64,000 nucleotides of DNA, taken from Picochlorum sp. 'celeri' (taxonomy: Eukaryota; Chlorophyta; Trebouxiophyceae). The DNA lies in assembly GCA_010909725.1 (NCBI GenBank), contig JAACMV010000014.1, forward strand, positions 558,001 to 622,000, written 5' to 3'. Positions 1-64,000 of the stretch are shown here, in pieces. The translations under genes were made by a program, and so were the position numbers. Position 1 is the stretch's first letter. Each line of letters starts with the position of its first letter. The notes below the pieces were generated by a model that was not told the DNA's origin, searched no databases, and saw only the letters and a program-made list of their open reading frames with translations.

Positions 1-1186
1 CTGAAAAGGTACAAGAGGCGCTTGCCGAGTATTTCAAAGGTCTTGATGTACAAAAGGATTTGATGAGAAAGTCACAGGAAGTCGTCAAGCAGGATGGCGC
101 AGCAGAGGGAGGGGAGGAGATGCACAAGAGTGCATCCTGTCCTAGAATAGATGATGCTCTTGAACAGGGAGAGTCCACTCAGGATGGACCACCAATGCTG
201 CAACGGTTATCAGCACCATTGCCAAAAGTTTTGCATTCGGATTCATTTATTGTCGCACGAGTCAAGACATTGAGGAAGACTTCCAAGAGTTTTTCTGATC
301 TGCTTCAATTAGAAAAAGATGTCATGAAACGATGTATCCAGAAAGTGAAGACTGTCTCTAAAAGGATATACGCGTTTTCTATACAGCCTGCATCGTGTGT
401 GATTCAGGGCATGGGCCCTTTCTAGTCACAAAGAAGCAGTATGCCAAACTGAGAGCCTCATTCATGTACACACACAAAGATGGGATCAAGCTTTGACTTT
501 CTAAACCATCTTTTACAAAGCATAGAGGAAGATTTCTCCCACCTTGTTGGTATCACACCGATATTTTGGATTGGAATCATTCTGTTTTGGCTCGTCTCTG
601 GAGCCATGGGATATGCCGTCATGCCAGCAATGATTATCAATGCTGTCGTCATGATCATCCTGAATGCAAAGCTCGTGAGTATCGTACAGAATGTGACGGA
701 TAGGGGAGGTGCAGCAGTCATGCTGGAAACCAATATATTTGGTTCAACAGACCAGCGTTACTCCCTCCAGCCAATGAAACTCTCCCTCTTCATTTGCTCC
801 TATTTATTTGCTAGTTTCCTCTTCTTTGTTTGGCAGTTCTCAGCAACGTCCTGCCCATTCTCAGATGCATTTTATCCTCAGTGGGTACTGCCGTGGTGGA
901 CTATTATTCTGTTCAATTTGGTGATATTCATCCACTTGGCTGCCGTCACCTTTCCAGCCTACTCACTTGCTGTTCAATGGGATCCGACTTGAAAGGCCAT
1001 ATGCTCCCGAAAAGACTGGCCAAAAAACTATTACTAGCTGTAGAAGAAGCAAAGCGCAAGGTCCGGCAAGAAAAAGCAGCAGCCAAGGCAGCAGCGGATG
1101 CAACTCCATGCCAGGCAACTCAATTTCCTAACCCGTCGAAGCGCCTCGAGAGCAATATCCGGAGCTGCATCTGTCTTTGTGTCTGA
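1..1186 (+). CDS. MLO-like seven-transmembrane protein, 3' part (5' end outside the window; frame interrupted)
   Basis: The pieces read as the C-terminal half of an MLO-family membrane protein. The segment before 480 carries the LR-x-x-F element. The 480-992 frame carries FLNHLLQSIEEDFSHLVGI, which matches the family pattern before a transmembrane helix, then several hydrophobic helices. The tail (about 977-1186) carries MGSDLKGHML followed by a basic amphipathic stretch (LAKKLLLAVEEAKRKVRQEK) where MLO proteins bind calmodulin. Three frames are needed to read it. One extra G in the G run at 482-484 and one missing A at 976-977 join the last two joints; a further indel near 360-363 is likely. 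MLO proteins are plasma-membrane proteins, recently described as calmodulin-regulated calcium channels. Upstream of about 360 I see only a charged linker. Family call moderate; exon structure unsure. Confidence 0.55.
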
Positions 1187-1321
1187 ACCCACAGATTTAT
1201 CAACCATAGACAAAGAAATTGAATAATATATAAATATATTTAATAGAGAAAGGGTAGTATACCTTGTTTACCATCTTTCAAGGACAACCGACTCCCAACC
1301 GCACATTCAACAACATCAGCC

Positions 1322-2429
1322 ATGGCCACTGCTCTGGAGCGGCACGAGGATGTGTCGCAGCATGAGCATGAAGAGACGGAGCAACAGAATCCAAATATAT
1401 CCGCATATGCTGTGGATTGTTTACAGGTGGGTTGGTTGGAGAGTGTCATTCTTACACGGTTCGACCTGATCCTCGAATGTATGTTCTCTGTAGGAAATGG
1501 GCATTGCTGCTGCGGATATTAAAAAACTAAGGGAAGGAGGATTTCACACGGTAGAGGCTGTGAGTTTTGCATCCAAGAGGGAACTTACGGAAATCAAGGG
1601 GGTCAGCGAGGCCAAGGTGGGCAAGATCAAGGAAGCGGCTGCAAAGTTTGTACCACCTGGGTTTACGACTGCGCATACTATTTTGCAGCAGCGAGGGGCC
1701 ATGGTTCGGATTACGACTGGGTGTGCGTCGTTGAATGGGATATTGGGAGGGGGTCTTGAAACTGGATCCATTACAGAGATTTATGGTGAGTATCGCTGTG
1801 GTAAGACACAGCTGTGCCATACACTGGCTGTGACATGCCAGATACCGGTGAATCAGGGTGGCGGAGAAGGCAAGTGTTTGTTTATTGATACTGAGGGTAC
1901 GTTCCGTCCAGACAGGTTGCTCGAAATAGCGGCACGATATGGAATGGATCAGGAGGAGGTGTTGGAGAATGTGGCATATGCGAGGGCTCATAATACAGAG
2001 CACCAACAGGAGCTGCTTGTGAATGCTGCGGCTCTGATGGCTGAGAGCAGATTCTCTCTCATTATTGTGGACTCTGCAACTGCATTGTTCAGGTCCGAGT
2101 TTATGGGAAGGGGAGAGCTCGCATCCAGGCAAAATATGCTTGGGAGGTTTTTAAAGTCGTTGCAGCGCCTTGCAGACCAATACGGTGCTGCTGTTGTGGT
2201 CACGAATCAGGTTGTTCAGGCAAACCTGGATGGAGCATCCATGTTTGCAGGGCCCACTGTCAAGCCAATTGGTGGTAATATCATGGCACATGCCACGACA
2301 ACTCGTCTTCATCTGAGAAAGGGAAGAGGAGAAACGCGCATTGCAAAACTTGTGGCGTCTCCATCAATGCCAGAGGCCGATGCAACCTTTGGCATCTCCC
2401 CTGAAGGTGTTACTGATGCTGCGGATTAA
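1322..2429 (+). CDS. RAD51: RAD51 recombinase
   Basis: Two exons, 1322-1426 and 1494-2429, give about 346 residues. The 67-bp intron has a GTGGGT donor and a TCTGTAG acceptor and joins DCLQ to [12 protein letters not shown]. The protein is the eukaryotic strand-exchange recombinase that forms filaments on single-stranded DNA during homologous recombination. An N-terminal helix-hairpin-helix domain (residues ~30-90) is followed by the RecA core with Walker [10 protein letters not shown], the family block [11 protein letters not shown], Walker [12 protein letters not shown], and the loop-2 region ending in [13 protein letters not shown]. The C-terminal GVTDAAD resembles RAD51 more than DMC1. 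The frame is intact although genes on both sides are not. It runs tail-to-tail into MAP2, with 60 bp between the stop codons. Confidence 0.93.
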
Positions 2430-2489
2430 ATGTCCTTTCTCCTATGTTTTTTTTTTTACACGGTAATACATACACCATCACAAGTATGG

Positions 2490-3791
<1,302 letters not shown>

Positions 3792-4095
3792 CTTGTCGAA
3801 TGCAGGGATGATACTACCACTCTCGGTTCCTCACACACAGCTCGCTGTATTATTTGAATAGTATTTTTATTTTACATTTACCCAATGGGTTGATGCATGG
3901 TTTTTCTATCCACATCGATATGAACGACTGGATCCTTCCGTGAATAGAAAAATATTCCTACTTTGGAAAAAAAATGCAAAGGAAATTCCCTTTTGAGATT
4001 GAGACCAATCCTCAAACCAAAGTACATAATGTAAGAAAATGATGGTATCTGTGTATTGATTCAACCTGCTTGTCAATACCGTGGCTGTTGGTATC
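3792..4095. promoter_or_regulatory. Divergent intergenic region between MAP2 and the GBP-like gene
   Basis: About 300 bp separate the two divergent start codons, so both promoters should lie here. The DNA is AT-rich with short T runs. I see no RNA gene, repeat or clear TATA element. Confidence 0.4.
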
Positions 4096-5938
4096 ATGTC
4101 AACAACCATTCTTCCGTTGGGAAGAAGACGGGGCTCCATGGCTCTGTTCGTCACTATTCTGATTCATTCGTATATAGTGATGTGTCATGGAGCTTCCATG
4201 GGATTGCGGCAACCGTTTGCTATTGTGGAGCCTGTGGAGGGGCAGTCGAAACTGAAACTCAACCAAGAAGGGCTGTCCGTCTTGAAGCAAATGCGCGGGG
4301 CCCATTGTTCCTGTTGTCGTGATTGGTCCATATAGATCTGGGAAGTCATTTACTTTGAATCAGTTGATGGAGGTTCCCTGTGACGAAGGATTCGGGGGTG
4401 GGACATTCGAGGCATACGCAGACCAAGGGAATATGGGTGTGGGGGAACCTCTCCAGTTGAAGACGGATGATGGAGAGACGCTGAACGTTTTATTTCGTTG
4501 ATACAGAGGGTTTTGAAAGTACTGGGGAAGGCAGATGTATATGATGATAGGATTTTTGCGCTATCGACATTTGATTAGTGAGATACTGATATATAATTTA
4601 CCAGAGAGTTACGGGGAGAGTGACTTGGAAAAGCTCTCCTTTGCAGCAGAGTTGGCAAAGGCTTTTTACGGAACGAATAGGTCCAATACGGTTCAACCGA
4701 CGTCTATGATATGGCTTATTCAACGGGATTTTTTTGGAGGGGGATTCGCTGCAAGAGACGTTGGAGAAGGCGTTGCGGCGGGGTACCGAATCCTCACAAG
4801 GATTCTGGGATTGCGCAATTGAATCATATACGGGAAGGGTTGGAAAAAATTTCAAAGAGCTCGACTGCGATTGGGCTACCACAGCCTCATTTAGATCGAA
4901 CAAAGCTGTGTTATTTGGATGAGAAGGAGTTTGACCCGCATTATGTGAAGCAGAGAGATAGACTGAGGCAGTTGGTGCGGGAGAAGGCAAGCCCCAAAAA
5001 GGTGGGAGGCAAGGCTTTGGATGGTGAAGGATTGGTCGACTTGATATCTCAGACTGTCACGGCATTAAATGAGAGGGAAATTCCAACGGCGGGATCGTTG
5101 GTGTATTATTTCAATAAAGATTTGGTGGCCAAGTGCAAGGATATGTATGTTGATGACATGTCTGTTCAACAGCTTCCAATGGAGGAGAGTGAGATACGCA
5201 GCAGGTCTGACAGCGTCATGGACAAAGTGCTCAAAGTCTTTGATAAAGATAGGTTTGGCACAGATGTGGACGATTTAAAGGGAGAGCTGTCCCATGTATT
5301 AGACGAAGAGCTGCAGAGTATCATGTCGGCAAATGAGCTCGCCTCAACCAAGGTGTGTGAACATGCAGAGATGGTGTGCGAAGAGACCATGGAGAAGGAG
5401 GCGAATCAAGCATTGCCTTCAGCAAATAGATTTCGTAAAAAATATGAAGCATGCAGAAAGAATTTCGATACTCTATGCGTTGGGCCAGGCAAGGACCACA
5501 ATGTAGAAAGGCTTGAGCATGCATGGGCAAGAGAATTGTCCAGGTTTAATAAAGAATTCAATGACAAAACTCCTCAACGGAATCATATTTATATCCATAG
5601 CCCTAGTAGTTATATTTAGATTTGTCATTCGATGGGGCCTGGGTGAAACGATTGGCTGGATCATCTTTATTTTCCTGCAGGTGTATCCTAGAACATTTAT
5701 AGGAACATCTTCTAGCATGTTTGAGACGCAGGGCTGGAAGATGGTCACAAAAGCATGGGAAGCAGTCGTCGATAACCCTATAGTAGATCTTCAAGCATAT
5801 GGGTTACCTCTTGTAGCAGTATTCCTCGTTCTCTATGTGGCTAGGGCACGGATCAGACGTCTGATGCTCATGATGAGAACAAGAATGGTTGGGAGGAGGT
5901 TGTCAAAACGGCATGGACCCAAAGATTTGGATGTATAA
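4096..5938 (+). CDS. Guanylate-binding/atlastin-like large GTPase with N-terminal signal and C-terminal membrane segments; frame broken by indels
   Basis: A large GTPase of the GBP/atlastin superfamily. An N-terminal hydrophobic stretch after the ATG at 4138 (ALFVTILIHSYIVMCHGAS) looks like a signal sequence. The GTPase core follows, with P-loop GPYRSGKSFTLNQL, a switch region (DEGF..G) and FVDTEGFEST, then a WLIQRDF block (RD motif of the family) and a long helical domain. The C-terminus has three hydrophobic stretches (about 5583-5640, 5648-5700 and 5805-5850). About nine single-base homopolymer indels interrupt it: extra bases at 4297-4300, 4394-4398, 4493-4495, 4524-4527, 4570-4572, 4729-4735, 4780-4783 and 5566-5569, and a missing G at 4441-4445. 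Every correction restores family sequence. Atlastins and GBPs act in membrane fusion and tethering; the signal peptide makes the topology here unclear. Confidence 0.75.
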
Positions 5939-6069
5939 CTCATCACATTGTTTTTAAATATAAAATTGAATGACTGTGTGACGTTTCAGACGGAATACAA
6001 TGAATCAGACTGCTGGAAACCCGCCAAGAGAAGGGTGGAACTGTAAAGACACTGGTTGTAGTAGACGCA

Positions 6070-8670
6070 ATGCCGTTTCTGCAGTTCAAATCTTTGATAC
6101 CCAACATTTACAGCATATTCTCTACCCGAGAGAAGTTCTCGGTGGGTGAATTGCGGCGGGTTGCACGGGATTCTTCTGAAACCTCTCAACAAATTTGATG
6201 TATCCAGTAGGACGGAGTACATTGAAGCATTGCGGAGCATTGCTGAGATCATCATATGGTATGAATGAGTGTCTAGTGTATGTCAGCGAGTGTGATGGAT
6301 GAATCTTCATGGCACACGTGTGTGTAGGGGTGACCAGCATGATCCAGAGATTGTAGAGTACTTTTTGGATCAGAATATTCTGGGGTATTTTGGGCTGATT
6401 TTGGAAGATCCAGGGAACCGAAAAGGTGATGTCGCGATCCAGATACTACAGGTATGAATGCGCTCAAGTGATATGCCTCTGGATACCCTGCAGGTGATGA
6501 TGATGTCTTGTGTGTGTAGACTCTGAGCATTTTGATTCAAAACATAGGCGAGAAGGAGACGATATACTGCCTTTTTTCCAATAATCAGATTAATAAAATT
6601 GCATCGATGCGCTTCGATTTCGAAGATGATGAAGTACTGGGACTGTATGTGAATTTGTTGAAGACTATTTCATTAAAGTTGGATGAACATACTGTACAAT
6701 TTTTTTTGGTGCATCCTTCGTCAAAGCAAGGCAGGTTGAGGTTTCCTTTATACTCTGAAGCTCTAAAGTTTGGAACTAGTAAAGATGGAATGGTTCGGGC
6801 TGCAGTGAGGAATCTTACCTTGAATGCTTTCACAATCCCATCCATTTCTCTCCGCAGTTACTTTGGAGAAGAGGAGACACGGGATTTCTTTGATCATGTT
6901 TCGTCCGAGTTGAGGGATACATATAGACAGCTGGACCAATGTTTGCAATCTAAATCGTCGAACGGAGCCCAGGTAGAGCAGCTGTTATCGTACATTGATG
7001 ATGAATTCACATATTTCAATGATGTATGGTCAACAAATATACCAATGCTGCGATCTGTTGTGCTGCGATACTTTTGGAAATCGTGCATCCTTGATATTAT
7101 TTTGGCGGGTTTGGTGAAAAAGAGGGGTTCATCCATGCACCATATTAGCCAACTGGCAGTGCTTTGCATCTTGGAGACGTTCTTCTCATCAATTCAAAAT
7201 CGGTTCATTGCAAACACTTTTGGCATCAATTTTGCTTGGAGGAGACTCAGTCGGCATTGCAGATGAAATTCTTGTTGAACTCAAGGGTGACTCGGATTTT
7301 GAAAAGGATATGCTGTCTGTCAAGGATTTGGTCGTGAGCACCAATACAGAACAGGCACAAGCAGTGCGAGACGTATTGCTTTCTTCTCTGAAACACCATG
7401 ATCCTCACATCGTCAATGGAGCAGTGCGCTTAATAGCAAGCATCGCTGCTAATAGTAGTATATCAGAGGAGGTCTTGTCCACGATTGGTTTGGTGTTTGT
7501 TGAGAGGGGGGAAGAAGAGGTTCCAACAAGGAAGAGCACACCATCTCCAAATCATCATTTGCAGAGGAGAACCCCATCCCCAACGATGCCAGCTGATAGA
7601 GTGGATTCGTATCCAATGAGGCACTCGGAGATTTTTGAAAGCATTGCGTCGGCATCATTTGGTGATCGATTTGGAGAAATAGTGGAGGCAATGTTCAGTA
7701 TTGTTCAAGTGCCAAACATTTGTCCTCTGACATTGATGGCAGCAACATGGAGCCTGGCACACATGGCTGCGCCTGACGTGCACATTTTGAAAACATATTG
7801 TGACTCAAATGTATTGCAAGATATGATGCATATCCACTGTGATATGTTGTTGCAACTCGTTTCAACAGGGCAGTGGGCTGATGGTATCCCAATGATGATG
7901 AAATTCTACTGGAAGAAACATAGACAAATGTATCAGAAGAAGACCTTTGCGAGTATGCGATCTTGTGTCCTTTCATGGGAATTCTCCAATTTCTTGCAGA
8001 GATCTGGAAAGGTAGCGCAAGAGAAGAAGAGGGATTTGAAGTTTGACCTCAAAATGTGCTTACTGACAGTCATGAGCCTTGTCTCAACCATGCAGCTACG
8101 CCAACTTGTCAACCAAGGGCATATAGACGAGGAATTCCCTTTCCATGGACCCATGGAGACAAGTTGGGTAAAACTCAAAGACAAAGAACCCAAAGAAGGC
8201 GACCTTGTGAACCCAAGTGGCACCACACCTTGCCACATGGTCAATCAGAGCAACACCATGTGTGATTTGTTGCTCAAGCTAGAAACATCATCCAACCCAG
8301 ATGATGCGTGGTATGACAAAGTAGTTGCGGTAGTTTATTAGATGATAGTTCCAATAGCCTTACAGAGCCACAGAAAGTAGTAGCAGTGGCACCAGCAGCA
8401 TCTGCCCAGCCAACGAATGACAAGAAGAGTGCAACCCTCATGCATGTCGCTGTGAGGCCCCCACTCTCGACTGTTCTCAAGGCAATCACATTAGCGCCAA
8501 GCGGTGCAGATTTTTCCACATTGGATCATTGTATTTCATTAGAGAATTGGAGTGTTTCTTTTGTATCAACCGAAGATTGCTTATTGACGCACAATCTCTT
8601 GAAACAGGTGATTGAAGATCTCCGAGAGCGCTCCACCAAGTACATTATCGATATCAAATCAACACTGTAA
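6070..8670 (+). CDS. CLEC16A / TT9-like protein with FPL domain
   Basis: Homologue of CLEC16A/GOP-1 and plant TT9/GFS9, cytosolic proteins of endosomal and autophagic traffic. Exons: 6070-6258, 6328-6451, and 6520 onward. The introns are 69 and 68 bp, both with GTATGA donors and GTGTAG acceptors. The FPL domain spans the first ~190 residues, including [12 protein letters not shown], then the block around [20 protein letters not shown] and [14 protein letters not shown]. The rest is helical with a Ser/Pro-rich loop near 7530-7610. Three homopolymer indels interrupt the frame: an extra A at 6179-6181, an extra T at 7204-7205 and a missing T at 8334-8336. The start at 6070 is the first plausible ATG, but a further upstream exon cannot be excluded. 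The C-terminal ~110 residues (8342-8670) depend on the last correction. Confidence 0.8.
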
Positions 8671-10083
8671 CAAAGCATGCTTTTTTTCGGTTTTTTACAT
8701 AATCAGATACACGAAAGCAAATAATCAAATCAATACTTGGTCTTGGAAGACCGTCGGAACAATCATCCTCATCTGCATTGCCCTTTCTCTTGCCCTTCTT
8801 CTTGGAATCAGCTTCCTTCATTTGCATGGTAGCAATACGCTGCGCCTCCGACACCCTTTCAACGAACAACAACACAGAATCCTGCTCCGTCGGATACAAT
8901 TCCAGTTTCAAACCAATCAAAGCCTCAATCTTCTGTATCATCTCCACATCATACTGCGTAACGATTGTGATGGCCCTCCCACTCCTGCCTGCTCTAGCAG
9001 TTCTGCCAACCCTATGCACGTAATCCTTCGAGTTAATAGGAACATCATAATTCACCACGATATCCACAGAAGGAATATCTAATCCTCTGGAAGCGACATC
9101 CGTCGCCACCAAAAGCTGCCGATCCCCAGCCTTGAATTTATTCAGTGCTGCCAACCGCTTGGGCTGACTCATCTGGCCATGAATAGGAATAGCTCCAAAC
9201 CCGAGATTCCTCAGCATCAATGAATCCGTCGCGTTGATTCACACGTCCGTGTAAATATCATCCCGCTCGATCCAGCTAATTCAGTGAGCAAAAACGTCAA
9301 ATAACAATCCTTGAATTTTGCAGGAACAAACAGGTATTGCTGCCGCAGCGTCTCCACCGTGGAATACTTGGCTGCCACCCTCACACCTTGACAGGATCCT
9401 GCAAGCACGCCCTCTGAAGCTTTGCAACTTTATTCGTCATAGTTGCAGAAAACAACTGCGTCCGCCTATTCCTCGGAATAACCTTAAAATCTGATCAATC
9501 TCTTGTTCAAAATCCATATTCAACAGCCTATCAGCCTCATCCAGCACCAAATGCTTCAGCGTCTTCAGAGAAAACCCTTTTGTATTCGTCAAATGATCAA
9601 CCACACGACCAGGAGTCCCCACAATCACATGTGGCCTCTTTGCCAGACTCATCGCCTGCGCCATCATATCAATACCCCCCCACCAGCACAGCACACTTGA
9701 CACCAATCCCAGCAACCCAAAGCTTCAAATTGCTGCGCAATCTGAATAGCCAATTCAACCGCGTTTGGGATAAAATTAAAGTAACATGGCTTGAGGCTTA
9801 TCCAAAAGAGCCTGTAAAATAGGAAGAGCGAATGCACCAGTCTTGCCTGAACCAGTCTGAGCCAAACCAATCACGTCCCTGTTCTGAAGCAACCAAGGGC
9901 ACGGCTTGCTCCTGTATACTACTCGGACTCTTCTCACCCAAGAGACACCGCTGCTTCAGCCAAATCTCTGCAAATACCTAATTTTTCAAATGCAGCTACG
10001 CTTGTCTCCTTGTCATTCCCTCCACGACCACCGCTCGCATTCTTCGTCTGACATGCATCGTCCTTTGGCACCGCAGAGGACAT
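8654..10083 (-). CDS. DDX47: DEAD-box RNA helicase, DDX47/RRP3 type; frame broken by indels
   Basis: Nucleolar ATP-dependent RNA helicase acting in 18S rRNA maturation. From the ATG at 10083 the order is an F-x-x-LG Q-motif region, motif I AQTGSGKT, motif II in [14 protein letters not shown], then the C-terminal RecA lobe with [30 protein letters not shown] and [25 protein letters not shown] and [13 protein letters not shown] point to the DDX47/Rrp3 subfamily. Indels include an extra C (minus strand) at 9897-9899, an extra base in the C7 run 9675-9681 and a missing base at 9226-9227, plus at least one more near motif III. Motif Ia reads PNAVELA instead of PTRELA, probably because of the same errors. 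The nominal 3' end overlaps the CLEC16A stop by 17 bp on the other strand; the last ~25 residues are not conserved and may be misread. Confidence 0.85.
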
Positions 10084-10193
10084 TCTTTTCTTTCGTTCTT
10101 TAACAACAGTACAATAACAAATTAATGGTATATTTATAAATCTCTGCATGTATTGGGAATGAGTGCCATTATTCCCATGTAGTGGATGGATGA

Positions 10194-11246
10194 TCATTCA
10201 TTGGGAGGCAAACTCTCCAAACTCCTCCTATTGAATTCAGCCTCTGCTTGAATCCTATCCAACAGACCTTTACTCGACATGGTCCAAGGCAACGATCGCA
10301 GAGCTTTCTCAACCTCATTATAGCTCGGCTGTGTATCAGTCGTCAGAATTGTTGTCATATCCTGTGGCCCACGAACAACAAAAATCTGCCACCCATATGG
10401 ATAGGTGTACATCCACCTCGTATCATCCCCATTAATTCTCAACTGTTTTACAATATAAACATCCTGGAAGCTTTTCACTAGCTCCATGGCAGGCTTTCTG
10501 ACCCAAGGCAGCACGCCAAAATCACTAATCACCTGTCCAGATGTGGTCCACTGAGGATTTGCAATAATCACCAATCCATTCTTTCTTGCCTCGGCAATCT
10601 TCCTCAACTCTCCAACAGTTTCAGCTGTTGGAAAGAGTACCAAACCTAACGCATCACCCGTCCAAGCACCAACAGCATCAGCATCATCGATAATCTTGCC
10701 AGACAAGGGCCCTTCCAGACCAGGAAGATTCTTCATCTGCACCAACAAGTCTTCTACCATTGGCTGAGCAGCTTTGAACTGCTGTCTGATACCTCCTGGC
10801 CAATCATCTAGATCCGTTGCTCCAATTAATGGAAGAATGATCTCAATCCTTTGGCGAGAGATCCCATCATTCCAAGCTGCCTGGCAAGCCTTGTAGGCTT
10901 GCTTGACAATCTCCGCACTACTCCGGGGAAATGTCGGCGCAGTAGTATCTGCACCATCAGTTTCACCCATAGCCCGCAGAGTGTCCAACCCCTCACTCGA
11001 CTGATGTGTACACACCAAGTGTGTCAAAGACATTGATTTTTCATGTCGTCGCTCAAGCCCATATCTGGCACTGCTGCTGATATGTGATCGCCTATTGGTT
11101 CTTGCATCACAGTGATGAGCAGATGCTTGAATTCGTCCTCCGACATTGGAAGACGAGTATAGACGAGGCAGGGGAGGAGTCAAACAACAACAACTACTAC
11201 TACTGCTACTGCTACTGCTGCTGCAGGTGATTTTCATTGGCATCAT
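10194..11246 (-). CDS. DUF1995 plastid protein, LPA3-like
   Basis: A single exon of 350 residues. The N-terminus is rich in Ser, Arg and hydroxylated residues, with a ten-serine run, and looks like a plastid transit peptide. From about residue 110 it matches the DUF1995 family: RSSAEIVKQAYKACQAAWNDG, a DADAVGAWTGDALGLVLFPT block, an NPQW motif, and WQIFVVRGPQDMTTI near the C-terminus. In plants this domain occurs in LPA3 (low PSII accumulation 3), linked to photosystem II assembly; I infer a similar role. It is divergent from DVR, with which it shares a short promoter. The start is the first of two tandem ATGs. Confidence 0.8.
   Translation of the reverse strand: MMPMKITCSSSSSSSSSSCCCLTPPLPRLYSSSNVGGRIQASAHHCDARTNRRSHISSSARYGLERRHEKSMSLTHLVCTHQSSEGLDTLRAMGETDGADTTAPTFPRSSAEIVKQAYKACQAAWNDGISRQRIEIILPLIGATDLDDWPGGIRQQFKAAQPMVEDLLVQMKNLPGLEGPLSGKIIDDADAVGAWTGDALGLVLFPTAETVGELRKIAEARKNGLVIIANPQWTTSGQVISDFGVLPWVRKPAMELVKSFQDVYIVKQLRINGDDTRWMYTYPYGWQIFVVRGPQDMTTILTTDTQPSYNEVEKALRSLPWTMSSKGLLDRIQAEAEFNRRSLESLPPNE
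11184..11223. repeat. Trinucleotide microsatellite encoding a serine run
   Basis: An imperfect run of CTA/CTG triplets on the plus strand, read on the minus strand as AGC/AGT serine codons in the transit-peptide region of the DUF1995 gene. Likely length-polymorphic. Confidence 0.85.
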
Positions 11247-11479
11247 GCTGATGATTCCAACAATACTATATATTAGCTGTGGTGTTGTACTCCTGTGTCA
11301 ACAGCTATTCTCCCGGGAGACGGGCCCGTCCTTTTTGTGGCGCGATCTTTGTGTCTCAGATCAGTGAGATGAATCAATCTCGATAAGGTTTGCCAAGTTC
11401 CTGAAAATGCCCTTTTCCATCCATCTCTTTGATGTACTACTAGAAAATACAGATATAAATACATCTTTACGGGTAAAAA
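11247..11479. promoter_or_regulatory. Bidirectional promoter between the LPA3-like gene and DVR
   Basis: Only 233 bp separate the start codons of two divergent plastid-biogenesis genes, so regulatory DNA must be shared. The sequence has an ATACTATATATTAG stretch near 11263 that could serve as a TATA-like element, and CTCCCGGGAG at 11310-11319, a perfect 10-bp palindrome. No light-responsive element is certain. Confidence 0.55.
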
Positions 11480-12733
11480 ATGGTTGCATCACAGGCAATG
11501 AGGGTACTCCAGAGCAGCAACCATGTGTGCAAAGGACATGGTCGAATGGCCCATGTCGCCTTGCATCATTCACGGTGTACCGAGTCACAGATCAGTACAG
11601 CAAAGCACAGATGTCATCAAATGAAAAGGAATACGCCCTCAACTCTGTCGCTGAACGGACCCAGAGTGGTGTGTGCTGCTTCGAATGGCCAAGACATGGC
11701 ATCAGATTACAGAACCAAGGACGAATCGGACATTAGAGTGCTGGTTGTCGGGGCGACAGGATACATAGGAAAGTTTGTGGTCAGAGAGTTGGTGAATAGA
11801 GGGTACCAGGTTGTTGCGTTTTGTAGAGAGAAGAGTGGGATTGGAGGTAAGCAGGGTATGGAGGATACCATCAAGGAATTCCCTGGGGCAGAGGTTGTCT
11901 TTGGGGATGTCACGGACATGGCGTCGCTTGACAGCGTGGGATTCAAAAAGCCAGTTGATGTGGTTGTATCGTGTCTGGCGAGTAGGACGGGTGGCATTAA
12001 GGACTCCAATCTGATTGATTATCAGGCCACCGCAAATGCCATGAATGCAGGAAGGAAGAATGGGGCACAGCACTTTGTTCTCCTCTCTGCTATTTGCGTG
12101 CAAAAGCCTCTGCTCGAATTCCAAAGAGCGAAATTAAAGTTTGAAAAAGAATTGATGGAGGCGGGAGATATTTCATATTCCATCGTGAGGCCCACGGCCT
12201 TTTTCAAGTCATTGGCAGCCCAGGTCCAACTTGTCAAGGAAGGCAAGCCCTATGTCATGTTTGGAGATGGCACCTTGGCTGCCTGCAAGCCCATCTCTGA
12301 GAGAGATCTTGCATCCTTTATTGCGGATTGCGTCAAGCAAGACGATTTGAAGAACAAGGTTTTGCCGATTGGTGGTCCTGGAGAAGCCCTGACAGCATTA
12401 GATCAGGGAAATATGCTCTTTAGGATTACTGGTCGCAACCCATGGTTCTTCCCCGTGCCCGTGGCTGTGATGGATGGTGCTATTGGGCTGTTCGACTGGC
12501 TCGCGAGTATTTTCCCTCAGTTGGAAGATTCAGCTGAATTTGCAAAGATTGGAAAGTATTATGCGGTTGAAAGTATGCTTGCACTTGATCCAAAGACTGG
12601 AGAATACTCGGCCGACTTGACCCCGAGCTATGGCAATGACACCCTGGAAGACTTTTTCAAACAAGCTGTCCAGGAAGGTCTTAAAGGACAGGAATTGGGG
12701 GATGCTGCTGTGTTTGGAATTAACAAGGAATAA
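11480..12733 (+). CDS. DVR: Divinyl (proto)chlorophyllide a 8-vinyl reductase
   Basis: 417 residues, one exon. It reduces the 8-vinyl group of divinyl chlorophyll precursors with NADPH in the plastid. A ~65-residue Arg/Ser/His-rich presequence is followed by a Rossmann motif VVGATGYIGKFVV (atypical SDR), CREKSGIGGK, DVVVSCLASRTGGIKDS, HFVLLSAICVQKPLLEFQ, IVRPTAFFKSL and YVMFGDGTLAACKPISE. These blocks match plant DVR closely through LDPKTGEYS and the C-terminal TLEDFF. Length is normal for the family. The ATG at 11480 is the first in frame. An (ATTA)n stretch follows the stop. Confidence 0.95.
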   Translation: MVASQAMRVLQSSNHVCKGHGRMAHVALHHSRCTESQISTAKHRCHQMKRNTPSTLSLNGPRVVCAASNGQDMASDYRTKDESDIRVLVVGATGYIGKFVVRELVNRGYQVVAFCREKSGIGGKQGMEDTIKEFPGAEVVFGDVTDMASLDSVGFKKPVDVVVSCLASRTGGIKDSNLIDYQATANAMNAGRKNGAQHFVLLSAICVQKPLLEFQRAKLKFEKELMEAGDISYSIVRPTAFFKSLAAQVQLVKEGKPYVMFGDGTLAACKPISERDLASFIADCVKQDDLKNKVLPIGGPGEALTALDQGNMLFRITGRNPWFFPVPVAVMDGAIGLFDWLASIFPQLEDSAEFAKIGKYYAVESMLALDPKTGEYSADLTPSYGNDTLEDFFKQAVQEGLKGQELGDAAVFGINKE

Positions 12734-12748
12734 AATTAATTAATTAAT

Positions 12749-12753
12749 TGTAA
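12749..12753 (+). terminator. Candidate poly(A) signal TGTAA downstream of DVR
   Basis: TGTAA, the usual green-algal polyadenylation signal, 16 bp after the DVR stop and inside an AT-rich stretch. The spacing to the next gene (ATG at 12778) is very short. Confidence 0.35.
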
Positions 12754-12777
12754 GAGGTACTTTATATATACATCGAC

Positions 12778-13341
12778 ATGATCGAGGCGAGCATCGAATT
12801 GCAAACTCCTCAACCAAAGGGAGCGACGAATGCCTTTTTCAGACCATCCAAGGTATCCTCATTTTATGGATCCCATATTGCACCACCTCAATTGAAATTG
12901 GGACGGTCGGCGTCGCATACGGTGCTTCCTTCGTTCTCGACAGATTTGAAAATTTCAAATTCACGAGAATCGGGAAAGCGACCTCGTCGGGACTATGAGA
13001 TCTTTAGAGAGGAAGAGAGAAAGGAAATTATTGCATCTTGTCCAGAGTTGATGTCGGATTTTGACGAGGGGGTGTTCCGTGCTGCGGCAAAGGCCATATT
13101 CTCTGGGCTGGACTCAGAGAAGAAGATGGTGTACAGGACCAAGGCTGCCCAAGAACGGGAGGCTGTGGCGAGTTTGGTGGGTCTGAAACATGATTCAAAG
13201 GCGAAGACCAAGAAGAAGACGAAGAAGACTGTGCAGAAGAGGAAGAAGGTTGGTTCTAGACGAGCGTCGAGGGTGCAGCTCAAAGAAGAGCACCCCACTC
13301 GTACCAGCCCACGGCTGGTGGCGATGAAAACAAAGAAATGA
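12778..13341 (+). CDS. HMG-box-like basic nuclear protein
   Basis: 187 residues. A central segment (about 75-130) with EIFREEERKEIIASCPEL, an aromatic/acidic middle and EKKMVYRTKAAQERE resembles an HMG box, a three-helix DNA-bending fold, although it is divergent. It is followed by a strongly basic tail of Lys/Arg clusters (AKTKKKTKKTVQKRKKVGSRR) that should act as nuclear localisation and DNA contact. The N-terminal 65 residues are Ser/Pro-rich and unassigned. The ATG lies 44 bp after the DVR stop. I do not recognise a specific orthologue. Confidence 0.55.
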   Translation: MIEASIELQTPQPKGATNAFFRPSKVSSFYGSHIAPPQLKLGRSASHTVLPSFSTDLKISNSRESGKRPRRDYEIFREEERKEIIASCPELMSDFDEGVFRAAAKAIFSGLDSEKKMVYRTKAAQEREAVASLVGLKHDSKAKTKKKTKKTVQKRKKVGSRRASRVQLKEEHPTRTSPRLVAMKTKK

Positions 13342-13402
13342 TGTATTACATATTAAACATGGTTGATTATTATTATATAGTAGTATGTAGACGCGATATG
13401 GA

Positions 13403-14359
13403 TCATGCAAGATGGGCAAACAATAGAAGGAATAGTATCTGCTGCATGGATTGTAAAACTCCATGACTTGTCACCGTCTCGCTATCCATGCTCTCTCCTG
13501 TAGTATCATCTATCAACATTGATTGTGTCATTTTATAGCAAGATAGATTCGTTAAGACACTCTGAGCCCCTTCTGCTGGGTAGTCATACATTTGCCACGT
13601 GTTGCCATTGCTATCCCTGAGCTGCACAATAATGCAGTCATTTCCAACGAGATATGCTGTTTTGGTCTCATTTGTTGTGGGTATAATTTCCTCATATACC
13701 CATCCTTTCGGCCAATATACAGATTTGAGGTTGCGCAACCAAGCCTCATAATCTCTCATGGCTGTGGCTGCACTTTGTAGTGCCCAAAGGCAACCCCATT
13801 CATCTCGTACTGTTGCCATCCACGGAGGACCGTATTCTATATTTCTACATTCATTCAGAATAATTATAGTGACAGTTCCACGCTCTTGGGAACTCTCCAC
13901 GCCCGGACCATTCGGATATTTTCCACTGCAAATAGCGTTTCCAGACACATCCCACGTCTTGGCAAAAATGTCTTGGGTTTCAACACACCCTTGTGTGCAG
14001 CTCGCTGAAACCCCGGGAGAGCGTGAAAGACAACTCGATTGTACACCTGGAGGACTGAACTGTGCAGCAGCTGCGTATATGTCGGATTCTGGCAAGGAAG
14101 AAGCCGACCACGGCCCTGTATATCGAGTCATATTTGCTACCTCTGTGAGAACAGTCTGTACACGTGTGTTTCCATCCCCCGAACAATTTAAAGCGATTGG
14201 ACCACATACTACATCATCCTGGCGACATTCGAGAATCCCTCGGATATCAATCTGCTCGTTTGCGGTGCTCCTATCAAGGGCGTCCTCGCTATGGACAAGT
14301 GTGAACAGACAGGGACAGAGGAGAAGGGACACTATGATATGTACTCTTCTCGCCCTCAT
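13403..14359 (-). CDS. Secreted, possibly GPI-anchored, cysteine-containing orphan protein
   Basis: 318 residues from the ATG at 14359; an upstream TTG in frame is not a credible start. The N-terminus is a clear signal peptide (basic MRARR, hydrophobic IIVSLLLCPCLFTL, then VHS). The mature part has about a dozen cysteines and N-glycosylation sequons (NCS, NMT, NET, NLS). A C-terminal hydrophobic stretch (LFLLLFAHLA) after a polar Ser/Thr segment suggests GPI anchoring. I recognise no domain. It converges on the HMG-like gene with 61 bp between stops. A cell-surface or extracellular role is an inference from the signals alone. Confidence 0.7.
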   Translation of the reverse strand: MRARRVHIIVSLLLCPCLFTLVHSEDALDRSTANEQIDIRGILECRQDDVVCGPIALNCSGDGNTRVQTVLTEVANMTRYTGPWSASSLPESDIYAAAAQFSPPGVQSSCLSRSPGVSASCTQGCVETQDIFAKTWDVSGNAICSGKYPNGPGVESSQERGTVTIIILNECRNIEYGPPWMATVRDEWGCLWALQSAATAMRDYEAWLRNLKSVYWPKGWVYEEIIPTTNETKTAYLVGNDCIIVQLRDSNGNTWQMYDYPAEGAQSVLTNLSCYKMTQSMLIDDTTGESMDSETVTSHGVLQSMQQILFLLLFAHLA

Positions 14360-14816
14360 CTTCCCCACTCTATTCCCTATTTTTTTACGATTCAAAAGAA
14401 AGTATCGTCGTATAGTCGCTGATCCTTCTGAAAACAGAAGTTGAGGTTCAGGGAATTTTTCATCGCAACACGGATTACGCTACTCTTTCGTTATGCAGGG
14501 GGGGTACACGGCGCCACGCATGACCCTTCAGGGTCCAAGACAAGTGCTCCGCATGGTTCACCACGCCATCATCAATCAATCAATCAATCAATCAAAGACG
14601 ACACTGTTCTATTACATCTACATTTACATAGAATACATCAGAAGAAGAAGAAGAAGCATAACAAGCAAGCATAGATCTCTTGTAGGTATAGTCTACCTAT
14701 TTTTGGTAAAAATCCCCTAGAGCCCTCTCCATCTCACCCTACACATGACGAGTAATATATAATATACATGTTGATGCACACCACCTATATATATATAATA
14801 ATATACGAGCAGAAGG
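14360..14816. other. Intergenic region with microsatellites
   Basis: No gene seen. It holds an (ATCA)n run at 14571-14595, a GAA run near 14640-14656 and an AT-rich stretch near 14787-14805. Confidence 0.6.
14571..14595. repeat. (ATCA)n tetranucleotide microsatellite
   Basis: About six perfect copies of ATCA in intergenic DNA. Confidence 0.9.
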
Positions 14817-15395
14817 TCATAATAATAAAAAACGCACATCTATCGCCTCCAACATATCCTTGGTCATACAAACTGCATCCTTCATACTCTGAGCAGCAGA
14901 AATCTGTGAATCCGTCTGACAATGTATTGATATTTCTTCTCTATGCACAGGATGCTTCTGAGCATACTGCGCAATCGCTACATGAGGGCTGCACATCATA
15001 CATATATATCCATCAGTTATCATCATCACTATCCTCGTGCAAGTATAGCAGCAGCAGACCACGTACTGAGACCACAACACACTGCTCAGCATAGTCCCCA
15101 GGGTATGATCTGCAATACATAGCTCTCATACATGAGCATCGCATATGATGGAACAGACACATCTTGTATCTAGTATGAAGAGAAGACACAATTCTCTCTT
15201 TCTTTCTTTCTTTCTTCTATAGAGACTGACAACAACAACAAGCAGAACAAGAACAGGTCATACCTTCATCCTCCACTCGTAAGACAATTGAACGCGAATC
15301 TCCATCTGCATAAATAAATATATAAATAATTAATTTGATTTTATGGATACAGATTCAGAAACAATCGCAGATAGTCTCCAGGACTCACCTTGCAT
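14817..15395 (-). CDS. Small Rpb11/AC19-type RNA polymerase subunit, four exons
   Basis: Assembled from splice sites: exons 15389-15395, 15264-15305, 15067-15109 and 14817-14988 give 87 residues with every phase matching. Donors are GTGAGT, GTATGA and GTACGT; acceptors end GCAG. An in-frame stop lies upstream of the ATG at 15395. The product has the Rpb11-family signature: SIVLRVEDEDHTLGTML, then P-x-V and HP...ISIHCQTD, then a long C-terminal helix. These small subunits pair with Rpb3/AC40-type partners in RNA polymerase assembly. It could be RPB11 or RPAC2; it is shorter and more divergent than either. Another Rpb11-like gene lies immediately upstream on the same strand. Confidence 0.7.
15198..15216. 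repeat. (CTTT)n microsatellite in an intron
   Basis: A CTTT run inside the intron between exons 2 and 3 of the small Rpb11-like gene. Confidence 0.85.
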
Positions 15396-15575
15396 GGCTA
15401 ATGTCTCAGAGTTTCACAGTCTTTGTTTCTATCATTCAATTCGCATGATATCACATCTACAATATTTCTTTTACAAATAATTCACTATTGGTAATACCCG
15501 CATGTTCGACAGAATCATGTTGCATTTTACATCAACAACAATCAGAGCCATATATATATGTGCATGTAACAAAAA

Positions 15576-16610
15576 TCATGAATCCTTTTGCCATGCTGCC
15601 ATCGCCTCCTCCATTGAATCACCAACACATCCAATAATACCCTGGGTCGTCTTGAGAGAATCGACCAAGACATGCTCACTGGACTTGGTTGCTTCATCTC
15701 TCGTCTGTATTCGTAAATTCATATGTCTATACACAGGATGCTCCAAGGAGTATCCAGCAAACACGACATCAGGCCTGCATAGAGAAAGAAGAAGAAGAAG
15801 ATACAATATATTGATACCATCTTTAATAATAATTAAAATAATGATACTGCTGTGCACGTACTGTGTCCAAGCCACATCCCTCACCATGTTGGCAAGCGTA
15901 TGCCCTTCACCATCCACAACCACCTGTATCGATTTCGGACCTATAACAATCGGTTTCCTATGCCCAGATAATGCCATCCGCCTCTCATAAGGATTCGTCG
16001 TCACTCCCTGTGCCACTCCTGCCTTCCAAAACCTCCCATCCGGTGGAGCTGCTGTGTCTGGAATTTCATCATTCACAATTCTCTGATACAAGGGCTGGTA
16101 CCGATCATACTGCACATGTACATAGTAGTAAAGATATATACGACACATGAAGATATATCGCAATCATATTGCAATAAAAAGCCGCACCATACTCCTCGCC
16201 CTTGATTTGTGCGCAGGCAAATACTCCTGTCGATGCCCAAACACTGTCGACGACTGAGGCCCCTGCTTCTCCCCATCCAAATTCATCCTCTCAGCCCACA
16301 ATGGCTTCTCCTCTCTCGCATCCACAGGCGCCGCATGCCGATCCCCACCAACCCTATAATCCAAGTCAGCCTTGTGCCATTCCTCTTGCATCCACAGAGG
16401 AGGCTCCTCCCCATCCCTCCCAGTCATCGCATACCACCAACTCTTCTTACTTCGATCCCAATCAGGATCTCGTTTCAGATAATGTCTTTCACTAGACAGC
16501 ACATCTCCATACTGGTGCATCCATTCCTCCCGTGTCATGGTTGACATGTCCTTTTGAGAAATGTGTGGTACCACAAAATGTGACCCACCATCTTCAATTG
16601 AATCAGCCAT
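15576..16610 (-). CDS. RPAC2/Rpb11-like subunit with ~200-residue N-terminal extension
   Basis: Exons 16188-16610, 15862-16109 and 15576-15774 give 289 residues. The introns are 78 and 87 bp (donors GTGCGG and GTACGT, acceptors GTGCAG and ATGCAG). The C-terminal ~95 residues are an Rpb11-like dimerisation domain: VVVDGEGHTLANMV, then PDVVFAGYSLEHP, then MNLRIQTRD and a C-terminal helix; the MNLRIQT block favours AC19/RPAC2, the subunit shared by RNA polymerases I and III. The first ~200 residues (Trp-rich, charged, with SKKSWWYAMTGRDGEEPPLW and TNPYERRMALSG) match nothing I know and are not part of ordinary RPAC2, which is about 110-140 residues long. It could be a plastid or mitochondrial protein that reused this fold. 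Confidence 0.65.
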
Positions 16611-17075
16611 TTTCTTATTGTTTTATTTTAAATGACCACTATTGCTATTACTCAAATCGAATGTTTCTATACAGTGTGACGTATACTAATAATAACTAGT
16701 AGTAGTCAGTGATGATGGCACACACATGCCTTTGCATGCGACGTTGCTGAGGTTGATATGACAATGAGATACACTGCTGCTTGTGTTCTTATATATTCAC
16801 TCAGTATGTCACATTCATTCAAGTTTAATATCTCCCAATTCATGAGAGTCAATTGGTTATCAATGTATCACAAGGTTCCATTGATGCATCAATGCCATAT
16901 GGCAATCAGGATTTTATTATTAAAATCTTTTATATATCTATTTACGGGAGATCTCTCTCTCTCTCTCTCAGAGAATTTCTCTGATCATCTTCTTCTTCAT
17001 GAGAAATACATACTATGCAACAAGAAGAAAAACAAGTTGAGCATCTCTCTTGTTGTTCGCCCATCATTCACAACA
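16611..17075. promoter_or_regulatory. Divergent intergenic region between the RPAC2-like and DUF1499 genes
   Basis: It holds the promoters of two divergent genes and a (CT)n run at 16952-16969. An open frame continues upstream from the DUF1499 gene to 16758, but it has no transit-peptide character and is treated as untranslated. Confidence 0.45.
16952..16969. repeat. (TC)n dinucleotide microsatellite
   Basis: About nine TC repeats in the presumed 5' leader of the DUF1499 gene. Confidence 0.85.
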
Positions 17076-17840
17076 ATGCTGGGGACGAGATCATGTGCTT
17101 GTTTGGTTCAATTGCAACAACAGAAGAAGAACACGCATTCCAGGTCGATATCTGGGTTTGCTCTGCCATGTACTACACAACAAGAATCATCAGAATACAA
17201 TAATAGTCATACAAAGGTGATGCAGAGAGCAGCGAGTGCTGCATTGGCATGCCTGATGGCCACAGGGTGTCCAGGTGTCTACCCTGCCCTGGCACTGGGT
17301 GGTGATGGAATGGATACTGCCAATAGTACACCATACACGCGTGGTATGAATTTAGAATATGGACTTGTGAAGAACTCGGATGGGATGTATGCGATTAGGA
17401 AATGCAATGGAGCTGCACAGCCCAACTGCGTATCAACATCCTCCACAACAAGACTGTATGCACCTCCCTTTACTGCCACGAATACAGATACAGTAGCGCA
17501 GGCCATGGAAGAATTCGATACAGCTATAAAATCTATTGATCCTGGTGTATCCCTGGTCGACTCGGAGGACAATCTCCCTCTCGGAGGTATGTATAGGAGA
17601 TACAGTGTCCCATCCCCTCTGTCTGAGGTTGACTTTGTTGAAGTGCTCATCACCGCATCAGAGACAGAACCCATCGTGTTTTATAAAAGTCAGGCGAGTA
17701 AGTCGACGTACATCTGGCCAATCCAGCAGCCAATCGGTGATTTTGATGCTCAAAAGAAGAGAATGGCTCGATTGAGACAATCCTTGGGATGGAAGTTATT
17801 AGTAGGTGACTGTGATCTGATTGAATGTTATGATTACTGA
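17076..17840 (+). CDS. DUF1499 protein, plastid/thylakoid-lumen targeted
   Basis: 254 residues from the ATG at 17076. An Arg/Ser/Gln-rich transit peptide is followed by a second hydrophobic segment ending in an AxA-like site (SAALACLMATGCPGVYPALA), typical of two-step targeting to the thylakoid lumen. The mature part matches DUF1499: a C-x(5)-P-x-CVSTSS block (RKCNGAAQPNCVSTSS), LYAPPF, a mid-domain VDFVEVLIT, then QKKRMARLRQSLGW. The function of DUF1499 is unknown; lumenal location is inferred. Its stop lies only 21 bp before the ATG of the MBOAT gene on the same strand. Confidence 0.7.
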   Translation: MLGTRSCACLVQLQQQKKNTHSRSISGFALPCTTQQESSEYNNSHTKVMQRAASAALACLMATGCPGVYPALALGGDGMDTANSTPYTRGMNLEYGLVKNSDGMYAIRKCNGAAQPNCVSTSSTTRLYAPPFTATNTDTVAQAMEEFDTAIKSIDPGVSLVDSEDNLPLGGMYRRYSVPSPLSEVDFVEVLITASETEPIVFYKSQASKSTYIWPIQQPIGDFDAQKKRMARLRQSLGWKLLVGDCDLIECYDY

Positions 17841-17861
17841 GAATTATTCATATATAGATCG

Positions 17862-19334
17862 ATGTTTGATACAACCCATAATCTGTTTCCTCCGACACCA
17901 TGGGAGCTCAACGCTGCAGCAAGCGTTGGGTTCTCCATTACCATGTTTCGCTTTGTCATTGCATTTCTAGTCAGCGTTCCCGTGTCGATTGGATTACGAT
18001 ATGTACCTACTGCTTTAGGAAGACATATATATGCAATCGTGACTGGTTTTGCATTGATTTATTATCCTTTTGGTAGCGGCTGTTTTCACTCGTTGGTCAC
18101 GGCGACTGTCGTCTATGCTTTCATGGTTTTGGTGCCTGATTCCTGTGGGATACTGGCATGGATGTTTGCGTTTCCGTATCTGATTGGGAATCACATTCAT
18201 CAGGCAAGTGGGATGTCATGGAAGGAGGGGAACCTGGATTTTACAGGTGCCCAGATGGTGCTGACGCTCAAGTTGGTGGCGGTTGCCATGTGTCGGCAGG
18301 ATGGGAGGAGGAAACGACAGCAATTGCATCCGTATGGGGAATCTAAAAAGCTCGAGTCTCTTCCATCTGTGTTCGAGTATTACTCGTACTTGTTTTCTGC
18401 GGGAAGTCTTTTGTCTGGGCCGTTCTTTGAGGCCAAGGATTATTTTGACTACATGGAGAGGAGAGGGGATTGGGAGGGGAAAATTCCCAGTCCTCTGATT
18501 CCTGGGTTGTATAGGTTTGGGAAGGCATTGTGTTGTGCAGCTGTATGGATGTATTTCACAAATCGTGGACTGAATGTTGATTTTATAGAAAGCGACTATT
18601 GGCGTCATGAGTTGCCTTTGGTGTTGAGGTTGGCGTCCCTATGGGCAACATTGGTTGTGTATCGGTTCAAGTATTATGCGGTGTGGACTGTCTCGGAATC
18701 ATGCATGGTATTCAGTGGGTTGGGATATAGGAAGACGGATGAGGAAGGACGGGCGCGATGGGATAGGTATATTACGTCACATATTAGGCAGGTTGAATTG
18801 AATCCTTCTCTGGCAGATACGCCACGGCATTGGAATATTTGTACTGGTTTGTGGCTCAGGCACTGTGCGTGTTTTTTGGTTTTTTTTTTATGTATACTCA
18901 TTAGTAGTGTTGACTGATATATATATGTATGTGCAGATGTGTATGAAAGGTTGAGCAAGCCTGGAGATAGGCCATCGTTTTTCAACATGATGGTGACACA
19001 GCTTGTGAGCGGAGTGTGGCATGGAGTTTTTGCAGGGTATTGGCTCTTTTTCGCGACATCCGCATTCATGTTTCAAGCATCTAGGCTTTTATACAAGTAC
19101 GAATTACATTGGGATTCGAAATGGAGGAATTTCTTGCCGTGGTATTGGACAAAGATTGTTATGACTGCTCTTGTGTTGGATTATGCTGGGAGTGCCTTCA
19201 TGGTGCTCTCGTTCCACGAATCCTTGTTGATCTGGAGATCAACGTATTATGTGGGGCACGTTTGGATTGCAGTCATGTTGCTTTTAGGCGTCATCATGCC
19301 TCCAAAAAAGTCAGAGAAGAATAAAAAAGAGTGA
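17862..19334 (+). CDS. MBOAT lysophospholipid acyltransferase
   Basis: Exons 17862-18864 and 18937-19334; the 72-bp intron (GTGCGT donor, TGTGCAG acceptor) joins WLRH to YVYERL. About 466 residues with many transmembrane helices. The family motif RHWNICTGLWLRHYVYERL and the catalytic His in VSGVWHGVFAGYW mark it as an LPCAT/LPEAT-type enzyme of the ER that reacylates lysophospholipids. A YYSYLFSAGSLLSGPFFEAKDY block matches the same group. The C-terminus is Lys-rich (PPKKSEKNKKE), compatible with ER retention. Head group preference cannot be read from sequence. Confidence 0.88.
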
Positions 19335-19344
19335 TGTTACATCA

Positions 19345-22300
19345 TCATCTTTTGTTGAATGAAATGTAAGTAAGTCCAATGACTGCCACTGCTCTGAAAA
19401 AGACAATGTATGCAAACACAATCAGTATGCACCACCATGAAAAACCAGGATCATAGCCCCAGAATGATTGTACATACTCTCCAATTGTTACTGTGGATAC
19501 ACCTGGCTGATCCAATGGTACATCGCTATCAGCTAGCTGGGTTCCAGCTAAACCGTACAAAATCCATGTTGTTGGGCTGATACGAGACATCCATTGCCAC
19601 CCAGCAGGAGTCTGTGGATATGGCACTAAAAATCCGTTGAATATTGTCCACATTTGGTTGGAAAATGCAGCCAATAGCTGAGCCAGTAGCTGATTTGGAC
19701 AGATGATGACCAAACATTGGCCCAAAAATGTGTACATGGTCACTGATAGGAAGAACATCAGCAGAAAGTAGAAGAACTTCCACGCAACAGGTTGAAATCC
19801 GACCATCCAATAGGTGAGGACCACCATGACGATTGCCTGCGCTGCCAGATAGGGAATTTCAGCCATCCCCTGTGCCAGGGCAAGAGCTCTTGCAGAATAC
19901 ATGGACGCTGCTTTATGGCGATAATAGACTGACCTTTCGCCAAAGATAATCGGCATAACTGTCATACAGTTGAACATGCCATTGAAGATAGCTAACGAAA
20001 ACATCAGGCCCATGATATTTTGGACAGTGGATAGTGATGCTGGTTCCGATCCTGCTCTTACTGCCTTGCCTTCGTTCAGGTAGATGAGCCCATAGATCAA
20101 GGCAATGATAAGGGTCATTATCATTCGAATGAAGTTGTAATGTGGAGCCCTCCAGTAGAAAGCAAAGTACTTTCTCAGAAGCATTTTCGCCTGGGTACCA
20201 AATGACGTTGCATACTGCTGATCTATTGTCAAAACTGTGGTGGATTTTAATGATTCTTGTACCAAGACTTCCATATTGGACAGATTTTGCTCCTCCAGTG
20301 TACTCTTCGAATACTCCAAAGGAAAATCAATATCTGCAGCTTTGAAAGTCGTTGCCATTGAGCCACCTGTTACTTCAAGCATCCACGTTGCTGGATTATA
20401 ACCTGCCTTGATGGCAGGGACGCCCGGATAGGATTCTAGGTACGAAATCAAAGTTTCGCTATTCTCGCCCAAGGGACCAAAGTACGTCAGACGACCACCC
20501 TTCTGTAAGAGAACTAGCATATCAAAGGCCTCAAAGATTTCCATCGATGGTTGATGGATTGTCACAGTCACTGTTCTGTTGCTGCTGGCGACATTTCGAA
20601 CTGCCCTCATCACAACAGCTGCTGCTCGTGCATCCAATCCACTGGTGGGCTCATCCATGAATAGGACGGACGGATTTCCAACAAGTTCCACACCAATACT
20701 CAAACGTTTTCTTTGTTCGATGGACAGCCCTTCTCCACCAGGATTGCCAACGACTCGGCCTCGCAATTCCTTCAACTCAATAGTAGACAAGGTTTCCTCA
20801 ACTATTGCGCATACTTGAGAATCTGATACACTGCTTTCTGAAAGTCGCAGTCGTGCAGCAAAGTGCAAGGTTTCACAGACAGTGATACATGGAGAGTGCA
20901 GATCAAGCTGTTCTACATAGCCAACAACACGAGACCAAACCCCAGGTTCTATCTGGCGACCATTCGCCAAAATGTCACCCCTGATAATCCCTTGGGTTTT
21001 TCTACCGGCCACAACATCCATTAATGTGGTCTTTCCTGCACCAGAGCCTCCCATGAGAGCTGTCAGCTTACCTGGCTCTGCGTAAAAGTCAATGCCTTGC
21101 AACAATTGGAGCTTGCCTTCAATTTCTTTATCATCAGAACCTTTCACAACATCTTGGCGTGTTCCTTTCGAAGGATCATTCACATAATACTCCACATTTC
21201 GACAAACAAGACTGATTGGCGTGAACGGGACAGGCTCCACTTTTTCGAATTGATCAGCGTTAGCTGACGACATCTTCTTCTTCTTGGAAGGTGATATGGA
21301 GATTTCTGTCGATGACAGAGCACCTTTGATGCTCTGCCCTGCTCTCGTCACCAGTTTTTTGAACTTTTTCCTGCGCAGATATCTATCAAGGCCTTCTTTA
21401 TTTTGGGATTCCGTATCATCAAGTGACACCGAAGGTTGTGGTGGTGGTGGATTGATGTATTTCAAAGCAAGCGAGCCCACAAGAGTCACTCCAAACAAAA
21501 AGACCCAATTGAATAAGACAGCCATCCAGATCCATATTCTATTAGAAGACAGTGCAAATGCAGACAGTACAACATCACCCCCTGCTCCCCACTCTGGAGA
21601 TGTGAGCTCATTAATAGACAGGGCTCTCACACCATATGAGAGAGGATTTAGGCCGTAATAAATCCAGATCAGATAATCAGGTATAGAGGTTCTAATGATA
21701 GTAAATCCATTTGTCAACATCAGCAGCAACAAAATCAGCGACCCCAAAGCATTAGCTCTCACCATGTTTGGCGTGACATATGCAAGAAGACGGAACACTC
21801 CAGCAAGAGAATTTGAGCATGACCACGTCACGAGAAGAAAGATGAAGAAGTTCCCTGCTGTTCTTGTCATTCCAGATATAAAATATACGGATACTGAGAA
21901 AAGGATCGATTCTGCCGTTGAGGATGGAATCTGCGAAATCAGATGAGCAACAGCAAATGCCCAGGGAGGGAAAAACTTGTTATCCCTATGCTTGTAAAAC
22001 ACCCCCTTAGTATTGAACACAAACCCTAACACTGGCATGGAAGACATTGACAGGTAAATGATGGAGAGCACGCATAGAGACAGGACTTTTCGCCCCTGAG
22101 CGATCGTATCTTCTGGATTCGCTGGAGGTGGTGGTGGTGCCACAGAAGCAAAAAATGAAGAGATGATCAATCCCATCAACACGCTCTGAACCACCCTCGC
22201 GATATAATATGCTCTATCACGCTTCATCAAAAGAATTTGCCTCTTGAATGCGAACCAACTCAATAGTAACCCGCTTCTAGCATATTGAGTTCTGGCAAGA

Positions 22301-23973
22301 GAATTTGGATTTCCTCTGGCTCGATCAAATGGGTGACTCTCCAGTTGATCCATCATTGTCCTACCTTGCTCAGATTCCCAAAATACCTGTCTAATCTCAT
22401 TCATTCCTACCAGCAAGTCTTTCGGAGGATTCTTCATTAATTTTTCAAACTCTCTATCAGCTTCAGTGAATCCATGCGCCTCCAACAGAGCAGGACTGGC
22501 ATAAATCATTTGGCCAATAGGAGACGTCACCTCCTGCAAAAAAGAACCCGGGTCCTTCCTCACCGGGCAATCAAAACCAATTTGAGAGAAGAAAGGAATG
22601 GCCCCAGCCAAACTACCATGATACAGCACCTTTCCATCCGTCAGCAGCAGCAAATCATCAAAGAGCTCCATCACCTCTGGAGGGGGCTGCAACAGACTCA
22701 CGACTACAGTTCTCTCAAAAACATGGCACGCATCTCTGAGAGAGTTGATCACAGAAAACGTCGTCGCCGAGTCTAAACCTGTCGATATCTCGTCCATAAA
22801 GATTGCCCACTGAGATCCAACCATGACTTCAGCAGACGTCACCCTCTTTTTCTCCCCTCCTGACACGCCTCGAAGCGTCTCATCTCCAACAAATGTATTC
22901 ACAACATTACTCAACCCCAAAACATGCAGTGTAATATACGGTTTCGCTTTGGCCATCACGGCAGACTGCAAAAGCTCCAAGAATTCCTCATCTATGCGTG
23001 AATCCCCTGTCCCAGATAGCCCTGTAACATCACTCATAGACCCTAATTCAGCAAATACATGATCTACCTCTTCCTTGACTTGCTCTTCATTCATTCTACC
23101 CTTCCGAACAGACCCATCCTTGTTCTTCCTTCTTCGAACTATAGAAAGCTGCTCCTTCAAACCTGCCAACAAATGAACAACATCCTCCTCCGACACCTGA
23201 CATCGAGACGCAAAATTCACAGTTTCTATCACTGTCATATTCGGAATATGCTGATCGTATTGATCCACATACCCAGCTGTCCTCTGTACAACAAAATCCT
23301 TCATATCCTCCCCATTATACTTGATATCACCGCTCATCCTTAAACCTTTATGCAACCTCAACCGACCACTCAGCATTTGCAAAAAGATACTCTTCCCAGA
23401 CCCAGGAGGCCCCAACAACAGGGTAAACTTGCCAGGCTTGATCACACCATTGGCACTATCCAATAATGTAACCCGTTTCTTTTGCAAACTCGCTCCAGCG
23501 AATGGAACGAATTTTCCAATCGTTTCCTTTGCAGCATTCCACACAGTTGGATTCTGAGAACTCCCAACCAGCGCATCAGCTTCAATCGTGACATTCTTAT
23601 ACTCCACCTCCACCTTGTGCAACCCCCCTGGCTGACGCCTACACACACATCCATCATCAACACCATGCAACGACACATCACACGCATACACATACTTGAA
23701 CACCTCCACCAACCGAGAACGCACTGCGTCCGTCGACAACACTTCCTTTGCCAGCTCTTGCTTCCTCTCCTGTTTCACAGTTTTACCTCGTCGCATCCTC
23801 AGTTCCTCTCGAGCAGCAGCAATCAACGCCAATTCATCCGTACGAGATAGTTCATCACTCAGCATGGACTGGCTGTCATCAGGAAAGACGAAACCGGAAG
23901 CAGGGTCAAAAGCGCCATTTTCATACGTGCCTGCTCGGACCTGTTGAGGCCGAAACAGAGATCCGATGGCCAT
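19345..23973 (-). CDS. Full-size PDR-type (ABCG) ABC transporter
   Basis: 1542 residues in one uninterrupted exon; the in-frame GTG upstream at 23982 is rejected in favour of ATG at 23973. Layout is (NBD-TMD) twice. NBD1 has Walker A GPPGSGKS (~190), signature VSGGEKKRV (~369) and Walker B IFMDEISTGLD. NBD2 has Walker A GGSGAGKTT (~976), signature LSIEQRKRLSIG (~1079) and LFMDEPTSGLDARAA (~1103). Each TMD has six predicted helices with PDR-type blocks such as FGERSVYYRHKAASMYS. These pumps sit in the plasma membrane and export hydrophobic compounds, lipids or hormones; the substrate is unknown. It converges on the MBOAT gene with 10 bp between stops. Confidence 0.93.
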   Translation of the reverse strand: MAIGSLFRPQQVRAGTYENGAFDPASGFVFPDDSQSMLSDELSRTDELALIAAAREELRMRRGKTVKQERKQELAKEVLSTDAVRSRLVEVFKYVYACDVSLHGVDDGCVCRRQPGGLHKVEVEYKNVTIEADALVGSSQNPTVWNAAKETIGKFVPFAGASLQKKRVTLLDSANGVIKPGKFTLLLGPPGSGKSIFLQMLSGRLRLHKGLRMSGDIKYNGEDMKDFVVQRTAGYVDQYDQHIPNMTVIETVNFASRCQVSEEDVVHLLAGLKEQLSIVRRRKNKDGSVRKGRMNEEQVKEEVDHVFAELGSMSDVTGLSGTGDSRIDEEFLELLQSAVMAKAKPYITLHVLGLSNVVNTFVGDETLRGVSGGEKKRVTSAEVMVGSQWAIFMDEISTGLDSATTFSVINSLRDACHVFERTVVVSLLQPPPEVMELFDDLLLLTDGKVLYHGSLAGAIPFFSQIGFDCPVRKDPGSFLQEVTSPIGQMIYASPALLEAHGFTEADREFEKLMKNPPKDLLVGMNEIRQVFWESEQGRTMMDQLESHPFDRARGNPNSLARTQYARSGLLLSWFAFKRQILLMKRDRAYYIARVVQSVLMGLIISSFFASVAPPPPPANPEDTIAQGRKVLSLCVLSIIYLSMSSMPVLGFVFNTKGVFYKHRDNKFFPPWAFAVAHLISQIPSSTAESILFSVSVYFISGMTRTAGNFFIFLLVTWSCSNSLAGVFRLLAYVTPNMVRANALGSLILLLLMLTNGFTIIRTSIPDYLIWIYYGLNPLSYGVRALSINELTSPEWGAGGDVVLSAFALSSNRIWIWMAVLFNWVFLFGVTLVGSLALKYINPPPPQPSVSLDDTESQNKEGLDRYLRRKKFKKLVTRAGQSIKGALSSTEISISPSKKKKMSSANADQFEKVEPVPFTPISLVCRNVEYYVNDPSKGTRQDVVKGSDDKEIEGKLQLLQGIDFYAEPGKLTALMGGSGAGKTTLMDVVAGRKTQGIIRGDILANGRQIEPGVWSRVVGYVEQLDLHSPCITVCETLHFAARLRLSESSVSDSQVCAIVEETLSTIELKELRGRVVGNPGGEGLSIEQRKRLSIGVELVGNPSVLFMDEPTSGLDARAAAVVMRAVRNVASSNRTVTVTIHQPSMEIFEAFDMLVLLQKGGRLTYFGPLGENSETLISYLESYPGVPAIKAGYNPATWMLEVTGGSMATTFKAADIDFPLEYSKSTLEEQNLSNMEVLVQESLKSTTVLTIDQQYATSFGTQAKMLLRKYFAFYWRAPHYNFIRMIMTLIIALIYGLIYLNEGKAVRAGSEPASLSTVQNIMGLMFSLAIFNGMFNCMTVMPIIFGERSVYYRHKAASMYSARALALAQGMAEIPYLAAQAIVMVVLTYWMVGFQPVAWKFFYFLLMFFLSVTMYTFLGQCLVIICPNQLLAQLLAAFSNQMWTIFNGFLVPYPQTPAGWQWMSRISPTTWILYGLAGTQLADSDVPLDQPGVSTVTIGEYVQSFWGYDPGFSWWCILIVFAYIVFFRAVAVIGLTYISFNKR

Positions 23974-24341
23974 GGCGATCACTCTTATCTATCGTAAAAT
24001 CAACAACTAATGTAAATTCAGTATTGGAAAGAACATGGACAAGGCTCCGATTCCAATAAAAGGCAAACCGTAAAGAAAAGGTACAGTCTCTCTTACGGGA
24101 GGAGATGCGTATCGATTCTTTCGTCAATCATCCAATAGCCAAATGGTTTTTAGATACCAATGGTCTTCTGATGAAATGAAAGCATGCAGAGTCCGTATGT
24201 AAGAGTCACGTCCCCTTGCCATGAGGCGCGTTCAATATTGACCGACTCGACTCGGTGGCATGCACCAAGTTGTAGATTGCATCCCAATACGACTCATGGG
24301 GTCGTTGATGCTGGGGAAGCAGTACTTTTTATATATTCTAT
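23974..24341. promoter_or_regulatory. Divergent promoter region, ABC transporter / ECD
   Basis: 368 bp between two divergent start codons. A TATA-like TTTTTATATATTCTATATG lies at 24326-24344, directly before the ECD ATG. Nothing else seen. Confidence 0.45.
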
Positions 24342-26027
24342 ATGAATATGGAGACTGTTACTACTACGACGCATAATGAAGTCTATTTCAGTATATACCT
24401 GCTGGAGAGTTCGAGAAGAGGGAAAGAGGAAGAGTTGGAATGTGCAGACGTTCAACGCTGTGTGGATGGCATACTGAGTGATATTGGATACATATGGCAG
24501 CGGGATACATTTCAGTTTCATGTGAGAAAGGATTGCTTGTATGGCAAGGTGAGGTTTGATGAGAATATGGATGATGAATGGTTTGTTGTGTGGTTGCTCA
24601 AAAGGATCTCGGAACAAGTGCCTGGCCTTGCTGTGCACGTGTGGGATAATGATGGGGAGTTTCTGTTGATAGAAGCAGCGTATTCTTTGCCTCGATGGTT
24701 GGAGCCTGAGGTGGCGGAGAATAGAGTATGGATCATGGGTGGCAAGGTTCACTGTATACCAAAGCTGGTGCGGCCTTCTGGTTGGCAGGGTATTGAGGGG
24801 CCAGTCACGCTGGAACAAGCGATGGATGCGTTGCAAAATCATTCAGAGGAGACTGAAGAATGTGGGAGAGGAATAGATGAGGTTGTTCAGAGGAAGATTG
24901 ATGTGTACCCAGGGTATGCCATGGAGACCATGCACAGGAGCCCAGTTGTTCTTCCCAGGAGCGTTGCATCGCTGATCATATCAGATCCGCAGTGTATATC
25001 TCGTGCTGTGCGTGCATTTCACACGAGTGGTCCAAAGGAACGACGCGCTGCGTCGAAGTTTGACAACTACTCATTAGACAATGGTGTCGTCCCTATACTT
25101 GTTTGCATGAATAGGTGCCAGTATAGCCAGCTCATGTTGACTGAATATCAGCCACCAGACGATTCTCCGTGGAATAGGACAGTACAAAGCAAGGACGATG
25201 ATGTATATCGGCATGCATGTGATCTGGGATTCAAGATTGCGCTTGGATTTGACATGATGGGGCCCATGGTCATTCCTGATCTCTCGTGTGTTGATGAATA
25301 CAAACTCGCGTCATATTCCGAAAACGCATGGAATGAATATATAGATGATGATTCATGGCTGTACACGGCCTCTGATCGATTACAGGAGGAACTAGGTGCG
25401 AGAGAGAAAGAACAGGAACTGCATGGATTTGACCCAGATGAACTCTCGAAACGAATGAAGCAGTTTGTCGATACAATGTCGACAATGCATGGTGCTGATA
25501 TTGTGGATGAAGAAATACAGTTTGATCCCGACGCATTTCTCAACATGTTTCGGGAAGTGGATGATGATGATGATGGTGGTGATGCATCATCGGTGAGCGA
25601 GGGGTCATCATTCTATGCTCTTGGGAGCAGCAGCGATGATGATAGGGATACGTACTATAGTAGAAATATCACCGTGAACACAGACACAGATAGCGACGAC
25701 GATGAGGCCCATGCCAATGCTGGCAACATGGCAGAGGGAGATGCCAACAACCAGTCTGGTGCAGATGATGAGTTTACAGAGGCCTACAGCGAGGTTCTCG
25801 CAGATCAACTTCGAGGCACATCATTAGATGCATCTTTTGCTGGGACCTCGGGCGATGATGGAACCATGAATCCTGTAGATGTTGACGTGAACCTCGTGTC
25901 ACATCTACTGGCCTCATACGAAGAGCAGGGTGCTCTCCCAGGACCAGCGAGCACGCTCGCTGGTATGCTTGGTATATCGCTTCCTCGTCGAATACATAAA
26001 GATTCGTCGGAGAATGACGCAACGTAG
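24342..26027 (+). CDS. ECD: Ecdysoneless (ECD/SGT1) family protein
   Basis: 561 residues, single exon. ECD proteins act in pre-mRNA splicing (with PRPF8) and cell-cycle control. The N-terminal ~390 residues hold the family blocks: VYFSIYL, YIWQRDTFQFHV, LYGKVRFDENMDDEWFVVWL, GEFLLIEAAYSLPRWLEPE, NRVWIMGGKVHCIPK, and DLGFKIALGFDMM. The last ~170 residues are acidic, Asp/Ser-rich and low-complexity (DDDDDGGDASS, DTDSDDDEAHAN), as in other ECD proteins. A conserved DPDELSKRMKQFVDTMS helix lies between. Confidence 0.92.
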   Translation: MNMETVTTTTHNEVYFSIYLLESSRRGKEEELECADVQRCVDGILSDIGYIWQRDTFQFHVRKDCLYGKVRFDENMDDEWFVVWLLKRISEQVPGLAVHVWDNDGEFLLIEAAYSLPRWLEPEVAENRVWIMGGKVHCIPKLVRPSGWQGIEGPVTLEQAMDALQNHSEETEECGRGIDEVVQRKIDVYPGYAMETMHRSPVVLPRSVASLIISDPQCISRAVRAFHTSGPKERRAASKFDNYSLDNGVVPILVCMNRCQYSQLMLTEYQPPDDSPWNRTVQSKDDDVYRHACDLGFKIALGFDMMGPMVIPDLSCVDEYKLASYSENAWNEYIDDDSWLYTASDRLQEELGAREKEQELHGFDPDELSKRMKQFVDTMSTMHGADIVDEEIQFDPDAFLNMFREVDDDDDGGDASSVSEGSSFYALGSSSDDDRDTYYSRNITVNTDTDSDDDEAHANAGNMAEGDANNQSGADDEFTEAYSEVLADQLRGTSLDASFAGTSGDDGTMNPVDVDVNLVSHLLASYEEQGALPGPASTLAGMLGISLPRRIHKDSSENDAT

Positions 26028-26717
26028 CGCACGCAGAAACAGATAGGGCCTGGAGTGGGCATAATAAGAAAGTCGGAATGCGATTCGTGGCTCACAGTGG
26101 CCCGTCGATGGGAGCAAGGCCGCTCAGGGTGGCCCCTGACCACGAGATGGCGTATCACAGCGTCGCCGTCTTAAAGATGCGTCCCAGGGACAAAATGCAT
26201 CATAGGGCACGTTGGACATATACATCGCAGAGAGGACGACACAGGGCGTATACTATATGAATGAAACAAAATATTGACGTATTCGAAGGATACGAAGGAT
26301 ATACAATAAACGTTGGACGGGGACAAAGGTGCGTTCCGCCTGGACATGTGGCGTGTGTGCAATCAGCGCCAGACCGTCGCCGCATTGACGATTTTAGATG
26401 CATGAATACCATTATAATATATAAAATGTATCAAATAATAGTTTACCATGCTCTGTTGTGTGATCTTTTGCAGAGTTGTTGGTGCAACGGCACTGTGCAG
26501 GATGAGCAAAGTTGCGTGGGAATAGGGATTCTTATTTTTAATTTGGAAGGATTATAGCATTCAGACATATCATTTAATTGTACTGAAACTATTCATAACG
26601 AAAGAAGTGGCAAATTCGCGGCATAATTTTTTCAAGGTGCAAGAGCTTTGTTTTGTTGGACGAGCTTTACGAATTTGAACAATATACGCTCAAAAACTAG
26701 AATAGGAAAACGTAACG
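26028..26717. other. Intergenic region
   Basis: 690 bp with no gene recognised on either strand and no tRNA-like fold noticed. It should hold the 3' end of ECD and the promoter and 5' leader of the PPR-SMR-cyclin gene. Confidence 0.45.
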
Positions 26718-29700
26718 ATGAATAACAATGATCAGGGGGTTCGGGATGGATATTATGCATCGAATATGAATGATCAGAATGTCCATGGATTGTTTCATGG
26801 TCTGAATTTGGGTCAACAGCAGTTTGACAGTGTTGGGGACCACCATCACAGTGGCAATGGAGGACACTATCAAGGGGGCCATGGGGGACACTATCAACAG
26901 TTTCCACCGACTTCATTTGGTTTGGCTCAGAGGAGTGGGTCGATTGGGAATCCAGTGCAGCCCATACTAGATCTTGCTGACGGTGGGGTTGCAACAGAGG
27001 TGCCACTGGCTGGGAACGTGAATCCATACCAGGCTGCTGCAAGTTTTCCTCACCATCACATGAATTTCATGCAGTATTCTGCTGCTGGTTTGGACCTGCA
27101 TCACGGGCAGGATGTGCCGGGGATGTTTCAAGGAGGGCATGGCTCCATGGCACCATCCTTGGTTGGATTTGAGAGCCACGGGATGCCTCATCAATCACAC
27201 ATGGGATGGGGTGGTCAGGCTATTGAAGATACTCAGAATGGACAAAAATCCATGTGGTTCGGAAAGGGACAGCCCCAGAATCGTCATTACCAGAACGGGA
27301 ATGGCAACAGGAGAGGCCGATACAGAGGCAAGTCTCAAGGACGCAGTGGCACACGAAATTTTTCAAGGCAACGATCTGGAACGTATGATGGATCGAGCGA
27401 CTCTTCTGATGTGTCTATCGACGATATACTGATGACTGTGTCACAAACTCCAGAGCATGAGCCAGTTGGGAGCAATGTCTTTGATAGTCTGTTGTCGCTT
27501 GATAGCAGGGCTGTGGCGTCCCTGCTCAAGGAATTGCTTCGCATGGGACTTGCTGCGAGAGCGGTGGAGATTTTTGATCGTATTCGAACATCTGACCCAA
27601 ATAGTCCCCTGAGTCTGTCACTGTTGGATGTATTTACGTATACTGCTGCGATTTCTCTGTGCATTTCCACACAAGATGTTGACAGAGCCTTGTCTCTGGC
27701 CTCTGAGATGAAGCAGAAGAAGATTCAATGCAACGTTCATACATACACTGCATTGATGAATGTGTGCATTAAATGCTCTAGATATGGACGTGCGCTCGAA
27801 ACGTATGAGGCGATGAGAGCAGACGGTTGTGTCCCAAATGTCGTTACATTCAATACATTGATTGATGTGTATGGCAAAACAGGTGCATGGGAGCAAGCCA
27901 TCCAAGTGTTGGATACAATGAGAAGAGAGGGCGTGAATCCAGTGTTGAGAACATATAATACCCTCTTGATTGCATGCAATATGTGCAACCAGCCCAGGGA
28001 GGCAATCTCTGCATATAAGAGGATGTTGGAGGAAGGTTTTACACCGAATTCAACGACATACAATGCATTGATATCAGCCTACGGGAAGTGTGGACAACTG
28101 GATCGGGTGATGGAAGTTTTCCAAGAGATGACGAGCAGAGGATGCGAGAAAAATGTCATCACCTTTTCTAGTCTCATCTCTGCATGTGAAAAGGCTGGTC
28201 AATGGCAGCTTGCACTCGACTTGTTCAAGGAGATGAGAAGAGAGCGCTGCAATCCAAATACAGTCACGTTTAATTCTCTGATCACTGCTCTGGGACAAGG
28301 AGGCCAATGGGAAAAAGCACTTAAGATATTTGACCAGATGAAGTCAAGAAACTGCACTCCTGATGTAGTGACATACACTGCTCTGATATCTGCAATGGAG
28401 AAGGGTGGCCAATGGAGATTGGCTCTCGAGTCTTTTGAAAGGATGAAAAGACAGGGCTGCAAAGCCGATGCTATTGTGTACAACGCAGTGGTGAATGCCT
28501 TGTGGGAGACAGGTATTGTGTGGGCGCAGAAGCATGCATTGCGGGTTTTCAAACAAGCTGCATCGGAGGGTCACTTTCCCCAGCAAACGTTGGTACCAGG
28601 CTTGCTGCGTGCAGAAGTAAACCTCCATGCAACAACTTCGGGTGTCGCCATGCTGTCTTTGTATGAATGGCTGCAAAATTTGCAACAGTTTATTCAAGAA
28701 TATGGCGAAGGGTCTGTTCCGTCAAAGGTTACCATTGTCACAGACAGGGGTCGTGGAGCGAGAGAGCAGGGAAACCTTGTCGTAAAAGAGGCTGTTACTG
28801 CGATGATGATGCATTGGAAATCCCCCTTCATGCTGTCTGGACAGAGGCATTATGCTGGTAGTCCCTCTTTGGAAGCAACAGGAGCAGACTTGGCTGCATG
28901 GGTCATTTCTGAAAGTTTCGACAAGGGAATTCACTCGTTCTTTTCATGCTCTAATCATGGTGCAGCAGAAGAGTTGGATGACCCTGGCGAACAAGTAGAG
29001 AAGGAGGTCCAAGAGAGGTGCTCAGCAGCATTTGCTGCTGTCAAACACTTTGAGAAGACACACTCCTTGTCAGTGCAGAACATGGGTTACCTTTATCTGC
29101 AAATGCGAGCAGATTTAGTTCAGAACTGCATAAAAATCAATACTGAATTGGGTGGCCCCGAAGAGTCTGTACAAGATGCAGTTCTATTGATGGACCGGGT
29201 CATGTCAACCAGTTTGAACTTTGCTTCTGAGGTTTTCGATCTTTTGGCCGCAGCGTGTGTTCTCATTGCATATAACCAGCTTGAATCGTCATCTCCGTTG
29301 GAAAAATGTGACAATGCACAAGTGGAGAAGGCTGCTGGACTTCCCATGTGGGCAATCAAGAGAATGGAATGGAGCATCCTTCAGGTTTTGGGCCAAGACA
29401 CTGCTTCCATATCAAGCATACGATGCGTCAAGCTCTTCATGGAGAGGCTTGGAACAGAACAATTGCCTAAGGCTGCAGCAGACGCACTGATGGGAGATGC
29501 TAAAGGACTTTGTCTGGACTGTGTATCCGACACAGCCTTTCTGAATTGCCGTCCTTCAATAACAGCAGCAGCTGTCATTTACGTGGACAGGAGGAATAGA
29601 GGAATCATTCCTTTCTGGCCATCATCTTTGGCTAAACTCAGTGGGTATACGGACGTCTCTGCCTTGGAATTGTCAATTGCAATCAAATCTGCTCAGCGCA

Positions 29701-30050
29701 TATATGGAAGCAGAAGTCAGGATTTGGAGAATGAGTTTGATGATTTGCATCAATCAGCAGAAGTCTTGCAACCTTCTATAAAGCATTCATCAAGCGAGAC
29801 CTACTTGCTTCCACAAGATGGCGGCGATGTTGCTGCTCCTCAAAGCACTGTTGCAAACATTTCAGCAGACAGGCAAGCAATCCTCGAGTCTCTTCAGCAA
29901 ATGGTTGCTCGATCTGTGGGCCCAAACACACCTGAAGATACAGATGTGAGTGCCCAAGGAGGAAGCAGTGGGGATCAGTGCTCGACAAATCCAAGTTCAA
30001 ACAATGAAAATTCGTCCTCTGGCCAATCGAGTGAGGATGGCAAGGCATAG
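26718..30050 (+). CDS. PPR-SMR-cyclin fusion protein (intact copy)
   Basis: 1110 residues, one exon. Residues 1-230 are low-complexity, His/Gly/Gln-rich with an Arg/Gly patch ([18 protein letters not shown]), possibly RNA-binding or targeting. Residues ~305-620 hold nine consecutive 35-residue PPR motifs ([35 protein letters not shown] and others), a sequence-specific RNA-binding array. Residues ~632-735 look like a SMR domain ([20 protein letters not shown], then [14 protein letters not shown]). Residues ~775-1000 look like a two-lobed cyclin fold: [35 protein letters not shown], then [13 protein letters not shown] and [18 protein letters not shown]. The tail is Ser/Asn-rich. PPR-SMR proteins of plants (GUN1, pTAC2, SOT1) work in plastids; the added cyclin module is unusual. 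The first 53 codons exist only in this copy. Confidence 0.85.
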   Translation: MNNNDQGVRDGYYASNMNDQNVHGLFHGLNLGQQQFDSVGDHHHSGNGGHYQGGHGGHYQQFPPTSFGLAQRSGSIGNPVQPILDLADGGVATEVPLAGNVNPYQAAASFPHHHMNFMQYSAAGLDLHHGQDVPGMFQGGHGSMAPSLVGFESHGMPHQSHMGWGGQAIEDTQNGQKSMWFGKGQPQNRHYQNGNGNRRGRYRGKSQGRSGTRNFSRQRSGTYDGSSDSSDVSIDDILMTVSQTPEHEPVGSNVFDSLLSLDSRAVASLLKELLRMGLAARAVEIFDRIRTSDPNSPLSLSLLDVFTYTAAISLCISTQDVDRALSLASEMKQKKIQCNVHTYTALMNVCIKCSRYGRALETYEAMRADGCVPNVVTFNTLIDVYGKTGAWEQAIQVLDTMRREGVNPVLRTYNTLLIACNMCNQPREAISAYKRMLEEGFTPNSTTYNALISAYGKCGQLDRVMEVFQEMTSRGCEKNVITFSSLISACEKAGQWQLALDLFKEMRRERCNPNTVTFNSLITALGQGGQWEKALKIFDQMKSRNCTPDVVTYTALISAMEKGGQWRLALESFERMKRQGCKADAIVYNAVVNALWETGIVWAQKHALRVFKQAASEGHFPQQTLVPGLLRAEVNLHATTSGVAMLSLYEWLQNLQQFIQEYGEGSVPSKVTIVTDRGRGAREQGNLVVKEAVTAMMMHWKSPFMLSGQRHYAGSPSLEATGADLAAWVISESFDKGIHSFFSCSNHGAAEELDDPGEQVEKEVQERCSAAFAAVKHFEKTHSLSVQNMGYLYLQMRADLVQNCIKINTELGGPEESVQDAVLLMDRVMSTSLNFASEVFDLLAAACVLIAYNQLESSSPLEKCDNAQVEKAAGLPMWAIKRMEWSILQVLGQDTASISSIRCVKLFMERLGTEQLPKAAADALMGDAKGLCLDCVSDTAFLNCRPSITAAAVIYVDRRNRGIIPFWPSSLAKLSGYTDVSALELSIAIKSAQRIYGSRSQDLENEFDDLHQSAEVLQPSIKHSSSETYLLPQDGGDVAAPQSTVANISADRQAILESLQQMVARSVGPNTPEDTDVSAQGGSSGDQCSTNPSSNNENSSSGQSSEDGKA

Positions 30051-30415
30051 TTAAGAGATGCTTGCTACAAAAGCATTTCAATTTTTTTGAGAATGGATGA
30101 ACACACACATGCGCAATGGATTACGTTTCCGTCTGTGTACATCTGAGTATAATAGAAAGAAGAAGATTTTTTTACCAACGGATGCTGCAGAAGAAGAGTG
30201 TACATGATATCAATGATACCAGCATATCAATTTGATTGTTACGGGACTGCTTCCGCAATAATGCTGCACATTGGCAGCAATACTACTACGATACGATTTT
30301 TTTCCACTCTGTTATGATATCTTATGAAGAAGAAAAAACTACTCTACATTGTTTACTGAATTACATGTGACCTTGTATGATAATCCTGTAGGCATTCTGT
30401 AGACTCTTGTCATGA
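30051..30415. other. Intergenic region between convergent PPR-SMR-cyclin and TOM20 genes
   Basis: 365 bp of 3' flanks from two convergent genes; A/T runs but no gene seen. Repeated at 36285-36649. Confidence 0.5.
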
Positions 30416-31189
30416 CTATGCTGCTGTAGGTGCCGACCTGCTCGATAATGCAGCCACCCCAAACCCAATGCCCACCAAAACTACCCAACCGGCAACGTCA
30501 TACCAAAAATCACTAATCATTGGCTCTCTTCTCTTTCCTGCTGCTGCATCTCCCCCAGAGGCTTTTCTCCCCTCACCTCCACCCATGGCTCCTCCTGCAG
30601 CTTGCAACTGTTTCTGTAACTCTGCATACAACTGTGGGGCTTTGGAAGACATCTCAAGAGCCCTTTTGTAGGAATCATTCGTTGGCTCGAACTCGACTGC
30701 CTTTTTAAAGCAATCCCCAGCCTTGTTGAAAAACTCATCTGCCTTCTCAGACGTTGGCGACAAAAATCCTTGCGACGTGTACGCATTTCCAAGACACCAA
30801 AGAGCGTCATGACGTGCATCATCAATATCCAGTGCCTGCTGAAACTTGGCAATAGCATCCTCAATCATGGAGTATGCCTCCTGCCCTTGTCTAAAGTGTG
30901 CCAACTCCAACAGAGCTCCGCCCCACTTTGTCAACGCCTGTATACATTCATTCAATAATCACTATTAATATAAACACATAGTCAGTAGACACGCAGATAA
31001 AGCGAATCCGCACCAGGGCATCCTTATTGTTTGCAGTAAATTCTCTTTCAGCCTGCTCCCGCGCTTGTTCAAAGAACATCAGCCTACAGATCACATAAAT
31101 TTAAATGTTATTTACGTATATGCGTATAGATGTGCGCCAACCGAAAGGAAAACACACCTTTCAATGTCTTCTCTGCTCAGTGACTCCAT
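30416..31189 (-). CDS. TOM20: Plant-type TOM20 mitochondrial import receptor (copy 1)
   Basis: Exons 31158-31189, 31014-31083 and 30416-30937 give 207 residues; introns are 74 and 76 bp (GTGTGT and GTGCGG donors). The start MESLSREDIERLMFFEQAR and the block LTKWGGALLELAHF match plant TOM20, as do HDALWCLGNAYTS and EMSSKAPQLYAELQKQ. Two TPR-like helical hairpins bind presequences. A Gly-rich linker leads to a C-terminal membrane anchor (VAGWVVLVGIGFGVAAL). The C-terminal anchor is the plant arrangement, opposite to the N-terminal anchor of fungal and animal Tom20, and supports a green-lineage host. It lies 67 bp downstream of ALG13 on the same strand. Confidence 0.93.
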
Positions 31190-31256
31190 GATGTCGTTAT
31201 TCAGCGGCGTATATCAATCGATCTATGCTATTCTATCTCTAATTTAAAGTAATATA

Positions 31257-31823
31257 TCAATAACCCAATTCTTTATCGATATCTTTTGCTATTGCCGACC
31301 CATCCTGTGGAATGTATGGTTTCAAAGATCTCCTATCAAAATGTTCAACAGCCTCGACCAAAGTCCTCGTTGTTGCTACTTGCAAATGACCCAAGCGTTG
31401 CAAATGGTTGGCCAATTCCATCTGATGATTGTCCATCAGGCTCTCATTCGGCACAGTAATCAGGCCAGCGCCGGACGAGAGTGTTTCAAATATGCTCCCA
31501 GCTCCAGCATGGGAAATAACCAGATCACAGTCATTGATGATGGTTTTCAGAACAGGCGTGTATCGGAACCATTCCACTTGAAACATAGATCCATCGTGGT
31601 TGGGGATGGAGGCCTTTCCCGAGTCGTCATCTGGGTCCGATGTGGGGCATAGGTGCAGGGGAACATGACTTGAGGACCCAATCTGAAGCAGCAGTTTTGA
31701 GTATCCTTTTCTTTGTAATACACGGACAAGTTCCAGCGAATCTGCTGCTTTTGTTAATTCATTGAACTGTGTCGTTCCTACGGTGACGAGGACAGGGCCG
31801 AGTTTTCCACCTTCTCCAGACAT
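31257..31823 (-). CDS. ALG13: ALG13, UDP-GlcNAc transferase catalytic subunit (copy 1)
   Basis: 188 residues, one exon. With membrane partner ALG14 it adds the second GlcNAc to dolichol-PP-GlcNAc on the cytosolic face of the ER. Features: VLVTVGTTQFNELTKAAD at the N-terminus, LLLQIGSS, then DLVISHAGAGSIFETLSSG, the UDP-binding block of GT28 enzymes, and VPNESLMDNHQMELANHL. Length is typical of ALG13. Its ATG lies only 6 bp after the CSL4 stop on the same strand. Confidence 0.95.
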   Translation of the reverse strand: MSGEGGKLGPVLVTVGTTQFNELTKAADSLELVRVLQRKGYSKLLLQIGSSSHVPLHLCPTSDPDDDSGKASIPNHDGSMFQVEWFRYTPVLKTIINDCDLVISHAGAGSIFETLSSGAGLITVPNESLMDNHQMELANHLQRLGHLQVATTRTLVEAVEHFDRRSLKPYIPQDGSAIAKDIDKELGY

Positions 31824-31829
31824 TGTTGC

Positions 31830-32429
31830 TCACAATTGGACACACGCTTTTCTCTCTTCCTTCTCCTGCGTTTCCTTGCAAATCATACACGTCTCATCAA
31901 ACGGTATCATAAGATCCCCAGTAGTCTGACTCCTACAGGATACCACCCCCAGGCCTTTTTCAGCAGTTGTCAAGTAGTACGCTCGAGCGTCCCCCAGAGA
32001 CAGCACCTTTGCTCTTACAATATCTCTTGGTCTAAAACAACGATGAACTTCTAGTGCGTCAATATCGCTCGACCGAATATCTGAGTTTCGAATTAATCCA
32101 CTGAATTTTTCAACAACGTCCTTGCCTTTTACCTGTAGTATATCTAAAAAGACGTGTTTCTGAGATATTCTGACAACCTTGCACACAACTACATCCCCAA
32201 CGCGGGGGATCAAGACGGGACTAGGGTGCTCTTGAACAACGTGTACCACAATGTAAGAATCTCCGTCTTCCTGAACCGTTTTCTCTACCACCTTGCCCAC
32301 AAGAGACGAGCAAATGTAGTTCCCACTCTCAAATGTTCCTAGTCCAGCTCTGTACTGCGTGGTTCCATCCAGCACTGACGCGAGTCTTTCTCCAGGGGTA
32401 CAGAATCTATCAGTATTCTCATCAGTCAT
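31830..32429 (-). CDS. CSL4: Exosome subunit CSL4/EXOSC1 (copy 1)
   Basis: 199 residues from ATG 32429; the upstream frame extension to 32519 has weaker start context and no conservation. Cap subunit of the RNA exosome. The N-terminal part has the CTPGERL block typical of Csl4, then an S1 domain (VGDVVVCKVVRISQKHVFLDIL, FSGLIRNSDIRSSDIDALEVH), then a C-terminal GLGVVSCRS and ETCMICKETQ zinc-ribbon-like end. Divergent from RPL10A with 438 bp between starts. Confidence 0.92.
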   Translation of the reverse strand: MTDENTDRFCTPGERLASVLDGTTQYRAGLGTFESGNYICSSLVGKVVEKTVQEDGDSYIVVHVVQEHPSPVLIPRVGDVVVCKVVRISQKHVFLDILQVKGKDVVEKFSGLIRNSDIRSSDIDALEVHRCFRPRDIVRAKVLSLGDARAYYLTTAEKGLGVVSCRSQTTGDLMIPFDETCMICKETQEKEERKACVQL

Positions 32430-32867
32430 ACTGAATGAAAAATGAATCAAGTTGCGAAACCGGTATGCCACCACGTATATGCATGCGTTTGCACCACGAT
32501 GGTCGTCACCCATCAACACCTTTTTTGATGGGAGGACGCCTCTCCATCAGAATCGCTGGATTCTCCGTAAAAAGATGACAAAAAATGACACACAAGTGAG
32601 TGGACCATGGCCATCCTGTGGCAGTATTATTTGATCAGGGATTCATCAAGTAATAAAAGCATATACCACTTTCCATGTACGTTGTAAAGAGGCATGCGAG
32701 TGCAAGCCAACAGTGGTGGCATGTCTCGTCACCTTGACTGCGGCGGCCTAAAGTTTCTCTTCGAAACAGGTCTAGCGATGTGATTGCCGAGTTCATTTTG
32801 CTGACAATAATTATTTTTATACTTCTGTGACGCAGATAGTAAACAACGTTGACCAGACCATAGAAAA
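32430..32867. promoter_or_regulatory. CSL4/RPL10A bidirectional promoter, copy 1 (now drives the chimera)
   Basis: 438 bp between divergent starts. Because the duplication carries it intact, this copy sits directly upstream of the RPL10A-PPR chimeric frame. A TATTTTTATAC stretch near 32813 could be a core element. Confidence 0.6.
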
Positions 32868-35800
32868 ATGTCCAAGGTATCAGGAGACACCCTCAGGGAG
32901 GCCATCCAAACCATGCTCAAGGGAGCTGAGGATAAGCCAAGAAAGTTCCAGGAGACTATTGAGCTTCAGATTGGTTTGAAGAACTATGATCCACAGAAGG
33001 ATAAGCGTTTCAGTGGAGCCGTGAAGCTTCCATACTGCCCACGCCCATCCATGAAGGTTTGCGTTCTTGGAGACGTGAACCATTGTGAGCAGGCTACTGC
33101 TCATCATGAGGGCCATGGGGGACACTATCAACAGTTTCCACCGACTTCATTTGGTTTGGCTCAGAGGAGTGGGTCGATTGGGAATCCAGTGCAGCCCATA
33201 CTAGATCTTGCTGACGGTGGGGTTGCAACAGAGGTGCCACTGGCTGGGAACGTGAATCCATACCAGGCTGCTGCAAGTTTTCCTCACCATCACATGAATT
33301 TCATGCAGTATTCTGCTGCTGGTTTGGACCTGCATCACGGGCAGGATGTGCCGGGGATGTTTCAAGGAGGGCATGGCTCCATGGCACCATCCTTGGTTGG
33401 ATTTGAGAGCCACGGGATGCCTCATCAATCACACATGGGATGGGGTGGTCAGGCTATTGAAGATACTCAGAATGGACAAAAATCCATGTGGTTCGGAAAG
33501 GGACAGCCCCAGAATCGTCATTACCAGAACGGGAATGGCAACAGGAGAGGCCGATACAGAGGCAAGTCTCAAGGACGCAGTGGCACACGAAATTTTTCAA
33601 GGCAACGATCTGGAACGTATGATGGATCGAGCGACTCTTCTGATGTGTCTATCGACGATATACTGATGACTGTGTCACAAACTCCAGAGCATGAGCCAGT
33701 TGGGAGCAATGTCTTTGATAGTCTGTTGTCGCTTGATAGCAGGGCTGTGGCGTCCCTGCTCAAGGAATTGCTTCGCATGGGACTTGCTGCGAGAGCGGTG
33801 GAGATTTTTGATCGTATTCGAACATCTGACCCAAATAGTCCCCTGAGTCTGTCACTGTTGGATGTATTTACGTATACTGCTGCGATTTCTCTGTGCATTT
33901 CCACACAAGATGTTGACAGAGCCTTGTCTCTGGCCTCTGAGATGAAGCAGAAGAAGATTCAATGCAACGTTCATACATACACTGCATTGATGAATGTGTG
34001 CATTAAATGCTCTAGATATGGACGTGCGCTCGAAACGTATGAGGCGATGAGAGCAGACGGTTGTGTCCCAAATGTCGTTACATTCAATACATTGATTGAT
34101 GTGTATGGCAAAACAGGTGCATGGGAGCAAGCCATCCAAGTGTTGGATACAATGAGAAGAGAGGGCGTGAATCCAGTGTTGAGAACATATAATACCCTCT
34201 TGATTGCATGCAATATGTGCAACCAGCCCAGGGAGGCAATCTCTGCATATAAGAGGATGTTGGAGGAAGGTTTTACACCGAATTCAACGACATACAATGC
34301 ATTGATATCAGCCTACGGGAAGTGTGGACAACTGGATCGGGTGATGGAAGTTTTCCAAGAGATGACGAGCAGAGGATGCGAGAAAAATGTCATCACCTTT
34401 TCTAGTCTCATCTCTGCATGTGAAAAGGCTGGTCAATGGCAGCTTGCACTCGACTTGTTCAAGGAGATGAGAAGAGAGCGCTGCAATCCAAATACAGTCA
34501 CGTTTAATTCTCTGATCACTGCTCTGGGACAAGGAGGCCAATGGGAAAAAGCACTTAAGATATTTGACCAGATGAAGTCAAGAAACTGCACTCCTGATGT
34601 AGTGACATACACTGCTCTGATATCTGCAATGGAGAAGGGTGGCCAATGGAGATTGGCTCTCGAGTCTTTTGAAAGGATGAAAAGACAGGGCTGCAAAGCC
34701 GATGCTATTGTGTACAACGCAGTGGTGAATGCCTTGTGGGAGACAGGTATTGTGTGGGCGCAGAAGCATGCATTGCGGGTTTTCAAACAAGCTGCATCGG
34801 AGGGTCACTTTCCCCAGCAAACGTTGGTACCAGGCTTGCTGCGTGCAGAAGTAAACCTCCATGCAACAACTTCGGGTGTCGCCATGCTGTCTTTGTATGA
34901 ATGGCTGCAAAATTTGCAACAGTTTATTCAAGAATATGGCGAAGGGTCTGTTCCGTCAAAGGTTACCATTGTCACAGACAGGGGTCGTGGAGCGAGAGAG
35001 CAGGGAAACCTTGTCGTAAAAGAGGCTGTTACTGCGATGATGATGCATTGGAAATCCCCCTTCATGCTGTCTGGACAGAGGCATTATGCTGGTAGTCCCT
35101 CTTTGGAAGCAACAGGAGCAGACTTGGCTGCATGGGTCATTTCTGAAAGTTTCGACAAGGGAATTCACTCGTTCTTTTCATGCTCTAATCATGGTGCAGC
35201 AGAAGAGTTGGATGACCCTGGCGAACAAGTAGAGAAGGAGGTCCAAGAGAGGTGCTCAGCAGCATTTGCTGCTGTCAAACACTTTGAGAAGACACACTCC
35301 TTGTCAGTGCAGAACATGGGTTACCTTTATCTGCAAATGCGAGCAGATTTAGTTCAGAACTGCATAAAAATCAATACTGAATTGGGTGGCCCCGAAGAGT
35401 CTGTACAAGATGCAGTTCTATTGATGGACCGGGTCATGTCAACCAGTTTGAACTTTGCTTCTGAGGTTTTCGATCTTTTGGCCGCAGCGTGTGTTCTCAT
35501 TGCATATAACCAGCTTGAATCGTCATCTCCGTTGGAAAAATGTGACAATGCACAAGTGGAGAAGGCTGCTGGACTTCCCATGTGGGCAATCAAGAGAATG
35601 GAATGGAGCATCCTTCAGGTTTTGGGCCAAGACACTGCTTCCATATCAAGCATACGATGCGTCAAGCTCTTCATGGAGAGGCTTGGAACAGAACAATTGC
35701 CTAAGGCTGCAGCAGACGCACTGATGGGAGATGCTAAAGGACTTTGTCTGGACTGTGTATCCGACACAGCCTTTCTGAATTGCCGTCCTTCAATAACAGC

Positions 35801-36284
35801 AGCAGCTGTCATTTACGTGGACAGGAGGAATAGAGGAATCATTCCTTTCTGGCCATCATCTTTGGCTAAACTCAGTGGGTATACGGACGTCTCTGCCTTG
35901 GAATTGTCAATTGCAATCAAATCTGCTCAGCGCATATATGGAAGCAGAAGTCAGGATTTGGAGAATGAGTTTGATGATTTGCATCAATCAGCAGAAGTCT
36001 TGCAACCTTCTATAAAGCATTCATCAAGCGAGACCTACTTGCTTCCACAAGATGGCGGCGATGTTGCTGCTCCTCAAAGCACTGTTGCAAACATTTCAGC
36101 AGACAGGCAAGCAATCCTCGAGTCTCTTCAGCAAATGGTTGCTCGATCTGTGGGCCCAAACACACCTGAAGATACAGATGTGAGTGCCCAAGGAGGAAGC
36201 AGTGGGGATCAGTGCTCGACAAATCCAAGTTCAAACAATGAAAATTCGTCCTCTGGCCAATCGAGTGAGGATGGCAAGGCATAG
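32868..36284 (+). CDS. Chimeric gene: RPL10A N-terminus fused in frame to PPR-SMR-cyclin
   Basis: 1138 codons without a stop. Residues 1-78 are identical to the start of ribosomal protein L10a (uL1), beginning [14 protein letters not shown] and ending EQATA. Three junction codons (HHE) follow, then residues 54-1110 of the PPR-SMR-cyclin protein, keeping all PPR, SMR and cyclin modules. The first 53 residues of the parent protein, where any targeting signal would be, are replaced. The DNA upstream is an exact copy of the RPL10A promoter, so high constitutive transcription is expected. L10a is truncated before most of its RNA-binding core, so it should not function as a ribosomal protein. Origin is the tandem duplication junction; expression is not shown by sequence. 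Confidence 0.9.
33103..33109. other. 7-bp filler at the duplication junction
   Basis: ATCATGA is present in neither parent sequence at the breakpoint. RPL10A identity stops at 33102 and PPR identity starts at 33110. With its flanks (33100-33113) it forms a 14-mer that recurs at 39935-39948. Confidence 0.9.
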
Positions 36285-36649
36285 TTAAGAGATGCTTGCT
36301 ACAAAAGCATTTCAATTTTTTTGAGAATGGATGAACACACACATGCGCAATGGATTACGTTTCCGTCTGTGTACATCTGAGTATAATAGAAAGAAGAAGA
36401 TTTTTTTACCAACGGATGCTGCAGAAGAAGAGTGTACATGATATCAATGATACCAGCATATCAATTTGATTGTTACGGGACTGCTTCCGCAATAATGCTG
36501 CACATTGGCAGCAATACTACTACGATACGATTTTTTTCCACTCTGTTATGATATCTTATGAAGAAGAAAAAACTACTCTACATTGTTTACTGAATTACAT
36601 GTGACCTTGTATGATAATCCTGTAGGCATTCTGTAGACTCTTGTCATGA
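36285..36649. other. Intergenic region, duplicate of 30051-30415
   Basis: Same 3' flanks as in copy 1; no gene seen. Confidence 0.5.
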
Positions 36650-37423
36650 CTATGCTGCTGTAGGTGCCGACCTGCTCGATAATGCAGCCACCCCAAACCC
36701 AATGCCCACCAAAACTACCCAACCGGCAACGTCATACCAAAAATCACTAATCATTGGCTCTCTTCTCTTTCCTGCTGCTGCATCTCCCCCAGAGGCTTTT
36801 CTCCCCTCACCTCCACCCATGGCTCCTCCTGCAGCTTGCAACTGTTTCTGTAACTCTGCATACAACTGTGGGGCTTTGGAAGACATCTCAAGAGCCCTTT
36901 TGTAGGAATCATTCGTTGGCTCGAACTCGACTGCCTTTTTAAAGCAATCCCCAGCCTTGTTGAAAAACTCATCTGCCTTCTCAGACGTTGGCGACAAAAA
37001 TCCTTGCGACGTGTACGCATTTCCAAGACACCAAAGAGCGTCATGACGTGCATCATCAATATCCAGTGCCTGCTGAAACTTGGCAATAGCATCCTCAATC
37101 ATGGAGTATGCCTCCTGCCCTTGTCTAAAGTGTGCCAACTCCAACAGAGCTCCGCCCCACTTTGTCAACGCCTGTATACATTCATTCAATAATCACTATT
37201 AATATAAACACATAGTCAGTAGACACGCAGATAAAGCGAATCCGCACCAGGGCATCCTTATTGTTTGCAGTAAATTCTCTTTCAGCCTGCTCCCGCGCTT
37301 GTTCAAAGAACATCAGCCTACAGATCACATAAATTTAAATGTTATTTACGTATATGCGTATAGATGTGCGCCAACCGAAAGGAAAACACACCTTTCAATG
37401 TCTTCTCTGCTCAGTGACTCCAT
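36650..37423 (-). CDS. TOM20: Plant-type TOM20 (copy 2)
   Basis: Exons 37392-37423, 37248-37317 and 36650-37171, encoding the same 207 residues as copy 1. Promoter, introns and 3' flank are all inside the duplicated unit, so the copy should be fully functional and would double gene dosage. Confidence 0.93.
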
Positions 37424-37490
37424 GATGTCGTTATTCAGCGGCGTATATCAATCGATCTATGCTATTCTATCTCTAATTTAAAGTAATATA

Positions 37491-38057
37491 TCAATAACCC
37501 AATTCTTTATCGATATCTTTTGCTATTGCCGACCCATCCTGTGGAATGTATGGTTTCAAAGATCTCCTATCAAAATGTTCAACAGCCTCGACCAAAGTCC
37601 TCGTTGTTGCTACTTGCAAATGACCCAAGCGTTGCAAATGGTTGGCCAATTCCATCTGATGATTGTCCATCAGGCTCTCATTCGGCACAGTAATCAGGCC
37701 AGCGCCGGACGAGAGTGTTTCAAATATGCTCCCAGCTCCAGCATGGGAAATAACCAGATCACAGTCATTGATGATGGTTTTCAGAACAGGCGTGTATCGG
37801 AACCATTCCACTTGAAACATAGATCCATCGTGGTTGGGGATGGAGGCCTTTCCCGAGTCGTCATCTGGGTCCGATGTGGGGCATAGGTGCAGGGGAACAT
37901 GACTTGAGGACCCAATCTGAAGCAGCAGTTTTGAGTATCCTTTTCTTTGTAATACACGGACAAGTTCCAGCGAATCTGCTGCTTTTGTTAATTCATTGAA
38001 CTGTGTCGTTCCTACGGTGACGAGGACAGGGCCGAGTTTTCCACCTTCTCCAGACAT
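37491..38057 (-). CDS. ALG13: ALG13 (copy 2)
   Basis: Identical 188-residue frame to copy 1 with the same 6-bp spacing to CSL4. Its obligate partner ALG14 is not in the window, so any dosage effect on the ALG13/ALG14 complex may be limited. Confidence 0.95.
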   Translation of the reverse strand: MSGEGGKLGPVLVTVGTTQFNELTKAADSLELVRVLQRKGYSKLLLQIGSSSHVPLHLCPTSDPDDDSGKASIPNHDGSMFQVEWFRYTPVLKTIINDCDLVISHAGAGSIFETLSSGAGLITVPNESLMDNHQMELANHLQRLGHLQVATTRTLVEAVEHFDRRSLKPYIPQDGSAIAKDIDKELGY

Positions 38058-38063
38058 TGTTGC

Positions 38064-38663
38064 TCACAATTGGACACACGCTTTTCTCTCTTCCTTCTCC
38101 TGCGTTTCCTTGCAAATCATACACGTCTCATCAAACGGTATCATAAGATCCCCAGTAGTCTGACTCCTACAGGATACCACCCCCAGGCCTTTTTCAGCAG
38201 TTGTCAAGTAGTACGCTCGAGCGTCCCCCAGAGACAGCACCTTTGCTCTTACAATATCTCTTGGTCTAAAACAACGATGAACTTCTAGTGCGTCAATATC
38301 GCTCGACCGAATATCTGAGTTTCGAATTAATCCACTGAATTTTTCAACAACGTCCTTGCCTTTTACCTGTAGTATATCTAAAAAGACGTGTTTCTGAGAT
38401 ATTCTGACAACCTTGCACACAACTACATCCCCAACGCGGGGGATCAAGACGGGACTAGGGTGCTCTTGAACAACGTGTACCACAATGTAAGAATCTCCGT
38501 CTTCCTGAACCGTTTTCTCTACCACCTTGCCCACAAGAGACGAGCAAATGTAGTTCCCACTCTCAAATGTTCCTAGTCCAGCTCTGTACTGCGTGGTTCC
38601 ATCCAGCACTGACGCGAGTCTTTCTCCAGGGGTACAGAATCTATCAGTATTCTCATCAGTCAT
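38064..38663 (-). CDS. CSL4: Exosome subunit CSL4 (copy 2)
   Basis: Identical to copy 1 (199 residues from ATG 38663), with its own copy of the divergent promoter shared with the intact RPL10A. Confidence 0.92.
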   Translation of the reverse strand: MTDENTDRFCTPGERLASVLDGTTQYRAGLGTFESGNYICSSLVGKVVEKTVQEDGDSYIVVHVVQEHPSPVLIPRVGDVVVCKVVRISQKHVFLDILQVKGKDVVEKFSGLIRNSDIRSSDIDALEVHRCFRPRDIVRAKVLSLGDARAYYLTTAEKGLGVVSCRSQTTGDLMIPFDETCMICKETQEKEERKACVQL

Positions 38664-39101
38664 ACTGAATGAAAAATGAATCAAGTTGCGAAACCGGTAT
38701 GCCACCACGTATATGCATGCGTTTGCACCACGATGGTCGTCACCCATCAACACCTTTTTTGATGGGAGGACGCCTCTCCATCAGAATCGCTGGATTCTCC
38801 GTAAAAAGATGACAAAAAATGACACACAAGTGAGTGGACCATGGCCATCCTGTGGCAGTATTATTTGATCAGGGATTCATCAAGTAATAAAAGCATATAC
38901 CACTTTCCATGTACGTTGTAAAGAGGCATGCGAGTGCAAGCCAACAGTGGTGGCATGTCTCGTCACCTTGACTGCGGCGGCCTAAAGTTTCTCTTCGAAA
39001 CAGGTCTAGCGATGTGATTGCCGAGTTCATTTTGCTGACAATAATTATTTTTATACTTCTGTGACGCAGATAGTAAACAACGTTGACCAGACCATAGAAA
39101 A
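38664..39101. promoter_or_regulatory. CSL4/RPL10A bidirectional promoter, copy 2 (drives intact RPL10A)
   Basis: 438 bp matching 32430-32867. This copy retains the original arrangement. Confidence 0.6.
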
Positions 39102-39752
39102 ATGTCCAAGGTATCAGGAGACACCCTCAGGGAGGCCATCCAAACCATGCTCAAGGGAGCTGAGGATAAGCCAAGAAAGTTCCAGGAGACTATTGAGCTT
39201 CAGATTGGTTTGAAGAACTATGATCCACAGAAGGATAAGCGTTTCAGTGGAGCCGTGAAGCTTCCATACTGCCCACGCCCATCCATGAAGGTTTGCGTTC
39301 TTGGAGACGTGAACCATTGTGAGCAGGCTACTGCTCTCGGTGTGGATGCCATGAGTGTGGAAGATTTGAAAAAGTTGAACAAGAACAAGAAGCTTGTGAA
39401 GAAGCTCGCCAAGAGATACGCAGCTTTCCTTGCCTCTGACTCTGTGATCAAGATGATCCCACGTCTCTTGGGTCCAGGATTGAACAAGGCAGGAAAGTTC
39501 CCAACCCTCGTGACGCACAATGACTCTCTGGAAGCAAAGATTACCGAAATCAGATCTACTGTCAAATATCAGTTGAAGAAGGTTTTGTGCATGGGTGTTG
39601 CCGTAGGAAATGTTGGCATGGCTGAGAAGGAACTCTTTGTCAACATTCAGATGGCCATCAATTTTTTGGTGTCTCTGTTGAAGAAGAACTGGCAGAACGT
39701 CAAGTCTCTTCACGTCAAGACCACCATGGGTAAGCCAGTCCGTCTCTTCTAA
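39102..39752 (+). CDS. RPL10A: Ribosomal protein L10a (uL1), intact
   Basis: 216 residues, one exon, the usual length. Component of the L1 stalk of the large cytosolic ribosomal subunit. Conserved blocks: [44 protein letters not shown] and the C-terminal [10 protein letters not shown]. Codons 1-78 and the upstream promoter are repeated 6234 bp to the left, where they now lead the chimeric gene. The duplication breakpoint at 39336 lies after the first base of codon 79. Confidence 0.97.
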
Positions 39753-40057
39753 ATGTATATGGGAAATGTATACGATACCAAAATGCTGCTGGTGCACAAC
39801 ACAATGTCCATGCATTCTTCATGCCTGACTATATCTCATCTTTGCATTACAAAAATGAGACATAGGAAGAACATAAGAAAGAAGAGATGCATACAGCATC
39901 TTCCTGGGCAGCGCCAACAGTCTTATTGGGAGCTCTCATCATGAGGGCGCTTGCAATCTATGCGAGTTACAGTATGAATCCCCACATGTAAAAATACACA
40001 ATTTCTATTCTTACAGAGGGTTACAAAAACAACCTGTATCATGAACATCGTATGCAT
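39753..40057. other. Intergenic region with possible template of the junction filler
   Basis: 305 bp between convergent RPL10A and FLU-like genes. It contains CTCATCATGAGGGC at 39935-39948, identical to the duplication junction. No gene seen. Confidence 0.6.
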
Positions 40058-41185
40058 TTATACTGGACCTTCAATGGCCATCTTTCCTATGTACTTGTCA
40101 TAATATTCTGCAGCCTTTTCAAACTCTCCCATCTCAGTGTAGATATCTGCAATCGTTCCGTATGCATCAACATCACCAATATAATCACCAGTATCCTCCG
40201 AAATTTCCAGCACTTTGCCTAGATAATCGATTGCCTGCTGATATCGACCCATCAGTCTGTTGGCAGCAGCAAGACCTCGCACTGCTCGCCTCTCCCTCAC
40301 TTTATCCCCCATGGATCGAGCCAACATGAGAGCCTTTTCGAATCTGACCATAGCCGGTCCTGCATCTTGCTCTTTCAACAATCTCTTTCCTTCTTTCAGT
40401 GCAATCTGGCACTGCTTCACCTCTGGTCTCATATCATCCTCATCAAGACTCGCAAGGCTGACATTTGGAGATTGGTTTGCCCCATTACCATTCATTGCCG
40501 CCGGTGTACTTGCTTCCTCTACTGGTTTCTTTGTAGGTATACTCACAGTCTTTGGCTGCGTAGCAGCAGAGTTCATAGCACCAGTTGGTAGACTCACCTT
40601 TGTGGCAGATGGAGTCTTTGCAGGAGCAGACGGTGCATATGTCAACCCTGGTGCATACAGTGTCCCAGCCCTTGCTTGCTGACGAAGCTGCGTATTAATC
40701 GTTCTGAGCTGCTCATTCAATTTCTCAACCTCATCCTTTCTCCTGCGAGCCGACAATCCCCCCACAAGAGCCCCTGTAAGAGCAATAGCCTCAGTAATCC
40801 CAACCACATCCACACCAAATGGTGTTGCACACAATTTGCCATCATACGTCTTCTTCGCTTCCTCTTCAAACTCAGACCGTGCTTCCTCCAACTCCTCCCT
40901 CACCTTGCCCTCCTCTTTCTGACGAAGTCGAAACAACGTCTCTTCCTCCTCCGCCAAAATACCCCGCCCCCCAGTCTTTTTCAGAAATGTACTTCCATCT
41001 GCCAATGCAGGAGATGCCGTCGCAATCAACAACGCAGCAGCCAATCCAAGAGCAGGACCACATGGCTCCCGCTGCTGCCCCTGTGCCACAACAAAGTGCA
41101 CAGCACGGCGACCTCGTCCTCGTCCCCCAGACAGCGTGTGTGAATGACTATACGCTGCTGGCGCTGTACCTTTCCCAAGCATCAT
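40058..41185 (-). CDS. FLU: FLU/FLP-like TPR protein, negative regulator of tetrapyrrole synthesis
   Basis: 375 residues. Plastid transit peptide, then a hydrophobic segment (LGLAAALLIATASPALA), then a charged coiled coil (~75-110). A second hydrophobic anchor (GITEAIALTGALVGGLSA) is followed by RRRKDEVEKLNEQLRTINTQ and LRQQARAGTLYAPGLTYAP, a block I recognise from FLU proteins. The C-terminal ~110 residues form three TPR motifs (AMVRFEKALMLARSMGDKV, QQAIDYLGKVLEISE, EKAAEYYDKYIGKM). FLU binds glutamyl-tRNA reductase at the thylakoid membrane and shuts down chlorophyll precursor synthesis in the dark. The Pro/Ala/Thr-rich linker between anchor and TPR is longer than in land plants. Confidence 0.85.
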   Translation of the reverse strand: MMLGKGTAPAAYSHSHTLSGGRGRGRRAVHFVVAQGQQREPCGPALGLAAALLIATASPALADGSTFLKKTGGRGILAEEEETLFRLRQKEEGKVREELEEARSEFEEEAKKTYDGKLCATPFGVDVVGITEAIALTGALVGGLSARRRKDEVEKLNEQLRTINTQLRQQARAGTLYAPGLTYAPSAPAKTPSATKVSLPTGAMNSAATQPKTVSIPTKKPVEEASTPAAMNGNGANQSPNVSLASLDEDDMRPEVKQCQIALKEGKRLLKEQDAGPAMVRFEKALMLARSMGDKVRERRAVRGLAAANRLMGRYQQAIDYLGKVLEISEDTGDYIGDVDAYGTIADIYTEMGEFEKAAEYYDKYIGKMAIEGPV

Positions 41186-41470
41186 ATTTGCTCTCTCTTT
41201 CTATGAATGTATATATTTAAATCAAAATATATGCCTCTATTCGATGAATGAGCCTTCTTCTTACGATACCCAACAACAGTACGGAATACACGAGCTCTGT
41301 CTGTCTGTCTGTCTTCTTTCGGTGACAGGTAGATATATGTATGCGTTAATAATTCAAAATATATTCCAATGTATGTATCTCCAATGGGTATTGAGCTTTG
41401 TGTATCATGAACAAACGTGTTGACACGTGCCACAAGTGTGCCCATTATCCAAATCTATCCAGATGATGAT

Positions 41471-41486
41471 GGACCATGCATGGTCC
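41471..41486. promoter_or_regulatory. Perfect 16-bp palindrome
   Basis: GGACCATGCATGGTCC reads the same on both strands; candidate site for a dimeric factor between two divergent organelle-protein genes. Confidence 0.45.
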
Positions 41487-41497
41487 GCTTTTTTATT

Positions 41498-41560
41498 ACA
41501 TCTATATACGGAAGTTCATTTTAAGGAATTTAATTCATTTGTAATACATCTATATACGGA
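41498..41560. repeat. 15-bp direct repeat upstream of the mTERF gene
   Basis: ACATCTATATACGGA occurs at 41498-41512 and again at 41546-41560, 48 bp apart. Confidence 0.75.
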
Positions 41561-41619
41561 GATTTAACGCAACAAAGCCATGAATCCAAAACAAAATTCA
41601 TTCATATAGATGTATATAG

Positions 41620-42405
41620 ATGAACAGAGTGATAGAAATGACACGAAAGTGTCGAATAGGCCCATCTCACCATGCCTGGTCCAGTGTGGCATCGTTTCAT
41701 GACTCCCAATCCATTCGACACGATGATCCAGAGCAGCCATCATCCTCGTATTCAAAGGATGGGGATAACAACAACAACAATAACAGTGCTTTGTATTCGA
41801 AAGACTCTACCAACCCACTGTATGCGCTGGTGCGAATGGTGACGACTTTGAAACAAAAGAGGAAGAGTGCAAATGAATATTATGTTAGACGAGTGTTGAG
41901 AGAGCAGATTGGTTTTACAGAGTATGATGTTGATCGGATGTGGAACTCTCCTGTAGAAAGACGTGTGTTTCAGTTGAGTGTGAGGAATAATATAGAGCCT
42001 CTAGTGTCATACCTGAAGAGTTTGGACATTACAGCAAGTGCCTTGGTGTCCATCCTGACAGAAGAGCCTTTGATTCTGAGCAAGCCGGTGGATGACCACA
42101 TTATCCCAATAGTGACGTGGTTGTTCAATGTCGTAGGTAATCAAGCACCGGCGGTGCTGCTGCGATGCCCAAAGCTGATGCTGCAGGTGACTCCAGACCA
42201 GCTCTCTGGTTTACAAGATGCCATGCAGCCACGAGAAGATCTCCTGCGACGTTTCGTCTGGGAGCATCCCCGGGAGTTTGGAGTCGTGTGTAGAATGTCT
42301 CGTCAGCAGCAGCAGGAATGTATCCCAAAGATTCTCCGTGCCATGCACCTTAAGGTGGGTGATTCCAACCACACACATTCGTCACTCGAAGAGATTCTTG
42401 AATAA
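41620..42405 (+). CDS. mTERF-domain protein
   Basis: 261 residues, one exon. An N-terminal Ser/Asn-rich region (poly-Asn DNNNNNN) with a possible organelle presequence is followed by about four mTERF-type helical repeats: LVSYLKSLDITASALVSIL, EEPLILSKPVDDHIIPIVTW, APAVLLRCPKLMLQ and ENP-like VWEHPREFGVV. mTERF proteins bind organelle DNA or RNA and affect transcription, splicing or rRNA maturation in plastids and mitochondria. It is shorter than most family members; the target organelle is unknown. Confidence 0.75.
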   Translation: MNRVIEMTRKCRIGPSHHAWSSVASFHDSQSIRHDDPEQPSSSYSKDGDNNNNNNSALYSKDSTNPLYALVRMVTTLKQKRKSANEYYVRRVLREQIGFTEYDVDRMWNSPVERRVFQLSVRNNIEPLVSYLKSLDITASALVSILTEEPLILSKPVDDHIIPIVTWLFNVVGNQAPAVLLRCPKLMLQVTPDQLSGLQDAMQPREDLLRRFVWEHPREFGVVCRMSRQQQQECIPKILRAMHLKVGDSNHTHSSLEEILE

Positions 42406-42442
42406 TACATACGCATGACGCTGTTATTATTTGCATTATAGT

Positions 42443-42447
42443 TGTAA
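42443..42447 (+). terminator. Candidate poly(A) signal TGTAA after the mTERF gene
   Basis: TGTAA 38 bp after the stop and 32 bp before the next ATG. Confidence 0.4.
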
Positions 42448-42478
42448 ATAAAATAAAGTAGTAGTGTTGTTGGCAGAA

Positions 42479-43309
42479 ATGACAGTGTCGAGTACGCAAC
42501 GCCGCGTGAATCCAGACCATCCAATGGAAATCATGCTTGTTGACCTGGACGACTGTCTCTATCAGCAGCCAGGAATGGCACAACAAGTTTCTCGTAATAT
42601 TCAAAAGTACATGGTGGAGTATTTGGGATTCTCTGAAGACACAGTGCAGGAAGAGTCGAGGGCATTGTATCTCGAACACGGAACGACCCTGAGCGGACTG
42701 GTAAACGCTCTGGGCAAAACAATCGATTACGATCATTGGCATTCACATGTACATTGGAGTTTAGACTATAAAACATATATTCGTCCGGATCCTACTCTCA
42801 GAAAAATGCTTGATGGAATTCCTGTGAAAAAGTTCATTTTTACCAATGCTGATAAGCGTCACGCGGCGATATGTCTGGACCTGTTGGGGCTCACCGACTG
42901 TTTCAGTGGGGTTATATGCTTTGAGACAATGCTTGAGTTGGTGGGAAAGTATCCAGATAGGGTGGCCAAGCACGATATTTCACCAGAGGGTGGGGTCTTG
43001 TGCAAGCCACACCCTCTTGCGTGGGAAATGGCGCTTGCTCACGTGGATGGAGACGCGAGCGTGACCATGTTTTTTGATGATTCTCCTAGGAATATTGCTT
43101 CGGCGCATGCATATGGTATATACAGCGTGCTGGTGAATCCAAACAGGATTGATACTGCGTATGACTGTCATATTCCAAGCATGCATCATGTCCCATCCCA
43201 TCTTCCGTGGCTGACGTCTGTTGGGGATGGTATCGATCACAGCCGTGATAAGGATGAGGAGGATGTATTGGTTGCGGCGGAAGAGACTCCTGTGGTTGTG
43301 CAGGCCTAA
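42479..43309 (+). CDS. HAD-family pyrimidine 5'-nucleotidase (SDT1/PHM8-like)
   Basis: 276 residues from the ATG at 42479; a GTG at 42464 is rejected. HAD motif I is LVDLDDCLY, with the two Asp two apart; motif II FTNADKRHA; motif III Lys in CKPHPLAWEMA; motif IV FFDDSPRNI. The cap region YMVEYLGFS...LYLEHGTTLSGL matches plant and yeast pyrimidine/UMP phosphatases. Predicted to dephosphorylate nucleotide monophosphates in the cytosol. It follows the mTERF gene on the same strand at 73 bp. Confidence 0.85.
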   Translation: MTVSSTQRRVNPDHPMEIMLVDLDDCLYQQPGMAQQVSRNIQKYMVEYLGFSEDTVQEESRALYLEHGTTLSGLVNALGKTIDYDHWHSHVHWSLDYKTYIRPDPTLRKMLDGIPVKKFIFTNADKRHAAICLDLLGLTDCFSGVICFETMLELVGKYPDRVAKHDISPEGGVLCKPHPLAWEMALAHVDGDASVTMFFDDSPRNIASAHAYGIYSVLVNPNRIDTAYDCHIPSMHHVPSHLPWLTSVGDGIDHSRDKDEEDVLVAAEETPVVVQA

Positions 43310-43654
43310 TACTGCTTTTTTTTGTTCTTTTGGGTGGAATTCACCTCTGCTGATACTACTACTACGAATCGCTGTATTTTGTTATACTTGATATTGTAAT
43401 ACATAGACACACCGTGTTGTGTACGAGTCTCGATGATGATGATGACTGGGAGAGAGAGAGGCTGTTTGTTGCATGCTATGCTGCTCCTCCAATTCATTAT
43501 TATGTAGCTGGGTGAGAATCAATAGAATCCTGGCGGAGATGTCGGTCCGGGAATAGAATTGAATAGCATTTGAATCGTTTAATACATACTGGTGATCGTA
43601 GATACCTGTATTCTGTAGTATCACGTGGCGGCGTTTTCTTGAACAATCCTGACC
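43310..43654. promoter_or_regulatory. Intergenic region upstream of EIF3F
   Basis: 345 bp holding the 3' end of the nucleotidase gene and the EIF3F promoter. A (GAT)n/(GA)n patch near 43432-43461. No gene seen. Confidence 0.4.
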
Positions 43655-44512
43655 ATGGCCACGACGGACGCTGCTGTTCTCACCTTGCCTGTTGGTGCCA
43701 CAGAGAACACCGTTCGAGTACATCCAGTGGTTGTTTTTACAATATCTGATGCATATATCCGTAGAAATGAGAATCAGGAGCGAGTTATTGGGACATTGCT
43801 TGGGACGATTGGGGACGGCGTCGTCGATATTACAAACTGCTATGCGGTTCCCCACAGTGAAAGTAATGATCAAGTAGCAGTAGATGTTGTTCATCATCAG
43901 ACTATGGCAGAACTTCAGAAGAGAGTGAATGGTAGGGAGCGTATTGTGGGTTGGTTTTCGACTGGGACTGATGTGTCTGGAAGTGACGCTTTGATTCACA
44001 ATTTCTACACCAATGAGTGCCCGAATCCAATTCATCTGATCTTAGATACATCTTTAAATGGCGAGGATCGGGCAGTGAAAGCATATGTGTCTCGGGTGTT
44101 GAGTATTCAAGGGAACCAATTGGCAAGGGAGTTCCAAGAGGTGCCGTGTGAGGTGAGGGCGAGCGAGGTGGAGCGTATTGCTGGGAATCTTCTTCTGTCA
44201 GAGTCGACAGAACATTTACCAAATGAGCTGGAAGGGTTGGTTGATAGTTTGAAGAATTTAGACGAGCTGATTCAGGCGGCAGAAAGTTATGTAGATCAGG
44301 TTGTTCAGGGGTCCTTGCCAGGGGATGTGTCCATTGGCAGGCAGCTTGCAGAGGCGCTGTCGGCTGTCCCACGCATGACTACAAAAGATTTGACCAAGTT
44401 GGTGAGGAATAACCAGAACGATATACTGCTCACGACATATCTGTCTGATTTGATTCGAGCACAGATTTCACTGAGCGATAGGCTTGGAACAATGCAGCTT
44501 CCGCTCATGTAG
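43655..44512 (+). CDS. EIF3F: Translation initiation factor eIF3 subunit f
   Basis: 285 residues, start in good context (GACCATGG). MPN-fold subunit of eIF3: VRVHPVVVFTISDAYIRR, VIGTLLGTIGDGVVDITNCYAVPHSE, IVGWFSTGTDVSGSDALIHNFY and CPNPIHLILDTSL. It lacks a catalytic JAMM metal site, as expected for eIF3f. The C-terminal helical part ends ISLSDRLGTMQLP. Length and blocks are standard. Confidence 0.95.
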   Translation: MATTDAAVLTLPVGATENTVRVHPVVVFTISDAYIRRNENQERVIGTLLGTIGDGVVDITNCYAVPHSESNDQVAVDVVHHQTMAELQKRVNGRERIVGWFSTGTDVSGSDALIHNFYTNECPNPIHLILDTSLNGEDRAVKAYVSRVLSIQGNQLAREFQEVPCEVRASEVERIAGNLLLSESTEHLPNELEGLVDSLKNLDELIQAAESYVDQVVQGSLPGDVSIGRQLAEALSAVPRMTTKDLTKLVRNNQNDILLTTYLSDLIRAQISLSDRLGTMQLPLM

Positions 44513-44586
44513 ATGCCGTCTATGTTGTCATTATTATAGATATATTCATGTGAAATACGATGAAAAAGCAAGATGATGGTGTCGTT

Positions 44587-45843
44587 TTATGAATCGGATG
44601 CTTCTTCCTGTCCATGTACAGCTTGTGTCGAAGCATAGGCTGATGTGGGAACTGGCAAGAATGGGAGAGGCGGTTGAATGAAATCAACACGGCGTCTGAT
44701 ATCTGATACCCCTGGCACTAAAGCTGGTGGTAATGATGGATGCTGTATAGCGTGTCGTTCCTCCCCATCATCTCCCTGGAACATACCCAGTAACCTAGCA
44801 TGTTCCATGAGCAATGTCATCCTATCCTCCCCAGTGTTTGGAATTCTATGAAGCAGAAATGATATCATAAATATAGGTAGGTGTAGCAGTGATGCACGGA
44901 ACAGTATTCTGGCGTTGGTATTGGATGGTTTGGCATAGAAATTTGCTGCTGTCAGCAGCATACCTGCACTGATGAAGGCAGATTCATATGCAAAATATGG
45001 CGATGTAATTCCCAACCAGGTCGATAAAGCACCCAATGGTAACAAATACATGCAGTTTCTGAGCGCACATGCCGCTGTTCTCTTCCCTGTTGGATCCACA
45101 AGGGATAACATCTTGTAGCCTCCTGCTGCATAATCCTTCCTACAAAGCCATGCCAGAGACATAAAATGGGGCATTTGCCAGAAATACAGGCCTGCAGCAA
45201 GTAGAAAAGCACCAGAATCCAATTCTCCATGTGCACCTGCCCACCCCATCAGCGGAGGAATGGCACCCACAACAGCACCAATCCATGTGTTGACAATACT
45301 AATTTGCTTCAGGGGGGTATACACGCCTGCGTACAATGCTATGTTGCCTCCACCAAGAACTGCAGCCGTTGTATTCACTTTTTCGTTCAAAATATACACC
45401 CCTGAGACACCAGTGATGAGCGCAAACGCGAGCGCATGCCCCCTCGACATTCTCCCCATTGGCAAGGGCCTTATTGCAGTCCTCGACATTCGAGAATCGT
45501 TCACCACCTCGTACACTTGGTTCAGTGCATTCGCCGATGAAGATGCCAGCATAGTCCCTAAACAAGTCCATCCGAATCCCCTCCAATCCACAGATTCTGT
45601 ACTCGCTGCCACATACCCAGCAGCAGCTGTTGCCACCACCAACCCACTCAACCGAGCCTTTGACAACTGCTTGTAATCTCTCATCCTCGATCGCACATGT
45701 TTCCACACTGAAGAAGATGAAGATGTTGTACTCGTACTCGCAGTGCTAAAACAGTGCTGCGTGGTGGACCAACTATGCCGTGTCTCTTCAAGCAGAGACA
45801 CGACCGAGTCCTTTATAAGCACACCAGCCCTTTGCCGCACCAT
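44587..45843 (-). CDS. COX10: Protoheme IX farnesyltransferase COX10
   Basis: 418 residues from ATG 45843; the TTG 13 codons upstream is rejected. A Ser/Thr/Arg-rich mitochondrial presequence is followed by YKQLSKARLSGLVVATAAAGY, the allylic substrate motif NQVYEVVNDSRMSRTAIRPL, and a second motif around LCRKDYAAGGYKMLSL with YFWQMPHFMSLAW before it. About eight hydrophobic helices. It converts haem B to haem O for cytochrome oxidase in the inner mitochondrial membrane. It ends tail-to-tail with EIF3F, 74 bp apart. Confidence 0.95.
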   Translation of the reverse strand: MVRQRAGVLIKDSVVSLLEETRHSWSTTQHCFSTASTSTTSSSSSVWKHVRSRMRDYKQLSKARLSGLVVATAAAGYVAASTESVDWRGFGWTCLGTMLASSSANALNQVYEVVNDSRMSRTAIRPLPMGRMSRGHALAFALITGVSGVYILNEKVNTTAAVLGGGNIALYAGVYTPLKQISIVNTWIGAVVGAIPPLMGWAGAHGELDSGAFLLAAGLYFWQMPHFMSLAWLCRKDYAAGGYKMLSLVDPTGKRTAACALRNCMYLLPLGALSTWLGITSPYFAYESAFISAGMLLTAANFYAKPSNTNARILFRASLLHLPIFMISFLLHRIPNTGEDRMTLLMEHARLLGMFQGDDGEERHAIQHPSLPPALVPGVSDIRRRVDFIQPPLPFLPVPTSAYASTQAVHGQEEASDS

Positions 45844-46076
45844 ATCACGAATGCTCCTACCTAAATTCTGTAAGAATTTCAATTGAATTTCTCATCTTCT
45901 GTAAAGGTTGTAGCACCTGTACAACCCAATGACATTTTGGGGAATTTTTTCCAATCAAGGAACTTCCTTTCTCTCCACAAAAGAGGAAGAAGAATGGCAC
46001 ACCCCCGATCGACAAAAACCAAGTTTTTCACAGGACCCTGTGTCCAGAACTATATCCGATATTCAGAAAAGCAAGA
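45844..46076. promoter_or_regulatory. Bidirectional promoter, COX10 / lumenal FKBP
   Basis: 233 bp between two divergent ATGs of a mitochondrial and a plastid protein gene. No clear element. Confidence 0.45.
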
Positions 46077-46763
46077 ATGAGGACTCTCTCATACCATCAA
46101 ACGGCGTGTTGCAAGAATCATACCACCAAGGTGACGGTGCAGTGTCGCTCTCTGAGTCGTCGCCAAGCTTTACAGCAACACATGGCATCCTCAACATCAT
46201 TTCTAGGCATCATGCTATTGGTACAGCAGGCACAAGGTGTTGGAGATGCCAATGCACTGGGGTTCAAGAAGGAATTGAAGAACAGGAGAAAGAAGACTAT
46301 TGATGTTGAGGAATACACAGAAGCCTTGCAAACCCCTGACGGTCAGGAGATCAAGTACTATGACAGTGCCAAAGGAAACACATTTGGCGGTGTTGCTAAA
46401 ATTGGCGACACAGTCTCTGTCCATTTCGACTGCATGTATAGAAACATTGATGTGGTGTCAACACGATCTGCACGTCTCCTAGGTGAGAACAGGATCATTG
46501 CTGAGCCACTGCAGTTTACCGTAGGCTCATCCAAACAGCAGTCAGCAGCAGCAGTCAATGTCGATGGCGGAGGAGGACTATTCTCTGGGATGAGCGGCCC
46601 AAAGGCACCTCCTGCCCTGGAATACGCTGTGCAAGGAATGGCTGTAGGCACCAAGAGGCATGTGCTTGTCCCTCCAGAACTGGGATATGGGGAGCAGGGA
46701 GAGCAAGAGATCCCACCAGGAGCGACATTTGAACTTGTGATTGAGTTGTTACAAATACAATAA
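46077..46763 (+). CDS. FKBP-type peptidyl-prolyl isomerase, thylakoid-lumen type (FKBP18-like)
   Basis: 228 residues. Transit peptide, then a twin-arginine-like lumen signal (SRRQALQQ, hydrophobic FLGIMLLVQQA, ANA site). The mature block LGFKKELKNRRKK, then VSVHFDCMYRNIDVVSTR, RLLGENRIIAEPLQFTVG and the C-terminal VPPELGYGEQGEQEIPPGAT match plant lumenal FKBPs, nearest FKBP18. Whether the active site is functional cannot be judged; several lumenal FKBPs are weak isomerases. It ends 3 bp from the convergent mL41-like gene. Confidence 0.85.
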   Translation: MRTLSYHQTACCKNHTTKVTVQCRSLSRRQALQQHMASSTSFLGIMLLVQQAQGVGDANALGFKKELKNRRKKTIDVEEYTEALQTPDGQEIKYYDSAKGNTFGGVAKIGDTVSVHFDCMYRNIDVVSTRSARLLGENRIIAEPLQFTVGSSKQQSAAAVNVDGGGGLFSGMSGPKAPPALEYAVQGMAVGTKRHVLVPPELGYGEQGEQEIPPGATFELVIELLQIQ

Positions 46764-46766
46764 ATA

Positions 46767-47012
46767 TCATCGCCATCCAACATACGCCTTTAAAGAAGAA
46801 GAGGGACTAGAAGGGGGTTGGTACCCAACATTCATGAGTTTGAACTTTTGTATCACATACCGCCCTTTGCTTGTGTGTTTTCCTTCATTACTGCATCCTT
46901 TACCTTTATAATATCCTATTGGTCCTATTTTGGAAGTTAACTGCGTGAATCCCTGCCGAGGAACCCGTCTCCCTCGTTTCATGACGTGAGACAGGAACGA
47001 ATGAAGCACCAT
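46767..47012 (-). CDS. Mitochondrial large-subunit ribosomal protein mL41 (MRPL27/MRPL41 family)
   Basis: A small basic protein, 81 residues from ATG 47012 or 71 from ATG 46982. The block LTSKIGPIGYYKGKGCSNEG followed by KHTSKGRYVIQKFK and a final SSLKAYVGW matches the family pattern T-x-K-x-G...YKG-x-G...G-x-Y-V...LKPYV. The short presequence fits a mitochondrial ribosomal protein. Tail-to-tail with the FKBP gene, 3 bp between stops. Confidence 0.7.
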   Translation of the reverse strand: MVLHSFLSHVMKRGRRVPRQGFTQLTSKIGPIGYYKGKGCSNEGKHTSKGRYVIQKFKLMNVGYQPPSSPSSSLKAYVGWR

Positions 47013-47741
47013 CCTGCTCTGCGACTACTACTACTAATACAATCAATTCATAGCCAAATGCCTGGTACTGCGAGTTTTCTATTCTGCTTGCGAGCACGTG
47101 GTTGCCATGCAATGAAGATGTTGTTTCTTCTACAATTGACCATCCAAGCACGTGTTCAATGGGAGACGCATGCCATGTTGCTCAATCAACTGCCCTATGC
47201 TCCCTCGGCGCATTCATGGTACATGAGAGACCAAACATGTCGCCTTGGCGTTGTCAGAATAGTTTTCCAGTATTGTTTTCTCAAATATACGGGGCCGAAC
47301 AGACCGTATAGCTAGATAGAGCGCAGGGTATTGTACGCGAAGGATTTAACAACACCAAAGACCGTGTGTGGCCGTGTATTCCATCAATGCGTGGCATAAG
47401 AAGGGCTTAGATGTTTCTAATACCAAGTATGATTTGCTGGAATGCCATTTTTCAGAAGCAGGACTCGGCACGAGGTATAGTGCGTGCTGGGAGCAGGGTT
47501 TGCTTGTAGCATCGGTCAAACAAGGTGTGTGATTGGGGTTGTTTGCTAGGTGAGGCACGTTCGTGTGTTGGCGGAGCCGGGGTGGCTGCTCGTGGGTCGC
47601 AACCGTACGTCTGATCGTGTGGGTTCCGTGCAGGAAGTACACGTAGAATTTTTGTAAAAGATTAGTCTTATTGGAGTGAGAAGTGAGAGTGCTCCGTGCC
47701 GTGCTTGACGTATAGGTCGAGTGAGTAGCAACTGGGTCGCT
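47013..47741. promoter_or_regulatory. Intergenic region upstream of the WNK kinase
   Basis: 729 bp between divergent mL41-like and WNK genes. No convincing coding frame. It probably holds both promoters and a long WNK 5' leader. Confidence 0.45.
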
Positions 47742-50357
47742 ATGAATTCTTCTGTAGCGGAGCGGATGAAGGAGGGTGGCGACGAGATGTATCAGCATCT
47801 GGTGAGCAATGGGGTGAATGATTCTTCGACACCTCATCGCCACGAACGAAACCTTTCGGTGTTGAGTACCCCAGGGGACTCTGCCTTTGTGGAAATGGAC
47901 CCCTCTGAGCGGTATGGAAGGTTTGATGAGGAGTTGGGTCGGGGTGCATGCAAAATTGTGTACAAGGCTTTTGATACACAAGAGGGGAGAGAAGTTGCTT
48001 GGAACAAGGTTGATCTTTGTGATGTTCCTTATGGAGGACAGGATGGTATTATGAACAATGAAGAGCAGGACAAGATCTTGGCTGAGATTCGGGTGCTGAA
48101 GGCTCTGAAGCATAAGAACATCATGTCTTTTTATAAATGGTGGTATAATGAGAAGAAGGGTGAGGTTAACTTTATCAGTGAGATGTTTGCATCTGGGACA
48201 TTGAGGAAGTATCGCAAGAAGCACAAGCATTTGGGGGATGATGTGTTGAAACACTGGGGTTGGCAGATTTTGTCCGGATTGGTGTATTTGCATGGGCATA
48301 ATCCTCCAATAGTTCATCGGGACTTGAAATGTGATAATATTTTCATTAATGGTGCCGATGGTGTCGTCAAGATTGGTGATTTGGGACTGGCAACCATGCT
48401 CCATGGAAGAACAGCGCCTCAGTCTGTATTGGGTACTCCAGAGTTCATGGCACCAGAGCTGTATGAGGAGTACTATGATGACAGAGTTGATGTCTACGCA
48501 TTTGGTATGGTGATGCTCGAGTTGGCGACTTTAGAGTACCCATATTCGGAGTGTTCTAATGCTGCTCAGATTTACAGAAAGGTAACCTTGGGAGTAAGGC
48601 CTGTTGGTCTTCAGAAGGTGACTTGTAGAGAGTTGGCTGATTTTATCAATACTTGCATCGCGCCACTGGAGCAGAGGCCAAGGTCAAGACAGTTGCTCAA
48701 GCATCCATACTTTGCATCCATTCGATCAACATTGCATCCAACAAAGAGTGAACTCCTTTTGTCTGCAGCGAGTTCACAAAATCCTAGCGGCTCTCAGCAA
48801 TTTAGCAGAAGTAGAATGCCAACATCTGGCGGGAGCCATGCATCTTTTGCAGGCATGCCATTGTCTAGAACTGCTTCTGAATCACCATTGGTGGATACAT
48901 TACGGGGCGGCGAAGGAATCAAGCATCAGCGTTCCACAGCATCAGAGCTCATGAAAGAGTTAGAGAAAATGCCTAGCGTCAAGGTGACCAAGACGTCTAG
49001 TGGAGAGAAAGATGCGTCAGATGGATCAGTCTCTCCAGTTGGGAGTCCCTTCAAGGAATCTGCACTTGTTCCACCCTCTACAGGCAAAAGTAGAAAGGGA
49101 GTCTGTCGTTGTGCAGCGACAAATAGATGCTTTGAGTTTGCAGGGAAGTATCGGGAAGACAGGGACAAACGGCTGTTGAACTTGCGTCTAAGGATTTTGG
49201 AACCAGATGAGACAAGCAGGACTGTCGAGTTTGAGTTTGACATGACAAGTGATACTGCCACAAGTGTGGCTTCTGAAATGGTGGGCGTGCTGGAATTGAG
49301 TCCCGAGGATGCTGAGGCTATTTCAACGGCGATGGAGGCTGAAATTACGACGCTCCTCTCATCACTGGAGGGCCAGGCATCGACCAAGTTGGCAGAGGCA
49401 GCTGCCGAATTGCAGCAAGAGCTCAGGGATACTGCAATTCAGCAGGCCACAGGTGGAGAAGAAGACTATAATGGAGTTCATACGAGTTATCCAGGAAAGT
49501 CCGAGAGCATTCCATGTCAACAGCATATGGCAGCACGCATGGCATCTGGATTTGAGAGCATGGCATCATTCCATTCCATGGAATCTGCTCAGAGCAATGG
49601 CAGTGCCATGCAGAGCGCTCACTCCTCGCCAACAAAGTCTTCTACACGATCTGGAAGAGGGTCAGAAGACACTGGCATAGTGAGACGTATTAACTCTGGT
49701 GACTGGTCGCAGAAGGTGAATCGTGCCATGGCCTCATTCACACCCCCTGAAGGTGCCTCACGTCGCCCATCTCTTGACAAGTCTGGCGGGCGAGAAAAAC
49801 CTAACGGTTCGCCTCGAAGCGGGATGAAATCTCCAGAAGGAAATGGAAGGGACATAAGTTTGGAGAAAAGGTCCCTGAGCAAGTTGTATGAAAATCTCCT
49901 TGAGGTTGCTGATGTGAGGCAAACGTCACTTACACCACCTCCACCAAAGCCTCCTTTGCATCCTTCAGCATCAAAGTCTTCTCTGTGTCTGAGCAGTCCA
50001 GCATCGCTGAATGGAGACTCGGATTCTCCAATGGAGGAGACCAAAGGGGATGGCCCTCACATGTGTGAGAAGCAGAATGGCAAGCACGCAAACCGCCAAA
50101 AGGCTCTGGATGCCTTGAAGGCAGTCGAGATGAGATCCTTGACGATGCTGGGAGGTAATACAGGAAATGATTGTGGACGAGGTGTTCCTATGGCAAGCTG
50201 CAAGATGTCAGAAACTGGCATCAATACTGCCTCGTCGTCAAGGGAGTCAAACATGGACAACATCGTCACGTCTCATCCAGTGGAACTGGCAACAGTAGAT
50301 TCAATAAATAACAAACTCGGCGTTACCAAATTGGACAGCAACAGTGCGGATTCCTGA
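47742..50357 (+). CDS. WNK: WNK-type protein kinase
   Basis: 871 residues from ATG 47742; the upstream GTG is rejected. The kinase domain (about 60-330) has the WNK hallmark: the catalytic Lys sits in the glycine loop (GRGACKIVYKAFD) and the usual strand-3 Lys position reads AWNKVDL. HRDLKCDNIF, GDLGLATML and GTPEFMAPELYEE are present. Residues ~455-535 carry a PF2/OSR-like autoinhibitory domain (LNLRLRILEPDETSRTVEF, DTATSVASEMVGVLEL). The rest is Ser/Pro-rich. WNKs sense osmotic state and chloride in animals and affect flowering and clock in plants; the role in algae is unknown. Confidence 0.95.
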   Translation: MNSSVAERMKEGGDEMYQHLVSNGVNDSSTPHRHERNLSVLSTPGDSAFVEMDPSERYGRFDEELGRGACKIVYKAFDTQEGREVAWNKVDLCDVPYGGQDGIMNNEEQDKILAEIRVLKALKHKNIMSFYKWWYNEKKGEVNFISEMFASGTLRKYRKKHKHLGDDVLKHWGWQILSGLVYLHGHNPPIVHRDLKCDNIFINGADGVVKIGDLGLATMLHGRTAPQSVLGTPEFMAPELYEEYYDDRVDVYAFGMVMLELATLEYPYSECSNAAQIYRKVTLGVRPVGLQKVTCRELADFINTCIAPLEQRPRSRQLLKHPYFASIRSTLHPTKSELLLSAASSQNPSGSQQFSRSRMPTSGGSHASFAGMPLSRTASESPLVDTLRGGEGIKHQRSTASELMKELEKMPSVKVTKTSSGEKDASDGSVSPVGSPFKESALVPPSTGKSRKGVCRCAATNRCFEFAGKYREDRDKRLLNLRLRILEPDETSRTVEFEFDMTSDTATSVASEMVGVLELSPEDAEAISTAMEAEITTLLSSLEGQASTKLAEAAAELQQELRDTAIQQATGGEEDYNGVHTSYPGKSESIPCQQHMAARMASGFESMASFHSMESAQSNGSAMQSAHSSPTKSSTRSGRGSEDTGIVRRINSGDWSQKVNRAMASFTPPEGASRRPSLDKSGGREKPNGSPRSGMKSPEGNGRDISLEKRSLSKLYENLLEVADVRQTSLTPPPPKPPLHPSASKSSLCLSSPASLNGDSDSPMEETKGDGPHMCEKQNGKHANRQKALDALKAVEMRSLTMLGGNTGNDCGRGVPMASCKMSETGINTASSSRESNMDNIVTSHPVELATVDSINNKLGVTKLDSNSADS

Positions 50358-50737
50358 TTATATTCCTTCTTCCATTTCTACAAGCTATTTGGATTTTTAT
50401 CCATGTTACATGGATTTACTTTTTTCGTACTAATAATATGTATACTGTGTTGTCAACGTCTGAGGTACTGAGTGTAAAATAAATGACCATTTCTGTAGAA
50501 CACCCCTAGATGATCCTTGTGCGTCGCCATATACCATGAAGGTTGGTAACGTCCGCATGGAAAAATACCTCCTGGACTTAACCAGGATGCAGAAGTAAAT
50601 GAGAGATCAAAGGTGCGTCCGATCGGTGGCAGACCCATTAAGAAATTGCCATTGAGATTCTTTATTGAATGAAAGATCAGATGAATGATTCGGGAACACA
50701 AACTTGGCCGAAGGAGCTTTGTTAAGTGTGATTTGAC
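50358..50737. other. Intergenic region
   Basis: 380 bp; 3' flank of WNK and promoter of the PDE12-YrdC gene. No gene seen. Confidence 0.45.
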
Positions 50738-53472
50738 ATGCTGAAACTCGCAGCAAGGAAAGCGAGCACGTTCTACCCTCTTTCGAGGCATTTTTACTCT
50801 TTGAATTTACAAAGAAATCATTCTACTGTGACATCTGTTGCATGCATGGCGCAATTAGAGCTAGGAAAGGCGGTACGTTGTGACCAAGAAACAGTCTGCC
50901 ACACCAATTTTACCAATTACTTTATGCGCAGGCTATCGTCAGGATTCTACCGAATGAGCCTTCCATGACAATTCAGGTCCAGATAGGTGGCAAGGTGAGG
51001 AATTTAGACAGGCCTCAGGATGAACTGGTCGAGAAGCCATTGATGAGACTACAAAAGTCTGCTTGCCAGAATCCAAAGAAGAAGAAGAAGAAAAATTCTG
51101 TCGAGGCCGAGGTTGTTCAAGCAGAGGTTCCTCAGGTATCGATTTACATGGGCCCTGATGAATCGTATCCGGCGTTGGATCCGGGTACAACAACGAACAG
51201 AGATGCTTGGAGGCAAGACTATCTTTTGAAAATTGGACAGGCTGCATATTCAATAATTGTGAACCCTCCATGCGTTGAGAAGCTCCATGTCCATGGAACT
51301 GTTTTCTCCGGTATCCCTATTATACCACATGTTGACGCGGTTTTCACGGACTTTGTAGAGTGGCAATGGGAAGTTCGAAATCAGAGTAATGAATGGGTTT
51401 CTGTGTCTCGAGGAAAGCATCCAGCGTGGATTCCCTCAGAAAATGATGTAGGATGCATGTTACGAGCTTCTTGTACACCAATTCAAAATAGAAGCAAGTT
51501 AATTCATGATTCGCGTGAGGAGTATGAGCTGCGAGGATTTGGATCAACGTTGGAGATTGGGCCAGTACATCCAGCCCCACCCAGTGCATCTTTGGGACGG
51601 GTCCCCAACGGCCATTCCTGGACAACGTCTCCAGAATTTAGAGTGATGACGTATAATATATTGGCTGATCAGTATGCGTCAACAGATACTGCAAAGAATG
51701 AAATTTTTTCACATTGCCCAAATGAATTCTTGGAGTGGCAGTACAGGAGGCCATTGATTTTCAAAGAAATTCTCGATTATAAACCAGATATTGCTTGCTT
51801 ACAGGAAGTAGATGCTTCTGCTTTCAATCTTCTACTGGATCCTAGCCTGAAAGAATTTGGATTTGAAGGCGTGTACACGAACAAGGCCGGGCGCGTTACT
51901 GAAGGTAGTGCCACATTCTGGAGACGCGATAGATTTCAATTGGTGGATAGATTGGAGATGGAAATGAGGCAATTCTTTCCAAAGAACTCTTCCCAGGAGG
52001 AAATCAGCCAATCACCTTTGGGACCTGCACTAAAACCCATGTTGCAGTCGTCGCCAAAATTGTGTGAAGCACTGCAAAAGGTTGGAACAATTGCACAGCT
52101 GACATTGCTTGTTCCCCATGGCCCTCCGTCAAGCTGGGGTCTCTCGCGGCCTCTCTGTGTCATCAACACGCACTTATTTTACCATTATGCTGCCCCCCAT
52201 ATTCGAACTATCCACGTCTGGGCAATGTTGCGTCAGGCAGAGGAATTTATTGAGAGGGCCATGGTTGATCATGAACATGCCCTTGGAGGATCAAGGCCAA
52301 GTTTGCTCTTCTGTGGTGACTTGAACTCGGACATAAATGATGGTATTCCTGGTACAGTCCAACTTCTTCGAACGGGAAACGTGAGTGAGGATTACTGGGA
52401 TTGGAAATTCGGTACAGACTTTGCCTGGGGAAATGCTGGGAGAGGTCAGGATGAGGAGGAATCAGGTGAGTTGGCCAAGATGGTCCACTCTGATGTTGAA
52501 GGCCTCAGCCCGGTGCGTCAGGCAGATTCAAACCTTCCGATTGTTCCTGGAGTATCCCTCAAATCTCCTTTTTCTCTAGAAACTGCCGACGGTATGATTC
52601 CAGAGTTTACAAACTTTGTCAAGGGATACCAAGGACTGTTAGATTACGTTTGGTTCCAGCAGGACTTTATTCGGGTGAATGGAGTTGCACACTGCCCGAC
52701 CAAAATGGAACTAGGTGGTTATCTTCCATCAGAACAATACCCATCTGATCATCTTGCTGTCGTGGCTGACTTGGAATTTGTAGAGGAGCAGCAGCAGATT
52801 GCTAAAACAATGTTGCATCCTCACGGGACCCACATGGAAGCAGCATTTCGTAATGTGCCCTTTGCTGAGGATGCTCTGCAGAGAGAGCAAGTTATCGCTG
52901 TACCAACAGATACGATTTATGGTATAGCCGGTCTCGCATCATCATCAAAGTCTATTCAAGAAATCTATGCAATCAAGCGAAGGGACTTTGAAAAGCCGCT
53001 TGCGGTTTGCGTTGCAGACCACGAAGACATATCAGACATATGTCATGTAGACCATCTTCCACCAAATATTCTGAAACGATTGCTTCCAGGGCCTGTCACC
53101 GTGGTATTAGATAGGAAGAAAGGTTGTCCCGGGCTATCTGATGATTTGAATCCAGGCATTGATGCACTAGCTGTCAGAATCCCAGATTTCCCCTTTCTGA
53201 GGGCAATTTGCCGACAGGTTCAAACCCCTTTAGCACTGACATCAGCGAATATTAGTGGAGATCAAAGTCCAGTACGAACAGATGAGATGGGCGGCGTAGC
53301 AGAACAATGCGCACTCATATTTGACCATGGGTTCCTCGGTGAGCAGAGGTCAGGATCCACAATCATAGACTTACGAAAGCCTAGCGCATTTTCAATCATT
53401 AGAGAGGGCTCGGCGTTTGAAGAAACAGTGAGCATTCTAACACAGAATGGACTTGTTCTTGAAGAACGATGA
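50738..53472 (+). CDS. PDE12-like 2',5'-phosphodiesterase fused to a YrdC/Sua5 domain
   Basis: Exons 50738-50872 and 50932-53472; the 59-bp intron has a GTACGT donor and a TGCGCAG acceptor. 891 residues. The N-terminus is Arg/Ser-rich, fitting a mitochondrial presequence. Residues ~46-270 match the PDE12 N-terminal domain; ~279-650 are an EEP nuclease domain: VMTYNILADQYAS, ACLQEVDAS, CVINTHLF-like, FCGDLNSDINDG and SDHLAVVADLEF. PDE12 removes poly(A) and 2',5'-oligoadenylate in mitochondria. Residues ~694-885 are a complete YrdC domain: VIAVPTDTIYGIAG, IYAIKRRDFEKPLAV, LLPGPVTVVL, LAVRIPD and LTSANISG, the enzyme making threonylcarbamoyl-AMP for tRNA t6A37. No stop or splice site separates the two. 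Confidence 0.88.
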
Positions 53473-53525
53473 AGATGTATACATATATGAGCATTACTTG
53501 GTCTTACACAAATTGCATACATACA

Positions 53526-54669
53526 TCAAAGCCTATCAGGCACCTGGATTGTCAAATCATACAAATACACATTCTTGTCAAACACAGCTCCCAAATCGGC
53601 CAATTTATTGAAGAACGTGATGAAATCAATCTCATAATCTTGTCTAAATGTTGTCGCTCTGCTCTTGTCATACTTTTGTTTCCAAGCATCAAATGTGGGA
53701 TCTTGTGCAAAAGCAGCCTCTGCTGCAGCTGGATCATCCTCCGAGGCTGTCCACAACAAAAATGTAGGCCTCTCCCAGAAAGGAGCCTTCTTACCAAGTG
53801 GTCCTCCAAGTTGAGAAGGGTCCTTCACGTTCAATGCACCCATGAATGCCTGCACCTCGGCTGAAGAGGACCCTGGTCCTGGGATATTCACATCAGGATC
53901 AGGCCCAGTGCTGTCCACCCTGCCAAGCTTGACTTCGAATGGGTTTCCAAACTGCTGAGCAAGAGTCTGACTCTTTTCTGACCGCGCAGCCTTTTCTTGA
54001 TTCCACGACAGCTCAGTCGTCACCTTGGCAGCCAACACAATTGTATCTGCCCAAGACACCATTGCCTGTGCTGGAGGCCCATTCGCCTTCACCGCCTCCC
54101 GAACTTTACGCAATTTGTCAACCAAAGCATTTAAATCGCGATTCACAGGGCGTTTCAATTCCTCAGCCGTCGCAATTGACCCGTTCATGCCACCAGTCTT
54201 GGTCTTGGCATCAAATGTTGCAGCATCATGAATCAACAATCGCATCGCCGCTGGGGCATCAGCGGCAGTCAAAACACTCTTCATCTCCTTCTCAACTCGT
54301 TTCTGCATCATTCAACAATATCCCAGGCTCATGATGGATGGATCACACAACCACGCTGAGGAATACATGAACATCATCAAGCACACCCATTACCTGAAAA
54401 TCAGCCAACAAGTCCCTCTTCTGAAAAGCAGATAATGCGCTGCCCTTGATCACCTTGTCCACCAGCTTGGCCTCTGCAATATCAGGTACAATCAACTGGG
54501 TCCCCACAGAGATAGCCATACCTCCAGCAATGCCCGTCAAAACCTGACGTCGATCTGGATCAGCAACCGAGCAAACCACCCTGGACACCCTTCCATTCGA
54601 TCCAATCTGCCTAGAGTATGCGCATTTTGATAGATTGGTTTTCTGAGATCCAATCAGACCCGCCTTCAT
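53526..54669 (-). CDS. TL29: TL29/APX4-like thylakoid lumen protein
   Basis: Exons 54394-54669 and 53526-54302; a 91-bp intron (GTAATG donor, ATGCAG acceptor) joins LLADFQ to KRVEKEM. 350 residues. Transit peptide, then a twin-arginine lumen signal (DRRQVLTGIAGGMAIS, ending AEA). The mature part resembles plant TL29, a class of ascorbate-peroxidase-like proteins: LLIHDAATFDAKTKTGGMNG, SWADTIVLAAKV and DYEIDFITFFNKLADLG. TL29 binds near PSII and is thought to lack peroxidase activity; the haem-ligand regions look degenerate here too. Its family distribution supports a green host. Confidence 0.8.
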
Positions 54670-55280
54670 TGTTCAATGTGTGTATCAAGAGGAAGAGAAG
54701 AAGAAGAGGAAGAAGAAAGTTCACCAATAGCCACTCCTGTGAGAAACCGTACGATGAATACCGCTACGTGCTGAATATCCCAACAGAAATTCTAAAATAA
54801 TCGCATATGTGACTGGCAATGGCGGATCAACGAGTAATATTGGTAGAAATACCCATCTTGCTTGGAATCTCTGCCTTATCCCCTCCAGGGGCGCCTTCAC
54901 GGAGACCACGCCGAGGGGCGCCTGAATTGCATTTGAAACCGTTGGCTCACTGGCATGATGCAGCAATACTGCGACTGCATGCATTCAAAACAATTACACA
55001 TACAATATATAGACTGTGTTGGATATTCCAGTGACTGAATATCAGAGATTGTGCATCGACTGTGTCGTATTCTCGAATTTGAAATTGAACCGAATTCTCG
55101 ACGCAACAACGCCATGTTTGTCAAAAGGGCTTTTATCGCAATGGGTATGTGATATTTTGCAATATTTTGCATAAAAGAATACATTTTTGGATGAATATAC
55201 CGTATTGAGGTGCAATCGATTGGATGGGTGGGTGACGTCAACTACCCCAGAGGAGGGTGGTTGCATTGTCGATTCTCGTC
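54670..55280. promoter_or_regulatory. Intergenic region with a CRE-like site
   Basis: 611 bp between divergent TL29 and the coiled-coil gene. No gene recognised. TGACGTCA, a bZIP/CRE palindrome, lies at 55233-55240, 40 bp before the downstream ATG. Confidence 0.45.
55233..55240. promoter_or_regulatory. CRE-like bZIP site TGACGTCA
   Basis: Perfect 8-bp palindrome matching the ATF/CREB and plant C-box core. One site this short is weak evidence. Confidence 0.3.
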
Positions 55281-55928
55281 ATGATGATGGTTGCTGATGC
55301 TGTAGGCAAGCCTGTGCGCTGGATCAGACGTATCATACGACAGAAGAAGGAAATGTCGATTGTTATCGAGGCGCATTCGAAAGAAATGGAGGCGATTTTG
55401 GAGATGCATAGGAAACAGATGGAGGCAATCTGTGCGTGGAACGCGGATGAATTAGACCTGACATTTCAGCGATATAATATTGGGCTTGCTTTGGTATTTG
55501 AAAGGTTTATTGAGCAGTTGGAGGCTGCGTTTGTTGGAATGTCTCAGGAGGCTGCGCCAAAGGGTCCATGCTCTCAAAGGACAGAGCCACAGGTCATGAA
55601 GGATATGCCACATCTGTTCCCAATCAAGGGTGGCATTCTCTTGGATGACTCGCGAGATATTATTACCACTGCTCCAAGCCCCCCAAAGCCTTGCTTGTTG
55701 CAAGAAGTATCGGTACAGGATTTGATGGCAACATCTGATGATGACACCCATTCAGACAACAACTCGGAGCATGCATCTGATGCTGAGATGGCAGAGCAAG
55801 CCAGGCAAAGAGCTGCTCGTGAGGAGAAGATGCGCATAAAACAGTCGCTGCGACATCAGGTAAAGCAAATGCCTCGACACAGAAAATCAAATTATAAGAT
55901 GAATAGAACATTCTTTGCTCCAATCTAA
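55281..55928 (+). CDS. Orphan coiled-coil protein
   Basis: 215 residues from ATG 55281 (first of tandem ATGs; the GTG at 55257 is rejected). A short hydrophobic N-terminus is followed by a likely coiled coil (KKEMSIVIEAHSKEMEAILE, then MHRKQMEAIC), a Ser/Asp-rich acidic middle (SDDDTHSDNNSEHASDAE) and a basic C-terminus. No family recognised. An upstream exon is possible because GCTGTAG before GCAAGCC could be an acceptor. It converges on DIM1 with 7 bp between stops. Confidence 0.5.
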   Translation: MMMVADAVGKPVRWIRRIIRQKKEMSIVIEAHSKEMEAILEMHRKQMEAICAWNADELDLTFQRYNIGLALVFERFIEQLEAAFVGMSQEAAPKGPCSQRTEPQVMKDMPHLFPIKGGILLDDSRDIITTAPSPPKPCLLQEVSVQDLMATSDDDTHSDNNSEHASDAEMAEQARQRAAREEKMRIKQSLRHQVKQMPRHRKSNYKMNRTFFAPI

Positions 55929-55935
55929 CATTGCA

Positions 55936-57432
<1,497 letters not shown>

Positions 57433-58374
57433 ATGGCAGTGGATGCCGGGCGTAGTGATGTACCAGATACCAAAATCAATATAGAAGCAGAAGATAGGGA
57501 GGCGGAGGAGGAAAAGGAGGATCCTCTTGTGAAGGCCAAGAGGGAGCAGGAGGAGTTGGAACAAGCACTGGAAGCAGCTCGAGATGTAAACCCCAATGAT
57601 GATCCGGCGATGAAGGTATGTGGTCGCGTGAATGTGATGCTCTACAATACAGTCATTTTCTGAATGAATGTTGCGTGAATTTCTTCGCAGGCATTCTATG
57701 CTGATATGAAAGAGGTGGATAGAGAAAATCAAGTGAACAGGGTCTTGGGAGCTTTTAAATTGAATCCTTACGAAATGCTGGGTCTCCGATTTGATGCACC
57801 TGATGAGGATATTTCTCGTATGTATCGTAAAGTCTCATTAGCAGTACATCCTGATAAATGCTCACACCCAAGGGCCAAGGATGCATTTGAAATTATTGGC
57901 CATGCTCAGAAGGAACTTCAGGATCCAGAGAAGAAGCAGAGGTTGGACTTTGTGCTGCAGCAGGTGAAGGACTCTGTCATATCTGATTGGAAGAAAGCAG
58001 CAAAGGATGATCCAGCGTCGCAGCTCGCTGTCGCTGTTGATGGCCTTGAGGCAGTTGTTCAGAAATGGCTGGCAACTGATGAATTCCATGATGCATGGAA
58101 AATGAAGGCGAGGGATGTTTTAGCAAAGACAGAATGGCGACGACGAAAGATGGCAAAAAGACTTGAGGAAGAAACTGAGAGGGCAAAGGAAGAATCGAAA
58201 AAGAGAAAGGAGGAGATCAAACAGGCTAGAGATGAAGAAAAAAAGTGGGAGACCACACGGGATGACAGAGTAGGAAACTGGAGGGATTTTATGAAGAAGA
58301 AGAAGAAAAAGAGCAGAGGAGGAAGTGCAGTGCTCGGTGGACTAAAACCGCCAAAGTCAAAGATTGCAAAATGA
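57433..58374 (+). CDS. DNAJC8: J-domain protein, DNAJC8/SPF31 family
   Basis: Exons 57433-57615 and 57691-58374; intron 75 bp (GTATGT donor, CGCAG acceptor). 288 residues. Acidic N-terminus, then VDRENQVNRVLGAFKLNPYE, a family hallmark, then the J domain with HPDK in SLAVHPDKCSHPRAKDAFE. A long charged helical tail (KRLEEETERAKEESKKRKEE) and ending GGLKPPKSK follow, as in DNAJC8, a spliceosome-associated HSP70 co-chaperone. Ends 3 bp from the convergent TPR gene. Confidence 0.92.
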
Positions 58375-58377
58375 TAT

Positions 58378-59528
58378 TTATTGGGTACTATTGCCAAACA
58401 TATTTCTAAATGACGCCTCTGACTTTTTATCCTGAACTTTTGTCACTCTCATGAGCTTTTCAATCTCTGGAAGCTCCTCAGAAAGCATATTTAAATCTCG
58501 CAGGTGTTCTGTAACCTGATCAGCTGCGTCATATTCGTGCCTCCCTATCAATGCCTTTGCCTTGCGAGCAAGCGCCTTTTGGCACTCTGGATCCAGTTCC
58601 AATGCATCATCACATGCCCTGACTGCCGCTCCGAAATCTTTCGTCGCGAGATTCACCGCTGCAATATTACAGTTCACTGCAATCCTATTCGAGATCACTT
58701 CAATCTGATCAGCTTGACTCAGCCCTTGCACAAGATCAACAATAGATTTGGCCCGTACATAATGATGCAATGCCTCTGCAAATGCCCCCTTCCTATATGC
58801 ATCATTTCCCTTTCTCCTCTCGACAAGCTGCAATGTTCAATTGTAATTTCAATTTTAAATTCTGACAACAGCACACAAACGTGAATGACACGCAAGATGA
58901 CAGAAAACAACGCACATGCTCATTCAATGCCTGCACAAGCTGATCTGTAGGCAACCTAGCAACCTGCCTCGTCTTTGCCTCAAACTCCTCATGAAACTCA
59001 TTCGACGGATCTTTCAACAATCGAATAAAATACTCCTCCATCTCATCCTCCGTCATCCGGCCTTCATCCATCATTTTCTGAGCAGTAGACAACATCTCAA
59101 TCACCCTTGGATTCTTTGCCCACTGCTCAAAATCCCCATTGGGATCATTCGCAAATGTCATCACCACCTTTTTCAACACCCTATTCTTCAGAAAAGGAGC
59201 AATAGACAATTGCGCGTCATAATCAGACTCCAAAACCGTACTACGAAATTTCAAGGCATGAAGCTTCTCTTGCAGCTTGAGTGCCTGCTTCACCTCTTTC
59301 CTCTGATGCTTTTCTAGAATAGGCTGATTCTCCGGACGAGCCAGAAACTCTTTAAAACTCGCCTCCTACACACCCAAAAGTATAGTACCTTTCATGACGT
59401 ATCCACAAAGAACAACAATAAGAATACAACACACACAGAGAACAACAAAAAGAACAGAACGACCCACGCACCATTGCCCCACCAGGGCCCCCTCCCCCCA
59501 TAAAATCATTCCCTGGAGCACTAAACAT
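58378..59528 (-). CDS. TPR-domain protein, C-terminal three-repeat type
   Basis: Exons 59472-59528, 58916-59365 and 58378-58827 give 318 residues; introns are 106 and 88 bp, both with GTGCGT donors. A Gly-rich start (GNDFMGGGGPGGAM) is followed by a helical domain with FARPENQP-like text (KEFLARPENQPILEKHQRK), NDPNGDFEQWAKNPRV and MLSTAQKMMDEGRM, resembling DP-type helical domains. The C-terminal half has TPR motifs (GNDAYRKGAFAEALHHYVRA, NCNIAAVNLATKDFGAAV, CDDALELDPECQKALARKA), with the Lys/Asn/Arg pattern of HSP70/HSP90-binding clamps. A co-chaperone role is inferred; no orthologue named. Confidence 0.7.
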
Positions 59529-60136
59529 AGTACTAGGTATACCCAACTGCCTCTATTCCGTTCGTCGTTGACCAACACGACCAATCTAGTTCGAATCAGG
59601 AATCGAATATGCAAACAAGAACCCAACAACACCTCTATCGTCCTCTTCTCAACCTATATAGGTGTAATATACTCGTATAGAGTACCAGTCACCACATCTA
59701 CCCCATATAGACTGGCTTCAGCCATCGCTGTCTCAAGGTACTGCGAATGAAGAAATGGTACTGCGATGTTGACCAATCCTGACTCGCCCGTTCATCCATC
59801 CTTTCCTTTCCCTCTGGTCTCTATTACCATTATTATAGAATAATCACATATAAATACTCATAGTACTGGTATGTATCGATTGATCAGTGGTATAGACTCG
59901 TTGGTATTGTCGTCGTTGACATTTTCACCCAATCACTCGTGAATTCGTTCGTCGCCTTTCATAGTTTGTATCTACCCATACATACACTATATATAACGTC
60001 ATGAATAGACTATAGGGCAACCACGATTGGATTGATTGGTTCAACGTCTACTTCCCCTTTTGTCTTTTCCTTCTTCTTGGTATGTATTACTAGTTCCCCT
60101 CCATACCATTGCAGGTATATATATTACATTGCCACC
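59529..60136. promoter_or_regulatory. Divergent intergenic region, TPR / ankyrin genes
   Basis: 608 bp. A possible 5'-UTR intron of the ankyrin gene (GTATGT near 60079 to TTGCAG ending near 60113). Otherwise nothing recognised. Confidence 0.4.
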
Positions 60137-60805
60137 ATGGAGGAGATTATGAAAAAGAGGCAGAAGGAGATTGAGGAGGCGTATGAGAAGCAGTGGGATG
60201 GTGGCAAGGGAGCCCACCACCCAGACTATGACCCTGAAGCAGTTGGGCAGGATGTTGTCAAGGCGAACAGAGCCACAGAGGAACTGTACAATGCTATAGT
60301 GAAAAATGATATCAAAAAAGTGTATGCAAAGATTGAAGAGGGCGCCGATGTCAACTTTGTGTTTGGAAGGGCGTACCGCTGCCCAGAGGGCTACACACCC
60401 CTCATGGTTGCTGCCCACAGGGGGCGCCTCGAATGCGCCAAGGCATTGTTGCGTGCTGGAGCTGACCCAAACTATATCAATGGAGCCGGTGATTTGTGCG
60501 TGTTCTGGGCCATTGATGGTGGGGTAGAGATGATCAAATTGTTCCTGGACTATGGAGTTGATCTGGATGCCACCACACCAAAGGGATGGACTCCACTGAG
60601 CTACTGCAAGGCCAAGGGCAAGTATGGTGCCACTGAAGAAAAGGGCATCTATCCAGAGGACGTTCTCAAGTACTATGGCGCAACCAAGTATGGGACTGGG
60701 CCACCTGCTCTTGGCCAGAGGTCTCCACGTGAATCGTACAATCCAGAGGCGGACAATTTCATGCGCGAGAGAGGCAGCTATCAAAAGCATCCAGAAGATC
60801 CATAA
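60137..60805 (+). CDS. Ankyrin-repeat protein
   Basis: 222 residues from ATG 60137, in an ideal initiation context (GCCACCATGG); the upstream frame to 60032 is probably leader or intron. A charged helical N-terminus is followed by about four ankyrin repeats: ELYNAIVKNDIKKVYAKIEE, GYTPLMVAAHRGRLECAKAL, DLCVFWAIDGGVEMIKLFL and GWTPLSYCKAKGKYG. The C-terminus is Pro/Arg-rich. Partner unknown. Confidence 0.8.
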   Translation: MEEIMKKRQKEIEEAYEKQWDGGKGAHHPDYDPEAVGQDVVKANRATEELYNAIVKNDIKKVYAKIEEGADVNFVFGRAYRCPEGYTPLMVAAHRGRLECAKALLRAGADPNYINGAGDLCVFWAIDGGVEMIKLFLDYGVDLDATTPKGWTPLSYCKAKGKYGATEEKGIYPEDVLKYYGATKYGTGPPALGQRSPRESYNPEADNFMRERGSYQKHPEDP

Positions 60806-60827
60806 AAAAATGTGTGATCAATTGTGT

Positions 60828-60832
60828 TGTAA
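60828..60832 (+). terminator. Candidate poly(A) signal TGTAA after the ankyrin gene
   Basis: TGTAA 23 bp after the stop, 62 bp before the ERV1 ATG. Confidence 0.4.
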
Positions 60833-60893
60833 TACGTCAATCTATATATTTATATACATGATAGTTGTCTGTATTGAGTAGCAGAACTGGATC

Positions 60894-61439
60894 ATGGACG
60901 AGGTGGTTCGCCACGTGTCGAATGGCTGTTTGACTCTTGCCTCTCGTTTGGATTCTGTTCGACGCCAAGGTCACGCATTTTTATTTGATAGAAATAATAA
61001 CAAAGTAGTAGATGAGGTACCCTCTCAATGGAATGGGAATGGGACTGGAACAGGCAGGTGGAAAGGGTCTCGTCAAGCGGTGAGCAGGGAGGAGGTTGGG
61101 AGGGCGTCATGGACGTTTTTACATACGCTTGCGGCCCAGTACCCGGAGAGGCCGACACGGCAGCAGAAGAGAGATGCAAGGAATCTGATAGATATTTTAA
61201 CGAGGATGTATCCGTGTGGAGAGTGTGCGAGGCATTTTAAAGAGGTGGTGCAGGCTCATCCCCCAGAGGTGGATACGAGGGAAGAGTTTTCGCAATGGAT
61301 GTGTCGGGTTCACAACGTGGTGAATCGATCTCTTGGGAAGCCGACGTTTAATTGCAAGTATATAGCCTCTCGGTGGGAGGGAATCGAATGTGATACGGAG
61401 GATGCGTGCTCACTGGACATGGGAGCCAAGAAGCGATGA
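60894..61439 (+). CDS. ERV1: ERV1/ALR FAD-linked sulfhydryl oxidase
   Basis: 181 residues. Reoxidises MIA40 in the mitochondrial intermembrane space. Core blocks are ASWTFLHTLAAQYPERPT, the redox CxxC in YPCGECARHFKEV, and CRVHNVVNRSLGKP for FAD binding. A C-terminal cysteine pair (CDTEDAC) after WEGIE resembles the C-terminal shuttle pair of plant ERV1, though spaced by five rather than four residues. The N-terminal ~55 residues are not conserved. Convergent with RPT5. Confidence 0.92.
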   Translation: MDEVVRHVSNGCLTLASRLDSVRRQGHAFLFDRNNNKVVDEVPSQWNGNGTGTGRWKGSRQAVSREEVGRASWTFLHTLAAQYPERPTRQQKRDARNLIDILTRMYPCGECARHFKEVVQAHPPEVDTREEFSQWMCRVHNVVNRSLGKPTFNCKYIASRWEGIECDTEDACSLDMGAKKR

Positions 61440-61470
61440 TGATGATGGCTACGCCATCTACACACATCTG

Positions 61471-61475
61471 TGTAA
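61471..61475 (+). terminator. Candidate poly(A) signal TGTAA after ERV1
   Basis: TGTAA 32 bp after the ERV1 stop within the 61-bp gap to RPT5. Confidence 0.4.
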
Positions 61476-61500
61476 TAATTATTATTACGATATATATTTA

Positions 61501-62802
61501 CTATGCATAGTAATTCAAATTTGCCTTCTTCTTTGCTTGTACTTCAATGATGGCGTCATTAAAGTCTTCGTGTTTGATGACAGTGGCATCTCTTCGGAGT
61601 GCCAACATGCCAGCTTCGACACAGACAGCCTTGAGCTGTGCTGCATTGAAGTCGTCTGTTGAGCTCCCCAGTTCGTCAAAGTTGACATCGGCTGATACAT
61701 TCATTTTTCTGGAATGAATTTGCAAAATCTTTGCTCTGGCCTCTTCGTTTGGATGGGGGAATTCAATCTTTCGATCCAATCGTCCAGATCGCATGAGCGC
61801 TGGGTCCAATATGTCTGGTCTATTCGTCGCGGCGATAATCTTGACATCATCGGCGGAGGAAAATCCATCCAATTGATTCAGCAATTCAAGCATTGTCCTC
61901 TGCACTTCTCTATCTCCACTGAGTTCGCTATCTCTTCGTGTTGTACCAATAGCATCAATCTCATCAATGAAAATGATTGCCGGGGCTTTTTCCTTGGCCA
62001 GAGCGAATGCATCGCGCACCATTTTTGCACCGTCACCGATGAACATTTGTACAAGAGATGGCCCTGCTAATTTTAAAAATGTTGCATTGGTCTGTGCTGC
62101 ACATGTCCTAGCAATAAGTGTTTTTCCTGTTCCTGGAGGACCATGAAGCAGCACTCCCTTTGGAGGCTTTATACCAATGGAAGTAAACCTATCTTTATGG
62201 GTAATAGGAAGTACAATCGCCTCTCGCAACTCTTGAATTTGCTTGTCCAAACCTCCCACATCAGAATAGTCCTCTGTCGGCTTCTCATCAACCTCCATGG
62301 CCTTGACTCGAGAATCATACTCTGCTGGTAGAGTATCCAATATCAAATACGAATCTTTGTTCACACCAACCAAGTCCCCTGGCTTTAGAGTCTCTGGGTC
62401 CACCAATCCCGGCACTGGAAGAAACACAGTCTGACGAGTTGAAGTCTTCAACACCACACACTTTTTATTCTTATCACTTCCCGCCTCCTGGTAACTCACA
62501 CCTCCATCTTCCTCATCTTCTTCATCTACCTCCTGATTATCCAACACCTCTACAATATTCCCCACAAGGTATGGCAACTGATTATTCAGTTTAATCTTCT
62601 CCTTATTCTCCCTGATCCTCTCATCCAACCCAGCCTTTTGATGCGTCAACCTATTCGACTCATCCCTCAACACCCTAATCTCATTGTCCAACAACCGCAC
62701 CCGCCTCTCAATATCCTCTGCCGACATTGTCTCGAACTCCTCTGGCAAAGCAAATTCATCCTGTCCTCCTTCCGTCCCAAAAATCTCAGCCTCCATGTCC
62801 AT
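61501..62802 (-). CDS. RPT5: 26S proteasome ATPase subunit RPT5
   Basis: 433 residues, one exon. AAA+ subunit of the 19S base. N-terminal coiled coil ([20 protein letters not shown]), OB domain with an acidic insert (DEEDEEDGG), then [20 protein letters not shown], Walker [12 protein letters not shown], pore loop around QMFIGDGAK, Walker [12 protein letters not shown], and the SRH ([20 protein letters not shown]). The C-terminus NYYA has the HbYX-like tail that opens the 20S gate, close to the usual FYA. Confidence 0.97.
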
Positions 62803-63195
62803 GGCTCCAATCTACTTTTATATAAATATATGTATACAATATCTATAGCAATGACGGGTCGAATGAAACACGTGTGTTGAAATACCTCTTCTTCTGATCA
62901 CAGATATACACAACCACCAAAAACGACGACCAGGTCCTGTCCTTTGCTGACTACCTCGCAGGTATTACGTTTTATTTATCAAGTAAATTGATATCTTTTC
63001 CAATATATAGGCATCGAGTGGATATCAACGTGGTCACCATGAGGACCTGCTATGCTTCCGTAAATAAACAATAAAATCACCCGAGTTAACTCAAACGTTT
63101 GAACCGTGGTTGATGCCATTCTGTGTTGGGGAATTTCAATTTTCAGAGTACTGTATACCACATTGGGTATCTGATACCGGTGAAAACCAGCCCAT
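62803..63195. promoter_or_regulatory. Divergent promoter region, RPT5 / UBA4
   Basis: 393 bp between start codons. A TATATAAATATATG-like stretch lies just upstream of RPT5 (near 62818-62834). No gene seen. Confidence 0.45.
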
Positions 63196-64000
63196 ATGGA
63201 TGAAAAGCCTTCTCAGAATGCTCAAGAACAAGAGCAGGAAGCAGTTGCTTTGGAAGCGGAGATACAGGCATTGCGATGTAAATTGCATGCATTAGAGTCT
63301 CAGTATTCCAAGCATATGGCACGGGATGCAGGAATGTCCTCCCATCACCGCAATGGCACATGGGATGCATCTGGTCATGGATTGTCGAAAGGGCAGGTTG
63401 AACGATACAGCAGGCAAATCATACTTCCCAGTTTTGGTGTATCAAGTACGTGATGCATCTTCATAGGTACATGGTGTGCAATGCTGATGTGTTGTATGGT
63501 ACATGTGCAGGTCAGTCAAAGCTCTGTAGAGGGTCTGTTCTTGTTGTTGGAGCAGGTGGTCTCGGTAGTCCTGCGCTGTTGTATTTGGCTGCTGCGGGGG
63601 TGGGAAAGATTGGTATTGTCGATAGAGATGAAGTCGAATTGAGTAATATTCACAGACAAGTCATCCACAGGGAAGCTGCTGTTGGAGTGGCCAAGACAAC
63701 ATCAGCAGCAGAGGCTATCAGGCAGATCAATTCATCGATTGATGTCGAAGAATACACGGATGGTTTTACACCAAAAAATGCCCTAGATATCATTGAAAAG
63801 TATGATGTTGTCATGGATGCGTCAGATAATGCGCCAACAAGATATCTTATTAGCGATGCATGCTGCATTGCACAGAAACCGCTGGTGTCAGGGGCAGCAA
63901 TAGGAACAGACGGGCAACTGACCGTGTATTGTTACGGAGACGATGGGCCATGTTATCGATGCTTGTATCCAAACCCACCACCGGCGCAGAATTGTGCTCG
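63196..64000 (+). CDS. MOCS3: UBA4/MOCS3 (CNX5) E1-like activating enzyme, 5' part
   Basis: Exon 1 63196-63445, intron 65 bp (GTACGT donor, TGTGCAG acceptor), exon 2 from 63511 running off the window. Adenylates and thiolates URM1 and MOCS2A/CNX7 for tRNA thiolation and molybdenum cofactor synthesis. After an N-terminal coiled coil the block [16 protein letters not shown] leads to the ATP-binding [17 protein letters not shown], then [19 protein letters not shown] and [12 protein letters not shown]. The window ends after [11 protein letters not shown], the first zinc CxxC; the catalytic cysteine and the rhodanese domain lie beyond. Confidence 0.94.

Follow-up and report, generated by a model that had tools for sequence, protein, structure and literature searches.

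Tandem duplication across gene boundaries is a well-known route to new genes, and Sdic is a chimeric gene of this kind. For Drosophila yakuba, 76 chimeras from tandem duplication have been reported, 24 of them with increased expression, and Quetzalcoatl, cited in the reference list of the same paper, is likewise a tandem-duplication chimeric gene (PMC5460883). The chimeric open reading frame (ORF) described here belongs to Picochlorum celeri, an alga of commercial interest (PMC7225527), and provides a clean case of this route. Like the D. yakuba chimeras as described in that source (PMC5460883), it joins the downstream gene's 5′ end to the upstream gene's 3′ end, leaves both parents intact and is polymorphic, in this case heterozygous. 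Unlike them, it is found in a unicellular alga, its fusion lies within coding sequence with no introns at the joint, and it is known here from the sequence of a single strain. The joint itself brings to mind a second described system: templated insertions, usually of 3–30 bp, are presented as characteristic of polymerase-theta-mediated end joining and, in Chlamydomonas, were reported mainly from ku80 mutants (PMC8495919).

The analysed window comprises 64,000 nucleotides (positions 558001–622000 of scaffold C14) of an assembly with 27,412,692 bases in 30 contigs; its G+C content is 45.8% and it contains no N. The published description of the P. celeri assembly is that of a phased diploid genome of 27.43 Mbp, in two sets of 15 scaffolds, with 46% G+C (PMC7225527). 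BLAST self-comparison of the window returned a single repeat pair (26869–33102 versus 33103–39336) of 6,234 bp and 99.968% identity. Because the sole two mismatches of this pair sit at the joint, being the fifth and the seventh base past it and both within seven bases of it, the BLAST edges 26869 and 33103 were dropped as true breakpoints in favour of a breakpoint at 26876 and a 7-bp insertion. The exact structure is a 6,227-bp unit present twice, head to tail (copy 1, 26876–33102; copy 2, 33110–39336), with no difference between the copies at 6,227 of 6,227 sites and with seven bases (33103–33109) between them. The duplication itself is far beyond chance. When a 130-bp stretch across the junction was compared with the assembly, one of its five matches, the window's own, was full length, and the remaining four came from its two halves, matched to the parental sites in C14 and in the homologous scaffold, C18. 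On its left the unit starts at codon 53 of a PPR-cyclin ORF with 1,110 codons, and on its right it stops between codons 78 and 79 of RPL10A. Inside each copy, on the reverse strand, are a plant-type TOM20 ORF (30416–30868 and 36650–37102; PF06552, 1.3e-36) that covers profile positions 50–176 of 187 and whose N-terminus may lie in another exon, a 188-aa ORF with the Glycosyltransferase family 28 C-terminal domain (31257–31823 and 37491–38057; PF04101, 2.6e-24), and an ORF for the exosome component CSL4/EXOSC1, 227 aa long from its ATG (31830–32513 and 38064–38747; PF10447, 2.6e-15).

The chimeric ORF (32868–36284, forward strand) is open over 1138 aa. Residues 1–78 are those of RPL10A, residues 79–81 are HHE, and residues 82–1138 correspond to residues 54–1110 of the PPR-cyclin protein. 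A sequence-only reading of this DNA had proposed just such a frame, made of 1138 codons with three junction codons in the middle, and base-by-base comparison confirmed it. With both parental genes on the forward strand, the joint between codon 78/79 of one and codon 53 of the other yields an in-frame fusion. The PPR-cyclin parent (26718–30050, forward strand, 1110 aa) is intact and 99% identical to P0001 from Picochlorum sp. BPE23; the RPL10A (uL1) parent (39102–39752, forward strand, 216 aa) is also intact, with a Pfam Ribosomal_L1 match of 3.6e-53 and full-length matches to solved uL1 proteins. The claims that the fusion arose by duplication and that both parents survive therefore hold, given the two 6,227-bp copies, the intact ORFs on the same scaffold and the unbroken C18 sites. 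So does the description of the fusion as 'exon-free', since RPL10A matches solved uL1 chains end to end and has no visible intron. On the 5′ side of the chimera, the 354 bp that separate the CSL4 ORF from the start of RPL10A have been copied in full (32514–32867, with its counterpart ahead of the intact RPL10A at 38748–39101), so that the RPL10A promoter, which the same reading had placed in front of the chimera, is presumably complete; what is seen is a complete copy of the upstream region, and its promoter function is presumed. On the 3′ side, the chimera has the PPR gene's own end. The term 'new gene' would accordingly denote here a new ORF with a presumed promoter. Overall, the locus displays a head-to-tail copy, unit ends in two same-strand genes, an unduplicated form present in the assembly and an open in-frame fusion, as expected of a tandem-duplication chimera.

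The domain content of the chimera follows that of its parents. Pfam matches comprise Ribosomal_L1 at residues 23–80, PPR repeats, Cyclin_N at 805–920 and Cyclin_C at 956–1009, and the chimera retains all eight of the parent's PPR_2 stretches along with the cyclin matches. The uL1 breakpoint lies ~16 residues into the part that a 104-residue PDB chain spans alone (9t3l_A, residues 62–157), and codons 1–78 therefore probably do not encode a complete domain. To put the in-frame outcome in proportion, we simulated 200,000 random tandem duplications of 6,227 bp in a single-copy version of the C14 stretch, using ORFs as stand-ins for genes. In-frame chimeras arose in 7.5% of cases with ORFs of at least 150 aa and in 6.2% with ORFs of at least 200 aa; the in-frame outcome is a by-product at fair odds and not beyond chance.

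The first 53 residues of the PPR-cyclin protein are missing from the chimera. This loss had been noted in the sequence-only reading and stands, but the accompanying suggestion that the location of the product could change is weak. Indeed, the lost stretch contains 1 K/R, 5 D/E and 3 S/T, and with one basic and five acidic residues its composition, a crude guide, does not suggest a transit peptide. An in-frame stop is located shortly 5′ of the ATG of the PPR parent, and the protein from BPE23 begins at the same residue, so the N-terminus lost in the chimera is probably the real one. Furthermore, alignment of ten sequences (the parent in the window, P0001–P0006 and P0008–P0010, taken from 120 listed hits with the shorter P0007 excluded) revealed that L25, F26, G28 and L31 are invariant in all ten and form a short LFxG(L/M)xL-type motif, which the chimera lacks. 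What the chimera has undergone is thus likely to be the removal of a short motif and the gain of another promoter, not the loss of a transit peptide. The chimera is like other green-algal PPR-cyclin proteins (P0001 of BPE23 and P0036, CHLRE_12g511400v5 of Chlamydomonas reinhardtii) in keeping the PPR array together with Cyclin_N and Cyclin_C, and unlike them in that 78 uL1 residues and HHE stand in place of the first 53 residues and the motif within these.

The parent had also been called a PPR-SMR-cyclin protein. The PPR and cyclin parts of this name agree with Pfam: a PPR array and a cyclin box are present in the family, with Cyclin_C in 10 of 10 scanned members and Cyclin_N in 5 of 10. The SMR part is less clear: no Pfam Smr match was obtained for the parent, nine homologues, the isolated region 600–772, P0064 or P0017, and of the 29 families for P0036 the 25 displayed do not include Smr, yet in one source the homologue P0064 bears the name 'Smr domain-containing'. 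None of the six PDB matches, all of them weak, is an SMR protein by name. Faint SMR-like motifs, VNLH and TDRG, can be picked out in the parent by eye. The protein therefore resembles the land-plant PPR-SMR proteins, as characterized in PMC6662315, in having a PPR array followed by a region that is faintly SMR-like by eye, and differs from them in having no Pfam Smr among the families shown and VNLH/TDRG in place of the LDXH/TGXG given in that source.

The joint carries what appears to be a repair footprint. Together with the three RPL10A bases before them and the four PPR bases after them, the seven inserted bases form a 14-mer with an exact match at 39935–39948 (forward strand), 600 bp past the RPL10A breakpoint and outside the unit, which is the likely template; the same 14-mer is present on C18 as well, at 585263. 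In a control, we set 5,000 7-mers, drawn from the window and letter-shuffled, between the same flanks. An equally good match turned up for 9 of the 5,000 when both strands of the whole window were considered, and for 3 of the 5,000 when the match had to lie no more than 2 kb from a parental breakpoint. Microhomology between the insertion flanks and the nearby template is present on both sides, with lengths of 3 and 4 bp. The inserted bases also agree with five of the seven bases of the native left flank (~1.3% by chance, binomial by hand), but the 14-bp template match is the better reading of their origin. The insertion would then be templated, as from polymerase-theta end joining or template switching, and the repair route is suggested by the form of the joint. 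Replicative template switching would leave the same trace as polymerase-theta-mediated end joining. As in the Chlamydomonas end joining described in PMC8495919, the insertion, at 7 bp, is within the 3–30 bp range, matches nearby flanking sequence and is accompanied by microhomology (3 + 4 bp); unlike in that case, which concerns Cas9-induced breaks, the joint here is that of a tandem duplication of 6.2 kb in Picochlorum, and polymerase theta is the presumed enzyme. With place and loop left free, a hairpin seen by eye at the joint, CTCAT-C-ATGAG, is not notable, because 5-bp palindromes occur at ~0.12–0.17% of positions for each loop length from 0 to 4.

Comparison with the other haplotype gives the duplication a context and a relative age. 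C18 has one copy of the unit (C18:578437–584664), and its sequence is unbroken and without a scar at both breakpoint sites. Ten differences separate the C14 unit from C18, and at every one of them the two C14 copies have the C14 allele: nine are SNPs, at 28323, 28561, 29637, 30391, 30448, 30528, 31385, 32094 and 32664, and one is a 1-bp indel near 30081. Given the C14 alleles in both copies and the single copy on C18, the locus represents a heterozygous duplication of one haplotype. The divergence between the copies has a 95% upper bound of ~0.05% (3/6,227, by hand), and the C14–C18 difference within the unit is 0.14% (9/6,227); the genome-wide difference between haplotypes is reported as 0.8% (PMC7225527). 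From these values we infer that the duplication postdates the haplotype split, or that identity has been maintained by gene conversion. Three of the SNPs are in the PPR ORF and all of them change the protein (K536Q, A615V and L974F, from C14 to C18); the chimera has the C14 forms at these sites. Beyond what the sequence-only reading contained, the analysis thus adds a duplication confined to one assembled haplotype, apparently younger than the haplotype split (or converted), and a junction that bears the marks of templating.

The surroundings of the locus were surveyed for other repeats in 264 kb of C14 (of 1,163,840), using matches of at least 150 bp and at least 90%. Four sets were found, one of which is the 6,227-bp unit. 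A pair of 4.7 kb, inside which shorter repeats occur, is part of a dispersed repeat family with 56 matches, many of them short, and a 1.6-kb pair is 96% identical and ~11.6 kb apart. The last set is an identical 3,421-bp pair on either side of a 5,129-bp element that matches a KDZ (Kyakuja-Dileera-Zisupton) transposase and has 12 further near-full-length copies in the assembly at 99–100% identity (rounded); on C18 the 3.4-kb stretch is single-copy, and no comparable repeat was found in 60 kb of C18. This 3,421-bp C14-only duplication might reflect an assembly fault that recurs.

The same suspicion applies to the 6,227-bp unit, as FALCON-Unzip/FALCON-Phase may have walked or joined one stretch twice on one phase, giving a 'homotype' false duplication. 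False duplications of both the homotype and the heterotype kind are documented, and in three VGP assemblies most of them were on the same scaffold (22.2 of 24.1, 4.8 of 5.8 and 3.4 of 5.6 Mbp), according to PMC9516828. The P. celeri reads have a mean length of 6.4 kb and an N50 of 9.25 kb, and polishing is described as being by long reads only (PMC7225527); the unit, at 6.2 kb, is about as long as the mean read. Moreover, the two copies are identical at all 6,227 sites, the second perfect C14-only duplication lies ~41 kb past the unit end with a transposon at its joint, and the near-native bases at the joint of the unit (5/7) are what base errors near a false joint might give. However, the heterotype kind, in which two haplotypes are run together, is ruled out by the C14 alleles in both copies, and homotype errors were rarer than heterotype errors in five of the six assemblies tabulated in PMC9516828. 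Gaps between copies are among the marks of false duplications listed in that paper, whereas the joint here is without a gap, and a mis-join predicts no 14-bp match to a site 600 bp away. An artefact is therefore unlikely. Still less probable is that the duplication, though genuine, was present on the C14 haplotype in a part of the sequenced culture only: zero differences between the copies would fit an origin in culture, and the DNA is described as coming from a grown population (PMC7225527), but C14 was assembled in its duplicated form, which was therefore probably common in the culture.

If the duplication is real, its effect, if any, might be due to the dose of TOM20, the glycosyltransferase and CSL4, with the chimera silent or its product degraded. 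We regard this as possible but somewhat doubtful. The unit does contain copies of these ORFs, and the incomplete uL1 piece at its N-terminus could make the protein unstable; in D. yakuba, by contrast, whole-gene tandem duplicates are reported to have rarely altered expression, whereas chimeras often did (24/76 increased; PMC5460883). At the other extreme, the chimera could be an expressed and dominant new gene that rose in strain selection or domestication, with a PPR-cyclin made at ribosomal-protein levels and rid of the N-terminal motif altering organelle or cytosolic RNA control and aiding very fast growth; this seems highly improbable. Taken as a whole, the reading that we consider probable is that the tandem duplication is genuine, very recent and heterozygous, with a templated joint and an in-frame chimera that has so far been near-neutral. 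Most likely, the chimera is to date a near-neutral by-product, alongside a third genomic copy of TOM20, the glycosyltransferase and CSL4.

For such a recent heterozygous duplication, the following course can be proposed. Two breaks or stalled ends would have formed, one at codon 78/79 of RPL10A and the other at codon 53 of the PPR-cyclin gene, and one end would have copied a few bases from a template ~600 bp away before joining, giving the 7-bp templated insertion. The joint puts the complete RPL10A upstream region and codons 1–78 ahead of PPR-cyclin codons 54–1110, in frame. A transcript would presumably run from the copied RPL10A promoter to the PPR gene's own 3′ end, and its product would be an incomplete uL1 piece attached to a PPR-cyclin protein that has the parent's PPR repeats and cyclin box but no LFxG(L/M)xL-type motif; the dose of this product would track that of a ribosomal-protein gene. 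The locus would be a natural example, in a green alga, of tandem duplication with a templated insertion. The chimeric gene seems to have been caught at birth, with the parents, the ancestral allele, the chimera and the repair footprint in one diploid genome. Cas9 editing is reported to be functional in this alga (PMC10808502, PMC12301381), and with all the pieces in one editable genome the first steps of new-gene origin, namely expression, harmlessness and selection, are directly testable in one strain.

Finally, we searched for relatives of the chimera. With most subscription papers and supplements outside its scope, a literature search found neither this duplication nor any Picochlorum RPL10A fusion reported in a paper. 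Among public proteins, Pfam annotation of the best 120 of 417 matches (8,000 candidates scored) revealed neither the chimera nor uL1 beside a PPR array. Residues 1–110 of the chimera gave 29 matches (75 candidates): P0001, and 28 proteins with the Pfam uL1 domain, which stands alone or beside different partners. The database searched consists of representatives of 90% identity clusters, and a deposited chimera could therefore hide in the cluster of P0001, which has nine members. A Camellia gene model, P0143, does join PPR and uL1 domains, and we suspect it to be a merged gene model.

An alignment of 10 sequences revealed that algal PPR-cyclin proteins display a short LFxG(L/M)xL-type motif near the N-terminus, which in the intact parental ORF corresponds to residues 25–31 (window 26790–26810). 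L25, F26, G28 and L31 of this motif are invariant in all 10 aligned sequences, whereas the N-terminus outside it is variable and polar. The section of the PPR-cyclin ORF that is duplicated contains three inter-haplotype SNPs (window 28323, 28561 and 29637), and all of them are protein-changing. A paralogous PPR stretch, with a DNA identity of 66%, is found on another contig pair of the same assembly (C20:788001–788627 and C5:781196–781822).

Further repeat pairs are present elsewhere on C14, the scaffold that contains the window. At C14:638794–650764 (L015:6794 to L016:8764, L015 and L016 being stretches of C14 outside the window), two identical direct repeats of 3,421 bp flank a 5,129-bp DNA transposon of the KDZ (Kyakuja-Dileera-Zisupton) type, which has 12 additional copies in the genome with a rounded identity of 99–100%. 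The homologous scaffold of the other haplotype, C18, has one copy of the 3,421-bp repeat, whereas C14 has two. This arrangement looks like either a tandem duplication whose joint carries a transposon or an assembly fault. The repeat cuts through a multicopper-oxidase-like ORF of 641 aa (L015:6133–8058), and the second copy of this ORF (L016:5337–6608) has identical initial residues but ends at 423 aa.

A tandem pair of 4.7-kb repeats that are 99.4% identical occupies C14:666896–676319 (from L018:4896) and contains no ORF of at least 150 aa; the repeat belongs to a family dispersed over many contigs, whose 56 matches include many short ones. Finally, 1.6-kb direct repeats at C14:777660–779291 and C14:790852–792485 (from L029:5660) are 96.4% identical.
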